Of a stretch of 56,330 nt of DNA, positions 1 through 56,330 are shown in pieces. The stretch is from the NCBI GenBank assembly GCA_017556145.1, contig JAFZCU010000065.1, positions 1-56,330 of the forward strand, given 5' to 3'. Source of the DNA: Prevotella sp. GTDB lineage: Bacteria; Bacteroidota; Bacteroidia; Bacteroidales; Bacteroidaceae. The notes beneath the pieces are model-generated. The model was not told where the DNA came from. It searched no databases and saw nothing but the letters and a program-made list of their open reading frames with translations. Position 1 is the stretch's first letter, and each line of letters starts with the position of its first letter. A program made the position numbers and the translations under genes.

Positions 1-606
1 ATCAAAAAAGATTTCCAATGGAAGAAAGGCGACGAGAAGACCGTAGAGGAGATCCGGAGGAAGTACCATCACAAGAAGATTGTATTCTTCGTCGGACGCC
101 ATGCAACCTATAAAGGTATCAACTACCTGTTAGAAGCCGAAAAGCTCATCCAGTCAGACTGCATCATCCTGATTGGCGGCAGAGGACCGGAAACTGAAGC
201 GCTCAAATCCATGACCGATTCTGAAAGAGTGAAGTTCATTGGCCGCATCCCCAACGAATATCTGCATTGCTACTATTATGCCTCCGACATCTTCGCCTTT
301 ACCTCCTGTACCAAACAGGAAGCCTTCGGCATTGCCCTTGCAGAGGCCATGTACTGCGGTTGTGTACCTGTTACTTTCACCATCGACGGCTCCGGTGTCA
401 ACTGGGTCTCCGTCGCACAACAAACCTGCGAGGAAGTTCCACTTGGCGACGTAGAGGCATTTGCGGCTGCTGTCGACAAACTGCTTAACGACAAAGATCT
501 CTACATGCAATACGCCACTGCCGGTAAAGAGCGTATTGCCAAACTATTCACCAGCGAAAAATCCAACAAACAGGCTAATGCCATCTTCAAGGAATTACTC
601 GAATAG
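1..606 (+). CDS. Glycosyltransferase family 4, C-terminal part (cut by window start)
   Basis: Frame 1 is open from the first base, so the N-terminal acceptor domain lies outside the window; 201 residues remain. They form the nucleotide-sugar-binding half of a GT-B enzyme. There is a strand-loop of the type FVGRHATYKG, then LIGGRGPE, the ASDIFAFTS segment, and the E-x7-E block within EAFGIALAEAM that in family 4 enzymes contacts the donor sugar nucleotide. The protein probably transfers a hexose onto a growing surface polysaccharide on the cytoplasmic side of the inner membrane. It ends four bases before the start of the sugar transferase at 611, so the two are surely co-transcribed. The sugar specificity cannot be read from the sequence. 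Confidence 0.9.
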   Translation: MKKDFQWKKGDEKTVEEIRRKYHHKKIVFFVGRHATYKGINYLLEAEKLIQSDCIILIGGRGPETEALKSMTDSERVKFIGRIPNEYLHCYYYASDIFAFTSCTKQEAFGIALAEAMYCGCVPVTFTIDGSGVNWVSVAQQTCEEVPLGDVEAFAAAVDKLLNDKDLYMQYATAGKERIAKLFTSEKSNKQANAIFKELLE

Positions 607-610
607 TTGC

Positions 611-1180
611 ATGAAACGGTTCATCGACTTCATCGTGTCAGCCCTGTGTCTGATTGTTTTCTCCCCGCTCATACTCATATGCTGGCTGGCTATCAAGCTG
701 AGTGGCGGACCTGCCATCTATAAGCAGGAGCGCATCGGACTGGGCGGGCGACCGTTTTACATCTACAAGTTCCGCAGCATGGTGGTCGATGCAGAGAAAG
801 AGGGCGAGGAACTGCTGCAGCAGGACGATGACCCACGACTGACACGCATCGGCAGATTCCTGCGCACCCACCACCTCGACGAGCTGCCCCAGCTGTGGAA
901 TGTCTTCATAGGCGACATGGCCTTCGTAGGCCCGCGCCCTGAGCGCAAATACTACATCGACCAGATCATGCAGCGCGATGCCCGCTACCAGCGCCTCTAC
1001 GCCCTGCGTCCGGGTATCACCAGCTATGCCACCCTGAAAAACGGCTATACCGACACCATCGACAAAATGCTCGTCCGGCTGGAGATGGACCTCTACTATC
1101 TGGAGCATCAGTCCCTCTGGACCGATGCCAAAATCCTCTGGAAGACATTTGCCGACATCGTGTCAGGCAAGATCTTCTAA
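611..1180 (+). CDS. Lipid-carrier sugar-phosphate transferase (bacterial sugar transferase family)
   Basis: 189 residues starting at ATG 611; longer in-frame starts upstream would run into the previous gene and lack homology. One N-terminal membrane segment (about residues 8-30) is followed by the family signature: [18 protein letters not shown], then the acidic [16 protein letters not shown] region and FVGPRPE. Such proteins (WcaJ/WbaP catalytic domain, PssY-type short forms) transfer a sugar 1-phosphate from UDP-sugar to undecaprenyl phosphate, the first step of capsule, O-antigen or glycoprotein glycan assembly. Its length matches the short monotopic class without the extra N-terminal membrane bundle. 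It follows a glycosyltransferase and closes this polysaccharide operon. Confidence 0.93.
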
Positions 1181-1186
1181 ACGGTC

Positions 1187-1212
1187 ACGGTTACAACCGT
1201 AACCATGTAACC
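1187..1212 (+). terminator. Possible weak terminator or operator hairpin
   Basis: Just behind the sugar transferase stop, GGTTAC (1189-1194) and GTAACC (1199-1204) form an inverted repeat with a 4-base loop, followed by another GTAACC copy and a short T run (1213-1216). It may end the polysaccharide operon. The extra half-site would also suit a protein-binding site, so the function is open. Confidence 0.35.
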
Positions 1213-1277
1213 TTTTCCAGTTTGACTTCTTGTGTGTTCCAAAACTTGATGTATTTCAAAAAACAACCGAAAAACGT

Positions 1278-1306
1278 TGTTGTATCGGATTTTTTGTGTA
1301 TATTTG
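1278..1306 (+). promoter_or_regulatory. Bacteroidetes-type promoter of the amino acid ABC operon
   Basis: TATATTTG at 1299-1306 fits the TAnnTTTG -7 box. A TTG at 1278-1280 lies at about the right distance for the -33 box. Transcription would begin near 1313, which rules out the longer open frame starting at 1230 and supports ATG 1332. Confidence 0.6.
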
Positions 1307-1331
1307 TAGCCGATTAGCAAATGTAGCGTAT

Positions 1332-2012
1332 ATGGATAAAATCCGCGAAAGTATCATTTCCAACCTGTTGACTGAAGACCGGTGGAAGATGATGTTAGAA
1401 GGGTTGGGCGTCACTTTAGAGATTTCGCTGCTTTCCCTGCTGCTCGCCACACTCATCGGTGCGCTCATCTGCGCCATGCGTATGAGCCGGAAGCGCGTGG
1501 TCAGCGGACTGGCCAGGTTTTACATCGAATTGATGCGCAGTCTCCCCCTGCTACTTCTGCTCCTCGTGATGTTCTACCTGGTATTCGCCTCGTCAGGGTT
1601 GGGTATGATCCACATCACGGTGCTGTGTTTCTCCCTCTATTTCGGAGCTTATATCAGCGAGATCTTCCGTTCCGGCATCGAAGGCGTAGACAAAGGGCAA
1701 TGGGAAGCCGGTGCCGCGTTGGGCATGGGCAAGGGCCTGGTACTCCGCAAGATTGTCCTGCCACAGATGCTGCTCCGCATCCTGCCTGTCTACAAGAACC
1801 AGATGGCTGCCCTCATCAAGGCAACCTCCATCGTCGGTTACGTGTCCGTCATGGACCTCACTAAGGCCAGCGACTATATCCGTTCCCGGACTTTCGACGC
1901 TTTTTTCCCGCTGCTGCTGACGGCGCTCGTCTATCTTCTTCTCTCCTGGCTGTTCGGCCTGGCCGCGGATGCTCTGGAGAAACGTCTCACGCCTAAACAC
2001 CGCACACTATGA
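1332..2012 (+). CDS. Polar amino acid ABC transporter permease (HisM/HisQ family)
   Basis: 226 residues with about five membrane segments. The coupling-helix motif of this family is clear in QWEAGAALGMGKG, and the preceding FRSGIEGVDKG is also typical. After it come LRILPVYKNQ and IKATSIVGYVSV, all standard for HisMQ-type permeases. The start at 1332 (MDKIRES) is chosen because a promoter lies at 1278-1306 and the first residues align with the linker before the second permease at 2009-3487 (TEDRWKMM versus EEDRWKLL). The two permeases are paralogues and probably form the heterodimeric membrane channel. The stop overlaps the next start (ATGA), so translation is coupled. Substrate is probably a polar amino acid. 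Confidence 0.92.
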   Translation: MDKIRESIISNLLTEDRWKMMLEGLGVTLEISLLSLLLATLIGALICAMRMSRKRVVSGLARFYIELMRSLPLLLLLLVMFYLVFASSGLGMIHITVLCFSLYFGAYISEIFRSGIEGVDKGQWEAGAALGMGKGLVLRKIVLPQMLLRILPVYKNQMAALIKATSIVGYVSVMDLTKASDYIRSRTFDAFFPLLLTALVYLLLSWLFGLAADALEKRLTPKHRTL

Positions 2013-3487
2013 GAGTAGTTTGGGCCTACCTGATCCTTTCCCTCGTTCTGTCGGCTTGTTCCGGGGCCAAAGCCGGGCCGGAGGCTGAATTTGCACCGAC
2101 CTGCATCGAAGACCTGGCGGGACACAGCGTCGCCCTGCCAGGCGGCAGTTCGACCGATCTGCTCGTGTCCGCATATCCCGACATTGACATCTTGCGAATC
2201 AGCCTCGGTGATATTCCCATAGCGGTAAAAAGCGGACGGGCGGAATTCGGTTTCCTGCAGGAAGTCCAGTTCGACGCCAACCAGATGGTGCGGCAGGGAT
2301 TCAAAAAATACTTCGCGGGCATCCTGCGGGGGTCCGGTGCTGTGGCCTTCCGAAAGGACGACGTTGCCCTTTGCGACGAATTCAATCATTTCCTCCGGGA
2401 GATGAAAGCCAGCGGGGAATATGACCGCTGGTACCATGCCTGGCTTCACAACCTGGATTCGATGACGCTGGAGGCTGGGAAACGGCCAGCTCCCCGAGAA
2501 GGAAAGAAACTCGTCGTGGGCATCACCCTCGCGCACCCTTACATCTTTCTCCAGCAGGACGTCATAACCGGTATTGAGCCGGACCTGATGAACCTGTTCT
2601 GCCGTAGCGCCGGCTACAGCCCCGAATACATTATCGTGCAGTTTCCCGCCCTCATCCCCTCCCTGAACGCCAACAAGATAGACCTTATTCTCTCTCACCT
2701 GTTGGTCACGCCGGAGCGCGCCAAACAGGTCCTGTTCTCCGATGAATACATGGAAGGTGGACTATGCTGCTTCGGTGTGGATCCGCAATGGGGGGCTTCC
2801 GGCAGTGCAGGTATCTGGACGCGCACCAAGAAGAGCATCCGTGACAACCTGATTGAAGAGGACCGGTGGAAGTTGTTGGGAAACGGTCTGACCGTCACCC
2901 TAGAGCTTTCCATTCTCTCGCTACTGCTCGCTATCCTCCTCGGCATCCTGCTGTGCTATCTGCGCATGCGATCCAATGTGGTGATAAGCGGTACGACCCG
3001 TGTCTTCGTGGACGTGGTCCGCGGCATTCCTGTTCTGGTGATCCTTATGATCATGTTCTACGTCATCTTCGCCAAAGTACACCTGTCGGGCGTCACCGTA
3101 TCCATTTTCGGTTTCGGTCTCTTCTTCGGAGCATGCTTCAGCGAAGTGTTCCGTTCAGGTATGCTGAGCGTGGACAGCGGCCAGTGGGAAGCAGGAGCCG
3201 CCTTAGGGATGAACAAGATGCAGTCATTCCGCTTCATTGCCTTCCCCCAGGCGCTCAAGCGCATTGTCCCCGTATTCAAGGGAGAGGTAATCGCCCTCAT
3301 CAAGAGCACCTCCATCGTGGGATACGTCGCAGTCCTGGATCTGACCTTCGCAGGAGACATCATCCGCACCCGCACGCTGGATGCGTTCTTCCCACTCATC
3401 CTCGTTTCCATCATTTACATCATCCTGTCCCGTCTCAGCGGCACCCTGCTGGACACGCTGGACAGGAAACTCAATGCATCAAAATAA
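2009..3487 (+). CDS. Lipoprotein: binding-protein lobes in swapped order fused to a second ABC permease
   Basis: 492 residues. A lipoprotein signal ends in LSAC (Cys17). Residues about 33-155 look like the second lobe and C-terminus of a family 3 solute-binding protein: DLAGHSVALPGGSS at 35-48, SGRAEFGFLQE, and a closing GEYDRWYHAWL. Residues about 166-255 look like the first lobe: KLVVGITLAHPYIF, then a DLMNLF segment, NKIDLI, and VTPERAKQVLFSDEYMEGG with the Arg that normally binds the substrate carboxylate. From about 279 a HisMQ permease follows with QWEAGAALGMNKM. The usual lobe order is therefore reversed, or two half domains come from different duplicates. The Asp that usually binds the amino group in lobe 2 appears as Gln. 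Fusion of binding protein to permease is known; this order is not familiar to me. Confidence 0.85.
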   Translation: MRVVWAYLILSLVLSACSGAKAGPEAEFAPTCIEDLAGHSVALPGGSSTDLLVSAYPDIDILRISLGDIPIAVKSGRAEFGFLQEVQFDANQMVRQGFKKYFAGILRGSGAVAFRKDDVALCDEFNHFLREMKASGEYDRWYHAWLHNLDSMTLEAGKRPAPREGKKLVVGITLAHPYIFLQQDVITGIEPDLMNLFCRSAGYSPEYIIVQFPALIPSLNANKIDLILSHLLVTPERAKQVLFSDEYMEGGLCCFGVDPQWGASGSAGIWTRTKKSIRDNLIEEDRWKLLGNGLTVTLELSILSLLLAILLGILLCYLRMRSNVVISGTTRVFVDVVRGIPVLVILMIMFYVIFAKVHLSGVTVSIFGFGLFFGACFSEVFRSGMLSVDSGQWEAGAALGMNKMQSFRFIAFPQALKRIVPVFKGEVIALIKSTSIVGYVAVLDLTFAGDIIRTRTLDAFFPLILVSIIYIILSRLSGTLLDTLDRKLNASK

Positions 3488-3493
3488 GTTGCC

Positions 3494-4570
3494 ATGATAA
3501 GTGTCAAGCATCTAAGTAAAGTTTTCAAGAGCGGCGACAAGGAACTAACGGTTCTGCGTGATGTCAACTGCGAGATCGCCAAGGGAGAGGTCATCGGCAT
3601 CATCGGCCCTTCCGGCACTGGTAAGAGTACCTTCCTACGCTGCCTCAACCGGTTGGAAGAACCCAGCGGAGGACGGATTGAGATCAATGGTATCGACATT
3701 CTCGACCGCAAAGCCAACGTGAACCTGCTCCGGCGCAAGATGGGCATGGTGTTCCAGAACTTCAACCTGTTCGAGCACTTGACCATCCTGGACAACATCA
3801 CCCTCTGCCCGCGCACCCTCCTTGGCAGGAGTCGCGAGAAAGCCGAAGCCCGGGCAATGGAGCTGCTGCAGCTGGTCGGTCTGTACGACAAGGCCGGGAG
3901 CCTGCCCGGTGAACTATCCGGCGGGCAGAAACAACGGGCCGCCATCGCACGCTGTCTGGCCATGGATCCGGAGATCATCCTCTTTGATGAGCCTACCTCA
4001 GCCTTGGACCCCACGATGGTCAGCGAAGTGCTGGTGGTCATCCGCCGTCTGGCAAACGAGGGCATGACGATGGCCATCGTCAGCCACGAGATGCAGTTCG
4101 TACGCAGCGTCAGCACCCGCATATTCTTCATGAATGAAGGTGTCATCTACGAAGAGGGCAGTCCGGAGCAGATCTTCGAGCATCCTCAGCGCCCTGCCAC
4201 CATCGCCTTCGTCAACCGCATCCGCACCCTTGAATTCAAACTTGCCGATAAGCATTTCGACCTCTACGGCATGTTCGGCGAGGTGGGCATCTTCTGCAAC
4301 AAATACGGGCTTGGCAACAACATGCTGAAAAAAGTCCAGCACGTCATGGAAGAGATGTTCTACGGAATCCTACCTTTCGATGGTCCCGTCACACTCACGC
4401 TCGACTATAGCGAGAAAGACTTCACTCTGCGCCTGCTCTTCGTGGAAAACGGCTGCACCGCCCCGGTGCTGGACCGCCAATTCGGGGACTTCCTCCCCCT
4501 CAAAATCATCAAAGGTATGTGCAAATCCCTGCGCGAAACCGAAGCTGGAAGAATTCTCGTAGAAATGTAA
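3494..4570 (+). CDS. Amino acid ABC transporter ATP-binding protein with C-terminal extension
   Basis: 358 residues; the first 240 are a complete GlnQ/HisP-type ATPase. Visible are Walker A GPSGTGKST, Q-loop MVFQNFNLF, signature LSGGQKQRAAIARCLA, Walker B IILFDEPTSALDP and H-loop AIVSHEM. It would power the two permeases encoded just upstream (gap of 6 bases). Usual members stop near 245 residues. Here about 113 more follow, with a pattern (a helix containing MEEMFYG, alternating strands VTLTLDY and FTLRLLF, ENG, a late PLKIIKGM helix) reminiscent of a reduced GHKL/RsbW-like ATPase fold. That resemblance is an inference; the Asn of the N-box is absent, so it would be a sensory or binding domain rather than an enzyme. 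Confidence 0.9.
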   Translation: MISVKHLSKVFKSGDKELTVLRDVNCEIAKGEVIGIIGPSGTGKSTFLRCLNRLEEPSGGRIEINGIDILDRKANVNLLRRKMGMVFQNFNLFEHLTILDNITLCPRTLLGRSREKAEARAMELLQLVGLYDKAGSLPGELSGGQKQRAAIARCLAMDPEIILFDEPTSALDPTMVSEVLVVIRRLANEGMTMAIVSHEMQFVRSVSTRIFFMNEGVIYEEGSPEQIFEHPQRPATIAFVNRIRTLEFKLADKHFDLYGMFGEVGIFCNKYGLGNNMLKKVQHVMEEMFYGILPFDGPVTLTLDYSEKDFTLRLLFVENGCTAPVLDRQFGDFLPLKIIKGMCKSLRETEAGRILVEM

Positions 4571-4627
4571 GTCGATTAGTCCACCGTCTTGTCGATAATA
4601 TATATAATAATGTATATATAATTAGAA

Positions 4628-6124
4628 ATGAGGTATAAGTTCATCATATTCGTAGCCGGACTTCTCTGCTCAACCATTGTAAGGGCGCAAGATGCGGGGA
4701 AAACGCATGTAACCTACGACCTGTCGACTGAAACATCGGTAGGTACGGGCGACTATACGGCTTATCAGTTGGTGACCAACCGCCATCATGTGTTGGCGAC
4801 GCGTCCGAACACGGCATATCTGAGAGGCGACCTCAACATTGCGCATGCATTGTCGAAAGACTTCACGCTCTCGGGGGCCGTGGATGTCATCGCTTCTGTG
4901 CATGCCGACCACCAGCTGTATCTGCAGCAATGCTATACTAACCTGAACTATCAGAAGACGTTTTTCTTAGAGGTTGGCAGTCGTGAGGAAAAGCCCGTAT
5001 TGCGCGATGAAAGGCTCTCAAGCGGTTCGTTCGTCAAGGGCAACAATGCCAAGCCGATTCCGCAGATACACTTCGGCACCTGTGATTTCTGGACGATTCC
5101 ATATACAAAAGACTGGTTGCAGATGAACTTCGACTTCGGCTATGGCAAACTGATGGACAGCAACTATCGTGAGGACAGATACAAGACAGCCAGCGAGGTC
5201 AATCAGATGTATACCACAGGCGCCTATTACCACCAAAAGCATCTGTATTTCCGCACCAATCCCACGAAACGTTTCTTTGTGACTGCGGGTATCCAGCACG
5301 TGGCTCAATTTGGTGGTACGAACTATAATAAGGAGGATGATACCTTCAAGAAAAAACAGGCTAATCTAAAGGCCATGTGGAATGTGGTACTCCCCTTGGG
5401 CGACAGCAACTACTACGACGATGAATCTCTGGAAGACTGGATCTATGGTAACCACCTCGGACTGATGACTGTCCAACTTGGCTGGAACATCAATCAACAG
5501 CATCAGTTGCAGGTGTATTACGACGACATCTTTGAAGACGGATCGGGCATGCGCAAGAGCAATGGCTGGGATGGTCTGTGGGGCATGGAATATAGGAACC
5601 ACGCTACTGGCAGGCAATCTGTGCGTGGGGCCGTGATGGAATTCTTCCAGACCACAAACCAGTCAGGTCCGCTGCACTGGGACGCTGGCGACCATCCAGA
5701 ACCAATTCGCAGTCAGATTACGGACAAGGTGTTTGGCGATGACAACTATTACAACCACATGTTCTATGACAGCTTTGCCCACTACGGCATGACGCCCGGC
5801 AACGCCCTCATCACCTCACCTATATATAATCAAGACGGCTACACCCGCTATCGCGACAACCGCATCAAGGCCTGGCATCTGGGCATCAACGGCGAGATTA
5901 CCGACCATTTGTCGTATCTGGTCAAGGGCTCTTATCGTGAAGGATGGGGGACTTATCAGGTTCCGCTGGCGGTGAAACATCACTCCTTCGACGCGATGGT
6001 ACAAGGAATATACGACCTTGGCCCATGGCAGTTCTGTGCCGCCTACGCTTTCGACAAAGGAAATATCTACGGTGACTGTTCAACATTCAACATCAAAATC
6101 GGTTATCATGGCAAGATTCTATAA
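4628..6124 (+). CDS. Wzi-like capsule assembly outer-membrane protein (probable)
   Basis: 498 residues with a clean signal peptide (MRYKFIIFVAGLLCSTIVRA, then QDAG). The mature part alternates aromatic and polar strands, has many Tyr/Trp/His residues, and ends in hydrophobic strand pattern typical of a beta-barrel. The architecture and motifs such as GFEYRNH-like MEYRNHATGRQS and FFQTTNQSGPLHW match what I know of the Bacteroidetes Wzi family, in which the barrel binds capsule at the cell surface. Its placement 50-odd bases behind the ABC operon and near polysaccharide genes is compatible but not proof. The upstream gap (4571-4627) is very AT-rich, without a clear -7 box. The last 17 bases overlap the next gene. 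Confidence 0.7.
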   Translation: MRYKFIIFVAGLLCSTIVRAQDAGKTHVTYDLSTETSVGTGDYTAYQLVTNRHHVLATRPNTAYLRGDLNIAHALSKDFTLSGAVDVIASVHADHQLYLQQCYTNLNYQKTFFLEVGSREEKPVLRDERLSSGSFVKGNNAKPIPQIHFGTCDFWTIPYTKDWLQMNFDFGYGKLMDSNYREDRYKTASEVNQMYTTGAYYHQKHLYFRTNPTKRFFVTAGIQHVAQFGGTNYNKEDDTFKKKQANLKAMWNVVLPLGDSNYYDDESLEDWIYGNHLGLMTVQLGWNINQQHQLQVYYDDIFEDGSGMRKSNGWDGLWGMEYRNHATGRQSVRGAVMEFFQTTNQSGPLHWDAGDHPEPIRSQITDKVFGDDNYYNHMFYDSFAHYGMTPGNALITSPIYNQDGYTRYRDNRIKAWHLGINGEITDHLSYLVKGSYREGWGTYQVPLAVKHHSFDAMVQGIYDLGPWQFCAAYAFDKGNIYGDCSTFNIKIGYHGKIL

Positions 6125-6497
6125 ACATCTCATCTCTTACCTCTTACTTCTTACCTCTTACCTCTTTATTTCCTGTCAGGAGGGTGGCGATGCCGGTGAT
6201 CTGTTAGGTCAGTGGCGGCTGACTGGCTCCGACACGAAGTACATCAGTTTTTCGGGCTCCATCACATGGATCAAAAGCCTCAACGAGAATGAACTGTATG
6301 GCAACTTCCAGCATGTGGGCGACAGTCTCTTTATACAATGCTACTCCATCAAGGGTGAGCCAGCCGACACTGCGCTGGTGGAAAACAGTTTTGGTTTCAG
6401 GCCCTTCAACAATATCCGCATGAAGATAGAAACACTGACTTCCGACCGTCTGCTGCTGCGAAAAGACAATCAGACCTGGGGTTTCGATAAGTACTAA
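6108..6497 (+). CDS. Small lipocalin-like lipoprotein
   Basis: 129 residues from ATG 6108. That start gives a perfect short signal peptide ending FISC, while the open frame further upstream lies inside the Wzi-like gene. The mature part begins with LLGQWRLTGSD and has about eight predicted strands (for example SGSITWIKS, LYGNFQHVGDSLFIQC, DRLLLRKDNQTWGF), the layout of lipocalin-like domains common in Bacteroidetes lipoproteins. Ligand unknown. The coding sequence for the hydrophobic part of the signal peptide is made of 7-bp tandem repeats (6129-6170). The 17-base overlap with the gene before it suggests coupling. Confidence 0.75.
   Translation: MARFYKHLISYLLLLTSYLFISCQEGGDAGDLLGQWRLTGSDTKYISFSGSITWIKSLNENELYGNFQHVGDSLFIQCYSIKGEPADTALVENSFGFRPFNNIRMKIETLTSDRLLLRKDNQTWGFDKY
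6129..6170 (+). repeat. Heptamer tandem repeat inside a signal peptide
   Basis: Six consecutive 7-bp units of the form CTTACCT with substitutions (first CTCATCT, last CTTTATT). They encode the Leu/Ser/Tyr-rich hydrophobic core of the lipoprotein at 6108. Confidence 0.85.
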
Positions 6498-6530
6498 TAG
6501 GGAAAATCCCTGCCAATTTAGGGAAAATCC
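6498..6530 (+). promoter_or_regulatory. Pair of 12-bp direct repeats, probable activator site
   Basis: TAGGGAAAATCC occurs at 6498-6509 and again at 6519-6530, both perfect, 21 bp apart (two helical turns). The second copy ends just where the -33 region of the promoter at 6531-6562 begins. That is the usual geometry for an activating response regulator, for example of the LytTR type, bound to one DNA face. The protein is not identified. Confidence 0.55.
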
Positions 6531-6562
6531 TTTGTTTTGTTGCCAAAAAAGTCGTTCCTTTG
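6531..6562 (+). promoter_or_regulatory. Promoter of the Ser/Arg-rich protein gene
   Basis: TTTTG at 6535-6539 and TTCCTTTG at 6555-6562 resemble the -33 and -7 boxes. The -7 box deviates in the second base, as expected for a promoter that needs an activator. Confidence 0.5.
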
Positions 6563-6609
6563 CACTGTAAAATTAAAAATGATTGTCAAACAGTTTAAAT
6601 GATACGATT

Positions 6610-7722
6610 ATGAAGAAGATGATGATGACCCTGATGGCGATGCTGACGATAGCAGTCTCTGCCACCGCAATGAGTTTCGAGCAGGCCCGTAACGAGGCTT
6701 TGTTCCTGACTGATAAAATGGCCTATGAGCTCAACCTCACCGACGAGCAATATGAGGCTTGTTATGAAATCAACCTCGATTATCTGATGGGTGTGACGGG
6801 CCGCAACGATGTATTTGGCGTCTACTGGGAGCGTCGCAACCTCGATCTGAGCTATATTCTTTTCGACTGGCAATGGAATGCCTATATCGCAGCCAGCTAT
6901 TTCTACCGTCCCCTCTACTGGGAGGCAGGCTACTGGCACTTCGGCATCTATGCCCGCTATCCGCACCGTGACTATTTCTACTTCGGACGCCCGCACTTCT
7001 ATGCCACCTATCGTGGAGGACATGCCTGGCATGTTCATGGCGGACGTGGCTACTATTATGACCGCAGAGAGCATTTCCGCGCCCCGAGAAGAGAACATGT
7101 AGGTATGCACGACCGTTGGGACCGTGGTGAATTCCAAGGCAGAAGCCACAGCTCTACCCGCGTGACGGCTCGTCCGGAAAGCAGAGGCCGCATCGAAAAC
7201 GGAGGTCGTGTGGAAAACAGAGGCCGTAATGACCGCAGCATCGGAAGACCCGAATCAGGTGCCAGAAGAACGGAGTCTGGAATCGGAGGAGGAGCCCCTA
7301 ACAGAAGCGTTGAGCGCAGCAATGAGAATAACGGCGTAAGAAGCCGTCAGGTTGAAGGCCATCGTTCCTATGGCTCTGGTAACAGCAGTTCAAGACCCAG
7401 TAGCAGCGTAGGCAGCAGCAACTCGACTCCCAGCCGCAGCTTTGGCAATAGCAGCAGTTCGCGACCCAGCAGCAGTGTTGGAAGCAGCAGTTCAAGGCCA
7501 AGTCGTAACATCGGCAGCAGCAGCCCGACTCCCAGCCGCAGTTTTGGCAATAGCAGCAGCTCGCGCCCCAGCAGCAGTGTTGGAAGCAGCCACAGTTCGG
7601 CTCCAAGTCGCAGTATAGGCAGTTCTTCCAGCCGTAGTTCATCACCCAGCCGCAGCGCAGGCAGCTCACATAGTGGAGGTGGCTCCCGTAGTGGTGGCGG
7701 ACATGTCGGAGGCCGTCGATAA
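6610..7722 (+). CDS. Secreted protein with Ser/Arg-rich low-complexity tail
   Basis: 370 residues. Start ATG 6610 gives a signal peptide (KKMMMTLMAMLTIAVSATA). The folded part (about residues 22-130) is rich in Tyr/Trp and contains ELNLTDEQYEACYEINLDY, as in small periplasmic proteins with a Spy/LTXXQ-like helical start; this is only a resemblance. From about residue 160 the protein becomes Arg/Gly rich, and residues about 255-370 are Ser-rich repeats. The unit TPSRSFGNSSSSRPSSSVGS recurs about three times. Function is unknown; a basic, disordered tail could bind surface polysaccharide or nucleic acid. Its promoter carries two perfect direct repeats, so it is likely inducible. Confidence 0.8.
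   Translation: MKKMMMTLMAMLTIAVSATAMSFEQARNEALFLTDKMAYELNLTDEQYEACYEINLDYLMGVTGRNDVFGVYWERRNLDLSYILFDWQWNAYIAASYFYRPLYWEAGYWHFGIYARYPHRDYFYFGRPHFYATYRGGHAWHVHGGRGYYYDRREHFRAPRREHVGMHDRWDRGEFQGRSHSSTRVTARPESRGRIENGGRVENRGRNDRSIGRPESGARRTESGIGGGAPNRSVERSNENNGVRSRQVEGHRSYGSGNSSSRPSSSVGSSNSTPSRSFGNSSSSRPSSSVGSSSSRPSRNIGSSSPTPSRSFGNSSSSRPSSSVGSSHSSAPSRSIGSSSSRSSSPSRSAGSSHSGGGSRSGGGHVGGRR
7376..7720 (+). repeat. Ser-rich coding repeats
   Basis: About 100-bp units containing AGCAGCAGTTCGCG-like and CCCAGCAGCAGTGTTGG blocks recur (compare 7442-7490 with 7544-7591). This long tract is prone to recombination and length change. Confidence 0.8.
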
Positions 7723-7728
7723 AAACGC

Positions 7729-8235
7729 TTAAAGCTCCAAGATCCGAACCTCAGCGTTCATCATCCGCTGAATCTCGCTCATTGATTTTCCGAAATAGAC
7801 AGCCTGGATGGCCTTATTGATAATGCCATGTCCTACGGCCAGCACCTTCTTTCCTGGATAGGTCTTCTTGACAAAGGCGATGAATTCGCCAGCCCGGGAA
7901 AGAAGGTTTTCTAATGTTTCTATGTCGTCAGGCCATACTTCACCTTTCAAGTCAGGAATATAACGGCCTGTGAAGCCTCCCCAGTCCCGTTCACGAAGCA
8001 ACGGGGTCTGGACAACAGCCAGATGATGGGACTCGGCAATGATGGCAGCCGTATCCACCGACCGCTTCAGGTCGCTGGCGATGATGGCGGTAAAGGATTC
8101 CGAGGACATCCTATCCCTTAGCTCCTGAGCCTGGGCAATGCCCTTTTTTGTCAGTCGACCTTGCGTCTGACCTTGCATAATCTGATTGACATTGTCCTCC
8201 GTTTCACCATGTCTGACTAAGTATAATGTGGTCAT
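7729..8235 (-). CDS. Histidine phosphatase family protein (phosphoglycerate mutase-like)
   Basis: 168 residues from the ATG at 8235, which places the RHG motif (YLVRHGETEDN) at the very N-terminus as usual; the 14 extra upstream codons are not needed. The second catalytic His is in AVGHGIINKA, and the Arg of SDLKRSVDTA completes the pocket. These enzymes form a phosphohistidine and act on small phosphate esters or on phosphoproteins (CobC, GpmB and SixA relatives); the substrate cannot be told from sequence. It is convergent with the Ser-rich gene and divergent from the DUF308 gene, sharing with it a 105-bp spacer that holds a heptamer island. Confidence 0.88.
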   Translation of the reverse strand: MTTLYLVRHGETEDNVNQIMQGQTQGRLTKKGIAQAQELRDRMSSESFTAIIASDLKRSVDTAAIIAESHHLAVVQTPLLRERDWGGFTGRYIPDLKGEVWPDDIETLENLLSRAGEFIAFVKKTYPGKKVLAVGHGIINKAIQAVYFGKSMSEIQRMMNAEVRILEL

Positions 8236-8253
8236 ATTCCCATTAATTTGGTG

Positions 8254-8261
8254 CAAAAATA
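8254..8261 (-). promoter_or_regulatory. -7 box of the histidine phosphatase gene
   Basis: TATTTTTG on the minus strand, 19 bases before the ATG at 8235. Confidence 0.45.
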
Positions 8262-8269
8262 CAAAAAAA

Positions 8270-8304
8270 CTATACACTATAAACTATAAACTATAAACTT
8301 TTTG
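8270..8304 (+). repeat. Heptamer island between two divergent -7 boxes
   Basis: Units CTATACA, three CTATAAA and CTTTTTG follow each other without gaps. The island ends at the first base of TATCTTTG (8305-8312) and begins eight bases beyond the minus-strand -7 box. Confidence 0.85.
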
Positions 8305-8312
8305 TATCTTTG
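8305..8312 (+). promoter_or_regulatory. -7 box of the DUF308 gene
   Basis: TATCTTTG, followed 28 bases later by the ATG at 8341. The -33 region is formed by the heptamer island. Confidence 0.65.
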
Positions 8313-8340
8313 CAAACGAAAACCAGAAAACAAGATTGAT

Positions 8341-9039
8341 ATGAAAATATTACAGAGTTCAGTATTCCGTGCCATTTGCGCCATTGCCATCGGTATCATG
8401 CTTATCAAGTATCCCGACAACACCGTCACATGGATCACCATTGCCATCGGCATATTGTTCCTCTTGTCGGGCGTTATCTCAATGGTGGCCTATTACCATG
8501 CCCTCAAAAACGTCAGCGAATACACCATCACCGATGCAGAGGGGAATGTGGTATCGGGGCAGAAGCCTACTTTCCCGATTGTCGGAGTTGGCAGTGCGAT
8601 CCTTGGTCTGATACTGGCGTTGACACCTACCGTTTTCGTCAAGGCCCTGATGTATATCATCGGAGCCGTGCTCGTTCTTGGCGCTATCAACCAGTTCATG
8701 AACCTGCTCAGCGCCCGCAAATACGGAAAGATTGGTTTCGGTTATTGGATATTCCCATCGGTGATACTGTTAATTGGACTCTATGTCATCATTAAGCCCC
8801 TGGCTCCAGCTGCGATGGCGATGCTCGTGCTCGGCTGGTGCAGTCTGCTCTATGGCGTGACAGAACTTATCAATTCGCTGAAAATACACAACGAGAAGCG
8901 TAAGTTCACCAAAGCTCATGAGATTCCCGTTGCCGAGGAGGTTGTTGAGGATACTCCTACGGAGACAGCAGCAGAGGAGGAACCAGCCATGCCAACTGAG
9001 GATGACACGCGCTACATGCCAACCATTCAAGAAGAATAA
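8341..9039 (+). CDS. DUF308 (HdeD-like) membrane protein
   Basis: 232 residues from ATG 8341; the -7 box at 8305-8312 excludes the longer frame from 8302. Six membrane segments in three pairs cover residues about 5-175 (for example ICAIAIGIMLIKYP, ILFLLSGVISMVAYY, VLGLILALTPTVF-like GSAILGLILALTP). The repeating pattern, in which each helix pair ends near a Pro, is that of the HdeD/DUF308 family, linked to acid or envelope stress in enterobacteria. The last 50 residues are an acidic cytoplasmic tail with many Glu (VAEEVVEDTPTETAAEEE). Function here is not known. It ends immediately before the convergent glycosylase remnant. Confidence 0.85.
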   Translation: MKILQSSVFRAICAIAIGIMLIKYPDNTVTWITIAIGILFLLSGVISMVAYYHALKNVSEYTITDAEGNVVSGQKPTFPIVGVGSAILGLILALTPTVFVKALMYIIGAVLVLGAINQFMNLLSARKYGKIGFGYWIFPSVILLIGLYVIIKPLAPAAMAMLVLGWCSLLYGVTELINSLKIHNEKRKFTKAHEIPVAEEVVEDTPTETAAEEEPAMPTEDDTRYMPTIQEE

Positions 9040-9608
9040 CTATCCAAAGATTTTCTGATAAAACGTTGCCTTATGCTCTGGTTTCATGGGATAAGCCCGT
9101 GAACTACTGGGCATACGCCAAAGACGGAGTTGACGGCCATCAAGGGTAAAAGGTGAAGACTCGCCTACCTTTGGGGAGTGAATACCAAACTGACGACAAG
9201 CGATATCTGTAGCCAACTGACCAGCGGTGACAACAGCCTGACATACAGACAACTGGCGAAGCATCGAAAGAAGATCGGTTTCTTCAACAACCTCCAGGTC
9301 TTTGTCTGAAGCCGTTCCTGTGGTACGGCGGTACGGCGTATCTTTGTACATGTGTCAAAGAGGGCTATGCCTTGGGTTTCAAGGAAGGGAATCAGCAGAT
9401 GAAGGCGGAAAGTTTTGTTGGCTGAATCTACGAAATAATCCTTATCATGAAAGAAGATGATACCAAAGATACGCCACATGTCGTTGATGTAATTGGGATA
9501 ATAGAACTTCATCGACCAGCGTTTCTCTGATGGCGGAAAGGTGCCCAACATCAGAATGCGGGCACCTTTAGGTAAGAATGGTTCAAAAGGATGAGTCTCA
9601 ACCTCCAT
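9040..9608 (-). pseudogene. Uracil-DNA glycosylase superfamily gene broken by an 8-bp duplication
   Basis: The N-terminal part (from ATG 9608, overlapping the udk stop by one base) reads EPFLPKGARILMLGTFPPS, then YYPNYINDMW, as in TDG/MUG-like members of the superfamily. The C-terminal part lies in another frame and includes SPKVGESSPF and RMPSSSRAYP, the conserved end. The frames change at a perfect tandem copy of GTACGGCG (plus strand 9323-9330 and 9331-9338). Removing one copy restores a continuous protein of about 185 residues reading FDTCTKIRRTTGTASDKDLE. Without the repair the product stops at 9165 after about 147 residues and lacks the conserved C-terminal motif. It is either a fresh pseudogene or a reversibly switching gene. 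Confidence 0.85.
9323..9338 (+). repeat. Frame-shifting 8-bp tandem duplication
   Basis: GTACGGCG is present twice in a row inside the glycosylase gene. Eight extra bases shift the frame by two. Confidence 0.92.
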
Positions 9609-10240
9609 CACTTTTTCATCTCCTCTATTACTTCCTCCGAGAAGCCTTCGATATAAGTCTTCAGAATACTGATACCGGTTTTATTTTCGCGTCCCCAGGG
9701 AATAATCAGGTCAGCGAACTTCTTCGTCGGTTCGATAAACTGCTCATGCATAGGCTTCACATCGTTCTCATAATGGTCGAGCACCATATCGACGGTACGT
9801 CCCCGCTCCACCACATCGCGACGGATATTCCGGATCAGACGCACGTCACTATCTGTATCAACGAAAATCTTCAAGTCCATCATATCACGCAACTTTTTAT
9901 AGTGCAGCGTCATGATGCCCTCGAGTATAATCACTGGCTTCGGCTCTACATGAACGGTCTCAGGCAGACGGTTGGAGAGCACATACGAATAAGTGGGCTG
10001 CTCGATGGCCTCACCGTTCTTCAACTTCTTGATCTGTTCCGTCAGCAGTTTCCAGTCAAAAGCATCTGGATGGTCGAAATTTATCTGCTTGCGCTCTTCA
10101 GCTGTCAGTGCCGTTGTATCGTTATAATAGGAATCCAATGGAATAACAGCCGCACAATGCGGTGGCAATGCCTTTGAAATACGCTTGACAACGGTGGTCT
10201 TACCGGAGCCAGAACCACCTGCAATTCCAATGATGATCAT
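9608..10240 (-). CDS. udk: Uridine kinase
   Basis: 210 residues, the usual size. The P-loop GGSGSGKTT is at residues 8-16, followed by IPLDSYYND, the FDHPDAFDW signature of uridine kinases, and the lid Arg pair within IRNIRRDVVERGR. It phosphorylates uridine and cytidine with ATP or GTP in pyrimidine salvage, in the cytoplasm. The glycosylase gene starts inside its stop codon (TGATG overlap), so the two were one transcription unit. The 28-bp gap to the nuclease gene upstream of 10269 on this strand consists of four heptamers only. Confidence 0.95.
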   Translation of the reverse strand: MIIIGIAGGSGSGKTTVVKRISKALPPHCAAVIPLDSYYNDTTALTAEERKQINFDHPDAFDWKLLTEQIKKLKNGEAIEQPTYSYVLSNRLPETVHVEPKPVIILEGIMTLHYKKLRDMMDLKIFVDTDSDVRLIRNIRRDVVERGRTVDMVLDHYENDVKPMHEQFIEPTKKFADLIIPWGRENKTGISILKTYIEGFSEEVIEEMKK

Positions 10241-10268
10241 CTCTAAACTATAAACTCTAAACTACAAA
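10241..10268 (+). repeat. Heptamer island filling the whole udk-nuclease spacer
   Basis: Four units, CTCTAAA, CTATAAA, CTCTAAA, CTACAAA, run exactly from the base after the udk start codon to the base before the nuclease stop codon. Confidence 0.88.
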
Positions 10269-11321
10269 CTACTTCTGCTCCTTTATCAAATAGACCACTG
10301 TAGGCAGGTGATCGCTATAGCCGTTGAGCCAAACACCACCGGCTTGGGTGCGCAGGGTGTTACCCTTATATTTGCCTTCCTTCTGGAAGAGATAGTCACG
10401 ACGGAAAATCTGATGCGAGAAAAGCTTCAAAGAGGAATAGTCCTTAGAATTGTCGCGGTTGAGTAAACTCGGTGAGAGGATGATCTGATCGAAAAGGTTC
10501 CAAGCACCATCATACATAAGGGTTCCTGTTCCAGATGCCAGCACATCCCACCAGGGGTTGTACATATCACCATCACCCACATCCTTGATTTTACGCTTGG
10601 CACCGAGGCACTTGGCCATTGAGGCATCCTGTGGATCGTCGTTCATGTCGCCCATTACCAGCACCTTCACATCCGGATCCTCAGCAATCAGAGAGTCCTT
10701 GACAACCTTCACCTGTGAGCCGCCTTCCTCACGATAGAACGAAGTAGCACCACGTGACGGCAGGTGGCAGACTATAATCGTCACATGCTCATCGGCTAGC
10801 GTTCCGCTCACTACGAGGAAACCACGGGTAGCCCTCAACGAGTCTTGAGGCAATTTATAAATATAAGGTACGAGCTTGACGTCGCGAATCGAAAAGAGTG
10901 CGGGATTGTAGAGCAAGGCGCAGTCGACACCACGCTGGTCCGGACCCTCGATATGCACAAACTGGAAATTCCTGGCCTTCAACGGCTCCTGATTACAGAG
11001 GTCTTCCAGACACTTGGCGTTTTCAACCTCAGATACGCCAATGGCCGCACAGCCAATCTTCGGCAGTTTGTCGGTACCCATCTCTGAAAGAACACGCGAC
11101 ATGTTACGCAACTTATTCGTATATTTCAGTCCCGTCCACTTGTTGGTGCCCTCAGGCAGATACTCATAATCATTCTTACCTGCATCGTGACAGGTATCGA
11201 ACAGATTCTCCAAATTGTAGAAACCAATACCATAGACCGAGTATTTTTTCGACTGGGCCTTTGTTTCATTCGTTCCAAGGATAAGGAACATTGTCAGCAG
11301 TAATAAATAGACTTTTTTCAT
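10269..11321 (-). CDS. Secreted endonuclease/exonuclease/phosphatase (EEP) family protein
   Basis: 350 residues with an N-terminal signal peptide (KKVYLLLLTMFLILGTNETKA). The EEP fold signatures are present: FYNLENLFDT near the start, a metal-binding Glu in VSEVENAKCLED, the VIVCHLPSRGATS segment with catalytic His, VMGDMNDDP, and a final SDHLPTVVYL. This superfamily hydrolyses phosphodiesters in DNA, RNA or small molecules. Because it is exported, an extracellular or periplasmic nuclease or phosphatase is likely. It is divergent from the TonB-dependent receptor at 11437, with a 115-bp shared control region carrying -7 boxes on both strands, which suggests a joint role. Confidence 0.9.
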   Translation of the reverse strand: MKKVYLLLLTMFLILGTNETKAQSKKYSVYGIGFYNLENLFDTCHDAGKNDYEYLPEGTNKWTGLKYTNKLRNMSRVLSEMGTDKLPKIGCAAIGVSEVENAKCLEDLCNQEPLKARNFQFVHIEGPDQRGVDCALLYNPALFSIRDVKLVPYIYKLPQDSLRATRGFLVVSGTLADEHVTIIVCHLPSRGATSFYREEGGSQVKVVKDSLIAEDPDVKVLVMGDMNDDPQDASMAKCLGAKRKIKDVGDGDMYNPWWDVLASGTGTLMYDGAWNLFDQIILSPSLLNRDNSKDYSSLKLFSHQIFRRDYLFQKEGKYKGNTLRTQAGGVWLNGYSDHLPTVVYLIKEQK

Positions 11322-11342
11322 ATCAAATCATGTTTTATGCCG

Positions 11343-11350
11343 CAAAGATA
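11343..11350 (-). promoter_or_regulatory. -7 box of the EEP nuclease gene
   Basis: TATCTTTG on the minus strand, 21 bases ahead of the ATG at 11321. Confidence 0.65.
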
Positions 11351-11393
11351 TAAAAAAAATATGAAAGATGGATTATAAATTAAAAATTTTTTG

Positions 11394-11401
11394 TATCTTT
11401 G
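11394..11401 (+). promoter_or_regulatory. -7 box of the TonB receptor operon
   Basis: TATCTTTG, 36 bases ahead of ATG 11437. An AT-rich stretch occupies the upstream region shared with the divergent nuclease promoter. Confidence 0.65.
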
Positions 11402-11436
11402 CCACATAATTTACTAACAACTATAAATATTTGCTT

Positions 11437-14004
11437 ATGATGAAAAGGCTAAAATTGCTTGCAATCGCCTTCGTTGCCGCTTCTCCGATGCTGGCGCAAG
11501 AAGTCTCAGACTCCCTTGCGGAAGAGGGAATGCAAGAACAGGCGTTTACTTTCACAGAAGCACAGTTGGGTGAAGATGACGACATGTCGCAGAACGTGAC
11601 CATCATTCACTCGAACAACAATATCTTCGCCTCACAGGTGGGATATCTGTTCAGTCCTGTGCGCTTCAGGTTCCGTGCTTTTAACCAAAAGTACAATGAG
11701 ATCTACATCAACGGTGCCCCGATGAACGATATGGAGACGGGGCAGTTCCGTTTCTCTCTCGTAGGCGGTCTGAACCAGCAGACCAAAGGTGTGGAAAACT
11801 CCTTGCCTTTCGAAACCAACAATTTCGGTATGCCGGCTATGGGCGGTTCCAACAACTACAACTTCCGTCCGTCAGCGATGGCTCAAGGCCAGAGAATCAC
11901 GGTGACAGGTGCCAACCGCAACTACCGTGTGAGGGCGATGTACACCTACAATTCCGGTATCAATGCCAATGGCTGGGCTTTCTCTGCCAACCTCACCTAC
12001 CGTTGGGCCAATGAGGGTTATGTGGAGGGAACATTCTACAACTCCCTCTCCTACTTCCTCGGTGTGGAGAAGATCTTCAACGACCACCACCGTGTGTCGC
12101 TCGTGACCTGGGGTAATCCTACGGAGCGCGCCACACAGGGAGCCGGCACCGACGAAACCTACTGGTTGGCTAACGATCGCTACTATAATCCCTATTGGGG
12201 TTATCAGGACGGCAAGAAGCGTTCATCACGTGTCGTTAACGACTGGGCTCCTACGGCGCTACTCACCTGGGACTTCCAGATTAACCAGAAGACCAAGCTG
12301 ACCACTACGTTGATGGGACTCTACAGTATGTATGCACGTACCAAGCTTGACTACAACAACGCCGATAATCCTCAGCCAGACTATTGGAAGAACATGCCTT
12401 CGAGCTATTTCGATGTCTGGGATGAGACGGATGCCGCCAACCGCACTAATCAGGCTATAGCAGACTTTGAGCGGGCCCGCATGAATTGGATGAACAGTAA
12501 GGAAAGCCGTCAGATCAACTTCGACCAACTTTATTTCTCCAATAAGGTAGCAGGTGCACAGGGACAGGATGCCATGTACTACATCGAGAAGAACCATACG
12601 GACAACCTTACCCTGTCGCTCTCCTCATCTTTACAGAGAGAGATTAACCGGTTTGCCGCCATTAACACGGGTATCTCGCTGGCTACCAACAAGACCAGCC
12701 ACTATGTCACGATGCACGACCTGTTAGGCGCCCTCTCTTTCCATAACATCAACACCTACGCTTTGGGACAGTACAATGCAGATGACCCACGCGTACAATA
12801 CGATCTCAGGAATCCGAACGGCTTCGTGGGGGTAGGCGATCGTTTCTCATTTGACTTTGACTACCTCATAGACAAAGCCAACTGGTGGGCCACCTTCAAA
12901 TACGACAAGGGGCGTATGCACTCTTTCGTCAGTGGACGTATCGGTGGTGTTGAGATGTCGCGCGACGGTAACATGCAAAACGGTATGGCACCAGAGAATT
13001 CATACGGTGAGAGCCCGTCAGCCTTCTTCCTGGACGGTGGCGGAAAGGCCGGTATTCACTATAACGTCGGCCAGGGTAATGTTGTTACCATTGGTGTCGG
13101 CTATGAGTGGAAGGCCCCGCAGGTTCGTACAGCTTTCATCTCGCCACAGGTGTGCAACGACTTCGTGACCGACCTGAAGAACGAAAAGGTGCTCAGTGCA
13201 GAACTCGGCTACCAGATCCAGTTACCCTGGATGAAGGCCAATATCACCGGTTACTACAGTCAGATCAAGGATGAAACCGAGTGGCAGAATTTCTACTACG
13301 ACGACATCAACTCGTTCTCATACGTCTCGATGACGGGTATCAACAAGGAATACTACGGTGTGGAATGGGGTATCAACTTTAAACTTAGTAATGAGTTTAA
13401 TATCAAGGCCATCGGCACCATCGCTGAGGCCAAGAACACCAACAATGCCCATGTCTGGTATATGAGTTCGACTACCGGCACCTATAACGACAATAACGAC
13501 CACAAGCCGGAGTTAGTATTAAATAAGAACATGCGCGAGAGCGGTACACCGCTCACAGCAGCCAGTTTGATCTTCAGTTACCATAAGTGGGGATGGTTCA
13601 TCGACCTGAACTGCAACTGGTACGACCGTATCTACCTCTCCTACTCGCCTTCGTTCCGCTACGAGTCAACCCTCCGCAACCGTCAGAATGCTGGAGAGAC
13701 CGTTACCGACAACGATGGCAACATCCTGGAGAATGCTTTGGAACAGCAGAAAGGTAAGGGTGGCTTTATGCTCGATGCCTCTATCGGCCGCAGCCTCCGT
13801 CTGGGACGTGGACGCCAACTCAGCATCAACCTCTCGGTCACCAACCTGTTGAACAACCAGAAGATCGTCACCGGAGGTTACGAGCAGAGCCGAAGCGACT
13901 ATACCGCCAGCGGAAACATCCGTGCCTACCGCTTCTCACTGAATCCCAAGAAGTTCTATACTTACGGAATTAATGGCATGTTGAACATCGGATATAAATT
14001 CTAA
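11437..14004 (+). CDS. TonB-dependent outer-membrane receptor
   Basis: 855 residues. The start at 11437 gives a signal peptide (KRLKLLAIAFVAASPMLA). A plug-like segment follows (about 60-190: QVGYLFSPVRFRFRAFNQ, YNEIYINGAPMNDMETG), then a long beta-barrel with alternating aromatic strands, ending in NGMLNIGYKF with the terminal Phe of outer-membrane proteins. It lacks the CarboxypepD-like N-terminal domain of SusC proteins and there is no SusD partner. It is followed after 6 and 14 bases by a DUF5689 lipoprotein and an OB-repeat lipoprotein, an arrangement I recognise from other Bacteroidetes. It would import a substrate too big for porins; the flanking nucleases make nucleic-acid-derived substrates a fair guess. 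Confidence 0.88.
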   Translation: MMKRLKLLAIAFVAASPMLAQEVSDSLAEEGMQEQAFTFTEAQLGEDDDMSQNVTIIHSNNNIFASQVGYLFSPVRFRFRAFNQKYNEIYINGAPMNDMETGQFRFSLVGGLNQQTKGVENSLPFETNNFGMPAMGGSNNYNFRPSAMAQGQRITVTGANRNYRVRAMYTYNSGINANGWAFSANLTYRWANEGYVEGTFYNSLSYFLGVEKIFNDHHRVSLVTWGNPTERATQGAGTDETYWLANDRYYNPYWGYQDGKKRSSRVVNDWAPTALLTWDFQINQKTKLTTTLMGLYSMYARTKLDYNNADNPQPDYWKNMPSSYFDVWDETDAANRTNQAIADFERARMNWMNSKESRQINFDQLYFSNKVAGAQGQDAMYYIEKNHTDNLTLSLSSSLQREINRFAAINTGISLATNKTSHYVTMHDLLGALSFHNINTYALGQYNADDPRVQYDLRNPNGFVGVGDRFSFDFDYLIDKANWWATFKYDKGRMHSFVSGRIGGVEMSRDGNMQNGMAPENSYGESPSAFFLDGGGKAGIHYNVGQGNVVTIGVGYEWKAPQVRTAFISPQVCNDFVTDLKNEKVLSAELGYQIQLPWMKANITGYYSQIKDETEWQNFYYDDINSFSYVSMTGINKEYYGVEWGINFKLSNEFNIKAIGTIAEAKNTNNAHVWYMSSTTGTYNDNNDHKPELVLNKNMRESGTPLTAASLIFSYHKWGWFIDLNCNWYDRIYLSYSPSFRYESTLRNRQNAGETVTDNDGNILENALEQQKGKGGFMLDASIGRSLRLGRGRQLSINLSVTNLLNNQKIVTGGYEQSRSDYTASGNIRAYRFSLNPKKFYTYGINGMLNIGYKF

Positions 14005-14010
14005 GACGTT

Positions 14011-14853
14011 ATGAGACATATACATTATTATATTATAATAGCATTTGCCTGCGCCCTCTTTACTGGCTGTATGGACAATGACTGGGATATTCCAGGCACT
14101 GACGGCAGCGAATATGGTAATCAGGCCGTCACAGAGACCAACCTCGTAACCATCGCCCAGCTCAAGCAGAAATACGCTACCGTCATCTACAACGGTAGCT
14201 ATGTTCAGTTCACGGAGCCCACACAAATCAAGGGTGTGGTGACTGGTAATGATGTTCAGGGCAATATCTACAACCAGATAGCCATCGAAGACGGCACTGG
14301 TTCCATGATTATCTGCGTGGCTCAAGGCGGAATGTTCGGACAACTGCAGGTCGGACGCGAGATTATCGTAGAGTTGCAAGATCTTTACATCGGCAGCTAT
14401 GGCCAGCAGCCAGAGATCGGCACGCCCTATACCAACAAGAATGGACGCACCTACGTCAGCCGTATGCCGAGAAGTCTCTGGCAGTCGCATTTCAAGATGC
14501 TCGATTTGAAGAGTACCAGTCCCATGGAGTTCGACAAGACGATGCTCGGCAATGCCGACTATCTGAAAGAGAACTGCGGACGGCTCATGACCATCAGGGG
14601 TGTAAAGTTCCAAGGTGCCAATGGCAAGAAGGTCTTTGCAGCCGACAAGGACAAGGACGCTGCCAACAGCGTGAACCGTTCCTTGCAGGGCATCTCTTCG
14701 AACCAGCTCGTGGTACGCACCAGCACTTATGCCGACTTTGCCAACAAGCCTCTGCCACAGGGAGAGGTTGACATCACAGGCATCTTCACCCGCTATAACA
14801 ACACCTGGCAGGTGCTCATCCGCGAAGAAAGCGACATCGTAGAACACAAATAA
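14011..14853 (+). CDS. DUF5689 domain lipoprotein
   Basis: 280 residues with lipobox ending FTGC. The core (about 45-270) has the DUF5689 pattern: a TIAQLKQKY helix, then IKGVVTGNDVQGNIYNQIAI, GTGSMIICV, and later GRLMTIRGVKF and VDITGIFTRYNNTWQVLIR. This is an OB-fold-like beta-barrel usually found on the cell surface beside TonB-dependent receptors. Ligand unknown. It sits six bases behind the receptor gene and 14 bases before the OB-repeat lipoprotein, so the three form one operon. Confidence 0.88.
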   Translation: MRHIHYYIIIAFACALFTGCMDNDWDIPGTDGSEYGNQAVTETNLVTIAQLKQKYATVIYNGSYVQFTEPTQIKGVVTGNDVQGNIYNQIAIEDGTGSMIICVAQGGMFGQLQVGREIIVELQDLYIGSYGQQPEIGTPYTNKNGRTYVSRMPRSLWQSHFKMLDLKSTSPMEFDKTMLGNADYLKENCGRLMTIRGVKFQGANGKKVFAADKDKDAANSVNRSLQGISSNQLVVRTSTYADFANKPLPQGEVDITGIFTRYNNTWQVLIREESDIVEHK

Positions 14854-14867
14854 AAACCAATAAGAAT

Positions 14868-16973
14868 ATGAAAAAGATCTATAACATACTGATGGCCGCC
14901 GCCATCGCGCTCGGCACCTTTACCAGCTGTGAAGATGTGCCCATGCCATTCAACAACCCGCTCGACTACCTCGAGCCAGATCCTGATGAAATAGTTATCG
15001 AACCCACTGGCGACGGTACAAAGGACAATCCATTCAACGTGGCTGGCGTCCTAGCCTACCTCGAAGAACTCGGTCCTGATGTGGAGTCGACGAAGGACAT
15101 CTATATCACAGGTGTAGTGACCGTCGTGAAAGAGCAGTTCAGCACCCAGTACGGCAATGCCCAGTTCGTAATCTCTGATAACGATGAGGGCACCAACCAG
15201 TTCACCTTCTACCGTGGTCTATACTTAGGCAACAAGAAGTACAACAACGAAAACGATGTAAATATCCAAGAGGAAGATGTGGTTGTCATCTGCGGAAAGA
15301 TTGTCAACTATAAGGGCAGCACACCGGAGACCGTACAGAACAAGGCCTATGTTGTTTCCATCAACGGCAAAGGAGCAGATGTGCCCGATAATACAACAGG
15401 TGAAGCGAAAGGCACTGGCACGCAAGCTGATCCTTACAATGTGGCAGGTGTGCTGAATTACCTCAATACCTTAGGTGCTGATGTCAACTCACCCAGTGAA
15501 GTCTACATTAAAGGTAAGATTAAGACCATCACAGAACAGTTTGGCACTCAGTATGGCAATGCTACATTCACAATGATTGACGAAGGTTTTGGTGCTACAT
15601 TTACAGCCTATCGTATTCTATACCTCGGCAATAAGAAATATACAGAGGGTGACTTGCTCAATGAAGGTGACGATGTCATCGTTTGTGGTAAGGTTGTCAA
15701 CTATCGTGGCAACACGCCAGAGACCGTTCAAGGCTCAGCCTACCTTTACTCACTAAACGGCAAGACCGGTGATGGTGGTGGCGGCAATGAAGGCTCTCCC
15801 AAAGGCACAGGAACACAGGCTGATCCCTACAATGCTGCAGGTGCCAATGCCTATATAGCCACATTAGCTGCAGACACAGAAAGCGACAAGGACATCTATG
15901 TCAAGGGTAAGATTATCAGCATCGAGGATAAGAACCAGTTCAATACCAATTATGGTAACTGCACATTCTACATCTCCGACGACGGTAACGAAAATGGCTC
16001 TAAGTTCTACGTCTTCCGTACCTACTATCTGGGCAATGTCAAGTATACTGACGACTCTTGGACCAAGCCCAAGGCTGGCGACGAGGTGGTTATCTGTGGA
16101 AAGGTAATCAACTACAAGGGTAATACGCCGGAAACCGTTGCAAACAAGAGCTATATCTATTCACTCAATGGAAAGACAGATGGTGGTGGCGGTGGTACCA
16201 CAACTGATGTGGGCAGTATCGACAATCCCAAAACTTGTACAGAGGCCCTGGCCATTATTAACGCACTTGACGACGGTGCTACAACCGACGATGCCTATTA
16301 CGTCAAGGGAAAGATTACCAAGATCGTGACTGCTGAGGACAAGATCGCCCAGTATAAGAACATAGACTACTGGATTTCAGACGGTACAAGCGAGATTGAG
16401 GTGTTCCGTGGCAAGAATGTTGATAATACCGACTTCACTGGGCCTGGTGAGATTAACGTTGGTGACGAGGTAGTTGTTTTAGGCAAACTTCAGAAGTTTG
16501 TCAAGAACGGCAACATGACACCAGAAATGGCACAGGGCAACTACATCGTGAAGCTCACTAAGGGCAGTGGCACTGCTGACAAGGGTACTACAGCAGACAA
16601 TCCCTTTACCCCAGCAGAGGCCAATGCTTTCACCGCTGCCCTCGAAGCCGACAAGGCTACAGAGACGAACTATTTCATCAAGGGTAAGATCATCGAAATC
16701 ACCGACAAGAACCAGTTCTCTACCCAATATGGCAACTGCACGTTCTACCTCTCCGACGACGGTACTGATAAGGACGGTAAGTTCTATGTCTATCGCTGTT
16801 ACTATCTGGGCAACCAGAAATATTCCGACGACTCATGGACCAAGCCCCAAGCTGGCGACGAAGTAGTCATCTGCGGACAACTGGTGAACTTCAAGGGCAC
16901 GACCCCTGAGACGGTCCAAAACAAGAGTTATATCTACTCCTTAAACGGCAAAACATCAGCCAGAAGGAGGTAA
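14868..16973 (+). CDS. Lipoprotein of five tandem OB-like (DUF6359-type) domains
   Basis: 701 residues with lipobox FTSC. Five copies of a roughly 120-residue domain follow, at about 48-167, 181-297, 312-434, 448-564 and 572-694. Each starts with a GTGTQADPYN-like block, contains YIKGKI, a QYGN-TF strand, YLGNKKY, GDEVVICGKVVNY and ends PETVQNKSYIYSLNG. Copies 3 and 5 are the closest; copy 4 is the most divergent and lacks the YLGN block. Gly/Thr linkers join them. The pattern matches small OB-fold domains of Bacteroidetes surface proteins. Repetition suggests multivalent ligand capture. It is the last gene of the receptor operon. Confidence 0.85.
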   Translation: MKKIYNILMAAAIALGTFTSCEDVPMPFNNPLDYLEPDPDEIVIEPTGDGTKDNPFNVAGVLAYLEELGPDVESTKDIYITGVVTVVKEQFSTQYGNAQFVISDNDEGTNQFTFYRGLYLGNKKYNNENDVNIQEEDVVVICGKIVNYKGSTPETVQNKAYVVSINGKGADVPDNTTGEAKGTGTQADPYNVAGVLNYLNTLGADVNSPSEVYIKGKIKTITEQFGTQYGNATFTMIDEGFGATFTAYRILYLGNKKYTEGDLLNEGDDVIVCGKVVNYRGNTPETVQGSAYLYSLNGKTGDGGGGNEGSPKGTGTQADPYNAAGANAYIATLAADTESDKDIYVKGKIISIEDKNQFNTNYGNCTFYISDDGNENGSKFYVFRTYYLGNVKYTDDSWTKPKAGDEVVICGKVINYKGNTPETVANKSYIYSLNGKTDGGGGGTTTDVGSIDNPKTCTEALAIINALDDGATTDDAYYVKGKITKIVTAEDKIAQYKNIDYWISDGTSEIEVFRGKNVDNTDFTGPGEINVGDEVVVLGKLQKFVKNGNMTPEMAQGNYIVKLTKGSGTADKGTTADNPFTPAEANAFTAALEADKATETNYFIKGKIIEITDKNQFSTQYGNCTFYLSDDGTDKDGKFYVYRCYYLGNQKYSDDSWTKPQAGDEVVICGQLVNFKGTTPETVQNKSYIYSLNGKTSARRR

Positions 16974-17007
16974 TTGATATGATAAACAGCAAATAATTGA
17001 AGAAAAA

Positions 17008-17039
17008 TTTGGCTGGGTGCGAAATTCTTAGTAATTTTG
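17008..17039 (+). promoter_or_regulatory. Promoter of rpmE2
   Basis: TTTG at 17008-17011 and TAATTTTG at 17032-17039 are spaced by 20 bases, close to the consensus. Confidence 0.7.
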
Positions 17040-17089
17040 CACCCGCTTTATGCGCAAATAGTTTTTAAACATTAATATTTTAACTCAAA

Positions 17090-17344
17090 ATGAAAAAAGG
17101 AATTCATCCAGACAACTATCGCCCCGTCGTGTTTAAGGACATGTCCAACGGCGATATGTTCCTCTCGAAGTCCACAGCAAAGACGAATGATACAGTGGAA
17201 TTCGAAGGCGAAACTTACCCAGTGGTAAAAGTCGAAATCTCTAGCACCTCTCACCCGTTCTACACTGGTAAGAGCAAGCTCGTTGACACGGCAGGTCGTG
17301 TTGATAAGTTCATGAGCCGCTACGGTAAGGCTGCGAAGAAGTAA
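17090..17344 (+). CDS. rpmE2: 50S ribosomal protein L31, type B
   Basis: 84 residues, [20 protein letters not shown] at the start and [20 protein letters not shown] in the middle, both diagnostic. The Cys residues of zinc-binding L31 are missing, so this is the zinc-independent (C-minus) form. It has its own promoter and terminator between two surface-protein genes. Confidence 0.97.
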
Positions 17345-17368
17345 GAGCATAACCGCAAGAATTATAAA

Positions 17369-17413
17369 AGGTGCGTCCATGGTAGTTGCATATGCCTGGC
17401 CGCACCTTTTTTG
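17369..17413 (+). terminator. Rho-independent terminator after rpmE2
   Basis: AGGTGCG (17369-17375) pairs with CGCACCT (17401-17407), followed by a T run. The inner bases CCATGG and CCTGGC may extend the stem. Confidence 0.8.
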
Positions 17414-17428
17414 CAAAACCAACAACAA

Positions 17429-18358
17429 ATGAAACAACTAAAATCCCTTTTTACCCTACTTTCCCTACTCGCCCTGCTCACACTGTCTTCCTGCAGCAAG
17501 GACGAGAACGATGCCAAATTGCCTGGCATTGCAGAAAACAAAAACAAGAATCTGACGAGTGTCTATCCGGAAGCCGCTCGTCTGGAGTTTCCTAAACTGA
17601 AAGGAGGACAAAGCATCGTTTTGGTACATCGCACCAACGACAAATACGGTGTGAACTTCTGCACGGAATGGGATACACAGAAAAAATCACAGCGCTGGTC
17701 GTGTTACCAGATGCACGATGGCAACTACGGTGGCAGTGTCGGGCGCTATCAGGAAGGCTATCCTTACGATGATCAGTTGGATTATACCAATTATTTCACA
17801 ATGGGTGACGGTATGCCTTTCGATCCCTTCTGGAGTTCGGGATATGACCACGGACATATCTGCCCGTCAGCAGACCGCCAGTATTCTAAGGAAGCCAACC
17901 GCCAGACCTTCTTCCTCACCAACATGCAGCCACAGCGTAATGTCTTCAACGCAGGTGTTTGGGCTACGATGGAGCAACAGGTGAGAAACTGGAACAGAGG
18001 TTCATTCCGCGATACGCTCTACGTCTGCAAGGGAGGCACCATCGATCGCGATGACCAGATTTCACGTATCCTTTCCAATGGGCTCATTGTGCCCAAATAC
18101 TTCTTTGTTGCACTGCTCTGCAAGAACCAAAGCGGCTACAAGGCAATGGCCTTCTGGATAGAGCATAAGGACAAGGATTCTGATTACCCCAAGGACAATC
18201 AGGGCAACTACCAGCTGAGTCCCTATGTGACCAATATCCGTGAGCTGGAAACCCTTACTGGCATTGATTTCTTCTGCAATCTCGACGACGAGACTGAGAA
18301 CCATGTGGAGACGTTAGACGTGGAGAAGGTCAAAAGCGCCTGGGGGTTGCAAAAGTGA
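17429..18358 (+). CDS. DNA/RNA non-specific endonuclease (NUC1 family) lipoprotein
   Basis: 309 residues from ATG 17429, which gives a lipoprotein signal ending LTLSSC. The beta-beta-alpha-metal motif is YDHGHICPSADR, with Asp140, catalytic His143 and Gly between; most relatives have DRGH, here DHGH. The Asn that binds the metal is in LTNMQPQRNVFNAGVW, also typical. Such enzymes cut single- and double-stranded DNA and RNA. Surface or periplasmic location follows from the lipobox. It lies close to the receptor/OB-fold operon and to an exported EEP nuclease, which supports a shared role in breaking down nucleic acid outside the cytoplasm, though it is separated by rpmE2. Confidence 0.92.
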   Translation: MKQLKSLFTLLSLLALLTLSSCSKDENDAKLPGIAENKNKNLTSVYPEAARLEFPKLKGGQSIVLVHRTNDKYGVNFCTEWDTQKKSQRWSCYQMHDGNYGGSVGRYQEGYPYDDQLDYTNYFTMGDGMPFDPFWSSGYDHGHICPSADRQYSKEANRQTFFLTNMQPQRNVFNAGVWATMEQQVRNWNRGSFRDTLYVCKGGTIDRDDQISRILSNGLIVPKYFFVALLCKNQSGYKAMAFWIEHKDKDSDYPKDNQGNYQLSPYVTNIRELETLTGIDFFCNLDDETENHVETLDVEKVKSAWGLQK

Positions 18359-18374
18359 TTTTTTTTGCATTTTA

Positions 18375-18406
18375 TTTGGCATTGCAAAATAAAATACTTA
18401 TCTTTG
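18375..18406 (+). promoter_or_regulatory. Promoter of the glutathione peroxidase gene
   Basis: TTTG at 18375-18378 and TATCTTTG at 18399-18406 with a 20-base spacer. Confidence 0.7.
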
Positions 18407-18442
18407 TACCCACGAACCTACACATATATTTATATATAGAAA

Positions 18443-18994
18443 ATGAAGACTATTTATGAGTTCTCTGTCAAGGACAGAAAAGGAAAGGACGTTTCCCTCA
18501 AGGAATACGCCAATGAAGTGTTGCTCATTGTGAATACGGCTACTAAATGTGGCTTTACACCACAGTATGATGAACTCGAGGCCCTCTACAAAAAATATCA
18601 TATCCAGGGCTTTGAAATTCTCGACTTCCCTTGCAACCAGTTTGGACAGCAAGCCCCAGGCACCGACGAGAGTATCCATGAGTTCTGTAAGCTTAACTTT
18701 GGCACAGAATTCCCCCGTTTCAAGAAAATCAAGGTGAATGGCGACGACGCTGATCCCCTCTTTAAGTTCCTCCAGCAGGAGAAAGGTTTCGCCGGCTGGG
18801 ATATGGAGCACCCCATCGCCCACATCCTTGACGACATGCTATCAAAAGCTGACCCCGACTATCAGCAGAAGCCGGATATCAAATGGAACTTCACCAAATT
18901 CCTGATTAACAAGAAAGGACAGGTAGTAGCCCGTTTCGAGCCCACAGAGAAAATCGAGAACATTGCAGCTCAAATCGAGCTGTTGCTACATTAG
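18443..18994 (+). CDS. Glutathione peroxidase family protein (thiol peroxidase)
   Basis: 183 residues. The peroxidatic residue is Cys36 in NTATKCGFTPQY; the WNFTKFLI block and FPCNQFGQQ give the Asn, Trp and Gln partners. It is a Cys enzyme, not a selenoprotein. Bacteria of this group do not generally make glutathione, and such enzymes normally use thioredoxin. The gene directly downstream, 21 bases away, is thioredoxin reductase, which fits. It removes hydrogen and lipid peroxides in the cytoplasm. Confidence 0.95.
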   Translation: MKTIYEFSVKDRKGKDVSLKEYANEVLLIVNTATKCGFTPQYDELEALYKKYHIQGFEILDFPCNQFGQQAPGTDESIHEFCKLNFGTEFPRFKKIKVNGDDADPLFKFLQQEKGFAGWDMEHPIAHILDDMLSKADPDYQQKPDIKWNFTKFLINKKGQVVARFEPTEKIENIAAQIELLLH

Positions 18995-19015
18995 TTTTCT
19001 GAATAATCCGAATAT

Positions 19016-19945
19016 ATGAGAACCAAATGTTTGATTATTGGCAGCGGTCCCGCAGGGTATACCGCTGCCATTTATGCCTCCAGAGCTAATCTTAATCCCA
19101 TCGAGTACTGCGGTCTTCAGCCCGGTGGACAATTAACCCAAACCACGGAAGTAGAAAATTTTCCAGGCTATCCCCAAGGGGTAGACGGCAACCAGATGAT
19201 GATGGACCTCAGAGAGCAAGCCGAACGTTTTGGCACGGATATCCGCGACGGCGAGATCGTCAAGGTTGATTTTTCCAAAGCTCCCTATCTCTGTACGGCA
19301 GAAGACGGCACGGAAATCGAGGCAGACACCGTTATCATTGCCACAGGCGCCTCTGCCAAGTATCTAGGACTCGACGACGAGCGCAAATACAACGGCATGG
19401 GGGTTTCTGCCTGTGCTACCTGTGACGGCTTTTTCTACCGCAAGAAAACGGTGGCTGTAGTCGGTGGTGGTGACACTGCCTGTGAGGATGCCCTCTACCT
19501 CTCCAATCTTGCAAAGAAAGTATTCCTAATTGTCCGCAAGCCATACCTACGTGCGTCGCAAGTCATGCAACAACGTGTGAGAGCCACTGAGAACATCGAG
19601 ATACTTTTCGAGCATAATACCATTGGACTATTTGGCGAAAACGGCGTAGAAGGCGCGCATCTCGTGAAACGCAAGGGCGAAACTGACGAATCGTTCGTCG
19701 ACATTGCCATCGATGGTTTCTTCCTGGCCATTGGCCACAAGCCGAATACTGACATCTTCAAGGAGTGGCTGGAGACGGATGAGGTTGGTTATCTGAAGAA
19801 GATAGACGGCACCCCGAAGACCAAGATTCCTGGCGTTTATGTGGCTGGCGACTGTGCAGACCCAGTTTACCGTCAAGCTATCTCTGCTGCCGGTTCAGGT
19901 TGTCAGGCTGCTATCGAGGCAGAAAGATATCTGTTGAACAGATAG
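19016..19945 (+). CDS. trxB: Thioredoxin-disulfide reductase
   Basis: 309 residues, normal length. FAD-binding GSGPAGYTAAIYASRA lies at the start, the redox pair is Cys133-Ala-Thr-Cys136 in ACATCDGFF, NADPH-binding AVVGGGDTACEDA follows, and the C-terminal GVYVAGDC closes the FAD site. It reduces thioredoxin with NADPH. It follows the peroxidase gene with a 21-base gap and ends before a strong terminator. Confidence 0.96.
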   Translation: MRTKCLIIGSGPAGYTAAIYASRANLNPIEYCGLQPGGQLTQTTEVENFPGYPQGVDGNQMMMDLREQAERFGTDIRDGEIVKVDFSKAPYLCTAEDGTEIEADTVIIATGASAKYLGLDDERKYNGMGVSACATCDGFFYRKKTVAVVGGGDTACEDALYLSNLAKKVFLIVRKPYLRASQVMQQRVRATENIEILFEHNTIGLFGENGVEGAHLVKRKGETDESFVDIAIDGFFLAIGHKPNTDIFKEWLETDEVGYLKKIDGTPKTKIPGVYVAGDCADPVYRQAISAAGSGCQAAIEAERYLLNR

Positions 19946-19963
19946 CTCCCGGTATAAGACGCA

Positions 19964-19993
19964 AAAAAGGCTCGTTTCACAACGAGCCTTTTT
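19964..19993 (+). terminator. Terminator after trxB
   Basis: AAAAAGGCTCGTT and AACGAGCCTTTTT form a perfect stem around TCAC. Confidence 0.95.
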
Positions 19994-20115
19994 CATAAAA
20001 ACTAAATTAATCAACCATAAACCTTAACCATTAAAAATCTTTTCTGATGCAAAGATAGGGTATTATTAAACAATAGGGGTTGATTAATAATTATTTGAGG
20101 TTTAAAAATCGATAT

Positions 20116-20211
20116 TTCACGCATTTTTGATATAATTTCACGATATTTCTACATATTTCGCCATAAAAACACATCTTTTTGCCTTAAAAAGTTGATTATT
20201 CACGCATTTTT
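20116..20211 (+). promoter_or_regulatory. Two 13-bp direct repeats ahead of the hybrid kinase
   Basis: TTCACGCATTTTT occurs at 20116-20128 and again at 20199-20211, 83 bp apart, within AT-rich DNA. The second copy fills the spacer of the promoter at 20191-20221. A related TTTCACGATATTT lies at about 20137. Autoregulation by the AraC domain of the downstream protein is possible. No other gene signal is seen between 19994 and 20241. Confidence 0.5.
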
Positions 20212-20221
20212 CTTATCTTTG
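20191..20221 (+). promoter_or_regulatory. Promoter of the hybrid kinase gene
   Basis: TTG at 20192-20194 and TATCTTTG at 20214-20221, ATG 20 bases further on. Confidence 0.65.
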
Positions 20222-20241
20222 CACCATCAAAATGAATCAAC

Positions 20242-21921
20242 ATGAACTTGAGGATTATTCTCATTTTAGCAATTATAGCTATTGTAACGATTGTTCTGCT
20301 GTTTGGAAGGAATGTCTTTCAACGTAGTAAGCGCGTCAGACGGCGGCTGCAGATGGGACAAATATTCACCAATATCACCCATGAGTTGCTGACACCACTT
20401 ACAGTTATTTCAGCTTCCGTGGATCAGTTACGAGAAGAAGCGCCCCAATACAACCAAAATTACGACCTGATGCAGATGAACATCCAGCGTATGGTTCGGC
20501 TACTTCAGCAAATCCTCGAAACCAGCAAGTCGCAGGCTGGCGAATTGAAGCTCCTCGTCGCCCAAGGCGATGTCATGCAATACATCTATAATACCGCACA
20601 TTGTCTGCAGCCACTCATGGACAAGAAACAATTGAAATTCTCCATCGAATGCAGTCCGCAAAGCATGATGGGCTGGATAGATACAGACAAACTCGATAAA
20701 ATCATTTATAACCTACTTTCAAATGCAGCTAAATACACCAACGAAGGCGAAGTGACACTTCAAGCCTGGACCAGTCGCAATTACGACTATATATATATTA
20801 AGGTACGCGACACCGGCAGTGGTATCCCCAAAGAGAAGATGAAAAAACTCTTCCAGCGATTCTATGATGGAGAATACCGACAACACAAAACCATCGGCAC
20901 AGGACTGGGACTCGCCTTGACACGTGACCTGGTACGCCTGCACAAGGGTACCATCAACTGCGAGAGTGAAGAAGGCAAAGGCACCACATTCAACTTAAAA
21001 ATCCCAATCACTAAGGAAACCTTCAGACCTGACCAGATTGATGAGAAACATGAGATTGACCAAACGGTCCCCAAAGACACGATCACCGATATTACTTCGA
21101 TGGTGCCTGAAATGAATACGAAGATGGACACCAACGATCTACTAGTCGATGACGCCTACCGTATTCTGGTAGTAGAAGACAACCCCGAGTTGCTTATGCT
21201 GATGCATCACATACTGAAGAGCCAATACCGCGTCTTGGTAGCCAAAAACGGCAAGGAAGCCCTCAAGATCGTCCACAAGACACCAATCGACCTCATCGTC
21301 TCCGATGTGATGATGCCTGAAATGACCGGTCTCGAATTAACTCATGAACTCAAGGAAGACCCCAAATACAGCCACCTGCCCATCATCCTCTTGACCGCCA
21401 ACACCCAAGAGGAAGACGAGGAGGAAGCCCTCAAGATAGGCGCTGACGAGTATCTTACCAAACCCTTCCGTCTGGGCGAACTGAGATTACGTATCGACAA
21501 CATCATTGAAAACCGCAGACGCGCCCTTCAAGACTTTGCCCTAAGAGCAGGCGCGAGTGAAAATGACATGCAGGAAACCGTTCTGACACCGGAACAGATC
21601 TTCCTGGAGAAAGCCTTGAATTGCATCCACGAGCATCTTGACGACAGCAACTACGACCGTGATGCCTTCGCTGCCGACATGGGTGCTAGTTCATCAACCC
21701 TCTACAACAAGCTTCGTGCCATCACAGGTATGAACGTCACCACCTTCATCCGCGACGTACGTATGAAAGAGGCCCGCCGACTTGCAGAAAAAGACCCCAG
21801 TATGCGCGTCAGTGACCTCGCATACAGAGTAGGATTCCAGGATCCGAAGTACTTCTCCACCTGTTTTAAGAAGTATTTTGGCATCCAGCCCAAGGAGTTC
21901 ATGGACAGCCTTAACGCCTGA
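20242..21921 (+). CDS. Sensor-less hybrid kinase: HisKA-HATPase-receiver-AraC
   Basis: 559 residues. One membrane helix (about 4-22) is followed at once by HisKA with His47 in NITHELLTPLT, an HATPase domain (NLLSNAAKYT, RDTGSGIP, GTGLGLALTRD), a receiver domain with phosphoacceptor Asp355 in LIVSDVMMPEM, and an AraC DNA-binding domain with DPKYFSTCFKKYFG. This is the cytoplasmic half of the Bacteroidetes hybrid two-component systems that control polysaccharide loci. Those proteins have about 700 periplasmic residues (beta-propeller plus Y_Y_Y) in front, absent here. There is no room for them upstream, since a promoter and the trxB terminator precede it. The signal must be intramembrane or come from a partner. 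Confidence 0.93.
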   Translation: MNLRIILILAIIAIVTIVLLFGRNVFQRSKRVRRRLQMGQIFTNITHELLTPLTVISASVDQLREEAPQYNQNYDLMQMNIQRMVRLLQQILETSKSQAGELKLLVAQGDVMQYIYNTAHCLQPLMDKKQLKFSIECSPQSMMGWIDTDKLDKIIYNLLSNAAKYTNEGEVTLQAWTSRNYDYIYIKVRDTGSGIPKEKMKKLFQRFYDGEYRQHKTIGTGLGLALTRDLVRLHKGTINCESEEGKGTTFNLKIPITKETFRPDQIDEKHEIDQTVPKDTITDITSMVPEMNTKMDTNDLLVDDAYRILVVEDNPELLMLMHHILKSQYRVLVAKNGKEALKIVHKTPIDLIVSDVMMPEMTGLELTHELKEDPKYSHLPIILLTANTQEEDEEEALKIGADEYLTKPFRLGELRLRIDNIIENRRRALQDFALRAGASENDMQETVLTPEQIFLEKALNCIHEHLDDSNYDRDAFAADMGASSSTLYNKLRAITGMNVTTFIRDVRMKEARRLAEKDPSMRVSDLAYRVGFQDPKYFSTCFKKYFGIQPKEFMDSLNA

Positions 21922-21943
21922 AACTGCAAAAAAAACAAAATTA

Positions 21944-21978
21944 TCAATTGTCAATTATCAATTGTCAATTAATTATTG
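21944..21978 (+). repeat. Heptamer island abutting the trpB2 -7 box
   Basis: Five units alternate TCAATTG and TCAATTA and end with ATTATTG. The next base starts TACCTTTG. Confidence 0.88.
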
Positions 21979-21986
21979 TACCTTTG
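21979..21986 (+). promoter_or_regulatory. -7 box of the TrpB2 gene
   Basis: TACCTTTG, 35 bases ahead of ATG 22022. Its -33 region is the heptamer island; no TTG is at ideal distance. Confidence 0.6.
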
Positions 21987-22021
21987 CACACGGATATCTC
22001 TTAATCCAAAACTTTACAATT

Positions 22022-23380
22022 ATGGCTAAACAGAAAAAATTCATCCTCCAAGAGAGTGAGATTCCAACACAGTGGTACAACATTCAGGCAGACATGCCCA
22101 ACAAGCCGATGCCTCCCATCCATCCTGCAACTAAGCAGCCATTGGGTGTAGACGACTTGGCACACATCTTCCCCCGTGAATGCTGTGTGCAGGAACTAGA
22201 CACAGAACATCGCTGGATCGATATTCCAGAAGATGTACTCGAGAAGTACAAGTACTATCGCAGCACACCATTAGTTCGTGCCTACGCCCTCGAAGAGGCC
22301 ATCGGTACTCCAGCCCACATCTATTTCAAGAATGAATCAACCAATCCTCTTGGTTCACACAAGATCAACTCTGCCCTACCCCAGTGCTACTATGCCAAGC
22401 AGGAAGGAACGACAAACGTGACCACAGAGACCGGTGCCGGTCAGTGGGGCGCAGCTCTCAGCTATGCCGCCAAAATCTACGGTCTCGACTGTGCCGTATA
22501 TCAGGTGAAGATCACCATGCAGCAGAAACCTTACCGCAGTAGCATCATGCGCACATTCGGCGCTGTCGTTGAGGGCTCTCCCTCGATGTCAACCCGTGCC
22601 GGTAAGGACATCCTCACCAAGGATCCTACCCATAGTGGATCTCTTGGCACAGCCATCTCTGAGGCTGTTGAACTGGCCACCACCACTCCCAATTGTAAAT
22701 ACACCCTTGGTTCCGTCCTCAACCACGTAGGCCTGCACCAAACCATCATCGGTCTTGAGGCCGAGAAGCAGATGCAGATGGCTGGCGAGTATCCCGACAT
22801 GGTGATTGGCTGCTTTGGCGGTGGATCCAACTTTGGCGGTATCGCCTTCCCTTTCATGCGCCACAAGATCCTCGAGGGCAAGAACACCGAATTCATCGCT
22901 GCCGAGCCCGACAGCTGTCCGAAGCTCACACGTGGCCAGTTTCGCTACGACTTCGGCGACGAGGCCGGATACACCCCGCTGCTGCCAATGTATACCTTGG
23001 GTCATAACTTCAAGCCCTCCAACATCCACGCCGGTGGCCTGCGCTATCACGGTGCCGGTATGATCATCAGCCAGCTCATCAAAGACGGTTACATGTACGG
23101 TGTCGACATTCCTCAGCTCGAGACCTTCGAGGCAGGTATGCTCTTCGCACGCACGGAGGGTATCATCCCTGCCCCTGAGAGCTGTCACGCCATCGCAGCT
23201 ACCATCCGCGAGGCTAAAAAGTGCAAGGAGACTGGTGAGGAGAAAGTCATCCTCTTCAACCTCTCTGGTCACGGACTCATCGATATGCCGTCGTACGAGG
23301 CTTTCATCAAGGGCGACTTGCAGAACTACACCGTCACCGATGAGATGATTGCAGAGAATTTAGCTGAACTCGATAAGTAA
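22022..23380 (+). CDS. trpB: TrpB2-type tryptophan synthase beta chain
   Basis: 452 residues from ATG 22022; a longer open frame would cross the promoter. PLP Lys lies in NPLGSHKINSA, the phosphate-binding loop in CFGGGSNFGG, and the ETGAGQWG and ETFEAGMLFARTEG blocks are conserved. The N-terminal extension and length assign it to the TrpB2 group, which works alone rather than in a tight complex with TrpA, joining indole and serine into tryptophan. No other trp genes are near. Many genomes use this form as an indole-salvage enzyme. Confidence 0.92.
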   Translation: MAKQKKFILQESEIPTQWYNIQADMPNKPMPPIHPATKQPLGVDDLAHIFPRECCVQELDTEHRWIDIPEDVLEKYKYYRSTPLVRAYALEEAIGTPAHIYFKNESTNPLGSHKINSALPQCYYAKQEGTTNVTTETGAGQWGAALSYAAKIYGLDCAVYQVKITMQQKPYRSSIMRTFGAVVEGSPSMSTRAGKDILTKDPTHSGSLGTAISEAVELATTTPNCKYTLGSVLNHVGLHQTIIGLEAEKQMQMAGEYPDMVIGCFGGGSNFGGIAFPFMRHKILEGKNTEFIAAEPDSCPKLTRGQFRYDFGDEAGYTPLLPMYTLGHNFKPSNIHAGGLRYHGAGMIISQLIKDGYMYGVDIPQLETFEAGMLFARTEGIIPAPESCHAIAATIREAKKCKETGEEKVILFNLSGHGLIDMPSYEAFIKGDLQNYTVTDEMIAENLAELDK

Positions 23381-23390
23381 CAATAACAAT

Positions 23391-23422
23391 AAAAATCCCT
23401 CGCCAGTTGGCGAGGGATTTTT
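23391..23422. terminator. Bidirectional terminator between trpB2 and hsp20
   Basis: AAAAATCCCTCGCCA and TGGCGAGGGATTTTT form a perfect stem around GT. It serves both convergent genes. Confidence 0.95.
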
Positions 23423-23423
23423 A

Positions 23424-23849
23424 TTATGCGATATCAATCTGTCTTGAAACCTTCACTTTCTCTTCAACGAGCTTAGGAAGTTCGACAGTGAGGACGCCAT
23501 GCTCAACCTTGGCGGAGATATCCTCCTTCTTGACATCATCCGGCAGAATCAGTGTCTGCTCAAACTTTGAGTACGAGAACTCGCGACGCAGGTAGCGCGT
23601 GTTCTTATCTTCCTCCTTCTTCTCATTCTTCTGCTCCATCTTGATGATCAGGTTGCCCTCATCATTAATGTGTACATTAAAGTCCTCCTTTTTCATGCCC
23701 GGTGCAGCGAGCTCTACGGTATAGGCCTTGTCGCTTTCTTTCACATTGATAGCCGGTGCCGTACAATTAGCCTTAGGCATAAAGTCTGTGTCAAACAAAT
23801 CATTAAACACTGACGGAATCCAACTGTTTGTTCTCATAACTGGCATCAT
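23424..23849 (-). CDS. Small heat shock protein, Hsp20/alpha-crystallin family
   Basis: 141 residues. An unusually good ribosome site AGGAGG (plus-strand complement at about 23858-23863) lies 8 bases before the ATG at 23849 and only 2 before the ATG at 23855. I therefore prefer 23849, which also matches the usual MMPV start of relatives. The alpha-crystallin domain runs from about 35 to 135: VELAAPGMKKEDFNVHI, FEQTLILPDDV, and VLTVELPK. It is an ATP-independent chaperone that holds unfolding proteins. The strong ribosome site, rare in this phylum, suits a stress protein made in bulk. Confidence 0.93.
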   Translation of the reverse strand: MMPVMRTNSWIPSVFNDLFDTDFMPKANCTAPAINVKESDKAYTVELAAPGMKKEDFNVHINDEGNLIIKMEQKNEKKEEDKNTRYLRREFSYSKFEQTLILPDDVKKEDISAKVEHGVLTVELPKLVEEKVKVSRQIDIA

Positions 23850-23966
23850 AATCATTACCTCCTAATTATGTTTTAAATTGTTAATACTATTCGATGTAAA
23901 CTTAGCTTACTTGAAGCATCGTTCACAAAGAATAATGCAAGAAAAATGCCAGAGTGTAATAGAGTG

Positions 23967-26900
23967 TCAATCTGTCAGAATTGCACGACAGATTGTCAGA
24001 GCAGTTCCAACAGAAGGAACCGGAGAAATGACGATGGACCGCTTGCCGTTGGCCTCGCGGAAATTGCATTGACGGGGATTCCGAGAAACATAGTTAAGAA
24101 CCTTGCCGAAGACTTCGCTTTGGTAATAAGGACTGTCGTCATTACTGACGAAAAACAGGAACATCTTCTGCTGTTTCAGCATGATCTTCTCTATGCCAAG
24201 CTGTTTGCCATTTGCACGGAGAGGCACGACACGAATCAATTCTTCGGCCACCTCAGGAATCTCACCAAATCGATCTCTCAGTCGGCTCCGATAAGCCTCC
24301 AAAGCCGCATCAAGGTCATTGCGATTGGCCAGATTGTCGAGTTCACGGTAGAGCAACATCCGTTCTGAGTCGTTGGGAACATACTGATCAGGGAAGTACA
24401 TCTCAATGTCTGATTCGAGGGCGCAATCATCGACGAAAGCAATATGGACATATATCTTAGGAGAACCAGTATTACTAGCCCGGCTAGTCTGACTAGGATT
24501 ACTAGAATGGCTTGCAGCGGATTCGGCTGCAGAGAACTCCGGCTCTTCGTTGTACAACTCAGCCATCGCCTGGTTGAGGATCTTCTGATAGGTTTCATAG
24601 CCAAGGTCGGAGATAAAGCCCGACTGTTCGGAACCCAAAAGATTACCTGCACCACGGATGTCAAGGTCTTGCATGGCAATGTTGATACCGGAGCCGAGGT
24701 CGGAGAAATTCTCGAGGGCCTCCAGCCGACGACGCGACTCAGGATTGAGGGCAGCCAACGGCGGTGCCAACAGATAACAAAAAGCCTTACGATTGCCACG
24801 TCCCACGCGACCTCTCATCTGATGCAGATCGGAAAGTCCAAAGTTATGTGCACCGTTGATGATGATGGTATTGGCATTGGGGATATCGATTCCGTTCTCC
24901 ACAATGGTAGTGGAGAGCAATACATCGTAGTCATAATTAGAAAAGTCGAGCACAATCTTCTCCAATTCTTCAGGCTTCATCTGTCCATGTCCGATGGCGA
25001 TTCGAGCATCGGGGATGTATTTATGGATCATTTCGGCGATATGTGTCAAGTCGCTGATGCGGTTGTTGACGAAATAGACCTGACCATTGCGCGACATCTC
25101 AAAGTTGATAGCATCGGTGATAATCTCCGCGCCAAAGGTATGGATCTCCGTCTGGATAGGATAGCGGTTAGGAGGCGGTGTCTGTATAACACTCAAATCG
25201 CGAGCTCCGACGAGTGAGAACTGGAGGGTTCTTGGAATAGGTGTGGCCGACATGGTGAGCGTGTCGACATTTGACTTCATCTGGCGCAACTTTTCCTTAG
25301 TGGAAACACCAAACTTCTGTTCCTCATCGATAATAAGCAGGCCGAGATCCTTGAACTTCACCGTCTTACCGATGAGCTTATGCGTACCTATAATAACATC
25401 TATTTTGCCTTCAGCCAGGTCTTTAAGCACCTGTGTAGTCTGCTTGGCACTTTTGGCCCTCGTCAGATAGTCCACTCGGACAGGCATATCTTTTAGGCGG
25501 GAAGAGAACGTGCGGAAATGCTGATAGGCCAGGACGGTCGTCGGCACCAGCACAGCCACCTGTTTCCCGTCGCAGGCTGCCTTGAAAGCTGCACGCACCG
25601 CCACCTCGGTCTTTCCGAAGCCCACATCGCCACAGACAAGACGGTCCATCGGACGGGCGCGTTCCATATCCTGCTTCACATCGAGTGTCGCCTTCAATTG
25701 ATCAGGCGTATCCTCATAAATGAAACTGGCCTCAAGTTCATGCTGCAGATAGGAGTCGGGACCGAAAGCGAAGCCCTTTTCACGGCGACGCTTGGCATAG
25801 AGTCTGATTAGGTCGCGGGCTATGTCCTTGATATGTTTCTTGGTGCGCTCTTTCAGCCGTTCCCACTGGCCTGTACCCAATGTCGAAAGCCGTGGGGGTT
25901 CGCCATTGTCCTGAGACTTGTATTTCGAGACCTTATAGAGGGAATGGATGGAGACATAGATGCTACCGCCACCGTTGTAGAGGATCTTGATCATCTCCTG
26001 ATAGCCATCCCCTTGGGGCATACGCACCAAACCGCCGAACTTTCCTACGCCATGATCGACATGCACCACAAAGTCGCCAATCTCAAACTGCTGGATTTCC
26101 TTCAGCGTAAGGGCCATCTTACCACTACGGGCCTTGTCGCTCTTGAGGTTATATTTATGGAAGCGGTCGAATATCTGATGGTCAGTGAAGACGCATATTT
26201 TCAGATCATCATCTGCAAAACCTTCATGGAGGGTCTTATCAACGGGGGTGAACTCAATGGAGACGGTTCCAAATGAGTTCTCATATGACGACTCACTCGG
26301 AACCGTCCCCATTGAGTTTAAAATCTCCCGGAGGCGTTCATTCTGTTTCTGACTGTCAGCAAGGATATAGATCTGATAGTCTTTCAACCGGTAGTCTTCG
26401 AAAGTCTGTTTCAACAGATCGAAGTTCTTATGGAAAAGCGGCTGGACGGTGATATTGAACCGCAGCGTGGCATTAGGCTGCACTGACGGGCGATGGCCGA
26501 ACTCGATACGGCGGAACGTGTCGGCATCAGCCATGAACTGCGCACCCGTGATGAGCTGCGACTCCTTGTGCATCTGCCGTTCTATCTCCTGACGTTCCAT
26601 CTCGGTAGCACCCTCTATCATCTCAATCCTGGCTTGAGAAGAGAAGCCCTCCTGATAGGTACGGTCAATAGCATCACGCACATAATGATAGTCCTTTGTC
26701 ACCAACACCGTATCCTCAGGTACGAACGAGAGGAATGGCACCTTATCATCAACTGTCACCAATTCCGGGACAATCTCAATCTTATCCCTTTGTTCTTTCG
26801 ACAACTGGTCCTCCACCTCAAAGGTACGGATACTGTCAATGTCCTCGCCGAAAAAATCGATTCGATAGGGATATTCACAACTAAAGGAATAGATATCGAG

Positions 26901-27443
26901 AATGGAGCCACGCAGAGCAAACTGACCCGGTTCATAGACATAATCCACCTCACGGAAGCCGAATTCGCGTAAAGTCTTCTCAATATCCATAACGGCTATT
27001 GTCTGGTCTTTCTCCAAGACCAATGTCCGTTCATCGAGACTCTTCTTCGACACAACCAGTTCGGCCACAGCCTCGGGATAGGTGATAATATAGAGGTGAG
27101 AAGACATCCTTGCCATCACTTCTGTACGAAGGATCTCACTAGCAGCATCGCGCTGGGCATACTTGATGGCACGACGATAGCTACTAGGGAAGAAGAGCAC
27201 CCGCCTGTCGCCCATCAACTGCGTCAGATCGTGGTAGAAATAACCCGCCTCCTCAGCATCCTGCAGGATAAAAAGTAAGGGACTTCTGCATTTCGAGGAC
27301 AGGCTACCGAAGAGCATCGGGGCACTGGAGCCCAACAGACCCTCGAGGAAAATCGTCTTTACCGAAGATTTGCCCATCGCCTGCGCCAATGCCGACACTT
27401 GCGGCAACTTGGCATAAACTTTCTCTAATTCCTGTATATTCAT
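23967..27443 (-). CDS. mfd: Transcription-repair coupling factor
   Basis: 1158 residues. Domains in order: UvrB-like N-terminal region (to about 330), RNA-polymerase-interacting CarD-like domain starting GDFVVHVDHGVGKFGG (about 470), a SF2 translocase with GDVGFGKTEVA, DEEQKFGV, TMSATPIPRTL and GRVGRG, and the C-terminal TRCF domain. It removes RNA polymerase stalled at lesions and recruits UvrA. Between the translocase and the TRCF domain, residues about 975-994 (ASHSSNPSQTSRASNTG) are a low-complexity insert encoded by 9-bp repeats at 24474-24509. Such an insert is not part of the family. A -7 box lies on the minus strand at 27457-27464. Confidence 0.96.
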   Translation of the reverse strand: MNIQELEKVYAKLPQVSALAQAMGKSSVKTIFLEGLLGSSAPMLFGSLSSKCRSPLLFILQDAEEAGYFYHDLTQLMGDRRVLFFPSSYRRAIKYAQRDAASEILRTEVMARMSSHLYIITYPEAVAELVVSKKSLDERTLVLEKDQTIAVMDIEKTLREFGFREVDYVYEPGQFALRGSILDIYSFSCEYPYRIDFFGEDIDSIRTFEVEDQLSKEQRDKIEIVPELVTVDDKVPFLSFVPEDTVLVTKDYHYVRDAIDRTYQEGFSSQARIEMIEGATEMERQEIERQMHKESQLITGAQFMADADTFRRIEFGHRPSVQPNATLRFNITVQPLFHKNFDLLKQTFEDYRLKDYQIYILADSQKQNERLREILNSMGTVPSESSYENSFGTVSIEFTPVDKTLHEGFADDDLKICVFTDHQIFDRFHKYNLKSDKARSGKMALTLKEIQQFEIGDFVVHVDHGVGKFGGLVRMPQGDGYQEMIKILYNGGGSIYVSIHSLYKVSKYKSQDNGEPPRLSTLGTGQWERLKERTKKHIKDIARDLIRLYAKRRREKGFAFGPDSYLQHELEASFIYEDTPDQLKATLDVKQDMERARPMDRLVCGDVGFGKTEVAVRAAFKAACDGKQVAVLVPTTVLAYQHFRTFSSRLKDMPVRVDYLTRAKSAKQTTQVLKDLAEGKIDVIIGTHKLIGKTVKFKDLGLLIIDEEQKFGVSTKEKLRQMKSNVDTLTMSATPIPRTLQFSLVGARDLSVIQTPPPNRYPIQTEIHTFGAEIITDAINFEMSRNGQVYFVNNRISDLTHIAEMIHKYIPDARIAIGHGQMKPEELEKIVLDFSNYDYDVLLSTTIVENGIDIPNANTIIINGAHNFGLSDLHQMRGRVGRGNRKAFCYLLAPPLAALNPESRRRLEALENFSDLGSGINIAMQDLDIRGAGNLLGSEQSGFISDLGYETYQKILNQAMAELYNEEPEFSAAESAASHSSNPSQTSRASNTGSPKIYVHIAFVDDCALESDIEMYFPDQYVPNDSERMLLYRELDNLANRNDLDAALEAYRSRLRDRFGEIPEVAEELIRVVPLRANGKQLGIEKIMLKQQKMFLFFVSNDDSPYYQSEVFGKVLNYVSRNPRQCNFREANGKRSIVISPVPSVGTALTICRAILTD
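24474..24509 (-). repeat. In-frame 9-bp repeats NCTAGYNNN in mfd
   Basis: Four nonamers with CTAG at fixed phase (plus strand ACTAG, GCTAG, ACTAG, ACTAG every 9 bases). On the coding strand each reads NCT-AGY-NNN, giving Ser/Pro/Thr/Ala-Ser-X triplets in register with the codons. Confidence 0.9.
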
Positions 27444-27456
27444 TAGAAATTGTGTG

Positions 27457-27464
27457 CAAAATTA
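27457..27464 (-). promoter_or_regulatory. -7 box of mfd
   Basis: TAATTTTG on the minus strand, 13 bases before the ATG. Confidence 0.55.
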
Positions 27465-27507
27465 CTAAAATTTCTGCGATTAGCGTATGCTTATCACATA
27501 TTTTTAT

Positions 27508-27515
27508 TAATTTTG
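27508..27515 (+). promoter_or_regulatory. -7 box of the GT2 operon
   Basis: TAATTTTG, 19 bases ahead of ATG 27535; divergent from the mfd promoter. Confidence 0.6.
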
Positions 27516-27534
27516 CAGCGTAATAACTCAGATT

Positions 27535-28287
27535 ATGCACGTAAGCGACAGCATTGTAATTATCCCGACGTATAACGAGAAGGAAAATATCGAAAAGATT
27601 ATCCGAGCTGTTTTCGGCTTGGAGAAATGCTTCCATATCCTCGTTATCGACGATGGTTCTCCCGATGGAACAGCAGCCATCGTGAAAAGACTGATCAACG
27701 AGGAATTCGGTGATCGGCTTTTCATCCTGGAGCGCAATGGGAAACTCGGTCTCGGTACAGCGTATATCGCAGGCTTTAAATGGGCTTTGGAACGAGACTA
27801 TGAGTACATCTTCGAGATGGATGCCGATTTCAGTCATGATCCCAACGATTTGCCCAGGCTTTATAGCGCCTGTCATGATGAAGGCTACGACCTGGCCATT
27901 GGTAGTCGGTATATCTCTGGCGTGAATGTTGTCAACTGGCCCATCGGTCGCGTGCTGATGAGTTACTTTGCCTCAAAATATGTACGTATCGTAACAGGCT
28001 TCAAGGTACACGATACGACCGCCGGTTTCAAGTGCTACAAACGTCGTGTGTTGAAAACCATCGAACTCGACAAGATACGTTTCAAAGGTTACGGATTCCA
28101 GATTGAGATGAAATATACCGCCTATAAAATAGGATTCAAAATCAAGGAAGTCAGCGTCATATTTGTCAATCGCCGTGAGGGAACGAGTAAGATGTCAGGC
28201 GGCATCTTCGGTGAAGCCTTCTTCGGTGTTATGCAGCTCAGATGGGACGGATGGACAAGGAATTATCCAAAACCGGTTGAAAGCTGA
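27535..28287 (+). CDS. Polyprenol monophosphomannose synthase-like glycosyltransferase (GT2)
   Basis: 250 residues. IVIIPTYNEKENI at the N-terminus, LVIDDGSPDGTA, and the metal-binding DADFSHDP are the signature of dolichyl/polyprenyl-phosphate mannose synthases; GSRYISGVNVVNWP and FVNRREGTSKMS complete it. There are no C-terminal membrane helices, so it is the soluble short type. It moves mannose (or another sugar) from GDP-sugar to a polyprenyl phosphate on the inner face of the membrane. It is followed by an acyltransferase and a phosphoesterase gene, a probable envelope operon. Confidence 0.9.
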   Translation: MHVSDSIVIIPTYNEKENIEKIIRAVFGLEKCFHILVIDDGSPDGTAAIVKRLINEEFGDRLFILERNGKLGLGTAYIAGFKWALERDYEYIFEMDADFSHDPNDLPRLYSACHDEGYDLAIGSRYISGVNVVNWPIGRVLMSYFASKYVRIVTGFKVHDTTAGFKCYKRRVLKTIELDKIRFKGYGFQIEMKYTAYKIGFKIKEVSVIFVNRREGTSKMSGGIFGEAFFGVMQLRWDGWTRNYPKPVES

Positions 28288-28303
28288 AAAATGAGAATAG
28301 TGA

Positions 28304-29074
28304 GTGAAGAGTATTATTAAGATATTATATTGGGGATATCAATTGGTGATAGGGTTGCCGCTGCTGGTAATCCTGACGATTGTAACGGCATTGGTGGTGG
28401 GTATCGGGACAACCCTCGGCAACGGTCACTTCTGGGGTTACTATCCAGGTCACTGGTGGGGCAAGCTCATTCTGAAACTATTTCTGATTCCCGTCAAGGT
28501 GAAAGGCCATGAGCATTTGGAAAAAGAACAGAGTTACGTGTTTGTTGCCAATCATCAGGGCTCATTCGACATTTTCCTTATTTATGGTCATTTAGGCCGC
28601 AACTTCAAGTGGATGATGAAACAGCAGTTGCGCAAGATACCCTTCGTGGGCTATGCCTGTGAAAAGTCGCACCAGATATTCGTCGATAAACGGGGGCCTA
28701 GCAAGATCCGCAAGACCTACGAGGATGCCCGCGATATACTGAAGGAAGGTTATAGTGTGACGATATTCCCAGAGGGTGCCCGCACTTTCACCGGTCACAT
28801 GTCCCATTTCAAGAAAGGAGCCTTCGCCCTGGCCGACGAACTGCAGTTGCCTGTTGTTCCCCTGACCATCAACGGCAGTTTCGACATTCTGCCACGTATG
28901 AAAGGCTTCAACTTCATCAACTGGCATCCGCTGACACTAACCATTCATCAGGCCATCTACCCCATTGGTCAGGGACCAGAGAATGTGGATGCCACTCTGC
29001 GACAGGCTTATGACTCCGTGATGTCGTCGCTCAACCCGAAATATCAAGGATTCGTGGAAAACCCAGACCAATGA
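28304..29074 (+). CDS. plsC: 1-acyl-sn-glycerol-3-phosphate acyltransferase
   Basis: 256 residues from GTG 28304; no ATG is in a suitable place. An N-terminal membrane helix (about 11-34) precedes the acyltransferase motifs: NHQGSFDIF (His-x4-Asp), FVDKRG, IFPEGARTF and VVPLTINGS. It adds the second acyl chain in phospholipid synthesis at the inner membrane. The spacer before it (28285-28303) and the first codons are rich in TGAG/GAAG blocks resembling a decayed heptamer island. Its stop overlaps the next start (ATGA). Confidence 0.92.
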   Translation: MKSIIKILYWGYQLVIGLPLLVILTIVTALVVGIGTTLGNGHFWGYYPGHWWGKLILKLFLIPVKVKGHEHLEKEQSYVFVANHQGSFDIFLIYGHLGRNFKWMMKQQLRKIPFVGYACEKSHQIFVDKRGPSKIRKTYEDARDILKEGYSVTIFPEGARTFTGHMSHFKKGAFALADELQLPVVPLTINGSFDILPRMKGFNFINWHPLTLTIHQAIYPIGQGPENVDATLRQAYDSVMSSLNPKYQGFVENPDQ

Positions 29075-30252
29075 TAGCACGTGCACCCTATCTGTTCCTA
29101 CTGCTGATCATCATCCCTGATCTGTATTTCGACCTTCACTATTGGCGGCATAAGAATTCTGCCGGACAACGGTTCTGTCGCTGGCTCCCAACCATCGGAC
29201 TTATTGCCTATACCATCTATCTGATGTACGAAAGGAACTTCATTCCAGACAATCCCGACATTATATATATATACCTCTTTTTGTTAGGACTCATCGCCAT
29301 CCCCAAGATGGTTTATATGCTTTTTTCTATGACAGGCCACTTATGCAGTCTTCTGTTTCATAAGAAGAATAGTACCCGTCCTCACAAGAACTATGGCAAT
29401 CTGCTCGGACTGCTCTTTGTGCCTATTCTCTGGTATATTCTCTTTTATGGTTCTTTTGTCGGTTTCCATGAACTGGATATCAACCATCAGACATACGTCT
29501 CTCCCGACCTACCAAAGGCCTTCAACGGCTATCGTGTCCTGCTGTTCTCCGATGCCCATGTGGGCACCTATGCCGGCAAGCGACAACACTTGCTGCAACG
29601 TGCTGTCAACAGCATCAATGCCCTGCGTCCTGACTTAATCGTCTTTACGGGCGATATCCAAAACACCAAGCCACAAGAATTGTACCAACAGATGGACATC
29701 CTCTCAAAATTAAAAGCCAAGGACGGCATCTATTCTGTACTCGGCAACCATGACTATGCGAAATACGTTGACTGTAGCGAGGCAGAGAAGGAGGCGAACT
29801 GTCGTGAGACCATCAGTTTGGAAAAACAATTAGGCTGGAAGCTTTTGCTTAACAGTCACCAAATCATTGAACGCGGTAAAAGCAGGATTGTCATTGCCGG
29901 CATGGAGAACGACGGCGATGGCAAGCGCTTCCCTCAGAAAGGCAATATCAGCATGACTTTGAAAGGTGTTGACAACGAGGACTTCATCCTGATGCTTGAA
30001 CACGACCCTTCCGCATGGCGACGTAAAATCATCCCCGACGGACGAGCCCAACTCACCCTCAGCGGTCACACTCACAAGATGCAGTTTACACTTTTCGGTT
30101 GGTGTCCGTTATCCCTCACTGGTTCTGATTTCAATGGCTGGTATACAGAAGGTCAGCAGGCGCTTTTCGTCACGGCGGGCTTAGGCGGACTGATTCCCTT
30201 CCGTTTTGATGCCCCTGGCGAAATCGTAATGTTTACGCTGAAGAGTAAATAA
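29071..30252 (+). CDS. Membrane-anchored metallophosphoesterase
   Basis: 393 residues. Four membrane segments in the first 140 residues are followed by a calcineurin-like domain: LLFSDAHVGTYAGK, VFTGDIQN, VLGNHDY and SGHTHKMQF supply the two-metal site. The arrangement is that of YkuE/LpxH-like membrane phosphoesterases; the substrate could be a lipid or nucleotide phosphate. Translational coupling to plsC suggests a role in lipid metabolism. Confidence 0.9.
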   Translation: MIARAPYLFLLLIIIPDLYFDLHYWRHKNSAGQRFCRWLPTIGLIAYTIYLMYERNFIPDNPDIIYIYLFLLGLIAIPKMVYMLFSMTGHLCSLLFHKKNSTRPHKNYGNLLGLLFVPILWYILFYGSFVGFHELDINHQTYVSPDLPKAFNGYRVLLFSDAHVGTYAGKRQHLLQRAVNSINALRPDLIVFTGDIQNTKPQELYQQMDILSKLKAKDGIYSVLGNHDYAKYVDCSEAEKEANCRETISLEKQLGWKLLLNSHQIIERGKSRIVIAGMENDGDGKRFPQKGNISMTLKGVDNEDFILMLEHDPSAWRRKIIPDGRAQLTLSGHTHKMQFTLFGWCPLSLTGSDFNGWYTEGQQALFVTAGLGGLIPFRFDAPGEIVMFTLKSK

Positions 30253-30260
30253 TGAATGGT

Positions 30261-31124
30261 TTAGTTAAGGTTAGCGGCTAGGAATTTGCGGCAGACCTCC
30301 ACAGGCAATCCACGCCGACGAGCATAATCCTCCAACTGGTCTTCGCCGATCTTCCCTAAATTGAAATAATGGGCCTGAGGAAGGGCCATCATCAGACCGC
30401 TGACACTGGCGTGTGGCTTCATGGCTCCACTCTCCGTCAGGCGAATACCTATCTGTTTCATGTCTATCAGTTCGTCGAGTACAAAATTAAGACTCGTGTC
30501 AGGCAGCGAGGGATAACCAACGGCAGGGCGGATACCTTGGAACTTCTCGACAAGCATCTCTGGAATCGTCAGGTGCTCATCCATAGCATAGCCCCAAATG
30601 TCTTTTCTAACATGCTCGTGCATCCGTTCTGCTGCAGCCTCTGCCAGACGGTCTGCCAACAACTGAGCCATCATCTTCTGATAAGGATCCGCATCGAAAT
30701 CCGTTTCGAGACCCATATCCGCAGAAGTGGCAAAAATGCCGATTTTAGAAGTGAGAGGTGAGAGGTGAGAAAGGCTACGGGTAGGCGAGCTTTGCTCGGG
30801 AATGGTGAGAGATACGTGTTGCGGACTGACGAAATCCGAGAGACAAAGGTATGGCGGTTCGCCCTGCTGCTGTCGCAAACAAGGTATTCTGCGAATTTGA
30901 GGTGTTTTCTCACCTCTTACTACTATATCATCGCCATCGGCATTTGCCTCGAAAAGTTCAAAGAGGGCATAGGCATGATAGCGTCCTTCCCATTGGACCA
31001 GGAGCGTTTCTGCCTCCTGACGCAGGCGTGCTTTCTCATCCTCATTCCTCACCTGCCAGGCAAAGAAGAAATAGGCCCAGTTGATGTAAGGCGCTATCTC
31101 ATGGATATCATAGGTAATAATCAT
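30261..31124 (-). CDS. Stand-alone methionine synthase activation domain protein
   Basis: 287 residues resembling the AdoMet-binding reactivation domain of cobalamin-dependent MetH. YDIHEIAPYINWAYFFFAW matches its start, and ADRLAEAAAERMH, IRPAVGYPSLPD, LTESGAMKPHASVSG and AHYFNLGKI match its core and end; the RPAxGYP block binds AdoMet. As a separate protein it may reactivate a split or full MetH. Residues about 100-125 (TIPEQSSPTRSLSHLSPLTS) are foreign to the family and come from a palindromic element plus a heptamer island at 30751-30803. The gene overlaps pyrC by four bases. Confidence 0.85.
   Translation of the reverse strand: MIITYDIHEIAPYINWAYFFFAWQVRNEDEKARLRQEAETLLVQWEGRYHAYALFELFEANADGDDIVVRGEKTPQIRRIPCLRQQQGEPPYLCLSDFVSPQHVSLTIPEQSSPTRSLSHLSPLTSKIGIFATSADMGLETDFDADPYQKMMAQLLADRLAEAAAERMHEHVRKDIWGYAMDEHLTIPEMLVEKFQGIRPAVGYPSLPDTSLNFVLDELIDMKQIGIRLTESGAMKPHASVSGLMMALPQAHYFNLGKIGEDQLEDYARRRGLPVEVCRKFLAANLN
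30751..30771 (+). repeat. Heptamer island in the MetH-activation gene
   Basis: Two GTGAGAG units and GTGAGAA in a row, directly beside the palindromic element at 30775-30803. Confidence 0.8.
30775..30803 (+). repeat. Palindrome-centred repeat element, copy 1
   Basis: ACGGGTAGGCG, a hairpin CGAGC-TTT-GCTCG that overlaps it, then GGGAAT. The flanks recur in copy 2 at 44453-44478. On the coding strand it gives IPEQSSPTRS. Confidence 0.75.
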
Positions 31125-32479
31125 CTGAAAACGACAGGCTGTCCGATATAGTCTGAATCTACCACGCCATCAGCATAGACCGTATGGCCGTTACAAAGAG
31201 TGCGTTCCACACGCCAAAGAAACATGTGTCCCTCCATCGGACTCCATCCACATTTGCTTTGGATCATGCTCTTCGTGCAGACCCATGCCGTATTGGGACG
31301 CACTAGCACCAGATCTGCCTGGTAGCCCTCACGGATAAAGCCACGATGACGAACCTCAAAAAGACGGGCAGGATTGTGACACATCAACTCCACAAGCCGT
31401 TCCAAAGATAGGATGCCATTATCCACCAACTCCAGCATCGTTACCAGCGAGAACTGAATCATCGGCATCCCACTGACAGCCTTCGCACAGCCACCTTCCT
31501 TCTGAGATAATAGATGAGGCGCATGGTCTGTACCGACGACCGTAATACGTCCATCCGTGAGAGCCTGCTGCAAGGCCTCACGATCGCGTTCTGTCTTAAT
31601 AGCAGGATTACACTTAATGCGAGTGCCCAGACGAGCATAGTCGCGATCATAAAAATAGAGATGACTCACCGTCGCCTCAGCGGTAATGTTTGAGAGGTGA
31701 GAGGTGAAAGGTGAATGATGAGAGAAATGATTTGTTGGCAATAGGTCCAATTCCTTGGCGGTTGTCAAATGGGCGATGTGCAGGCGGGCGTGATATTTTG
31801 TGGCCAATTCCACTGCTAGATGTGTACTCTCATAACAAGCCTCCTCACTCCGGATCTCCGGATGGTGAATCACGGTGGGATCCTCGCCATATTTCTTCTT
31901 TGATTCCGCCATGTTACGGTTAATGATGGCCGTATCCTCACAATGCGCCATAATCGGCAACTTCGCGGAGGAGAACAACTGTTCCAACGATTCACGACGA
32001 TCTACTAGCATATTGCCCGTAGAACTGCCCATAAACAGCTTGATACCTGGGATACGGTGAGGATCCAGTTGCTCAAAAAGGGAGATATTGTCGTTGGTGG
32101 CACCAAAGAAGAAACTATAATTGACGTGGCTCTTTTCTGCGGCCAAAGCAAATTTCTCTTCAAGCGCCTTCAAAGTCGTTGTCTGAGGCACTGTATTCGG
32201 CATATCAAAATAGGTGGTCACGCCACCTGCCGCTGCCGCACGACTCTCCGAATCGATATCGGCCTTCTCTGTCAAGCCAGGCTCACGGAAGTGGACGTGC
32301 TCGTCGATGATGCCTGGCAAAACAAAACATCCCGAAGCATCAATGACCTCATCAGATGATGCTTCGGGATATAGGTTTCCTTGAATAATCTGCGTTATCT
32401 TGCCGTCTTCGATGACGATGGTACCATCGAACGTCTTGCCTTCATTGACAATGGTTCCACCCAGGACAACAGTTCTCAT
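31121..32479 (-). CDS. pyrC: Dihydroorotase
   Basis: 452 residues, amidohydrolase fold. Metal ligands are seen in GIIDEHVHFREPG, the carboxylated Lys in GIKLFMGSSTG, a His in MAHCEDT and LHIAHLTTA, and the Asp in VGTDHAPH. It closes N-carbamoyl-aspartate to dihydroorotate in pyrimidine synthesis. Between the HLTTAKELDLLP and NITAEATVSHLYF segments lies a 12-14 residue insert (HFSHHSPFTSHLS) encoded by 7-bp repeats at 31691-31725. It overlaps its neighbours by four bases on both sides, so DUF4369, pyrC and MetH-activation are one operon. Confidence 0.95.
   Translation of the reverse strand: MRTVVLGGTIVNEGKTFDGTIVIEDGKITQIIQGNLYPEASSDEVIDASGCFVLPGIIDEHVHFREPGLTEKADIDSESRAAAAGGVTTYFDMPNTVPQTTTLKALEEKFALAAEKSHVNYSFFFGATNDNISLFEQLDPHRIPGIKLFMGSSTGNMLVDRRESLEQLFSSAKLPIMAHCEDTAIINRNMAESKKKYGEDPTVIHHPEIRSEEACYESTHLAVELATKYHARLHIAHLTTAKELDLLPTNHFSHHSPFTSHLSNITAEATVSHLYFYDRDYARLGTRIKCNPAIKTERDREALQQALTDGRITVVGTDHAPHLLSQKEGGCAKAVSGMPMIQFSLVTMLELVDNGILSLERLVELMCHNPARLFEVRHRGFIREGYQADLVLVRPNTAWVCTKSMIQSKCGWSPMEGHMFLWRVERTLCNGHTVYADGVVDSDYIGQPVVFR
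31691..31725 (+). repeat. Heptamer island inside pyrC
   Basis: Five 7-bp units on the plus strand: two TGAGAGG, then TGAAAGG, TGAATGA and TGAGAGA. Confidence 0.85.
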
Positions 32480-33276
32480 TTCTGGGGAAGATTAGTCAGA
32501 GGCACATGCATGGAGTCAGGCAAAGTATGTGGAGGCGGTACGGATGCGGCCTCAGCAGGAGCTACTTGCGGTGTATCGTCGACCAAACCGTTCTCACGGA
32601 CCTGAATCTCATTGGCAGTCTTATAGTATTCACTCACATAAGGGTCTGACTTGAATTTCTGCGTCGCCTTGCTCATGATGTCCTCTATCTGAGGTGTCAG
32701 CACAGGATAGGGATAGCCGCTCGTCATCATCATAAAGACGCCAGGTCCCAGCACATTGTCGAAGTTATCGACGATGAAGTTTGTCACCAGACTATCCTCC
32801 TTCTGGGCTATCACCGCAGCCTCTATGGAGAGTTGCTGATTGATCTCGTCTTCATCGATACCGTCAAGCAACATCTGACTCTGCTTATGTGACAGTTCGT
32901 TCATCTCATTGTTCAACTGATTGTGTAGGGTGATGAATTCATAAAGTTTCTCATTCAGAGGGGTACCACTCACACGCTGACTGGCATTATCGATTCTGAT
33001 TTCTATCTCTCCCTTCTCTACAACGATGGGCAGGATACTCTCATCATCCATATAGAGACTGGCCATACGAATGGTATCGAGTAATCCAGCAAAGCGGAAC
33101 TTACCATGCACCACGTCGCAGGAGTCGATACTCTTCAGTTCCTGATCCTTGATGGCCTTCAGGTAAAGCTTGCTACCATCAAGTGACGAAACCGTCGAGG
33201 ACCCCTGGATATTGTAAGAGTCAGCACACGATGTCAAGGCGACAATTGCGATGATTGTATATACGAACTTATTCAT
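32476..33276 (-). CDS. DUF4369 domain lipoprotein
   Basis: 266 residues from ATG 33276, giving a lipoprotein signal ending LTSC. A beta-rich N-terminal part (about 30-115, GSKLYLKAIKDQELKSIDSC, GKFRFAG, EIRIDNASQRVSGTPLN) is the DUF4369 domain, followed by a helical region and a Pro-rich tail. Relatives often have a thioredoxin-like domain after DUF4369; here it is missing. Cell-envelope role unknown. It begins the operon with pyrC; a minus-strand -7 box is at 33296-33303. Confidence 0.85.
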   Translation of the reverse strand: MNKFVYTIIAIVALTSCADSYNIQGSSTVSSLDGSKLYLKAIKDQELKSIDSCDVVHGKFRFAGLLDTIRMASLYMDDESILPIVVEKGEIEIRIDNASQRVSGTPLNEKLYEFITLHNQLNNEMNELSHKQSQMLLDGIDEDEINQQLSIEAAVIAQKEDSLVTNFIVDNFDNVLGPGVFMMMTSGYPYPVLTPQIEDIMSKATQKFKSDPYVSEYYKTANEIQVRENGLVDDTPQVAPAEAASVPPPHTLPDSMHVPLTNLPQK

Positions 33277-33295
33277 TAGCTCTTCGTTTTCGCTG

Positions 33296-33303
33296 CAAAT
33301 GTA
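33296..33303 (-). promoter_or_regulatory. -7 box of the DUF4369-pyrC operon
   Basis: TACATTTG on the minus strand, 19 bases before the ATG. Confidence 0.55.
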
Positions 33304-33373
33304 CAATGATATATTGAATTGGGAAAAAAAATTTGCGCATTTTAAAACAAATGCGCATTCTTTTATAGTTTTT

Positions 33374-33763
33374 TCATTCTTTTGCTAATTCCTGACCTAT
33401 CCTATGGAAGGAATAGAGCTGCAAGATGGCAGCAATCAGTAGCGTCACCACCCATTTCTGATACACATATTGAAGATAGGTAATATGATCGAGTCCGAAG
33501 ATGTTGCGCTGACTGGCAAACATGAGCAAGGCTGACACAAGAAACAGCACATCGCTCAGCAGCATCATCCTGCGAAGACGACGGATGGTCACATTCCGTC
33601 CATCATAGCACTGCTTCATCTGCATGGCAGTGAAGCAGAGGGCGCCCAAAGCAAACACATAAGGCGCAATACTCCATGCCAACAGACTCGTGCCGGCTCC
33701 GATGACCATCAACAGGCCACCCAAAAGGAATATCATACTCTCTACCCTACTCAGCTGCCTCAT
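33374..33763 (-). CDS. Small four-helix membrane protein, unknown
   Basis: 129 residues with four membrane segments (about 11-30, 32-47, 65-83, 104-120), separated by a basic loop RNVTIRRLRRMM. I do not recognise a family. The start overlaps the end of the FtsB/DivIC-like gene by 17 bases, so the two are co-translated. A role near cell division or the envelope would be guesswork. Confidence 0.75.
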   Translation of the reverse strand: MRQLSRVESMIFLLGGLLMVIGAGTSLLAWSIAPYVFALGALCFTAMQMKQCYDGRNVTIRRLRRMMLLSDVLFLVSALLMFASQRNIFGLDHITYLQYVYQKWVVTLLIAAILQLYSFHRIGQELAKE

Positions 33764-34106
33764 TGTTTACGATTGGTTTGGCTTCGCGGTCGTCATCGCT
33801 GAGCACGAAAATGTCTTCATCGTCGGCCTTCATGAAGTAACGCTCACGGGCAATCTTCTCCATCGCCTTCGGATTACGGTTCAACTCACGGATCTGAGCC
33901 TGGTCGCGCTCATAATCAGAATTGTACTTCGCTATCTCCTCCTCCAAGTCGCTGATGCGCTGTTTGTTCTTAAAGTGACTCCAGATGCTGTTTTCATCCA
34001 AGAAGCCCACGATAAGCACACCCAACAGACAGACTATCGTATACTTCGTAGCCTGAGAACGCAACACCTTTTGGGCAAAAACCTTAATGTTATTTAATAC
34101 TTTCAT
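33747..34106 (-). CDS. FtsB/DivIC-family septum formation protein
   Basis: 119 residues from ATG 34106. One membrane helix (about 23-40, YTIVCLLGVLIVGFLDE) is followed by a coiled coil (KQRISDLEEEIAKYNSDYER) and the conserved end NRNPKAMEKIARERYFMKADDEDIF. This is the layout of FtsB/DivIC, which links the division-site complex FtsQLB to septal wall synthesis. A -7 box is at 34116-34123 on this strand. Confidence 0.9.
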   Translation of the reverse strand: MKVLNNIKVFAQKVLRSQATKYTIVCLLGVLIVGFLDENSIWSHFKNKQRISDLEEEIAKYNSDYERDQAQIRELNRNPKAMEKIARERYFMKADDEDIFVLSDDDREAKPIVNNEAAE

Positions 34107-34115
34107 ATTCGCCTG

Positions 34116-34123
34116 CAAAGGTA
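34116..34123 (-). promoter_or_regulatory. -7 box of the FtsB/DivIC gene
   Basis: TACCTTTG on the minus strand, 9 bases before the ATG, so the transcript has almost no leader. Confidence 0.55.
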
Positions 34124-34199
34124 CTTATTTTTTAGATAAAAGAACAAAAGAAACAAAAAAAATATATGCTTTTATGTACTTATGTCTAAAAAAAATGTG

Positions 34200-34207
34200 T
34201 AATTTTG
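34200..34207 (+). promoter_or_regulatory. -7 box of dnaX
   Basis: TAATTTTG, 22 bases before ATG 34230. Confidence 0.6.
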
Positions 34208-34229
34208 CACCAAACTTTTATTAAATCAT

Positions 34230-36011
34230 ATGGAATATATCGTTTCAGCACGTAAGTACCGTCCCACGACCTTCGATACCGTCGTGGGGCAGACGGCACT
34301 CACCACCACACTGAAGAATGCTGTGAAGAGCGGAAAACTGGCCCATGCCTACCTCTTCTGCGGTCCTCGCGGTGTGGGAAAGACGACTTGTGCCCGTATC
34401 TTCGCTAAGGCCATCAACTGTCAGAATCCCACGGCAGAGGGCGAAGCCTGCAACGAATGCGAGAGCTGTCAGTCATTCAGCGAACAGCGTTCTCTGAACA
34501 TCTTCGAGCTCGACGCTGCCTCGAACAACAGTGTGGAACACATCAAGACACTGATGGAGCAGACACGCATCCCACCTCAGCTCGGCAGATACAAGGTCTT
34601 TATCATTGACGAGGTGCACATGCTCTCCACCGCTGCCTTCAATGCTTTTCTGAAAACACTGGAAGAGCCACCCGCACATGTCATCTTTATCCTTGCCACC
34701 ACCGAGAAGCATAAGATTCTGCCCACTATCCTCAGTCGCTGTCAGATCTATGATTTCGAACGTATGACCGTCCGCAACACAATCGACTATCTGAAGTCAG
34801 TCGCTGAGAAGGAAGGCATCCAGTACGAGGAGCCAGCACTGGCCGTCATCGCTGAAAAGGCCGACGGCGGTATGCGCGATGCCCTCTCCATTTTCGACCA
34901 GGCCACATCGTTCTGTCAGGGCAATATCACCTACGACAAAGTAATCGAGGATCTCAACGTGCTCGACTCGGAGAACTATTTCAAGATCATCGATCTTTCT
35001 ATTATTAATAATGTAAGCGGCATCATGGTATCGCTCAACACGATTATCAACAAGGGGTTCGATGGCGGACTGCTTATTCAGGGCCTTGCCAAACACGTGC
35101 GTAACGTGCTGATGGCCAAGGACCCGCAGACGCTCCCTCTGCTCGAGGTCAGCGACAAACAGCGCGAGCGCTATCAGGAGCAGGCTAAAAAATGTGAGAC
35201 ACGCTTTCTCTATCAGGCGCTCAAGTTGATGAACCAGTGCGACATCAACTACCGTCAGTCGTCCAACAAGCGTCTGCTCGTTGAACTGACACTCATCGAG
35301 ATTGCACAGATTACCCAGCCTGACGACGGTGCGAGCGCGGGGCGTCGCCCCAAGCGATTAAAATCCCTGTTTAAGAATCTGATACAGCAGCCTCAGCCCA
35401 AGTCAGCGACCCCGCAGGTAGTCGCTGCTGAAGCACCTGTATCCACCCCCGTCGTTGTTAACGAACCGGCTGCAACACTTGAAAAGCCAGACCCTGTCAA
35501 GGCTCCCAAGCCTACAACCCAAACTACATCACTGAAGAATATCGGTTTCTCCTGGACCAAACTCCGTCAGGACGGCAAGTCCTCGAAAATGAATTTCGCC
35601 GACAGTCTGGCCGACTCGAAAGATGGTCAGGCGAATGGCCAGATGTTTTCTCAGGAAGACCTCGAACTGCAATGGATGTCGATGTGCAACCGCATGTCCG
35701 ACAAACAGCCTCAACTCATAGGCATCGCCACCCGCATGAAGAATATGAATCCGCAAATCACCGAGTTCCCACAGGTCGAGGTGACGGTTGAAAACGAGTT
35801 GATCAAACAAGATATGGAGGCCATCTACAAGAGCATACTTAAGACGCTGCAGCTGCATCTGAACAACAACCAGATCACCTTCACCATCCTCGTCAGCGAC
35901 CAAAAAGAACAGACAAAGATTCTTTCCCGTCGTGAACAGTTCGAAGAAATGCGCAAAATAAATCCTGCTGTAGCAAAACTACAACAGGAATTTAATCTTG
36001 AACTCGCTTAG
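34230..36011 (+). CDS. dnaX: DNA polymerase III subunit gamma/tau
   Basis: 593 residues. SARKYRPTTFDTVVGQ opens the AAA+ clamp-loader domain; P-loop GPRGVGKTT at 45-53; zinc-binding cysteines in INCQNP and ACNECESC; FIIDEVHMLS; sensor TILSRCQ. From about 365 a variable Pro/Lys-rich linker leads to a tau-like C-terminal region (TKLRQDGK and after). It loads the sliding clamp during replication. A perfect GC-rich palindrome lies in the linker at 35339-35351. I see no convincing programmed frameshift signal. Confidence 0.96.
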   Translation: MEYIVSARKYRPTTFDTVVGQTALTTTLKNAVKSGKLAHAYLFCGPRGVGKTTCARIFAKAINCQNPTAEGEACNECESCQSFSEQRSLNIFELDAASNNSVEHIKTLMEQTRIPPQLGRYKVFIIDEVHMLSTAAFNAFLKTLEEPPAHVIFILATTEKHKILPTILSRCQIYDFERMTVRNTIDYLKSVAEKEGIQYEEPALAVIAEKADGGMRDALSIFDQATSFCQGNITYDKVIEDLNVLDSENYFKIIDLSIINNVSGIMVSLNTIINKGFDGGLLIQGLAKHVRNVLMAKDPQTLPLLEVSDKQRERYQEQAKKCETRFLYQALKLMNQCDINYRQSSNKRLLVELTLIEIAQITQPDDGASAGRRPKRLKSLFKNLIQQPQPKSATPQVVAAEAPVSTPVVVNEPAATLEKPDPVKAPKPTTQTTSLKNIGFSWTKLRQDGKSSKMNFADSLADSKDGQANGQMFSQEDLELQWMSMCNRMSDKQPQLIGIATRMKNMNPQITEFPQVEVTVENELIKQDMEAIYKSILKTLQLHLNNNQITFTILVSDQKEQTKILSRREQFEEMRKINPAVAKLQQEFNLELA

Positions 36012-36032
36012 CTATAAGTTTTAAACTATAAA
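36012..36032 (+). repeat. Heptamer island filling the dnaX-asnA spacer
   Basis: CTATAAG, TTTTAAA and CTATAAA occupy the entire 21 bp between the two convergent stop codons. Confidence 0.82.
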
Positions 36033-37070
36033 CTAAATAAGGTTCATTCCTAGTTTCTTGCACTCCTTTCGCATATCGTCAGGCCAGATGCTCGCCTGAA
36101 TCTCCCCGATATGCCCCTTATGCAGTAACACCATACACAGACGGCTCTGCCCGATACCGCCACCTATGGAAAGTGGCAATTTGTCGTTGAGCAACTGCTG
36201 GTGGAAGAACAGCTGTTCGCGCTCCTCCTTACCCTCAATCTTCAACTGACGCAACAGACTCTCCTTGTCCACACGGATACCCATCGACGACAGTTCAAAG
36301 CTACGGCCAAGCACGGGATACCAGATTAGGATATCACCATTGAGTCCTATCTTACCATTCTCGGCGATGGTCGACCAGTCATCGTAGTCAGGTGCACGTC
36401 CGTCGTGTTTCTCTCCGTTAGAGAGTTTGCCACCTATACCTATAACAAACACGGCACCGTATGCCTCACAGATAGCATCCTCTCTCTCCTTAGGCGTCTT
36501 GTCAGGATACATCTTCAACAGTTCGTCGGCATGGATAAAGTGAATCTTCTCAGGCAGGAAGGGTTTGATCTGCGGATATGTCTCACAAGTCAGATACTCT
36601 GTTCTACGAATGGCCGAATAGATACGCTCCACGATATTCTTCAGGAAAGTCAGTGTTCTGTCTTCCCTGCGGATTACAGCCTCCCAGTCCCATTGGTCCA
36701 CATAGAGCGAATGCAGATTGTCGAGTTCCTCATCAGCGCGGATGGCGTTCATATCGGTATAGATGCCATAGCCTGGCTCTATCTGATACTCTGCCAGCGA
36801 GAGTCTCTTCCACTTGGCCAGCGAGTGAACCACCTCTGCCTGCGCATCACCCAGATCCTTGATGGGGAATGTTACAGCACGCTCCACACCATTCAGATCA
36901 TCGTTGATACCCAGTCCCTTCAATACAAACAAGGGGGCGGTCACACGACGCAGCCGCAGTTCCGTAGAGAGGTTCTGCTGAAAGAATTCCTTGATGAGCT
37001 TGATACCCTGTTCCGTCTGCTTCGTGTCGAGCAGCGCTTCATATTTCACAGGTTTGATTACTTGTCCCAT
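36033..37070 (-). CDS. asnA: Aspartate-ammonia ligase
   Basis: 345 residues, typical for AsnA. ELRLRRVTAPLFV, GVERAVTFPIKD, the EYQIEPGYGIYTDMNAIR block and final GGGIGQSRLCMVLLHKGHIG all match. It makes asparagine from aspartate, ammonia and ATP and is related to class II tRNA synthetases. A -7 box lies on the minus strand at 37128-37135, giving a leader with a CTTCG/CGAAG hairpin. Confidence 0.96.
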   Translation of the reverse strand: MGQVIKPVKYEALLDTKQTEQGIKLIKEFFQQNLSTELRLRRVTAPLFVLKGLGINDDLNGVERAVTFPIKDLGDAQAEVVHSLAKWKRLSLAEYQIEPGYGIYTDMNAIRADEELDNLHSLYVDQWDWEAVIRREDRTLTFLKNIVERIYSAIRRTEYLTCETYPQIKPFLPEKIHFIHADELLKMYPDKTPKEREDAICEAYGAVFVIGIGGKLSNGEKHDGRAPDYDDWSTIAENGKIGLNGDILIWYPVLGRSFELSSMGIRVDKESLLRQLKIEGKEEREQLFFHQQLLNDKLPLSIGGGIGQSRLCMVLLHKGHIGEIQASIWPDDMRKECKKLGMNLI

Positions 37071-37127
37071 ATTTCAGTTTATGATTTTATCGACCTTGAT
37101 CGCTTCGCTTGACGAAGAATTTGCGTG

Positions 37128-37135
37128 CAAAAATA
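37128..37135 (-). promoter_or_regulatory. -7 box of asnA
   Basis: TATTTTTG on the minus strand, 57 bases ahead of the ATG. Between here and 37297 I see only AT-rich spacer without genes. Confidence 0.5.
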
Positions 37136-37297
37136 CACAATTCTTATCAAACTGCAACTAAAAAACCGAAATTATTTGCACTAATTCAACATTTCCTTGA
37201 TATTTGCTAACAACTTGCACACACTTTTTGCTCAAACTGATTCATTTCCGATGGTAACATAAAAGCGTTCCGTGTCACAAGAAAAGTTAATTTTTTA

Positions 37298-37325
37298 CTT
37301 TTCACTTTTCACTTTTCACTTTTTT
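37298..37325 (+). repeat. Heptamer island upstream of the tRNA promoter
   Basis: Three CTTTTCA units and CTTTTTT, ending three bases before the -7 box at 37329. Confidence 0.88.
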
Positions 37326-37328
37326 CTG

Positions 37329-37336
37329 TACCTTTG
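37329..37336 (+). promoter_or_regulatory. -7 box of the tRNA transcript
   Basis: TACCTTTG; transcription would begin near 37343 and run through the tRNA fragment into tRNA-Arg. Confidence 0.6.
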
Positions 37337-37354
37337 CACCCGCAATAGCGCATC

Positions 37355-37379
37355 GGTCCTGTAGCTTAGCTGATTTGTA
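37355..37379 (+). pseudogene. Truncated tRNA remnant (5' end only)
   Basis: GGTCCTG-TA-GCTTAGCTG has the layout of a tRNA acceptor strand, bases 8-9 and D arm, but no anticodon arm, T arm or 3' acceptor strand follows. Four bases later the complete tRNA-Arg begins. Confidence 0.55.
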
Positions 37380-37383
37380 TTCT

Positions 37384-37455
37384 GCACCCGTAGTTTAAAG
37401 GATAGAATAACGGATTCCGGTTCCGTTGGTCACGGTTCGATTCCGTGCGGGTGTA
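37384..37455 (+). tRNA. tRNA-Arg (anticodon CCG)
   Basis: 72 bases without encoded CCA. Acceptor GCACCCG pairs with CGGGTGT (one G-T at the end), the anticodon stem is ACGGA/TCCGT around loop TTCCGGT, giving anticodon CCG for codon CGG. The T arm contains GGTTCGATTCC. The D arm is short, GTTTAAAGGATAGAAT. Confidence 0.95.
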
Positions 37456-37602
37456 CTCTTTTCTACAATATACCTTTATACTCAGAAATCAAGGGGATGA
37501 AAAAGCGCGCGCATCTGTCGCTCCCTATATAGATGTGTCAAAAAAGGACCCGACAAAGACGAAATAACAGCATCTTTATTTGGATTGTTGCACATTTATT
37601 TG

Positions 37603-37610
37603 TAATTTTG
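37603..37610 (+). promoter_or_regulatory. -7 box of purN
   Basis: TAATTTTG, 18 bases before ATG 37629. The stretch 37456-37602 between tRNA and this box holds no recognisable gene. Confidence 0.6.
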
Positions 37611-37628
37611 CGCCCAAAATCAACCATT

Positions 37629-38204
37629 ATGGAGAAAACAAACGTTGCAATCTTCGTATCAGGAGGTGGAACAAACTGCGAGAACCTGATTAAGTATTTC
37701 AAAGGTTCTGAACTGGTGAATACGGCCTTGGTCGTAAGCAACAAGCCTGATGCCTACGCATTGGTGAGGGCCGAGCGACTGGGTGTGCCCACTGCCGTTG
37801 CTCCCAAGGCAGACCTTCATAATCCCGACGTGATGATACCGCTGCTCGAGAGATATGACATCGGCTTCATCGTGTTGGCAGGTTGGCTGCCACTGATTCC
37901 TAACTACTTGATCGACGCCTATCCTCACAAGATGATCAATCTCCATCCTGCCCTGTTGCCGAAATACGGCGGCAAGGGTATGTGGGGTCACCATGTGCAT
38001 GAGGCCGTGAAGACTGCCGGAGAGACAGAGACGGGCATGACCGTGCATTGGGTAACTCCCGTCTGCGATGCAGGCGAGATCATCGCACAGTTCAAGGTGG
38101 TGCTCTCACCCGACGACACCGTAGATGATATCGCAGAGAAGGAACACTTGTTGGAAATGGAACATTTCCCGAAAGTAGTAGAAGATATTATAAAAACGCT
38201 GTAG
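37629..38204 (+). CDS. purN: Phosphoribosylglycinamide formyltransferase
   Basis: 191 residues from ATG 37629; the promoter at 37603 excludes the longer frame. FVSGGGTNCENL binds the phosphoribosyl substrate; KMINLHPALLPKYGG has the catalytic Asn and His; TVHWVTPVCDAGEII holds the Asp. It transfers a formyl group from 10-formyl-tetrahydrofolate to GAR in purine synthesis. This fits with the glycine-cleavage operon next door, which produces one-carbon folate. The terminator stem begins within its last codons. Confidence 0.95.
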   Translation: MEKTNVAIFVSGGGTNCENLIKYFKGSELVNTALVVSNKPDAYALVRAERLGVPTAVAPKADLHNPDVMIPLLERYDIGFIVLAGWLPLIPNYLIDAYPHKMINLHPALLPKYGGKGMWGHHVHEAVKTAGETETGMTVHWVTPVCDAGEIIAQFKVVLSPDDTVDDIAEKEHLLEMEHFPKVVEDIIKTL

Positions 38205-38225
38205 AAATTAATCTACAGCGTTTTT
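38192..38225. terminator. Bidirectional terminator overlapping both gene ends
   Basis: AAAAACGCTGTAGA and TCTACAGCGTTTTT form a perfect stem around ATTAA-type loop. The arms encode the last residues of purN and of lpdA; the stop codons lie in the stem and loop. Confidence 0.93.
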
Positions 38226-39467
38226 CAGTATTTCTGAGAGCGTAGGATGGATGTGAACCATGTCGGCGAGTTCGCCCATAGTGGTATTCTTACACATCAA
38301 AACCGAGACTTCCTGGATGATGTCGGCAGCATGGGCGCCATAGGCATGACAGCCGAGGATAGTTCCCTCAGGGGAAGCGAAAAGTTTCAACATACCTTCT
38401 GTCTCACCCATCGCGAGGGCCTTGCCATTGGCGCGCCAGAAGGACTTCTTGCAAACATAAGGTATACCCTGCTCCTTCAATTGATCCTCTGTAGGTCCTA
38501 CACAAGCTGCTTCCGGCTCAGTGAAGATGGCAGCGGGCATGATATTGAAATCGATAGCATCGCGCTTGCCGACGATGTGGTTCACGGCTCGGACAGCTTG
38601 CATCTCTGCCGCATGGGCCAGCATCTGACGGCCATTCACATCGCCGATGGCGTATATGCCACAACCAGCAACGAAGTTCTCATCGGCGAGGATGGCACCG
38701 TTGGGGGCGAGGGTGATACCAGCGGCTTCGAGTTTCATGCCCTCTGTGCGCGGTTTACGGCCTGTGGCCATGAGGATGACATCGGCCTTAACACTATCCA
38801 TCTGTCCCTTCTTGGTCTTGAAGAACACTTCACCATCGGCAATCTGTTTCACAGCACATTGCATATTGAAGGTTATTCCCTCTTTTTCCATTTGCTTGCG
38901 CAAGCGCTTGGCGATGTCGCTGTCGAGGGCAGGCAAGCATTCCTTCAGATACTCAATGACAGTTACCTCAGAGCCAAAGCGATGGAACACAGAGGCGAAC
39001 TCCATTCCGATAACGCCAGCGCCAACGATACAGAGGCGCTTGGGAAGGGTTTCGAGTTTCAGAAGACCTGTAGAATCGACTACACGAGGATCATCGATGC
39101 CAGCAATAGGGAGCCACTTGGTTTCAGAACCTGTGGCGATAATGATATTAGCAGACGTGTAGTCTCTTACCGTATGAGCATCAATGAAAACACCCTTCTC
39201 ACGTATCAACGTGATATTGGGATGCGACAGGATACCTTCTACACCTTGACGGAGTTGAGGTACTACGGTAGACATACGTTCGCGAGCTTCATCGAAAGTC
39301 GCACTATGAACATAGACCTTAGTAGGGATACAACCAACATTCAGACACGTACCTCCCACATTTTCGTCTTCAAAAATGACGACCTTCAGGCCTTGCTTGG
39401 CTGCATATTCAGCGGCGCGGTACCCACCAGGGCCCGCACCGATGATAATGAGATCAGTTTCAGACAT
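38208..39467 (-). CDS. lpdA: Dihydrolipoyl dehydrogenase (glycine cleavage L protein)
   Basis: 419 residues from ATG 39467 (MSETDLIIIGAGPGGY). Redox-active pair in GGTCLNVGCIPTK, NAD site IVGAGVIGMEFASVF, FAD site IYAIGDVNG, and the C-terminal HIHPTLSE with the active-site His-Glu. It reoxidises the lipoyl arm of GcvH with NAD. As last gene of the gcv operon it is dedicated to this system. It is somewhat shorter than the usual 460-470 residues, but all motifs are present. Confidence 0.95.
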   Translation of the reverse strand: MSETDLIIIGAGPGGYRAAEYAAKQGLKVVIFEDENVGGTCLNVGCIPTKVYVHSATFDEARERMSTVVPQLRQGVEGILSHPNITLIREKGVFIDAHTVRDYTSANIIIATGSETKWLPIAGIDDPRVVDSTGLLKLETLPKRLCIVGAGVIGMEFASVFHRFGSEVTVIEYLKECLPALDSDIAKRLRKQMEKEGITFNMQCAVKQIADGEVFFKTKKGQMDSVKADVILMATGRKPRTEGMKLEAAGITLAPNGAILADENFVAGCGIYAIGDVNGRQMLAHAAEMQAVRAVNHIVGKRDAIDFNIMPAAIFTEPEAACVGPTEDQLKEQGIPYVCKKSFWRANGKALAMGETEGMLKLFASPEGTILGCHAYGAHAADIIQEVSVLMCKNTTMGELADMVHIHPTLSEILKNAVD

Positions 39468-39500
39468 TAAACATGAAAGATTAAACATTAAACATTTTCT
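39466..39500 (+). repeat. Heptamer island at the lpdA-gcvPB junction
   Basis: ATTAAAC, ATGAAAG, two ATTAAAC and ATTTTCT in a row; covers the 20-bp spacer and the last codons of gcvPB. Confidence 0.82.
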
Positions 39501-40897
39501 GCCTGAAGTTGGCGGAAAGTCGTTACGGGGTGTTTGGCGGCCAGGACATCATCGACACGTCCGATGGGCGTATCGTGAGGTGCCGACTTCACCAGTTCCG
39601 GATCATTCTTCGCCTCCTCGGCAATCTGACGCATCACGGCAATAAAGCCATCGAGCGTCTCCTTCGATTCATTCTCCGTAGGCTCAATCATAAGAGACTC
39701 ATGGAAGAGCAATGGGAAGTAGATAGTAGGCGCATGATAGCCGTAGTCGAGCAGACGCTTGGCCACATCCATCGTAGTGACACCAGTAGACTTATCCTTC
39801 AGACCATCGAAAACAAACTCATGACAGCACAGACCATCAATAGGCAGTTCATAGACATCCTTCAGCGACTCCTTGATATAGTTGGCATTCAATGTGGCCA
39901 GAGGTCCCACCAATTTGATGTTCTCACGACCCAGTGAACTAATATAGGCAAAAGCACGCATCATCACGGCATAATTGCCTTGATAGGGCGACACGAAGGG
40001 GAAGAACTCCTGTAAGCCTTCACGCACTCCTACAGGACCAGCGCCAGGACCACCGCCACCATGAGGCGTCGAGAAGGTCTTGTGCAGGTTGATATGCATC
40101 ACGTCGAAGCCCATATCACCAGGACGACAAGCGCCCAACATGGGATTTAGGTTGGCACCGTCGTAATACATCAGACCGCCACAATCATGGATGAGTTTCG
40201 CGATAGCAGGGATGCTTGTCTCGAAAAGTCCGAGGGTATTCGGATTTGTCATCATCATGGCGGCGATGTTTGGGCCTTCCAGTCCTATTAGTCTTTCCAA
40301 ATCAACCAGGTCTACCAGACCATCTGCACTTGACTTTACCTCGATAATCTCCAGACCACAGACAGCTGCTGAGGCAGGATTAGTGCCATGGGCCGAATCA
40401 GGCACGATGACCTTCTTGCGCAGCATATCACCACGCGAGAGATGATAATTGTCGATGGTCATAAGGCCAGTGAGCTCACCATGGGCACCAGCGTATGGCT
40501 TGAATGTGAAATGCGCCAGACCCGTGAGGGCACAAAGCGCATTCTCGAGCAGGATGACGAGTGCTTTGGCACCTAAAGCAGTATGCTCAGGCTGTAGGGG
40601 ATGAAGGTTCTGGAACTGTGGCAGAGCTGCCACTTCCTCATTAATCTTCGGATTGTACTTCATCGTACAAGAACCAAGGGGGTAGAAGCCCGTATCGACA
40701 CCAAAGTTATTATTAGAAAGGTTCGTATAGTGACGCACCACTGTCAGCTCATCGCACTCAGGCAGCGCAGCTTCCTCTAAACGGCACAATTCCCTGGGAA
40801 TCTGATAATCGCCAAAATTATTCCTTGGCAGGCTGTAGCCCTTACGTCCTTTTTTCGAGCATTCGAAAATCAGGTTTCCGTATAATCGATTATTCAT
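39488..40897 (-). CDS. gcvPB: Glycine dehydrogenase (decarboxylating) subunit 2
   Basis: 469 residues, the PLP-bearing half of split P protein. PLP Lys is in NLHKTFSTPHGGGGPG, with YYDGANLNP and SAHGTNPAS before it. Together with GcvPA it decarboxylates glycine and passes the aminomethyl group to lipoyl-GcvH. The start overlaps the gcvPA stop by four bases. Its last codons lie in a heptamer island. Confidence 0.96.
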   Translation of the reverse strand: MNNRLYGNLIFECSKKGRKGYSLPRNNFGDYQIPRELCRLEEAALPECDELTVVRHYTNLSNNNFGVDTGFYPLGSCTMKYNPKINEEVAALPQFQNLHPLQPEHTALGAKALVILLENALCALTGLAHFTFKPYAGAHGELTGLMTIDNYHLSRGDMLRKKVIVPDSAHGTNPASAAVCGLEIIEVKSSADGLVDLVDLERLIGLEGPNIAAMMMTNPNTLGLFETSIPAIAKLIHDCGGLMYYDGANLNPMLGACRPGDMGFDVMHINLHKTFSTPHGGGGPGAGPVGVREGLQEFFPFVSPYQGNYAVMMRAFAYISSLGRENIKLVGPLATLNANYIKESLKDVYELPIDGLCCHEFVFDGLKDKSTGVTTMDVAKRLLDYGYHAPTIYFPLLFHESLMIEPTENESKETLDGFIAVMRQIAEEAKNDPELVKSAPHDTPIGRVDDVLAAKHPVTTFRQLQAENV

Positions 40898-42207
40898 AAG
40901 GCAGCTATCTTTACAAAGTTATCAATCTCCTCCTTGGCACGTTTCTCGGTAACGGCAAAGAGGAAGCCGTCATCAACAAGGACGCCCCCCAGGAAGCCTG
41001 CTTCGATGAAACGCTGGTAAAGCGTCTGGGCATCACCGTCATACTTCACATAAAACTCATTGAAGAAGGGTTTGTCGTATGCTAATGTGAAACGGCCCGT
41101 CTTCAGCAGTTCATCGCAGAGATAGTGAGCTCCTGCATAGGAGAGTTGGGATGCCTCCTTCATGCCCTGCTTGCCCATCAACGAGAGATAGATGGTGACA
41201 AAGAGTGCCATCAACGATTGGTTCGAACAGATATTCGACGTAGCCTTTTGGCGACGGATATGCTGCTCGCGCGCCTGAAGGGTAAGAACAAAGGCACGCT
41301 GGTCGCGATTGTCGCGAGTCATACCCACGATACGACCAGGCATTTTGCGAATGAGTTTCTCCGTGCAGCACATATAGCCCACGTATGGCCCGCCAAACTG
41401 CATGGGGATACCCAAGCTCTGGCCATCGCCCGTAGCGATATCAGCCCCCCACTCACCTGGTGTCTTCAGCACGGCAAGGTCGGCGGCCACACTATCCATC
41501 ACGAAGAGAGCCTTCTGTTCATGGCAGGCATCAGCGAATCCCGTGAAGTCCTCAACGATGCCATATAAATTGGGTTGCTGGACAATCACACCCGCAAAAC
41601 CGCCTTCTGCCAACTTTGCCTTAACATCATCGAGACTGGTAGTGCCGTCACGAATTGGCAACACCTCGAGTCCGATGCCCTGATGCAGAGCATAGGTCTT
41701 CAGCACCTCAAAGGTATTGGGATTCAGACAACCCGAAACCAGCACCTTATTGACTTTCTTGCCAGCAGTCACCGCCATCATCATCGCCTCTGCACAGGCC
41801 GTCGTACCATCATACATCGAAGCATTGGAAATGTCCATGCCCGTGAGTTCGGCCATCATGCTCTGATACTCAAAGATGTAGTGCAGCGTTCCTTGCGAGA
41901 TTTCTGCCTGATAAGGCGTATAGGATGTCAGGAACTCAGAGCGCTGCAGCAGACTAGGAATCACGGAAGGGGTATAATGGTCGTAGACACCCATGCCAGC
42001 GAAACAGGTCAGCTGTTTGTTCTCAGAACCAAGTTTCTCGAAGACCTGTCGCACCTCCATTTCACTGGCGCTTCGAGGGATTTCGTAGTCACCTTTGAAG
42101 CGGATGTCCTCTGGAATCTGGGCATAAAGCTCATCAAGGCTCTTCACCCCGACCTTCGCCAGCATCGCCTGCAAGTCCTCCTGAGTATGTGGAAAATACT
42201 TATACAT
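40894..42207 (-). CDS. gcvPA: Glycine dehydrogenase (decarboxylating) subunit 1
   Basis: 437 residues from ATG 42207 (MYKYFPHTQEDLQAML). The family blocks FAGMGVYDHYTPSVI, PYQAEISQGTLHYIFEYQ, DGTTACAEA and GPYVGYMC are intact. It forms the heterotetrameric P protein with GcvPB. A heptamer island fills the spacer to gcvH. Confidence 0.96.
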   Translation of the reverse strand: MYKYFPHTQEDLQAMLAKVGVKSLDELYAQIPEDIRFKGDYEIPRSASEMEVRQVFEKLGSENKQLTCFAGMGVYDHYTPSVIPSLLQRSEFLTSYTPYQAEISQGTLHYIFEYQSMMAELTGMDISNASMYDGTTACAEAMMMAVTAGKKVNKVLVSGCLNPNTFEVLKTYALHQGIGLEVLPIRDGTTSLDDVKAKLAEGGFAGVIVQQPNLYGIVEDFTGFADACHEQKALFVMDSVAADLAVLKTPGEWGADIATGDGQSLGIPMQFGGPYVGYMCCTEKLIRKMPGRIVGMTRDNRDQRAFVLTLQAREQHIRRQKATSNICSNQSLMALFVTIYLSLMGKQGMKEASQLSYAGAHYLCDELLKTGRFTLAYDKPFFNEFYVKYDGDAQTLYQRFIEAGFLGGVLVDDGFLFAVTEKRAKEEIDNFVKIAAL

Positions 42208-42241
42208 CAATTGATAATTGAAAATTTATAATTGATAATTA
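42207..42241 (+). repeat. Heptamer island between gcvPA and gcvH
   Basis: TCAATTG, ATAATTG, AAAATTT, ATAATTG, ATAATTA: five 7-bp units covering the whole 31-bp spacer plus the two adjoining codons. Confidence 0.8.
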
Positions 42242-42619
42242 TTTCTCACAGAAGGCAGCATAGGCCTCTGCATCCATCAGGTTGTCGAGATCCGACTTGT
42301 CTGAGAGTTCCACCTTGATAATCCAGTTCTCGAAAGCATCCTGGTTGATAAGTTCTGGAGTATCCTCGAGGGCTTCGTTGATCTCAACGACTGTGCCACT
42401 GACAGGAGAAATCAGGTCGGAAGCAGCCTTCACACTCTCCACAGCCCCGAACTCCTCGCCTGCCGTTACCTCGTCATCCACTTCCGGCATATCAACATAT
42501 ACCACATTGCCCAACGCATTCTGGGCATAGTCTGTAATACCTACAAAACCATAGTCACCTTCTACTCTTACAAATTCATGCGACTCTGAGTAGTAGAGTC
42601 CTTCAATTACCTTTGCCAT
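42239..42619 (-). CDS. gcvH: Glycine cleavage system H protein
   Basis: 126 residues. Lys64 in AVESVKAASD is the lipoylation site; WIIKVELSD and TPELINQDAFENW are conserved. It shuttles the aminomethyl intermediate between P, T and L proteins. The lipoate ligase gene two steps upstream in the operon would modify it. Confidence 0.97.
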   Translation of the reverse strand: MAKVIEGLYYSESHEFVRVEGDYGFVGITDYAQNALGNVVYVDMPEVDDEVTAGEEFGAVESVKAASDLISPVSGTVVEINEALEDTPELINQDAFENWIIKVELSDKSDLDNLMDAEAYAAFCEK

Positions 42620-42649
42620 AAAACATTAATATTTAAATATCCTTTTCAA

Positions 42650-43759
42650 TTATTTCTTATAACTCTTGTTGTAGAACTGCTTTTTGACGACTTTGCCTGG
42701 AAAGACTTTTTTGCGGATCTGAATCTGTAGTTCAGTATCAAGTTTCGCATACTGGGCATCAACCAACGCCATGCACACGCTCTTGTTAGTAGACAAGGTG
42801 TGATAGCCGGTTGTCACCTCGCCGATGGGCTCGCCATCCATATTCAGTACGATATATCCATGACGGGGGATGGCCTTGTCAAAAAGCTCGATACCCACGA
42901 GTTTTCTGGCAGGACCCTCTGCCTTCTGTTTCGCAAGGGCATCCTTACCGATAAATTCCGCCTTATCCAGTTTTACGAACATACCCAGACCAGCCATAAT
43001 AGGTGTGATGTCTTCAGAGAGCTCGTCACCATACAGGGGGAGTCCCACCTCAAAGCGCAAGGTGTCACGACATCCTAAGCCACAGGCTTGTACACCAGCA
43101 GCAATCAGTTTATCCCAGCAGTCGCGGATGAAGTCATGGGAGCCATAAATCTCGAAGCCATCCTCACCTGTATAACCCGTTCGGGAGATGATTATTTCAT
43201 TCATTACCTTGCAAGTGTAGAAGACCAGTTCCTTACACTCCAAGCCCAGCACGCGTTCTATCACATCCTCTGACTCAGGCCCCTGTATTGCAATCTGGCC
43301 GTAAAAGTCGGAGCGGTTCTGCAGGTCGATGTCAAAACCCTGCGCATGTTCTTGCATCCAGGCCCAATCCTTATCGATGTTGGCTGCGTTGATGACGAGG
43401 AAGAAGTCGTTTTCGCCCAATTTATAAACCAAGAGGTCGTCGACCGTACCGCCATTCTCATAACACATCATGCCATAATAGATTTTCCCCACAGGAGCGT
43501 CTGCTATATCGTTGGTGAAGATATGCTGCACATAGCGCTCAGCATCCTTACCCCGCACCGTCACTTCACCCATGTGAGAAACATCGAAGAGTCCCACCTT
43601 CTCACGCACCGCATAATGCTCAGGAGCAATACCGGCACTCTGGTAGAGCAACGGCATATCAAAACCGCCAAAGGCTACCATCGTTGCACCCAATGAAAGA
43701 TGCTTGTCATGCAGACAGGTCCATTTCTCTTTTTTTTCCAATTCCTGTTTAATTGCCAT
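42650..43759 (-). CDS. gcvT: Glycine cleavage system T protein (aminomethyltransferase)
   Basis: 369 residues. VGLFDVSHMGEV, the folate-contacting Asp in NDIADAPVGK, RTGYTGEDGFEI and CGLGCRDTLRFEVGLPLYG are all diagnostic. It releases ammonia and loads the one-carbon unit on tetrahydrofolate. It starts two bases after the lplA stop. Confidence 0.97.
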   Translation of the reverse strand: MAIKQELEKKEKWTCLHDKHLSLGATMVAFGGFDMPLLYQSAGIAPEHYAVREKVGLFDVSHMGEVTVRGKDAERYVQHIFTNDIADAPVGKIYYGMMCYENGGTVDDLLVYKLGENDFFLVINAANIDKDWAWMQEHAQGFDIDLQNRSDFYGQIAIQGPESEDVIERVLGLECKELVFYTCKVMNEIIISRTGYTGEDGFEIYGSHDFIRDCWDKLIAAGVQACGLGCRDTLRFEVGLPLYGDELSEDITPIMAGLGMFVKLDKAEFIGKDALAKQKAEGPARKLVGIELFDKAIPRHGYIVLNMDGEPIGEVTTGYHTLSTNKSVCMALVDAQYAKLDTELQIQIRKKVFPGKVVKKQFYNKSYKK

Positions 43760-43761
43760 AA

Positions 43762-44520
43762 TTATTGTTGTATTAAGTTTATGAATTCTTCTTTCAAGTA
43801 AGTCTGCTCTATCTGTTCCACTTCTGCCACCTGTGTTGCAGAAAGGACATATTCACCCTCGCAGAGCGTCTCGCGAATAAATGCCTTCAGTTCTCCTACA
43901 GACTTCGGATGATGGGCCTCCTTCAGATAATCCTTCAGCAAGGTGATTCGCTGACGGACACTCCCAATACCTTTCTTCTCAAGCTTCTCAGGCCCTGGTG
44001 TAATGGCGTTGAGCATGTGGTCCATATTGGTATCGAAGAGCATCGTACTATGGACAATGCTTCTGCCAGCGACATGATAACAAGCAGTACCACAAACCTT
44101 CCTGTCGCTTATCATAATGTCGTTATGGCTCGAACCCGTGGCAGCGATACCCAATTTACGAAGCACCAGCAATACCATATTCACGAAGCGATTGAAGGCA
44201 AAACCCACGTTTTCCTCCGAGGTGATAAACGACCACATCAGGTTATCCATATCCGCATAGACACAGCCTCCCCCACTCTTTCTGCGATATACCTTGATGC
44301 CATGGGCTTTGCAATAGTCGAGATTGACCTCATTCTCAACCACCTGGTTTCGTCCGAAGATAACACTGGGCTCCACCTGCCACATGAAGAAGCAATCGGG
44401 TTCGTTGAGCCTGCGGGCCACGAACTCCTCCATCGCCAAGTAAAAGGAAAGGCAACGGGTAGGCGCGCCTGCGGGAATAAGGCGACCCACACTTTCATCC
44501 GGTAATGAGATGTACTTCAT
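43762..44520 (-). CDS. lplA: Lipoate-protein ligase A-like protein
   Basis: 252 residues. RRKSGGGCVYADMDNLMWSF is the lipoate/ATP-binding block, with FGRNQVVENEVN before and GTACYHVAGRSIVHSTMLF after it. It attaches lipoate or octanoate to GcvH and perhaps other acceptors. It opens the gcv operon. Near the N-terminus, residues about 12-24 (VGRLIPAGAPTRC) look inserted between KYISLPD and LSFYLAMEEF; they correspond to copy 2 of the palindromic element (44453-44478). It is shorter than E. coli LplA and lacks its C-terminal domain, as is common in this group. Confidence 0.92.
   Translation of the reverse strand: MKYISLPDESVGRLIPAGAPTRCLSFYLAMEEFVARRLNEPDCFFMWQVEPSVIFGRNQVVENEVNLDYCKAHGIKVYRRKSGGGCVYADMDNLMWSFITSEENVGFAFNRFVNMVLLVLRKLGIAATGSSHNDIMISDRKVCGTACYHVAGRSIVHSTMLFDTNMDHMLNAITPGPEKLEKKGIGSVRQRITLLKDYLKEAHHPKSVGELKAFIRETLCEGEYVLSATQVAEVEQIEQTYLKEEFINLIQQ
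44453..44478 (+). repeat. Palindrome-centred repeat element, copy 2
   Basis: ACGGGTAGGCG then CGCCTGC then GGGAAT, with centre GGCGCGCC. Its flanks equal those of copy 1 at 30775-30803 and its reading frame is the same (IPAGAPTRC against IPEQSSPTRS). Confidence 0.75.
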
Positions 44521-44561
44521 GATTTAGGTTGCAGTGGTGCGATAATAATTGATTCTGACTG

Positions 44562-44592
44562 CAAAAATATGAAGTTTTTATGTAATAGCCAA
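44562..44592 (-). promoter_or_regulatory. Promoter of the glycine-cleavage operon
   Basis: TATTTTTG (minus strand, 44562-44569) with TTG at 44590-44592, spacer 20 bases. The 41-base leader is too short for a glycine riboswitch. Confidence 0.6.
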
Positions 44593-44632
44593 ATGATTTG
44601 CCTAATATTTTTGCGATTTCCATTTTTTTATG

Positions 44633-44640
44633 TAAATTTG
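44633..44640 (+). promoter_or_regulatory. -7 box of the AsmA-like gene
   Basis: TAAATTTG, 21 bases before GTG 44662; divergent from the gcv promoter. Confidence 0.55.
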
Positions 44641-44661
44641 CCCACAAATATCAGATGACTC

Positions 44662-46563
44662 GTGGTTAAGCTCGCAAAAGGCATACGCATCGCACTCAAA
44701 ATCATGGCTGTCATTATAGCCATTTTGGTCTTGACAACACTTATCGTTGCCAACAGCAGTTCTTTGCAGCAGAAACTCGTCAGCATGGCTACAGACGCAC
44801 TCTCAAAAGAGTTGAATACGGAAGTAAAGATAGACCGTATCAAGCTGAACTTCCTTAACATGAGTGCCAATATTGAAGGTATCAGACTCAAGGATCAGCA
44901 GCAACGCGACATGCTGAAGGTAAAGAAAATCTGGGGACGCATACGGGTGTTAGCCCTTTTGAAGGGTAAGATCCTCCTAAGGAGATGTCAGGTGGATAGC
45001 ATTGACGCACTTCTTGTCAAGCCCAAAGACGAACCAGCCAACTACCAATTTCTCTTGGACGCCACCAAGAAAGACAAGAAAAGTAAACAGCAAAAGGACA
45101 GTACCAAGCACAGTGCCTTCAAACTCGAACTGAAAGACGCTATCGTGAATGGTATTCACATCAAATACAACGATGATGAATATGAGTTAGCTCAGGCCTT
45201 ATACAACCATTGGCGAGGCAAGCACACCATCACTGTTCATCACCTCAAAACCAACTGGCAGAAGCAAACGAAGAAAGCGCTTGTCGGATGGCATCTCAAT
45301 TCTGGCACCCTGACAGCAACCATTTCTGACAAAGAAAAAGGGAAAGCGCGTGTAGACATCAAGGGACTGGAACTCAAGAGCAGCTGTGATCTTCCCAGGC
45401 GCAATTTCGGAAAACCACATCATGGTGCCTTTGATGACAGGCACTTCAACCTGCAGGCAGACTTGGGAATCGACATCCTTCACATTGGTAAGGATTCGAT
45501 ACGGCTGAACCTTACCAACGGATGTGTGAAAGATACGATAGCCGGTATCGACCTGACAGAACTGAAGTCTGAGATTGCTATCAGCGGCAAGCATATGACA
45601 CTTTCAAATGCTGTCGTCCAACAGGTCACCACCCGTCTAGACATTCCCAAGGCAGACTTTCTTTTGCCTGACAAAGAGAAAGGCACCTCACTGAGCTATC
45701 ATGCTGACACCATCAAGGGGCACGTCATGCTGAAAGACATCTCACAACCTTTTGCGCCTGCGCTTCACAAATTCTCAATACCCTTGAACCTCAGCGTTAA
45801 TCTGAGCGGGACCAACGATGGCATGCTCTTTAAGGACATTCATGTGAATACCGCCGACAACAAACTGACCATCAATGCAATGGGCTTGCTTCGTAATCTG
45901 AGAGATGCCCATAAGCTGGCACTCCATTTCGAGGTCTATGAGATGGTAGCCAGACCAGGTATTAAAGACAAGATCATCAACCAGTTCACAGTGAAGAAAT
46001 ACATGATGAACCAGATCTACGCCATGGGCGTCATCAGGTATGCTGGTAGTTTCGACATTCTCTGGAAAAAAGAGCAGTTCAGAGGGCTGATGAAAACGGA
46101 AAAAGGAAATGTCAACTTTAATTTCCAACTTGACGGGAGCACCAAATATCTTACAGGCAAAGCCAGTACAGACTCTCTGAAACTTGGTGAACTCTTCCAA
46201 GTCAAGAATTTGGGCGATATCGCTTGTACGGCAGGCTTTAAGATCGACTACTCCAAGAGCCGTACGGCCCTCATGCGCAGAGAGAAAGGTGGCAAACTGC
46301 CCATCGGCAACGTAAATGCAGACATCAAGAAAGTAGGCTATCGCAAGATCTTCATGAAGAACATCCTTGCCAATATCGAGAGTGATGGTGCCATAGCCAA
46401 TGGCGATGTGACGCTAAAAGGCAGTCTGACAGACTTAGTGCTACAGTTCTCGTTTACCAATACAGATGAGATGCACAAAATGAAAATAAAGCCCAAACTC
46501 AGTTTCGGACGCAATAAGGACAAGAAAGACAAGAACAAAAAGGACAAGGACCAAAAGAAATAA
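44662..46563 (+). CDS. AsmA-like inner-membrane-anchored protein
   Basis: 633 residues, GTG start. One N-terminal helix (about 10-32, IALKIMAVIIAILVLTTLIV) is followed by SLQQKLVSMATDALSKELNTEVKI-like text (start SLQQKLV), typical of AsmA/TamB proteins, and a long beta-rich periplasmic part. The C-terminus is a Lys/Asp-rich tail (DKKDKNKKDKDQKK), unusual for the family. These proteins form hydrophobic channels that carry phospholipids between membranes; this one lacks the barrel-interacting DUF490 end of TamB. Confidence 0.8.
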   Translation: MVKLAKGIRIALKIMAVIIAILVLTTLIVANSSSLQQKLVSMATDALSKELNTEVKIDRIKLNFLNMSANIEGIRLKDQQQRDMLKVKKIWGRIRVLALLKGKILLRRCQVDSIDALLVKPKDEPANYQFLLDATKKDKKSKQQKDSTKHSAFKLELKDAIVNGIHIKYNDDEYELAQALYNHWRGKHTITVHHLKTNWQKQTKKALVGWHLNSGTLTATISDKEKGKARVDIKGLELKSSCDLPRRNFGKPHHGAFDDRHFNLQADLGIDILHIGKDSIRLNLTNGCVKDTIAGIDLTELKSEIAISGKHMTLSNAVVQQVTTRLDIPKADFLLPDKEKGTSLSYHADTIKGHVMLKDISQPFAPALHKFSIPLNLSVNLSGTNDGMLFKDIHVNTADNKLTINAMGLLRNLRDAHKLALHFEVYEMVARPGIKDKIINQFTVKKYMMNQIYAMGVIRYAGSFDILWKKEQFRGLMKTEKGNVNFNFQLDGSTKYLTGKASTDSLKLGELFQVKNLGDIACTAGFKIDYSKSRTALMRREKGGKLPIGNVNADIKKVGYRKIFMKNILANIESDGAIANGDVTLKGSLTDLVLQFSFTNTDEMHKMKIKPKLSFGRNKDKKDKNKKDKDQKK

Positions 46564-46568
46564 GATTC

Positions 46569-47471
46569 CTATCCCTGCAAGAAACGGAGTTCTGCTTCAA
46601 GCATTTCAAGTTTTGCCATACGGAAACCCGCTGCCCGCGCTATTTCTATAGGACGGGTATAGATGTAATGAATCTCCATCGGCCGATGGAAATCAAAGTC
46701 CAGTTTCATAGACGGAGAATATGGCGTCATGGCATCAGTGGTCTCTATCATCTTATCCGCAAAGCTCTCGTCAATACCCGTTACCCCTAAATGACGGGCG
46801 GCATCAATCACCTCCATCATCAGGTCGCGAATCAACTGACGGGTGTCAGGATGCTGCAGCAGAAGATCAGTCTGAGTATTGAGGGCAACAGTCATGCCAT
46901 TGAAAGGCATGTTCCACACAGCCTTCTTCCAACGCGCCTCCTCATAAGGAGCGGAGCCTGCCCGAATGCCTGCATTTGTAAAATCGTTTAGTATGGTATT
47001 AAAAAGTCGTTCGTCCTTACAGGAATAGTTGCCGAGATTGATACTGCCATAGCACTGATGGTTCACACGTCCAGGCTCTGTCTTGGCAGAGCAGATAAAG
47101 GCAAGACCGGCTATCAACGCTGTATTCGGAAACATTTGCTGCACATCAGCCTCAACACCAATACCATTCTGAATCAGCACGACCACTGAGTTCTCATGCA
47201 ATAAAGGAGAAAGGAGTTTCGGAAGCAGGTGATTGTTGATTGTTTTCAAACCAACCAAGACCACGTCACACTTGGGCATATCAGCCGTCGACGCATAAGC
47301 ATTCACATGATCCAGATGGAAGGAACCGTCACAGGAATCCACCTGCAAACCGTTTTCACGAACAAAATCATAGTCTTTGTGGAACAGAAAATGCACCTCC
47401 TGACCACTATGAGCCAACTTACCGCCATAATAGCCGCCAATAGCACCTGTACCGATAATTCCGTACCTCAT
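46569..47471 (-). CDS. panE: 2-dehydropantoate 2-reductase (ketopantoate reductase)
   Basis: 300 residues. NADPH-binding GTGAIGGYYGGKLA at the start, LVGLKTINN, QNGIGVEA, and the catalytic Lys in EARWKKAVWNMPFNG. It makes pantoate for coenzyme A. It is convergent with the AsmA-like gene with only five bases between them. A -7 box is at 47510-47517 on this strand. Confidence 0.93.
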   Translation of the reverse strand: MRYGIIGTGAIGGYYGGKLAHSGQEVHFLFHKDYDFVRENGLQVDSCDGSFHLDHVNAYASTADMPKCDVVLVGLKTINNHLLPKLLSPLLHENSVVVLIQNGIGVEADVQQMFPNTALIAGLAFICSAKTEPGRVNHQCYGSINLGNYSCKDERLFNTILNDFTNAGIRAGSAPYEEARWKKAVWNMPFNGMTVALNTQTDLLLQHPDTRQLIRDLMMEVIDAARHLGVTGIDESFADKMIETTDAMTPYSPSMKLDFDFHRPMEIHYIYTRPIEIARAAGFRMAKLEMLEAELRFLQG

Positions 47472-47509
47472 TATTTGTCTTTTATTTGCCTTTTCTTGAT
47501 TTTTGCGTG

Positions 47510-47517
47510 CAAAATTA
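47510..47517 (-). promoter_or_regulatory. -7 box of panE
   Basis: TAATTTTG on the minus strand, 38 bases before the ATG. Confidence 0.5.
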
Positions 47518-47560
47518 CAAAAATTTTTTAATTTTTACTTCGTAATTCTCATTTTATTTG

Positions 47561-47568
47561 TATCTTTG
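47561..47568 (+). promoter_or_regulatory. -7 box of the dxs-trkA-trkH-manA operon
   Basis: TATCTTTG; the transcript would start near 47575, after the distal in-frame start at 47503, which is therefore not used. Confidence 0.65.
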
Positions 47569-47592
47569 CAAAGTTTATACAACATTTATGCT

Positions 47593-49509
47593 GTGGGACA
47601 AGAAGAATTAAGACTTTTAAGCAAAATACAATATCCGAAAGACTTGCGCGAACTGAAGGTGGATGAACTGCCTCAGGTATGCGACGAATTACGACAAGAC
47701 ATCGTACAAGAACTCTCCGTCAATCCCGGACATTTGGCTTCGAGTCTTGGCGTGGCAGAAATTACGGTAGCCCTGCATTATGTCTTCAACACCCCAGAAG
47801 ACCGCATCGTATGGGACGTGGGCCATCAGGCATACGGCCACAAAATCCTCACAGGACGTCGCGAACAGTTCTGCACCAATCGTAAGTTAGACGGAATCAG
47901 GCCCTTCCCATCCCCAACAGAGAGTGAATACGACACCTTTGCCTGCGGACATGCCTCCAACTCCATCTCAGCAGCGCTGGGTATGGCTATCGCTGCCAAG
48001 CTGGAAGGCAAGAAGCGTCATGTAGTGGCTGTTATAGGCGATGGTGCAATGAGTGGAGGCTTGGCATTCGAAGGTTTGAACAATGTATCATCCTCACCCA
48101 ACGACTTGCTCATCATCCTCAACGACAATAATATGTCGATTGACCGCAGTGTAGGGGGCATGAAGCAGTATCTGCTGAATCTCAGCACCAACGAGACCTA
48201 CAACGCCATCAAGTTCAAGACCAACAATTGGTTGTACAGGAAAGGACTGATGAACGATGCCAGGAAAAACGGTCTGCAGCGCCTTGCCAATGCCTTCAAG
48301 AGTGCCATTGCCCATCAGCAGAATGTCTTCGAAGGCATGAACATACGATACTTCGGTCCCTATGACGGTCATGATGTCAAGGAACTCGTACGCATACTCA
48401 GACAGATCAAAGATATGAAAGGTCCAAAGCTGTTGCACCTGCACACCCAGAAAGGTCACGGCTATGCCCCTGCTGAGAAGGATGTTACCATCTGGCATGC
48501 GCCAGGTAAGTTTGACCCTGAGACAGGCGAGCGTATTGTAGACAAGGATCCGTCGAAACCCCAGAAATATCAGGATGTATTTGGCCACACTCTTTTGGAA
48601 CTGGCCCAGCAGAATCCCAGAATCGTTGGCGTCACGCCGGCCATGCCCAGCGGCTGTTCGATGAACATCATGATGAAGGAGATGCCAGAACGCACCTTCG
48701 ACGTCGGCATTGCCGAAGGTCATGCGGTGACCTTCTCTGGCGGTATGGCCAAAGACGGACTGCTGCCGTTCTGTAATATCTACAGCGCCTTTGCCCAGCG
48801 TGCCTTCGACAATATCATCCACGATGTAGCACTTCTGAACCTTCATGTGGTCTTCTGTTTCGACCGTGCAGGACTGGTGGGCGAAGACGGTCCCACCCAT
48901 CATGGTGCCTTCGACCTCGCAGCCTTACGCCCCATTCCGAATCTGACCATCTCATCGCCTATGGACGAGCACGAGCTGCGCAGACTGATGTACACCGCCC
49001 AGTTACCTGACAAGGGGCCGTTTGTAATCCGCTATCCGCGAGGCGGCGGTGTTCTCGTAGACTGGCGCTGTCCGCTTGAAGAGATCAAGGTTGGTACTGG
49101 CCGCAAGCTGCGTGACGGCAGTGATGTGGCTGTGCTGAGCATCGGGCCTATTGGTAACGATGTGGCAGAAGCTATCGCCAGTTTATCTAGCCAATCTAGC
49201 CAGGCTAGTGAGGCTAGTATTCCTAGTGCCGCTCATTACGACATGCGTTTCCTCAAGCCCATCGACGAGACCATCTTGCAGGAAGTGGCAGAGAAATTCA
49301 ACCGCATCGTCACCGTCGAGAACGGCGTTAAGACAGGCGGTCTTGGCTCTGCTATCATAGAATGGATGAACGATCACGGCTACCATCCGGAGATTATCCG
49401 TCTCGGATTGCCAGATACCCAGTTCGTGGAGCATGGCACCGTGAAAGAACTCCAGCATATTGTAGGCCTTGACAAGGAAGCCATCATCAAAGCAATAAAA
49501 GGGATATGA
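47593..49509 (+). CDS. dxs: 1-deoxy-D-xylulose-5-phosphate synthase
   Basis: 638 residues if started at GTG 47593, a normal length. [37 protein letters not shown], thiamine-diphosphate site GDGAMSGG with NDNNMSI, catalytic EGHAVTF, and PFVIRYPRG are intact. It makes DXP from pyruvate and glyceraldehyde 3-phosphate for isoprenoids. An ATG five bases before the GTG opens a seven-codon frame in another phase. Residues 532-546 ([15 protein letters not shown]) are encoded by 9-bp repeats at 49186-49230, inside the C-terminal domain. Confidence 0.94.
49186..49230 (+). repeat. In-frame 9-bp repeats NCTAGYNNN in dxs
   Basis: Five nonamers with TCTAG, TCTAG, GCTAG, GCTAG and CCTAG every 9 bases, in codon phase NCT-AGY-NNN. 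Same unit and same phase as in mfd. Confidence 0.92.
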
Positions 49510-50876
49510 AAGTAGTCATTGTCGGTGCAGGTGCCGTAGGAACTCACCTGTCGAAATTGCTGTCACGAGAGCATCAGGACTGCATACTCATTGATGACGA
49601 TGAAGAGCGTCTGAGTGCGCTGAGCGAATATGACGTCATGACTTACGACGCCTCGCCTACCAGTATCAAAGCCTTGAAGGAGGCAGGTGTCGCACATGCC
49701 GATCTGTTCGTGGGTGTCACCCCTGAGGAGTCTACCAATCTCACGGCCTGTATGATTGCCCACAGTCTTGGAGCCAAGAAGACAGTGGCGCGTATTGACA
49801 ACTATGAGTATCTGAGTCCCCAGAACAAAGAGCTCTTCAAGCAGATGGGCATCGACTCCCTGATTTATCCGGAAGTACTTGCTGCCATCGACATCAACAA
49901 TGGTCTGAAACTTTCATGGGTTCGTCAGCGTTGGGATGTACACGATGGTGCCCTCACCCTGCTCGGCATCAAACTGCGTGAGACGGCGGAGATCCTGAAC
50001 CAGCCTCTGCGCGACCTGTGCGGTCCCAATGATCCCTACCACGTCGTGGCCATCAAACGTGGCGAGGATACTATTGTTCCAGGCGGTCTTGATGAGTTAC
50101 GCGTTGGCGACCTCGTTTATTTCATGACCACTCAGGAATACATTCCCTATATCCGCAAAATTGTTGGTAAGGAACACTATGCCGACGTGAAGAACGTGAT
50201 TGTGATGGGCGGTGATAAGACCTCTGTCCGCGCAGCCCTCACCGCCCCCGACTATATGAACATCAAGATCATCGAGAAGAATGCCGAGCGATGCGAGAAA
50301 CTCAACGAGCTGCTTGGCAACAGTGACACGATGGTGATTCATGGCGACGGGCGCGATCTTGGGCTGCTCGAAGAAGAGGGCATCCGCAATACCCAGGCAT
50401 TCGTAGCACTCACGGGCAATGCTGAAACCAATATCCTAGCTTGCCTCACTGCCAAGCGTCTGGGTGTGCGAAAGACGGTGGCGATGGTGGAAAACCTTGA
50501 CTATGTGAAAATGGCCGAGGAGTTGGACATCGGTACCATCATTAATAAGATGACCATTGCAGCCAGCCATATCTTCCAGATGATGCTCGAAGCCGACGTC
50601 GACAACCTGCGAACACTGATGCTTGTTGATTCCGAAGTAGCAGAGTTTACGGCAGCTGAAGACTCACGCGTCACAAAGAAACTGGTCAAGGACCTCGGAC
50701 TCCCCGTAGGTGCCACCATCGGAGGACTGGTGCGCAATGGTGTGGGAATGCTCGTCAGCGGTAATTCACAGATTGAGGCTGGCGACTCCGTGATGGTATT
50801 CTGTCATGAAACAAAGCTCAAGCAAGTTGAGAAATTCTTCAAGAAGTCGTCTATCCTCAACACGATAACGCCCTAA
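49506..50876 (+). CDS. trkA: Trk potassium uptake regulator TrkA
   Basis: 456 residues with two RCK units. The first NAD-binding loop is [11 protein letters not shown]; the second, at about 230, is degenerate ([10 protein letters not shown]). Each is followed by a TrkA-C domain (for example [16 protein letters not shown]). As a cytosolic ring on TrkH it gates potassium uptake according to nucleotide state. The start overlaps the dxs stop (ATGA); trkH follows ten bases later. Confidence 0.95.
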
Positions 50877-50886
50877 ATCACAAAAA

Positions 50887-52344
50887 ATGGTCAATTGGCA
50901 TATCATATCCAAGATTATAGGCTCACTGCTGTTCATCGAGGCCTTTTTCATGGCCTGGTGCGTAGGCGTGTCGTTCTATTTCCAGGAAGACGATGCCTTG
51001 GCCTTCCTGATGTCTATGCTGATTACCTTTGGCAGTGCCTTTCTGTTCCTCCTGATGGGACGGAATGCCAGAAACAGCCTGAACCGTCATGATGCCTTCG
51101 TGGTGGTTACGGCGGTATGGGTCATCTTCTCTTTCTTCGGTATGTTCCCCTTCCTCATTCATGGCTGCTGTACCAACGTCACTGATGCCTATTTCGAAAC
51201 GATGTCAGGATTCTCCACGACAGGTTCCAGCGTTTTCGACGATGTGGAGCGCCTGCCTCGTGGCATCCTCTTCTGGCGCTCGCTCTCCCAATGGGTTGGA
51301 GGTTTGGGAATCGTCTTCTTCACCATCGCCATTCTACCCTCGTTGGTAGGTGGAAGCGTGAAGGTATTCGCAGCAGAGGCGACAGGCCCCATCAAGGCAA
51401 AAATGCACCCGCGACTCTCTACGACAGCCAAGTGGATCTGGAGCATCTACCTGATACTGACGATTGGCTGCGGACTCGCTTTCTGGATAGCCGGTATGGA
51501 CTGGTTCGATGCTATGAACTACTCGATGACGACGACAGCCACAGGCGGCTTCTCCATCCATAACGACTCATTGTCCTACTTCAACGATCCCACAGTCGAC
51601 TACATTGCCATTGTCTTCGAGTTCCTGGCGGGCATCAATTTCACCTTATTATACCTCAGTATCTTCAAGGGCCGTTTCAGAGATCTTTTCAGAAATTCGG
51701 AGTTCAAACTCTATATCAGCATTGTGCTGCTGGCTACAGCCAGTATCATGACCATCTTATTAACCCAGATGGGCTATGACTTGGAACAGGCCTTCCGACA
51801 GGGACTCTTCCAAGTGGTATCGTTTATTACCACGACAGGTGTGTTCAGCGACGATGTGGCGCAGTGGCCGCATATCACGTGGATTATCATTGGCGGACTG
51901 ATGTTCGTCGGTGCCTGTGCGGGCAGTACCAGCGGCGGTTTCAAATGCATCCGTGCGGTGATGACGCTAAAGACGCTCCGCAACAATTTCCGCCAGATCC
52001 TACACCCGAATGCCGTCCTGCCAGTGAAGATCAACGGCATGAGCGTTCCCCAGTCGAGGATTGTGGCACTCTTCGCTTTCTTCACCCTCTTCATGTGCAT
52101 GATCCTCGTTACCGCTGCCATCATGATTCTCTCAGGCATTGATACTGTCAATTCCATTGTCATCGCCCTGAGCTGCGTCAGCAATATAGGTCCCTCACTC
52201 AGCAACGATATCGGAGCGAACATCACCTGGTCAGGCATGCCCGACTATATCAAATGGGCGCTTTCACTGCTCATGCTCATGGGCCGTCTTGAGATTATGA
52301 CTGTTCTTGTGCTCTTCACACCCAGTTTCTGGAAAGACAATTAA
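50887..52344 (+). CDS. trkH: Trk potassium uptake membrane subunit TrkH
   Basis: 485 residues with about ten membrane and four pore helices. The selectivity-filter Gly residues are in MSGFSTTGSSVF, MTTTATGGFSI, FITTTGVFSDD and LSCVSNIGPSLS. VGGLGIVFFTIAILP is conserved. It is the translocating subunit that works with TrkA. Confidence 0.95.
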   Translation: MVNWHIISKIIGSLLFIEAFFMAWCVGVSFYFQEDDALAFLMSMLITFGSAFLFLLMGRNARNSLNRHDAFVVVTAVWVIFSFFGMFPFLIHGCCTNVTDAYFETMSGFSTTGSSVFDDVERLPRGILFWRSLSQWVGGLGIVFFTIAILPSLVGGSVKVFAAEATGPIKAKMHPRLSTTAKWIWSIYLILTIGCGLAFWIAGMDWFDAMNYSMTTTATGGFSIHNDSLSYFNDPTVDYIAIVFEFLAGINFTLLYLSIFKGRFRDLFRNSEFKLYISIVLLATASIMTILLTQMGYDLEQAFRQGLFQVVSFITTTGVFSDDVAQWPHITWIIIGGLMFVGACAGSTSGGFKCIRAVMTLKTLRNNFRQILHPNAVLPVKINGMSVPQSRIVALFAFFTLFMCMILVTAAIMILSGIDTVNSIVIALSCVSNIGPSLSNDIGANITWSGMPDYIKWALSLLMLMGRLEIMTVLVLFTPSFWKDN

Positions 52345-52368
52345 AACCATATGCTGAAAGATTGTCAA

Positions 52369-53358
52369 ATGATATTTAAATTCGAACCATTACTGAAACA
52401 GACGCTTTGGGGAGGTGACAGGATCATTCCCTTCAAGCACTTGGATCTCCAGATGGAACGGGTTGGCGAAAGCTGGGAAATCTCTGGTGTCAAGGACCAG
52501 GAAACCATCGTCGCCAATGGCCCGCATAAGGGCAAGCGTCTCAACCAACTCGTCAGCGAACTGAAAGGCCAGCTTGTCGGTGAGGAGAACTACCAGCGGT
52601 TGGGTAATGAGTTCCCTCTGCTCATCAAGTTCATCGATGCGTGCCAGGATCTCTCCATCCAGGTACACCCCAACGATGAGGTGGCACGACGTCATGGTAA
52701 GCCCCACGGCAAAACGGAGATGTGGTATTGTTTAGGACTCGATGACAAGAAGACTGGAAGACAAGAAAACAGGGAACGTATACCTTTGCTCTATAATGGC
52801 TTGAAACAAGAGATGACGCCAGAGGAATACAAGTCAATGGTTGCCAACGATACCATTACAGATGCCCTGGCATCCTATGAGGCATATGAGGGAGAGGTTT
52901 TCTATATCCCTGCAGGCCGTATTCATGCCATTGGGGCTGGCTGTTTCGTGCTGGAGATCCAGCAGACAAGCGATGTCACCTACCGCATCTACGACTATAA
53001 GCGCAAGGACAAAAACGGCAATTATCGTGAGCTCCACACCCATCAGGCCTCAGAGAGCATAGATTTTACCGTGCGCGACAACTACCGTATAGACTACACC
53101 CCTGAGAAGAATGGAGGTTCTCCGCTCATCAACACCCCCGACTTCACCACAGCCATCTACGATCTTCAGGAGCCGATGACACTCGACTATTCCGACCTCG
53201 ACTCCTTCATCATCCTCATTGCCGTCAAAGGTGAAGGCAAACTAAACTGCGATGGAGAGGAATCATCGTTCCGTATGGGCGACACTGTTCTCATACCCGC
53301 CACTGCCAAGGAAGTCAAGGTGGAGGGCGAAGTCAAGTTCATCGAAACTTTTGTTTAG
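52369..53358 (+). CDS. manA: Mannose-6-phosphate isomerase, class I
   Basis: 329 residues from ATG 52369 (MIFKFEPLLKQTLWGG), the start that matches relatives; an ATG at 52351 would add six residues. Zinc ligands are in SIQVHPNDE, GKTEMWY and IPAGRIHAIGAG. It interconverts fructose- and mannose-6-phosphate, supplying GDP-mannose for surface polysaccharide. About 11 residues (DKKTGRQENRE) between MWYCLGLD and IPLLYNGLKQ are encoded by 8-bp repeats at 52744-52775 and look inserted. Confidence 0.94.
   Translation: MIFKFEPLLKQTLWGGDRIIPFKHLDLQMERVGESWEISGVKDQETIVANGPHKGKRLNQLVSELKGQLVGEENYQRLGNEFPLLIKFIDACQDLSIQVHPNDEVARRHGKPHGKTEMWYCLGLDDKKTGRQENRERIPLLYNGLKQEMTPEEYKSMVANDTITDALASYEAYEGEVFYIPAGRIHAIGAGCFVLEIQQTSDVTYRIYDYKRKDKNGNYRELHTHQASESIDFTVRDNYRIDYTPEKNGGSPLINTPDFTTAIYDLQEPMTLDYSDLDSFIILIAVKGEGKLNCDGEESSFRMGDTVLIPATAKEVKVEGEVKFIETFV
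52744..52775 (+). repeat. 8-bp tandem repeat inside manA
   Basis: GACAAGAA, GACTGGAA, GACAAGAA, AACAGGGA: four degenerate octamers. Confidence 0.65.
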
Positions 53359-53361
53359 ATG

Positions 53362-54372
53362 CTATTTGGTTATTGTGTCGGTGTCCAAATATGTTCTTAT
53401 GTCTTCCTGGACACGGCGGAAGGGCTCTGAGAGCATGTAGCCATTGTTTTTCTTGAGCATCACCTTGATGTCCTGCAACGAGTTCTCATAGCACGTCATC
53501 TCATTGCGCTTCTGTGTCTTGTGCGCCATAGCATAGTAAATCTCATTCTGCCGCTCCTGGCGCAGCAGATTACACACCTTCGACATAATCGGCGACACCA
53601 CCGTATCAAACAGATGATGCCCCTGTATATATAAATAGGTGGTCTGTGCCGTCACGCCCAGTGCCTTGATGTCGTCTTTGGTGGCCAGATATTCCTCCTT
53701 GGCATCGGGGAACTGGCGCTGCAGTTCGTTGATCTTGGTATTCACCTTGCGCTTCACATTGGCGATTGAAGGTGCAGGGTTCTGCACGTTAAATCCGCCA
53801 GGATCTGCGATACGGTTGAAGTCGGAGATGGAAAACTTGTTGTAGTTGCCATTACGGTAAAGCATGACCGACCATACGAAGAGCGGAAAGAGTGCCTCGC
53901 TGAACGCCTGAAAATAGGCTCGGAAATCAAAGATGCGATGATCGTTGAGCGTCACCGACACACAGACATTATGCAGCGACGGCGCATAACACTGGTAGTT
54001 CTCAATAGCATAGACGTATGTATGAAACACGTATGGACTGTCGAGCACCTTTCTCGACTGCGCTGTGCGCCCCTGCAACAGATAGTCGTAGTCGGCATCC
54101 ACACAGGCAATCATATCCCTGCCCAAAGGCGCGCCCTCAAGGAAATTCATCAGCACCGACTTCTTGCCTCGCGTGAGGTTGATCTTCGATGGCAGCATCA
54201 CCTCGAAATAGCGTTTGTCGTTCTCAAACTCCGTGAGCACCGTCCGCCAGAAGTAGATATCATCATAGCTCTCGACGTAGGCCACTATCCTGCGCCGTGC
54301 CTTCTTCGAGGTCAGTGCATTCGCCGCCTCGATATAGCTATTGTTGATATTGTCCTTAAGTCTCCTAGGCAT
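53362..54372 (-). CDS. DUF4435 (TOPRIM-like) protein
   Basis: 336 residues. RIVAYVESYDDIYFW gives the Glu34 and IACVDADYDYLL the Asp92-x-Asp94-x-Asp96 of a TOPRIM metal site; the rest is helical and typical of DUF4435. In the PARIS phage-defence system, AriB is a DUF4435 nuclease held by an AAA ATPase, AriA, and released when a phage anti-restriction protein is sensed. Here the preceding gene in the operon (24 bases apart) is also an AAA ATPase. A related OLD-like or housekeeping DNA-processing role cannot be excluded. Confidence 0.85.
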   Translation of the reverse strand: MPRRLKDNINNSYIEAANALTSKKARRRIVAYVESYDDIYFWRTVLTEFENDKRYFEVMLPSKINLTRGKKSVLMNFLEGAPLGRDMIACVDADYDYLLQGRTAQSRKVLDSPYVFHTYVYAIENYQCYAPSLHNVCVSVTLNDHRIFDFRAYFQAFSEALFPLFVWSVMLYRNGNYNKFSISDFNRIADPGGFNVQNPAPSIANVKRKVNTKINELQRQFPDAKEEYLATKDDIKALGVTAQTTYLYIQGHHLFDTVVSPIMSKVCNLLRQERQNEIYYAMAHKTQKRNEMTCYENSLQDIKVMLKKNNGYMLSEPFRRVQEDIRTYLDTDTITK

Positions 54373-54396
54373 AATTATGCATTATCAGATAATGCA

Positions 54397-55203
54397 TTAA
54401 AGAGTAATATCGGTCACTTCTGTCACAGCATCCATCCAACCGTTCATCACAACCGCAGGCGAATGGGTCGTCAGGATAATCTGCACATTGGGGTTCAATT
54501 CCACGCAAAGATCGATGAGCCGCTTCTGCCATTCGATATGCAGCGACACCTCCGGCTCATCCATAAAGAGCACATAGTGCTGATTGTCCTCCACGAGCAC
54601 AGTCAGCAGGATGGCCAGCATCTGCTTCTCACCGCTCGAGAGCTGATAGGGCACCAGTGTCTCACCAATCTGCGAGAAACGGATCTCATTCTCCGTACGG
54701 ACGATTTTCTTACCCGTATCGGCAAAAAGATCGTCGATCATATCCTGAAAGCGCTGCTTCGGCAACGACAGTTGCTGGGCTGCATCTGCATGACCAGCCT
54801 GCAACTCGGCAATGATGCGGTTGCCGATATTCACCTGATAGTCCAGATATTTCCGCTGCAAATGATAGAGCTGGAAATCGAGAGCCGACAAGATACGGGT
54901 ATCGACATGCGCCATCGTGTCGAGGTCGAGCACGGGGGAATCGAGCGAGCGAATCACGTCAAAGCGTATCCACTTGGCATCCTCAGGCACCACCTCCAGA
55001 TGCACGCCCTTCAGCATGTGGCTGGGGAATTCGCCACCAGCAGCCAGGCCCTTCACCACCTTGTTCAGGATGGTGCTCTTGCCCACGCCGTTGATACCAC
55101 TCAGGATATTCACGCCCGGATTGAGCTCCCAGAGGATGTGTTTCTTGCCACTCCACAGAGAGTCAATCTCAATCCGTTTGATATAGTCAGCAAACTTCTG
55201 CAT
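54397..55203 (-). CDS. AAA/ABC-type ATPase paired with DUF4435
   Basis: 268 residues. Walker A GINGVGKST at 36-44, signature LSSGEKQMLAILL, Walker B YVLFMDEPEVSLH and switch His in LTTHSPAVV mark the AAA_15/AAA_21, RecF/OLD-like group. A short coiled region lies between the two ATPase halves. It is smaller than known AriA proteins (around 450 residues), so if the pair is PARIS-like it is a compact version. No mobile-element genes flank it, and neighbours are housekeeping genes. Confidence 0.85.
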   Translation of the reverse strand: MQKFADYIKRIEIDSLWSGKKHILWELNPGVNILSGINGVGKSTILNKVVKGLAAGGEFPSHMLKGVHLEVVPEDAKWIRFDVIRSLDSPVLDLDTMAHVDTRILSALDFQLYHLQRKYLDYQVNIGNRIIAELQAGHADAAQQLSLPKQRFQDMIDDLFADTGKKIVRTENEIRFSQIGETLVPYQLSSGEKQMLAILLTVLVEDNQHYVLFMDEPEVSLHIEWQKRLIDLCVELNPNVQIILTTHSPAVVMNGWMDAVTEVTDITL

Positions 55204-55237
55204 AGTCTTAGGTTTTTAGTCAGTTCATTGTTTACGT

Positions 55238-55876
55238 TTATCTCGTCCTCGCCCTGAAAGCAGGTCGCGTATCACCCGGATGCCAGTAGTCCAGCAGGGC
55301 AATGTCGAAGATCAGGTTACTATAGGCAGTAACAGAACCTTGAGACGATGTATTATAGCCTAACTGATAGGGGATATAGACGAGCCATCTGTCGCCCTTA
55401 TGCATATTCATCAAAGCTGTCGCAAAACCGCTGACAAGGCTGGTTGAGCCGCTAATGGCCATCGTCGACATACCAGCGGTATGCCAGCTGAAATCGCCGA
55501 GATAGGTCTCGTCAAACACAAAGCCATTGGTATAATTCGTGGTCGGAATCAGCTTTCCCCTATAGGCCACGCGAATGGTATCGGTATAGAAGGGACTCTC
55601 TAAGCCGTCGCCAACCTCCAACACCTGCACGTAGATATAGTCGCTGTTCTTGCCCGTCGTAGTGTCGTCTTGTGTAAAGACACGGATTTTCCTCAAAGAG
55701 CTGTTTGCTGCCCACTGGTCGGTCATCGCTGCATTGCGCTCCTGCCAATCGGCAAACTCATCCGTTGCATTTTCGTCCTCGCTGCAGGAGGTATAGGAGA
55801 GAAGGAGTAAGGAGAGAAGGAGAAAGGAGAATACCCCTCGCCATCCAAAATTCTTTCTATTATTGTTTTTACTCAT
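55238..55876 (-). CDS. FKBP-type peptidyl-prolyl isomerase lipoprotein
   Basis: 212 residues. The signal peptide ends LLSYTSC, a lipobox. The FKBP domain (about 80-200) shows IRVAYRGKLI, GFVFDETYLG, LVSGFATALMNMHKGDRW, YIPYQLGYN and SNLIFDIALLDY. It would assist folding in the periplasm or at the outer membrane. The signal-peptide codons consist of CTCC-based 7/8-bp repeats. It lies behind glyS, an arrangement common in the Bacteroidales. Confidence 0.9.
   Translation of the reverse strand: MSKNNNRKNFGWRGVFSFLLLSLLLLSYTSCSEDENATDEFADWQERNAAMTDQWAANSSLRKIRVFTQDDTTTGKNSDYIYVQVLEVGDGLESPFYTDTIRVAYRGKLIPTTNYTNGFVFDETYLGDFSWHTAGMSTMAISGSTSLVSGFATALMNMHKGDRWLVYIPYQLGYNTSSQGSVTAYSNLIFDIALLDYWHPGDTRPAFRARTR
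55795..55830 (-). repeat. 7/8-bp repeats in the FKBP signal peptide
   Basis: On the plus strand GGAG recurs at spacings of 8, 7, 8 and 7 bases (AAGGAGT, AAGGAGA and similar). They encode SFLLLSLLLLS. A second CTCC tract lies in the spacer at 55921-55953. Confidence 0.65.
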
Positions 55877-55948
55877 ATTCTACATGATTGGAATAAGGAG
55901 CCGATTGGTAATCTACTTTACCTCCTCAACTCCTTACTCCTTTACTAC

Positions 55949-56330
55949 TTATTGAAGTTTCTTCAGCAATGATGCGATGCTCACCTTATCCTCGATGATG
56001 CTGTTCAGCTCGCTGATTGCCACACGCTCCTGCTCCATCGTGTCGCGGAAACGCAAGGTGACGCAGCCATCGTTCAGTGTGTCGTGGTCAACGGTGACGC
56101 AGTACGGTGTACCAATAGCATCCTGACGACGGTAACGCTTGCCGATAGAATCCTTCTCGTCATACTGACAATTGAAGTGGAACTTCAGCTGGTCGATAAT
56201 CTCACGCGCCTTCTCGGGCAGACCGTCTTTCTTCACCAGCGGCATCACGGCACACTTCACAGGAGCCAGGGCTGCCGGCAGTCTCAATACGGTACGCGTC
56301 TCGCCGTTCTCCAGCTTCTCCTCGTCGAAG
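55949..56330 (-). CDS. glyS: Glycine-tRNA ligase, C-terminal part (cut by window end)
   Basis: The frame is open to the window edge; 126 residues of the C-terminal anticodon-binding domain remain. RLPAALAPVKCAVMPL, DSIGKRYRRQDAIGTPYCVTVD and VTLRFRDTMEQERV are diagnostic of the dimeric, eukaryote-like glycyl-tRNA synthetase used by Bacteroidetes. Its catalytic part lies outside the window. Confidence 0.95.
   Translation of the reverse strand, partial: FDEEKLENGETRTVLRLPAALAPVKCAVMPLVKKDGLPEKAREIIDQLKFHFNCQYDEKDSIGKRYRRQDAIGTPYCVTVDHDTLNDGCVTLRFRDTMEQERVAISELNSIIEDKVSIASLLKKLQ

Follow-up and report, generated by a model that had tools for sequence, protein, structure and literature searches.

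The CTAG repeats within the mfd and dxs genes of the window (the whole stretch of 56,330 nucleotides that was analysed) are read here as dispersed members of a two-part repeat system resembling REPtrons, a reading to which we assign a probability of about 0.6. The partner of the arrays is probably a small gene encoding a four-helix-bundle protein, which, like the sibling motif families, is located outside the window. The first part of the proposed system would be an array in which a fixed core occurs a few to ~15 times, rarely more often, at a fixed period and with variable spacers, the core and period being CTAG and 9 bp in the system represented in mfd and dxs. The second part would be a gene for an S23-family protein of the TIGR04258 type with a C-terminal suffix domain, adjoined by arrays of its own motif.

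CTAG arrays in the window and in other genomes

The two arrays and the genes that contain them are as follows.

23967..27443, minus strand: mfd, transcription-repair coupling factor (NCBIfam TIGR00580)
24474..24509, minus strand: CTAG-N5 array of four intact units within mfd
47503..49509, plus strand: dxs, 1-deoxy-D-xylulose-5-phosphate synthase (NCBIfam TIGR00204)
49186..49230, plus strand: CTAG-N5 array of five intact units within dxs, at a site of variable length in the genus

The CTAG tetramers are located at positions 24475, 24484, 24493, and 24502 in mfd (spanning 24475-24505) and at positions 49187, 49196, 49205, 49214, and 49223 in dxs (spanning 49187-49226); the four and five nonamers of the original prediction are thus present, with exact 9-bp spacing in both genes. 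Both arrays also read NCT-AGY-NNN on the coding strand, as had been described, the mfd array being TCT AGT AAT CCT AGT CAG ACT AGC CGG GCT AGT AAT. The claimed rarity of CTAG was confirmed: the window has 29 copies, about a fifth of the ~150 expected from dinucleotide shuffles and also fewer than the 86.8 of a third-order estimate. Nine of these copies belong to the two arrays. Wherever two CTAGs of the window are ≤40 bp apart, their spacing is a multiple of 9 bp (9 bp seven times, 18 bp five times, 27 bp three times, and 36 bp once), and the seven pairs at a distance of 9 bp compare with a maximum of two in 100,000 random placements of 29 sites.

The genome-wide search for CTAG at 9-bp spacing that had been suggested as a check revealed further arrays. 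The pattern CTAG-N5-CTAG-N5-CTAG was matched 24 times per strand in the source assembly (3.46 Mb in 242 contigs, 82.7% complete) versus five times for the reversed control, with matches on contigs C28, C89, C100, C106, C132, C148, and C186 and on the window contig, C199. Among the CTAG pairs listed in a variable-gap search, the 9-bp distance strongly predominates over other short ones, and some 10-bp and degenerate 18-bp spacings are also present. A scan for four cores in one genome per species matched at least 118 stretches, 18 of which were set aside as belonging to other phyla by their titles; the remainder have titles that are Bacteroidales, Bacteroidetes, or unspecific. The distribution among gut Bacteroidales is patchy: 41 of the 151 genomes of the family sample contain a match, and of the 10 genomes of the source genus, three yielded 24, 2, and 76 triple matches and seven yielded none. 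In viral contigs, the fourfold CTAG pattern was found in at least 120 scattered stretches, which were counted for all hosts together and set aside. A 39-core CTAG array with a 9-bp period was observed at 5528-5900 of a record titled Verrucomicrobia (L072; UBA3783), possibly representing a separate origin.

The common codon phase of the mfd and dxs arrays proved to be incidental, as the 148 arrays read divide into 77 with the phase NCT-AGN and 71 with CTA-GNN (the phase was taken as the longest stop-free frame, which has little meaning for intergenic arrays). The third phase generates an in-frame TAG stop. Arrays in genes are read as Ser/Arg or Leu, Leu-phase examples in the source genome being the N-terminus KRILVSLVCLVSLANLT (L004) and an array in ileS (L006), and arrays may be tolerated inside genes because a 9-bp unit preserves the reading frame. 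Among 128 Bacteroidales arrays (including those of the source genome), 67 are intergenic, 29 are gene-interior, 12 are near gene ends, and 20 lack a called gene on one side, whereas ~9% of random positions in the same loci are intergenic and ~69% gene-interior, according to gene calls made by a greedy ORF picker. The intergenic arrays lie between tandem (50), convergent (13), or divergent (4) genes.

In the 123 arrays with four or more cores, 693 cores in register are intact and 12 are broken, although detection of the arrays through their cores favours intact ones; the array borders are sharp. Spacers are 0.55 identical between neighbours versus 0.32 between different arrays, and the units are therefore not alike throughout, as those of a minisatellite would be. 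Some arrays have 8-bp units. In the nearest relative of the source genome (G180), 56 of 97 spacers are distinct versus a null mean of 76.7, indicating that spacer words recur between arrays; ATTGG was found in seven and CCCGG in six unrelated arrays, beyond a column-shuffle null. Such recurrence was not seen in the source genome (28 distinct spacers of 36; null mean 31.7).

Several other properties were considered and set aside. Adjacent spacers are reverse-complementary at 0.342 versus 0.326 by chance, and hairpin formation was rejected as a general cause; the folding z values of the four arrays folded were -0.74 in mfd (no folding beyond shuffles), -2.12 in dxs, and -8.78 and -4.29 in Prevotella nigrescens. 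An idea involving the RNA strand was also dropped: gene-oriented spacers are A-rich, but units have no clear asymmetry. CTAG avoidance as a marker of array-bearing genomes showed no clear link and is even relaxed in G157.

A TIGR04258 gene and its own motifs

Clustering of the array-adjacent genes identified one small gene in five species (source contig C28, L054, L056, L067, and L094). At L067 and L094 it has arrays on both sides, and the source copy on C28 ends ~17 bp before a seven-core array. The largest of the other recurrent array-flanking clusters, consisting of ABC-ATPase genes at 10 loci, is put down to the size of that family; the smaller ones contain long enzymes, some of them representing same-site arrays. 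All four proteins scanned exceeded the cut-offs for TIGR04258 (four helix bundle suffix domain) and TIGR02436 (four helix bundle), whereas Pfam PF05635 (23S_rRNA_IVP) remained under the cut-off in all four, and no transposase model was found among the NCBIfam and Pfam matches of these proteins.

The co-occurrence of gene and arrays was then tested, following the guess made from the five species. TIGR04258 was found in 43 of the 151 family genomes (41 over and 2 under the curated cut-off), with 29 genomes containing both gene and array, 12 the array only, 14 the gene only, and 96 neither (Fisher p=1.4e-11; 3.6e-11 without the source genome). The corresponding numbers for genomes that are ≥90% complete are 16, 6, 9, and 75 (p=2.2e-8), and among such genomes with four or more matches, 12 of 13 possess the gene, one of them by a weak partial match. 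In an order sample of 247 genomes, 30 contain the gene, 16 contain arrays, and 8 contain both (8/8/22/209; p=5e-4 without the source genome and 2e-3 without G247 as well). Because the genomes are related, these p-values overstate independence; the association of gene and arrays is nevertheless well supported. In the order sample, the array is located ~150-450 bp from the domain match in G288, G391, and G417, while the arrays of G247 (both) and of G296 and G345 (array only) each consist of one pure tandem repeat, and a further four genomes with the array only yielded just one match.

Within the source genus, the gene was detected in G157 (113 matches), G204 (55), and G186 (5) and was absent from G163 (0), G170 (0), G168 (7), and G180 (55). 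Array-positive genomes without the gene amount to 12 of 41 in the family sample and 8 of 16 in the order sample. No gene match was obtained in several genomes that are rich in arrays, namely G395 (38 matches, 99% complete), G065 (106, 81%), and G180 (55, 83%), as well as G044, G019, G143, and G115; G395 is a real exception to the gene-array pairing. CTAG triples are missing from 14 of the 43 gene-positive genomes, and in the flanks of the TIGR04258 genes of six of these, five bear another motif, one weakly.

The cores flanking TIGR04258 genes include CTAG with a 9-bp period, CCTAGG (10 bp), CTATAG, and TCNGA (9 bp), and further cores of the TCCGG, ATGGG/CCCAT, and TTAA types. A flanking array is present on at least one side of 33 of the 43 TIGR04258 genes versus 48 of 230 control genes, and on both sides of 13 versus 6, with longer flank windows used for the TIGR04258 genes than for the controls; the remaining 10 TIGR04258 genes have no flanking array by the same score. 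When motif labels, assigned by simple pattern counts with 7 of 45 left as none, were placed on a tree of the 45 proteins, 15 changes were required versus a shuffled mean of 27.7, and none of 200 shuffles was as low. CTAGG triples with a 10-bp period occur in 19 of the 151 genomes, 15 of which have the gene (p=1.4e-6), and the reversed control gave 0 in all genomes listed. The pairing of protein clade and motif is the most secure step of the analysis.

The source genome contains a second TIGR04258 gene, on contig C105, which is flanked by TCNGA arrays with a 9-bp period. TCNGA triples number 39 in 124 kb of source stretches (most of which are centred on CTAG arrays and do not form a random sample), some of them beside the C105 gene; elsewhere, 2 were found in 150 kb of G180, the 306 kb of stretches from other members of the genus contain none, and the reversed control gave 0. 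Dispersed TCNGA triples in the source genome were identified at L199, L201, and L203 and in ileS (L210, SEKSEFSEFSEFSEK). The ileS gene at L210 also carries a CTAG array (2684-2714) and thus bears the motifs of both resident TIGR04258 genes.

In a named isolate, P. nigrescens FDAARGOS_1486 (NZ_CP082843.1), the gene for WP_004367454.1, annotated as a four helix bundle suffix domain-containing protein, has a four-core array 47 bp downstream. A second, dispersed array lies between convergent genes and folds as a 20-bp hairpin (z -8.8). CTAG is very rare in this genome (33 copies in the 212.6 kb examined of 567.8 kb), and 8 of the 33 are in these two arrays. Screening of neighbouring genes for a transposase covered nine annotated P. 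nigrescens genes. S23-suffix relatives were not found in phage records; one was found in plasmid records (P. nigrescens), and a weak one in a viral contig, near a TCGGAC array with a 9-bp period.

An AlphaFold model built from six relatives is all helical (pLDDT 81.9, pTM 0.66). In a Foldseek search, the S23 proteins 2gsc and 2rld rank first, and their chains account for the majority of the ten best PDB matches; their probabilities reach 1.00 but their E values are 0.035-0.44, and none of the 526 matches has E ≤0.001. With E values of 0.035 or worse, this support for an S23 fold is weak. A profile search placed 2gsc third at E 0.35, in a list of chance-level hits. By its profile (TIGR02436 in 4 of 4) and predicted fold, the partner belongs to the S23/four-helix-bundle family.

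Shorter members of this family appear to have arrays of shorter period. Three TIGR02436-only genes were found in the source genome (C133, C62, and C124), with 7-bp arrays close to each. Of 31 short S23 loci, 15 were dropped (the pick by reading frame or length failed, or the locus was too short); the 16 usable ones have arrays on both sides in 10 cases and on at least one side in 14, with inverted copies in the two flanks at or over the null 95th percentile at 12 loci and direct copies at 4. In 116 kb of source stretches, 14 copies of the C62 unit AAACTNTAAACT were counted, including those in two arrays of the window:

8267..8299, plus strand: 7-bp array AAACTAT, with the unit found in the inverted flanks of the S23-family gene (G000:C62, L406)
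10241..10271, plus strand: 7-bp array TAAACTA/CTCTAAA, of the same class as the AAACTAT array

The same unit was found twice in 150 kb of G180 and twice in 306 kb of other genus stretches. The corresponding counts are 2, 0, and 0 for the C133 unit and 0, 3, and 10 for the C124 unit ATTGANCATTGA, which is not enriched in the source, so that only the C62 unit clearly fits. Other 7-bp arrays of ~33 bp with different units are present in the window at 6134-6166, 21939-21971, 37292-37323, 39464-39496, and 42209-42240, mostly near ORF borders. A TAnnTTTG-like box, resembling a promoter motif, directly follows the arrays at 8267, 21939, and 37292. A longer tandem repeat at 7383-7590 of the window, with periods of 33, 69, and 102 bp, is unrelated to CTAG.

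Orthologous sites and alternative explanations

The comparison with close relatives that had been suggested as a check was made for dxs, on which the absence of an array in relatives rests. A dxs match was obtained in 58 of 60 genus genomes; 30 loci were retrieved and 29 gave a readable site, the array being present in only two of these, in the source genome and its nearest relative, G180. In the next nearest relative, G163, dxs has no insert. The length of the site varies among relatives, which agrees with the proposed flexible joint for dxs, the only one of the two genes checked in this respect. Between the source genome and G180, the CTAG letters of the dxs array persist and the spacers differ. 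The 55 triple matches of G180 fall into 24 arrays, all of which were included in the comparison, and few array sites are common to the two genomes: dxs, uvrA (L022, L194), and an ABC-F gene, in which same-site arrays were found in the source genome (L211), in G180 (L192), and at L038. Same-site arrays were also found in argS (L178, L187).

A further site is in gcvPB:

40279..40318, minus strand: site in gcvPB at which G180 and L036 carry a CTAG array (orthologue comparison)

G180 and L036 have CTAG at five identical positions with diverged spacers, whereas the source genome has CTGG, CTGG, TTGG, CTAA, and CTGG at these positions, a pattern that we read as a putative decayed array from its sequence. 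In five outgroup genomes, gcvPB is of equal length and has no array, suggesting that the array arose without a change in length, which simple insertion does not explain. Of all the observations, this appearance in place is the most difficult to reconcile with simple insertion, and it leaves a model of operator selection or conversion open. In the orthologous array pairs of gcvPB, argS, and dxs, agreement is 58 of 60 letters for the cores and 31 of 60 for the spacers; the three pairs were selected for having an array in each member, a choice biased in favour of the core, and the source gcvPB (0 of 5 cores intact) is a contrary case. At one intergenic gap, a CTAG array in G180 (C137:56796) corresponds to an AATTGAY-like 7-bp array in G172 (L350) and to a gap ~26 bp shorter in G163 (L334), so that array families seem to replace each other at one site.

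In one alternative, the partner protein serves the host as a DNA-binding factor, and CTAG boxes are assembled by selection at many loci because they are useful in regulation, termination, or nucleoid order; MetJ boxes and the centromere arrays of RHH proteins are the comparison systems. The retention of the core while spacers vary, the gcvPB array without an indel, the hairpin between convergent genes in P. nigrescens, and the 7-bp arrays that end just before promoter-like boxes are all consistent with such operators. The patchiness within one genus, the few sites that the source genome and G180 have in common, the location of arrays inside housekeeping genes, and the presence of several motif families per genome speak against them, and we consider this explanation unlikely.

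The gcvPB array and the fixed core amid variable spacers can also be accommodated if a reverse transcriptase cooperates with the S23-family protein and cDNA writes the arrays. The model is Avd, an accessory protein of diversity-generating retroelements that works with reverse transcriptase and whose four-helix-bundle family, related to S23, is shared by the partner protein. The predicted fold, closest to S23 structures, is in line with this idea, but there is no reverse transcriptase among the nine annotated genes around the P. nigrescens gene, and the idea appears improbable.

Plain slippage of 9-bp units, with a coincidental partner gene, would explain the near-identical units of some arrays (G086 and G102; G247, G296, and G345) and the resemblance of adjacent spacers beyond chance. 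A neutral minisatellite is nevertheless disfavoured, and very improbable in our judgement, in view of the small number of broken cores (12 of 705) despite diverging spacers, the same core at unrelated loci and in unrelated species, and the link to one gene family. Selection acting on the protein for linkers rich in Ser or Leu, including the deliberate Ser-rich linker of the original prediction, suits the length-variable dxs site and the Ser and Leu runs encoded. The intergenic position of 67 of 128 arrays refutes it as a general explanation, however, and it is further contradicted by the retention of synonymous core letters, the use of both codon phases, and the Arg runs also encoded.

Relation to known systems and proposed model

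REP/RAYT systems, as far as described in the available text of PMC8266576, consist of short repeats scattered over the genome with a partner gene beside them, and different types have their own protein. The present system resembles these REPtrons in its dispersed repeats and in a partner gene adjoining its own repeats (33 of 43 TIGR04258 genes). It differs in that the TIGR04258 partner is a four-helix-bundle protein, whereas RAYT is a Y1/HUH transposase; in that REPs are GTAG-tagged palindromes of 20-40 nt, whereas the units here are CTAG-N5 in a periodic array with a free spacer; and in that CTAG arrays also sit in frame inside genes. By analogy, the system would work like a REPtron without being one, as the four partner proteins scanned match no transposase model and the units are not GTAG palindromes.

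In Coxiella, according to the portion of PMC4990558 consulted, the intervening sequence (IVS) of the 23S rRNA gene has tandem heptameric repeats just before the start codon of S23p and is called a selfish element; S23p is described there as having no known function, and that portion mentions no dispersed arrays elsewhere in the genome. The protein family is shared, and the short S23 genes with inverted flanking repeats (12 of 16 loci) resemble the ends of an IVS. IVSs lie in 23S rRNA genes, whereas the TIGR04258 gene of P. nigrescens, at that one locus, lies between protein genes. A MITE with a minisatellite has been reported in Porphyromonas gingivalis (PMC4596501, partial text). It is likened here by description only, as a case of Bacteroidales tandem repeats tied to small mobile DNA. 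We know of no S23 partner for this MITE.

As to binding, how the arrays spread, what they do, and host benefit, we infer the following. Each protein clade would have its own core and period, shorter S23 proteins being paired with 7-8-bp arrays, and the partner protein would bind its own motif as an oligomer. Arrays may spread and persist only while the protein is present, as REPs do with RAYT, and would decay by point mutation after loss of the partner. Inside genes, they may survive thanks to a period divisible by three and a core that is readable as either NCT-AGN or CTA-GNN. The suggestion of a selfish or templated repeat kept in frame stands in that the repeats act at the DNA level and are probably selfish or maintained, and it now extends to further arrays genome-wide and in other Bacteroidales.

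In its general form, the proposal is that S23-family proteins are sequence-specific partners of scattered short-period arrays, each clade spreading or maintaining its own core and period (CTAG/9, CCTAGG/10, TCNGA/9, and 7-8-bp arrays) and even replacing parts of genes in frame, which would make the system a counterpart of the REPtron that lacks a transposase; we favour this wider statement by a little over even odds. In the part of the literature covered, no link of S23/TIGR04258 genes to dispersed arrays was found. If true, the proposal would give a role to S23/four-helix-bundle proteins, which have long been without a function, would account for many of the short tandem repeats, a large class, that lie within Bacteroidales genes or separate them, and would describe a repeat system whose spread may require no recognised transposase. 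It would also call for caution, as in-frame Ser- or Leu-rich inserts in essential enzymes of these bacteria can be repeat DNA and not adaptation, and the pairing of motif and protein makes the question directly testable by binding.
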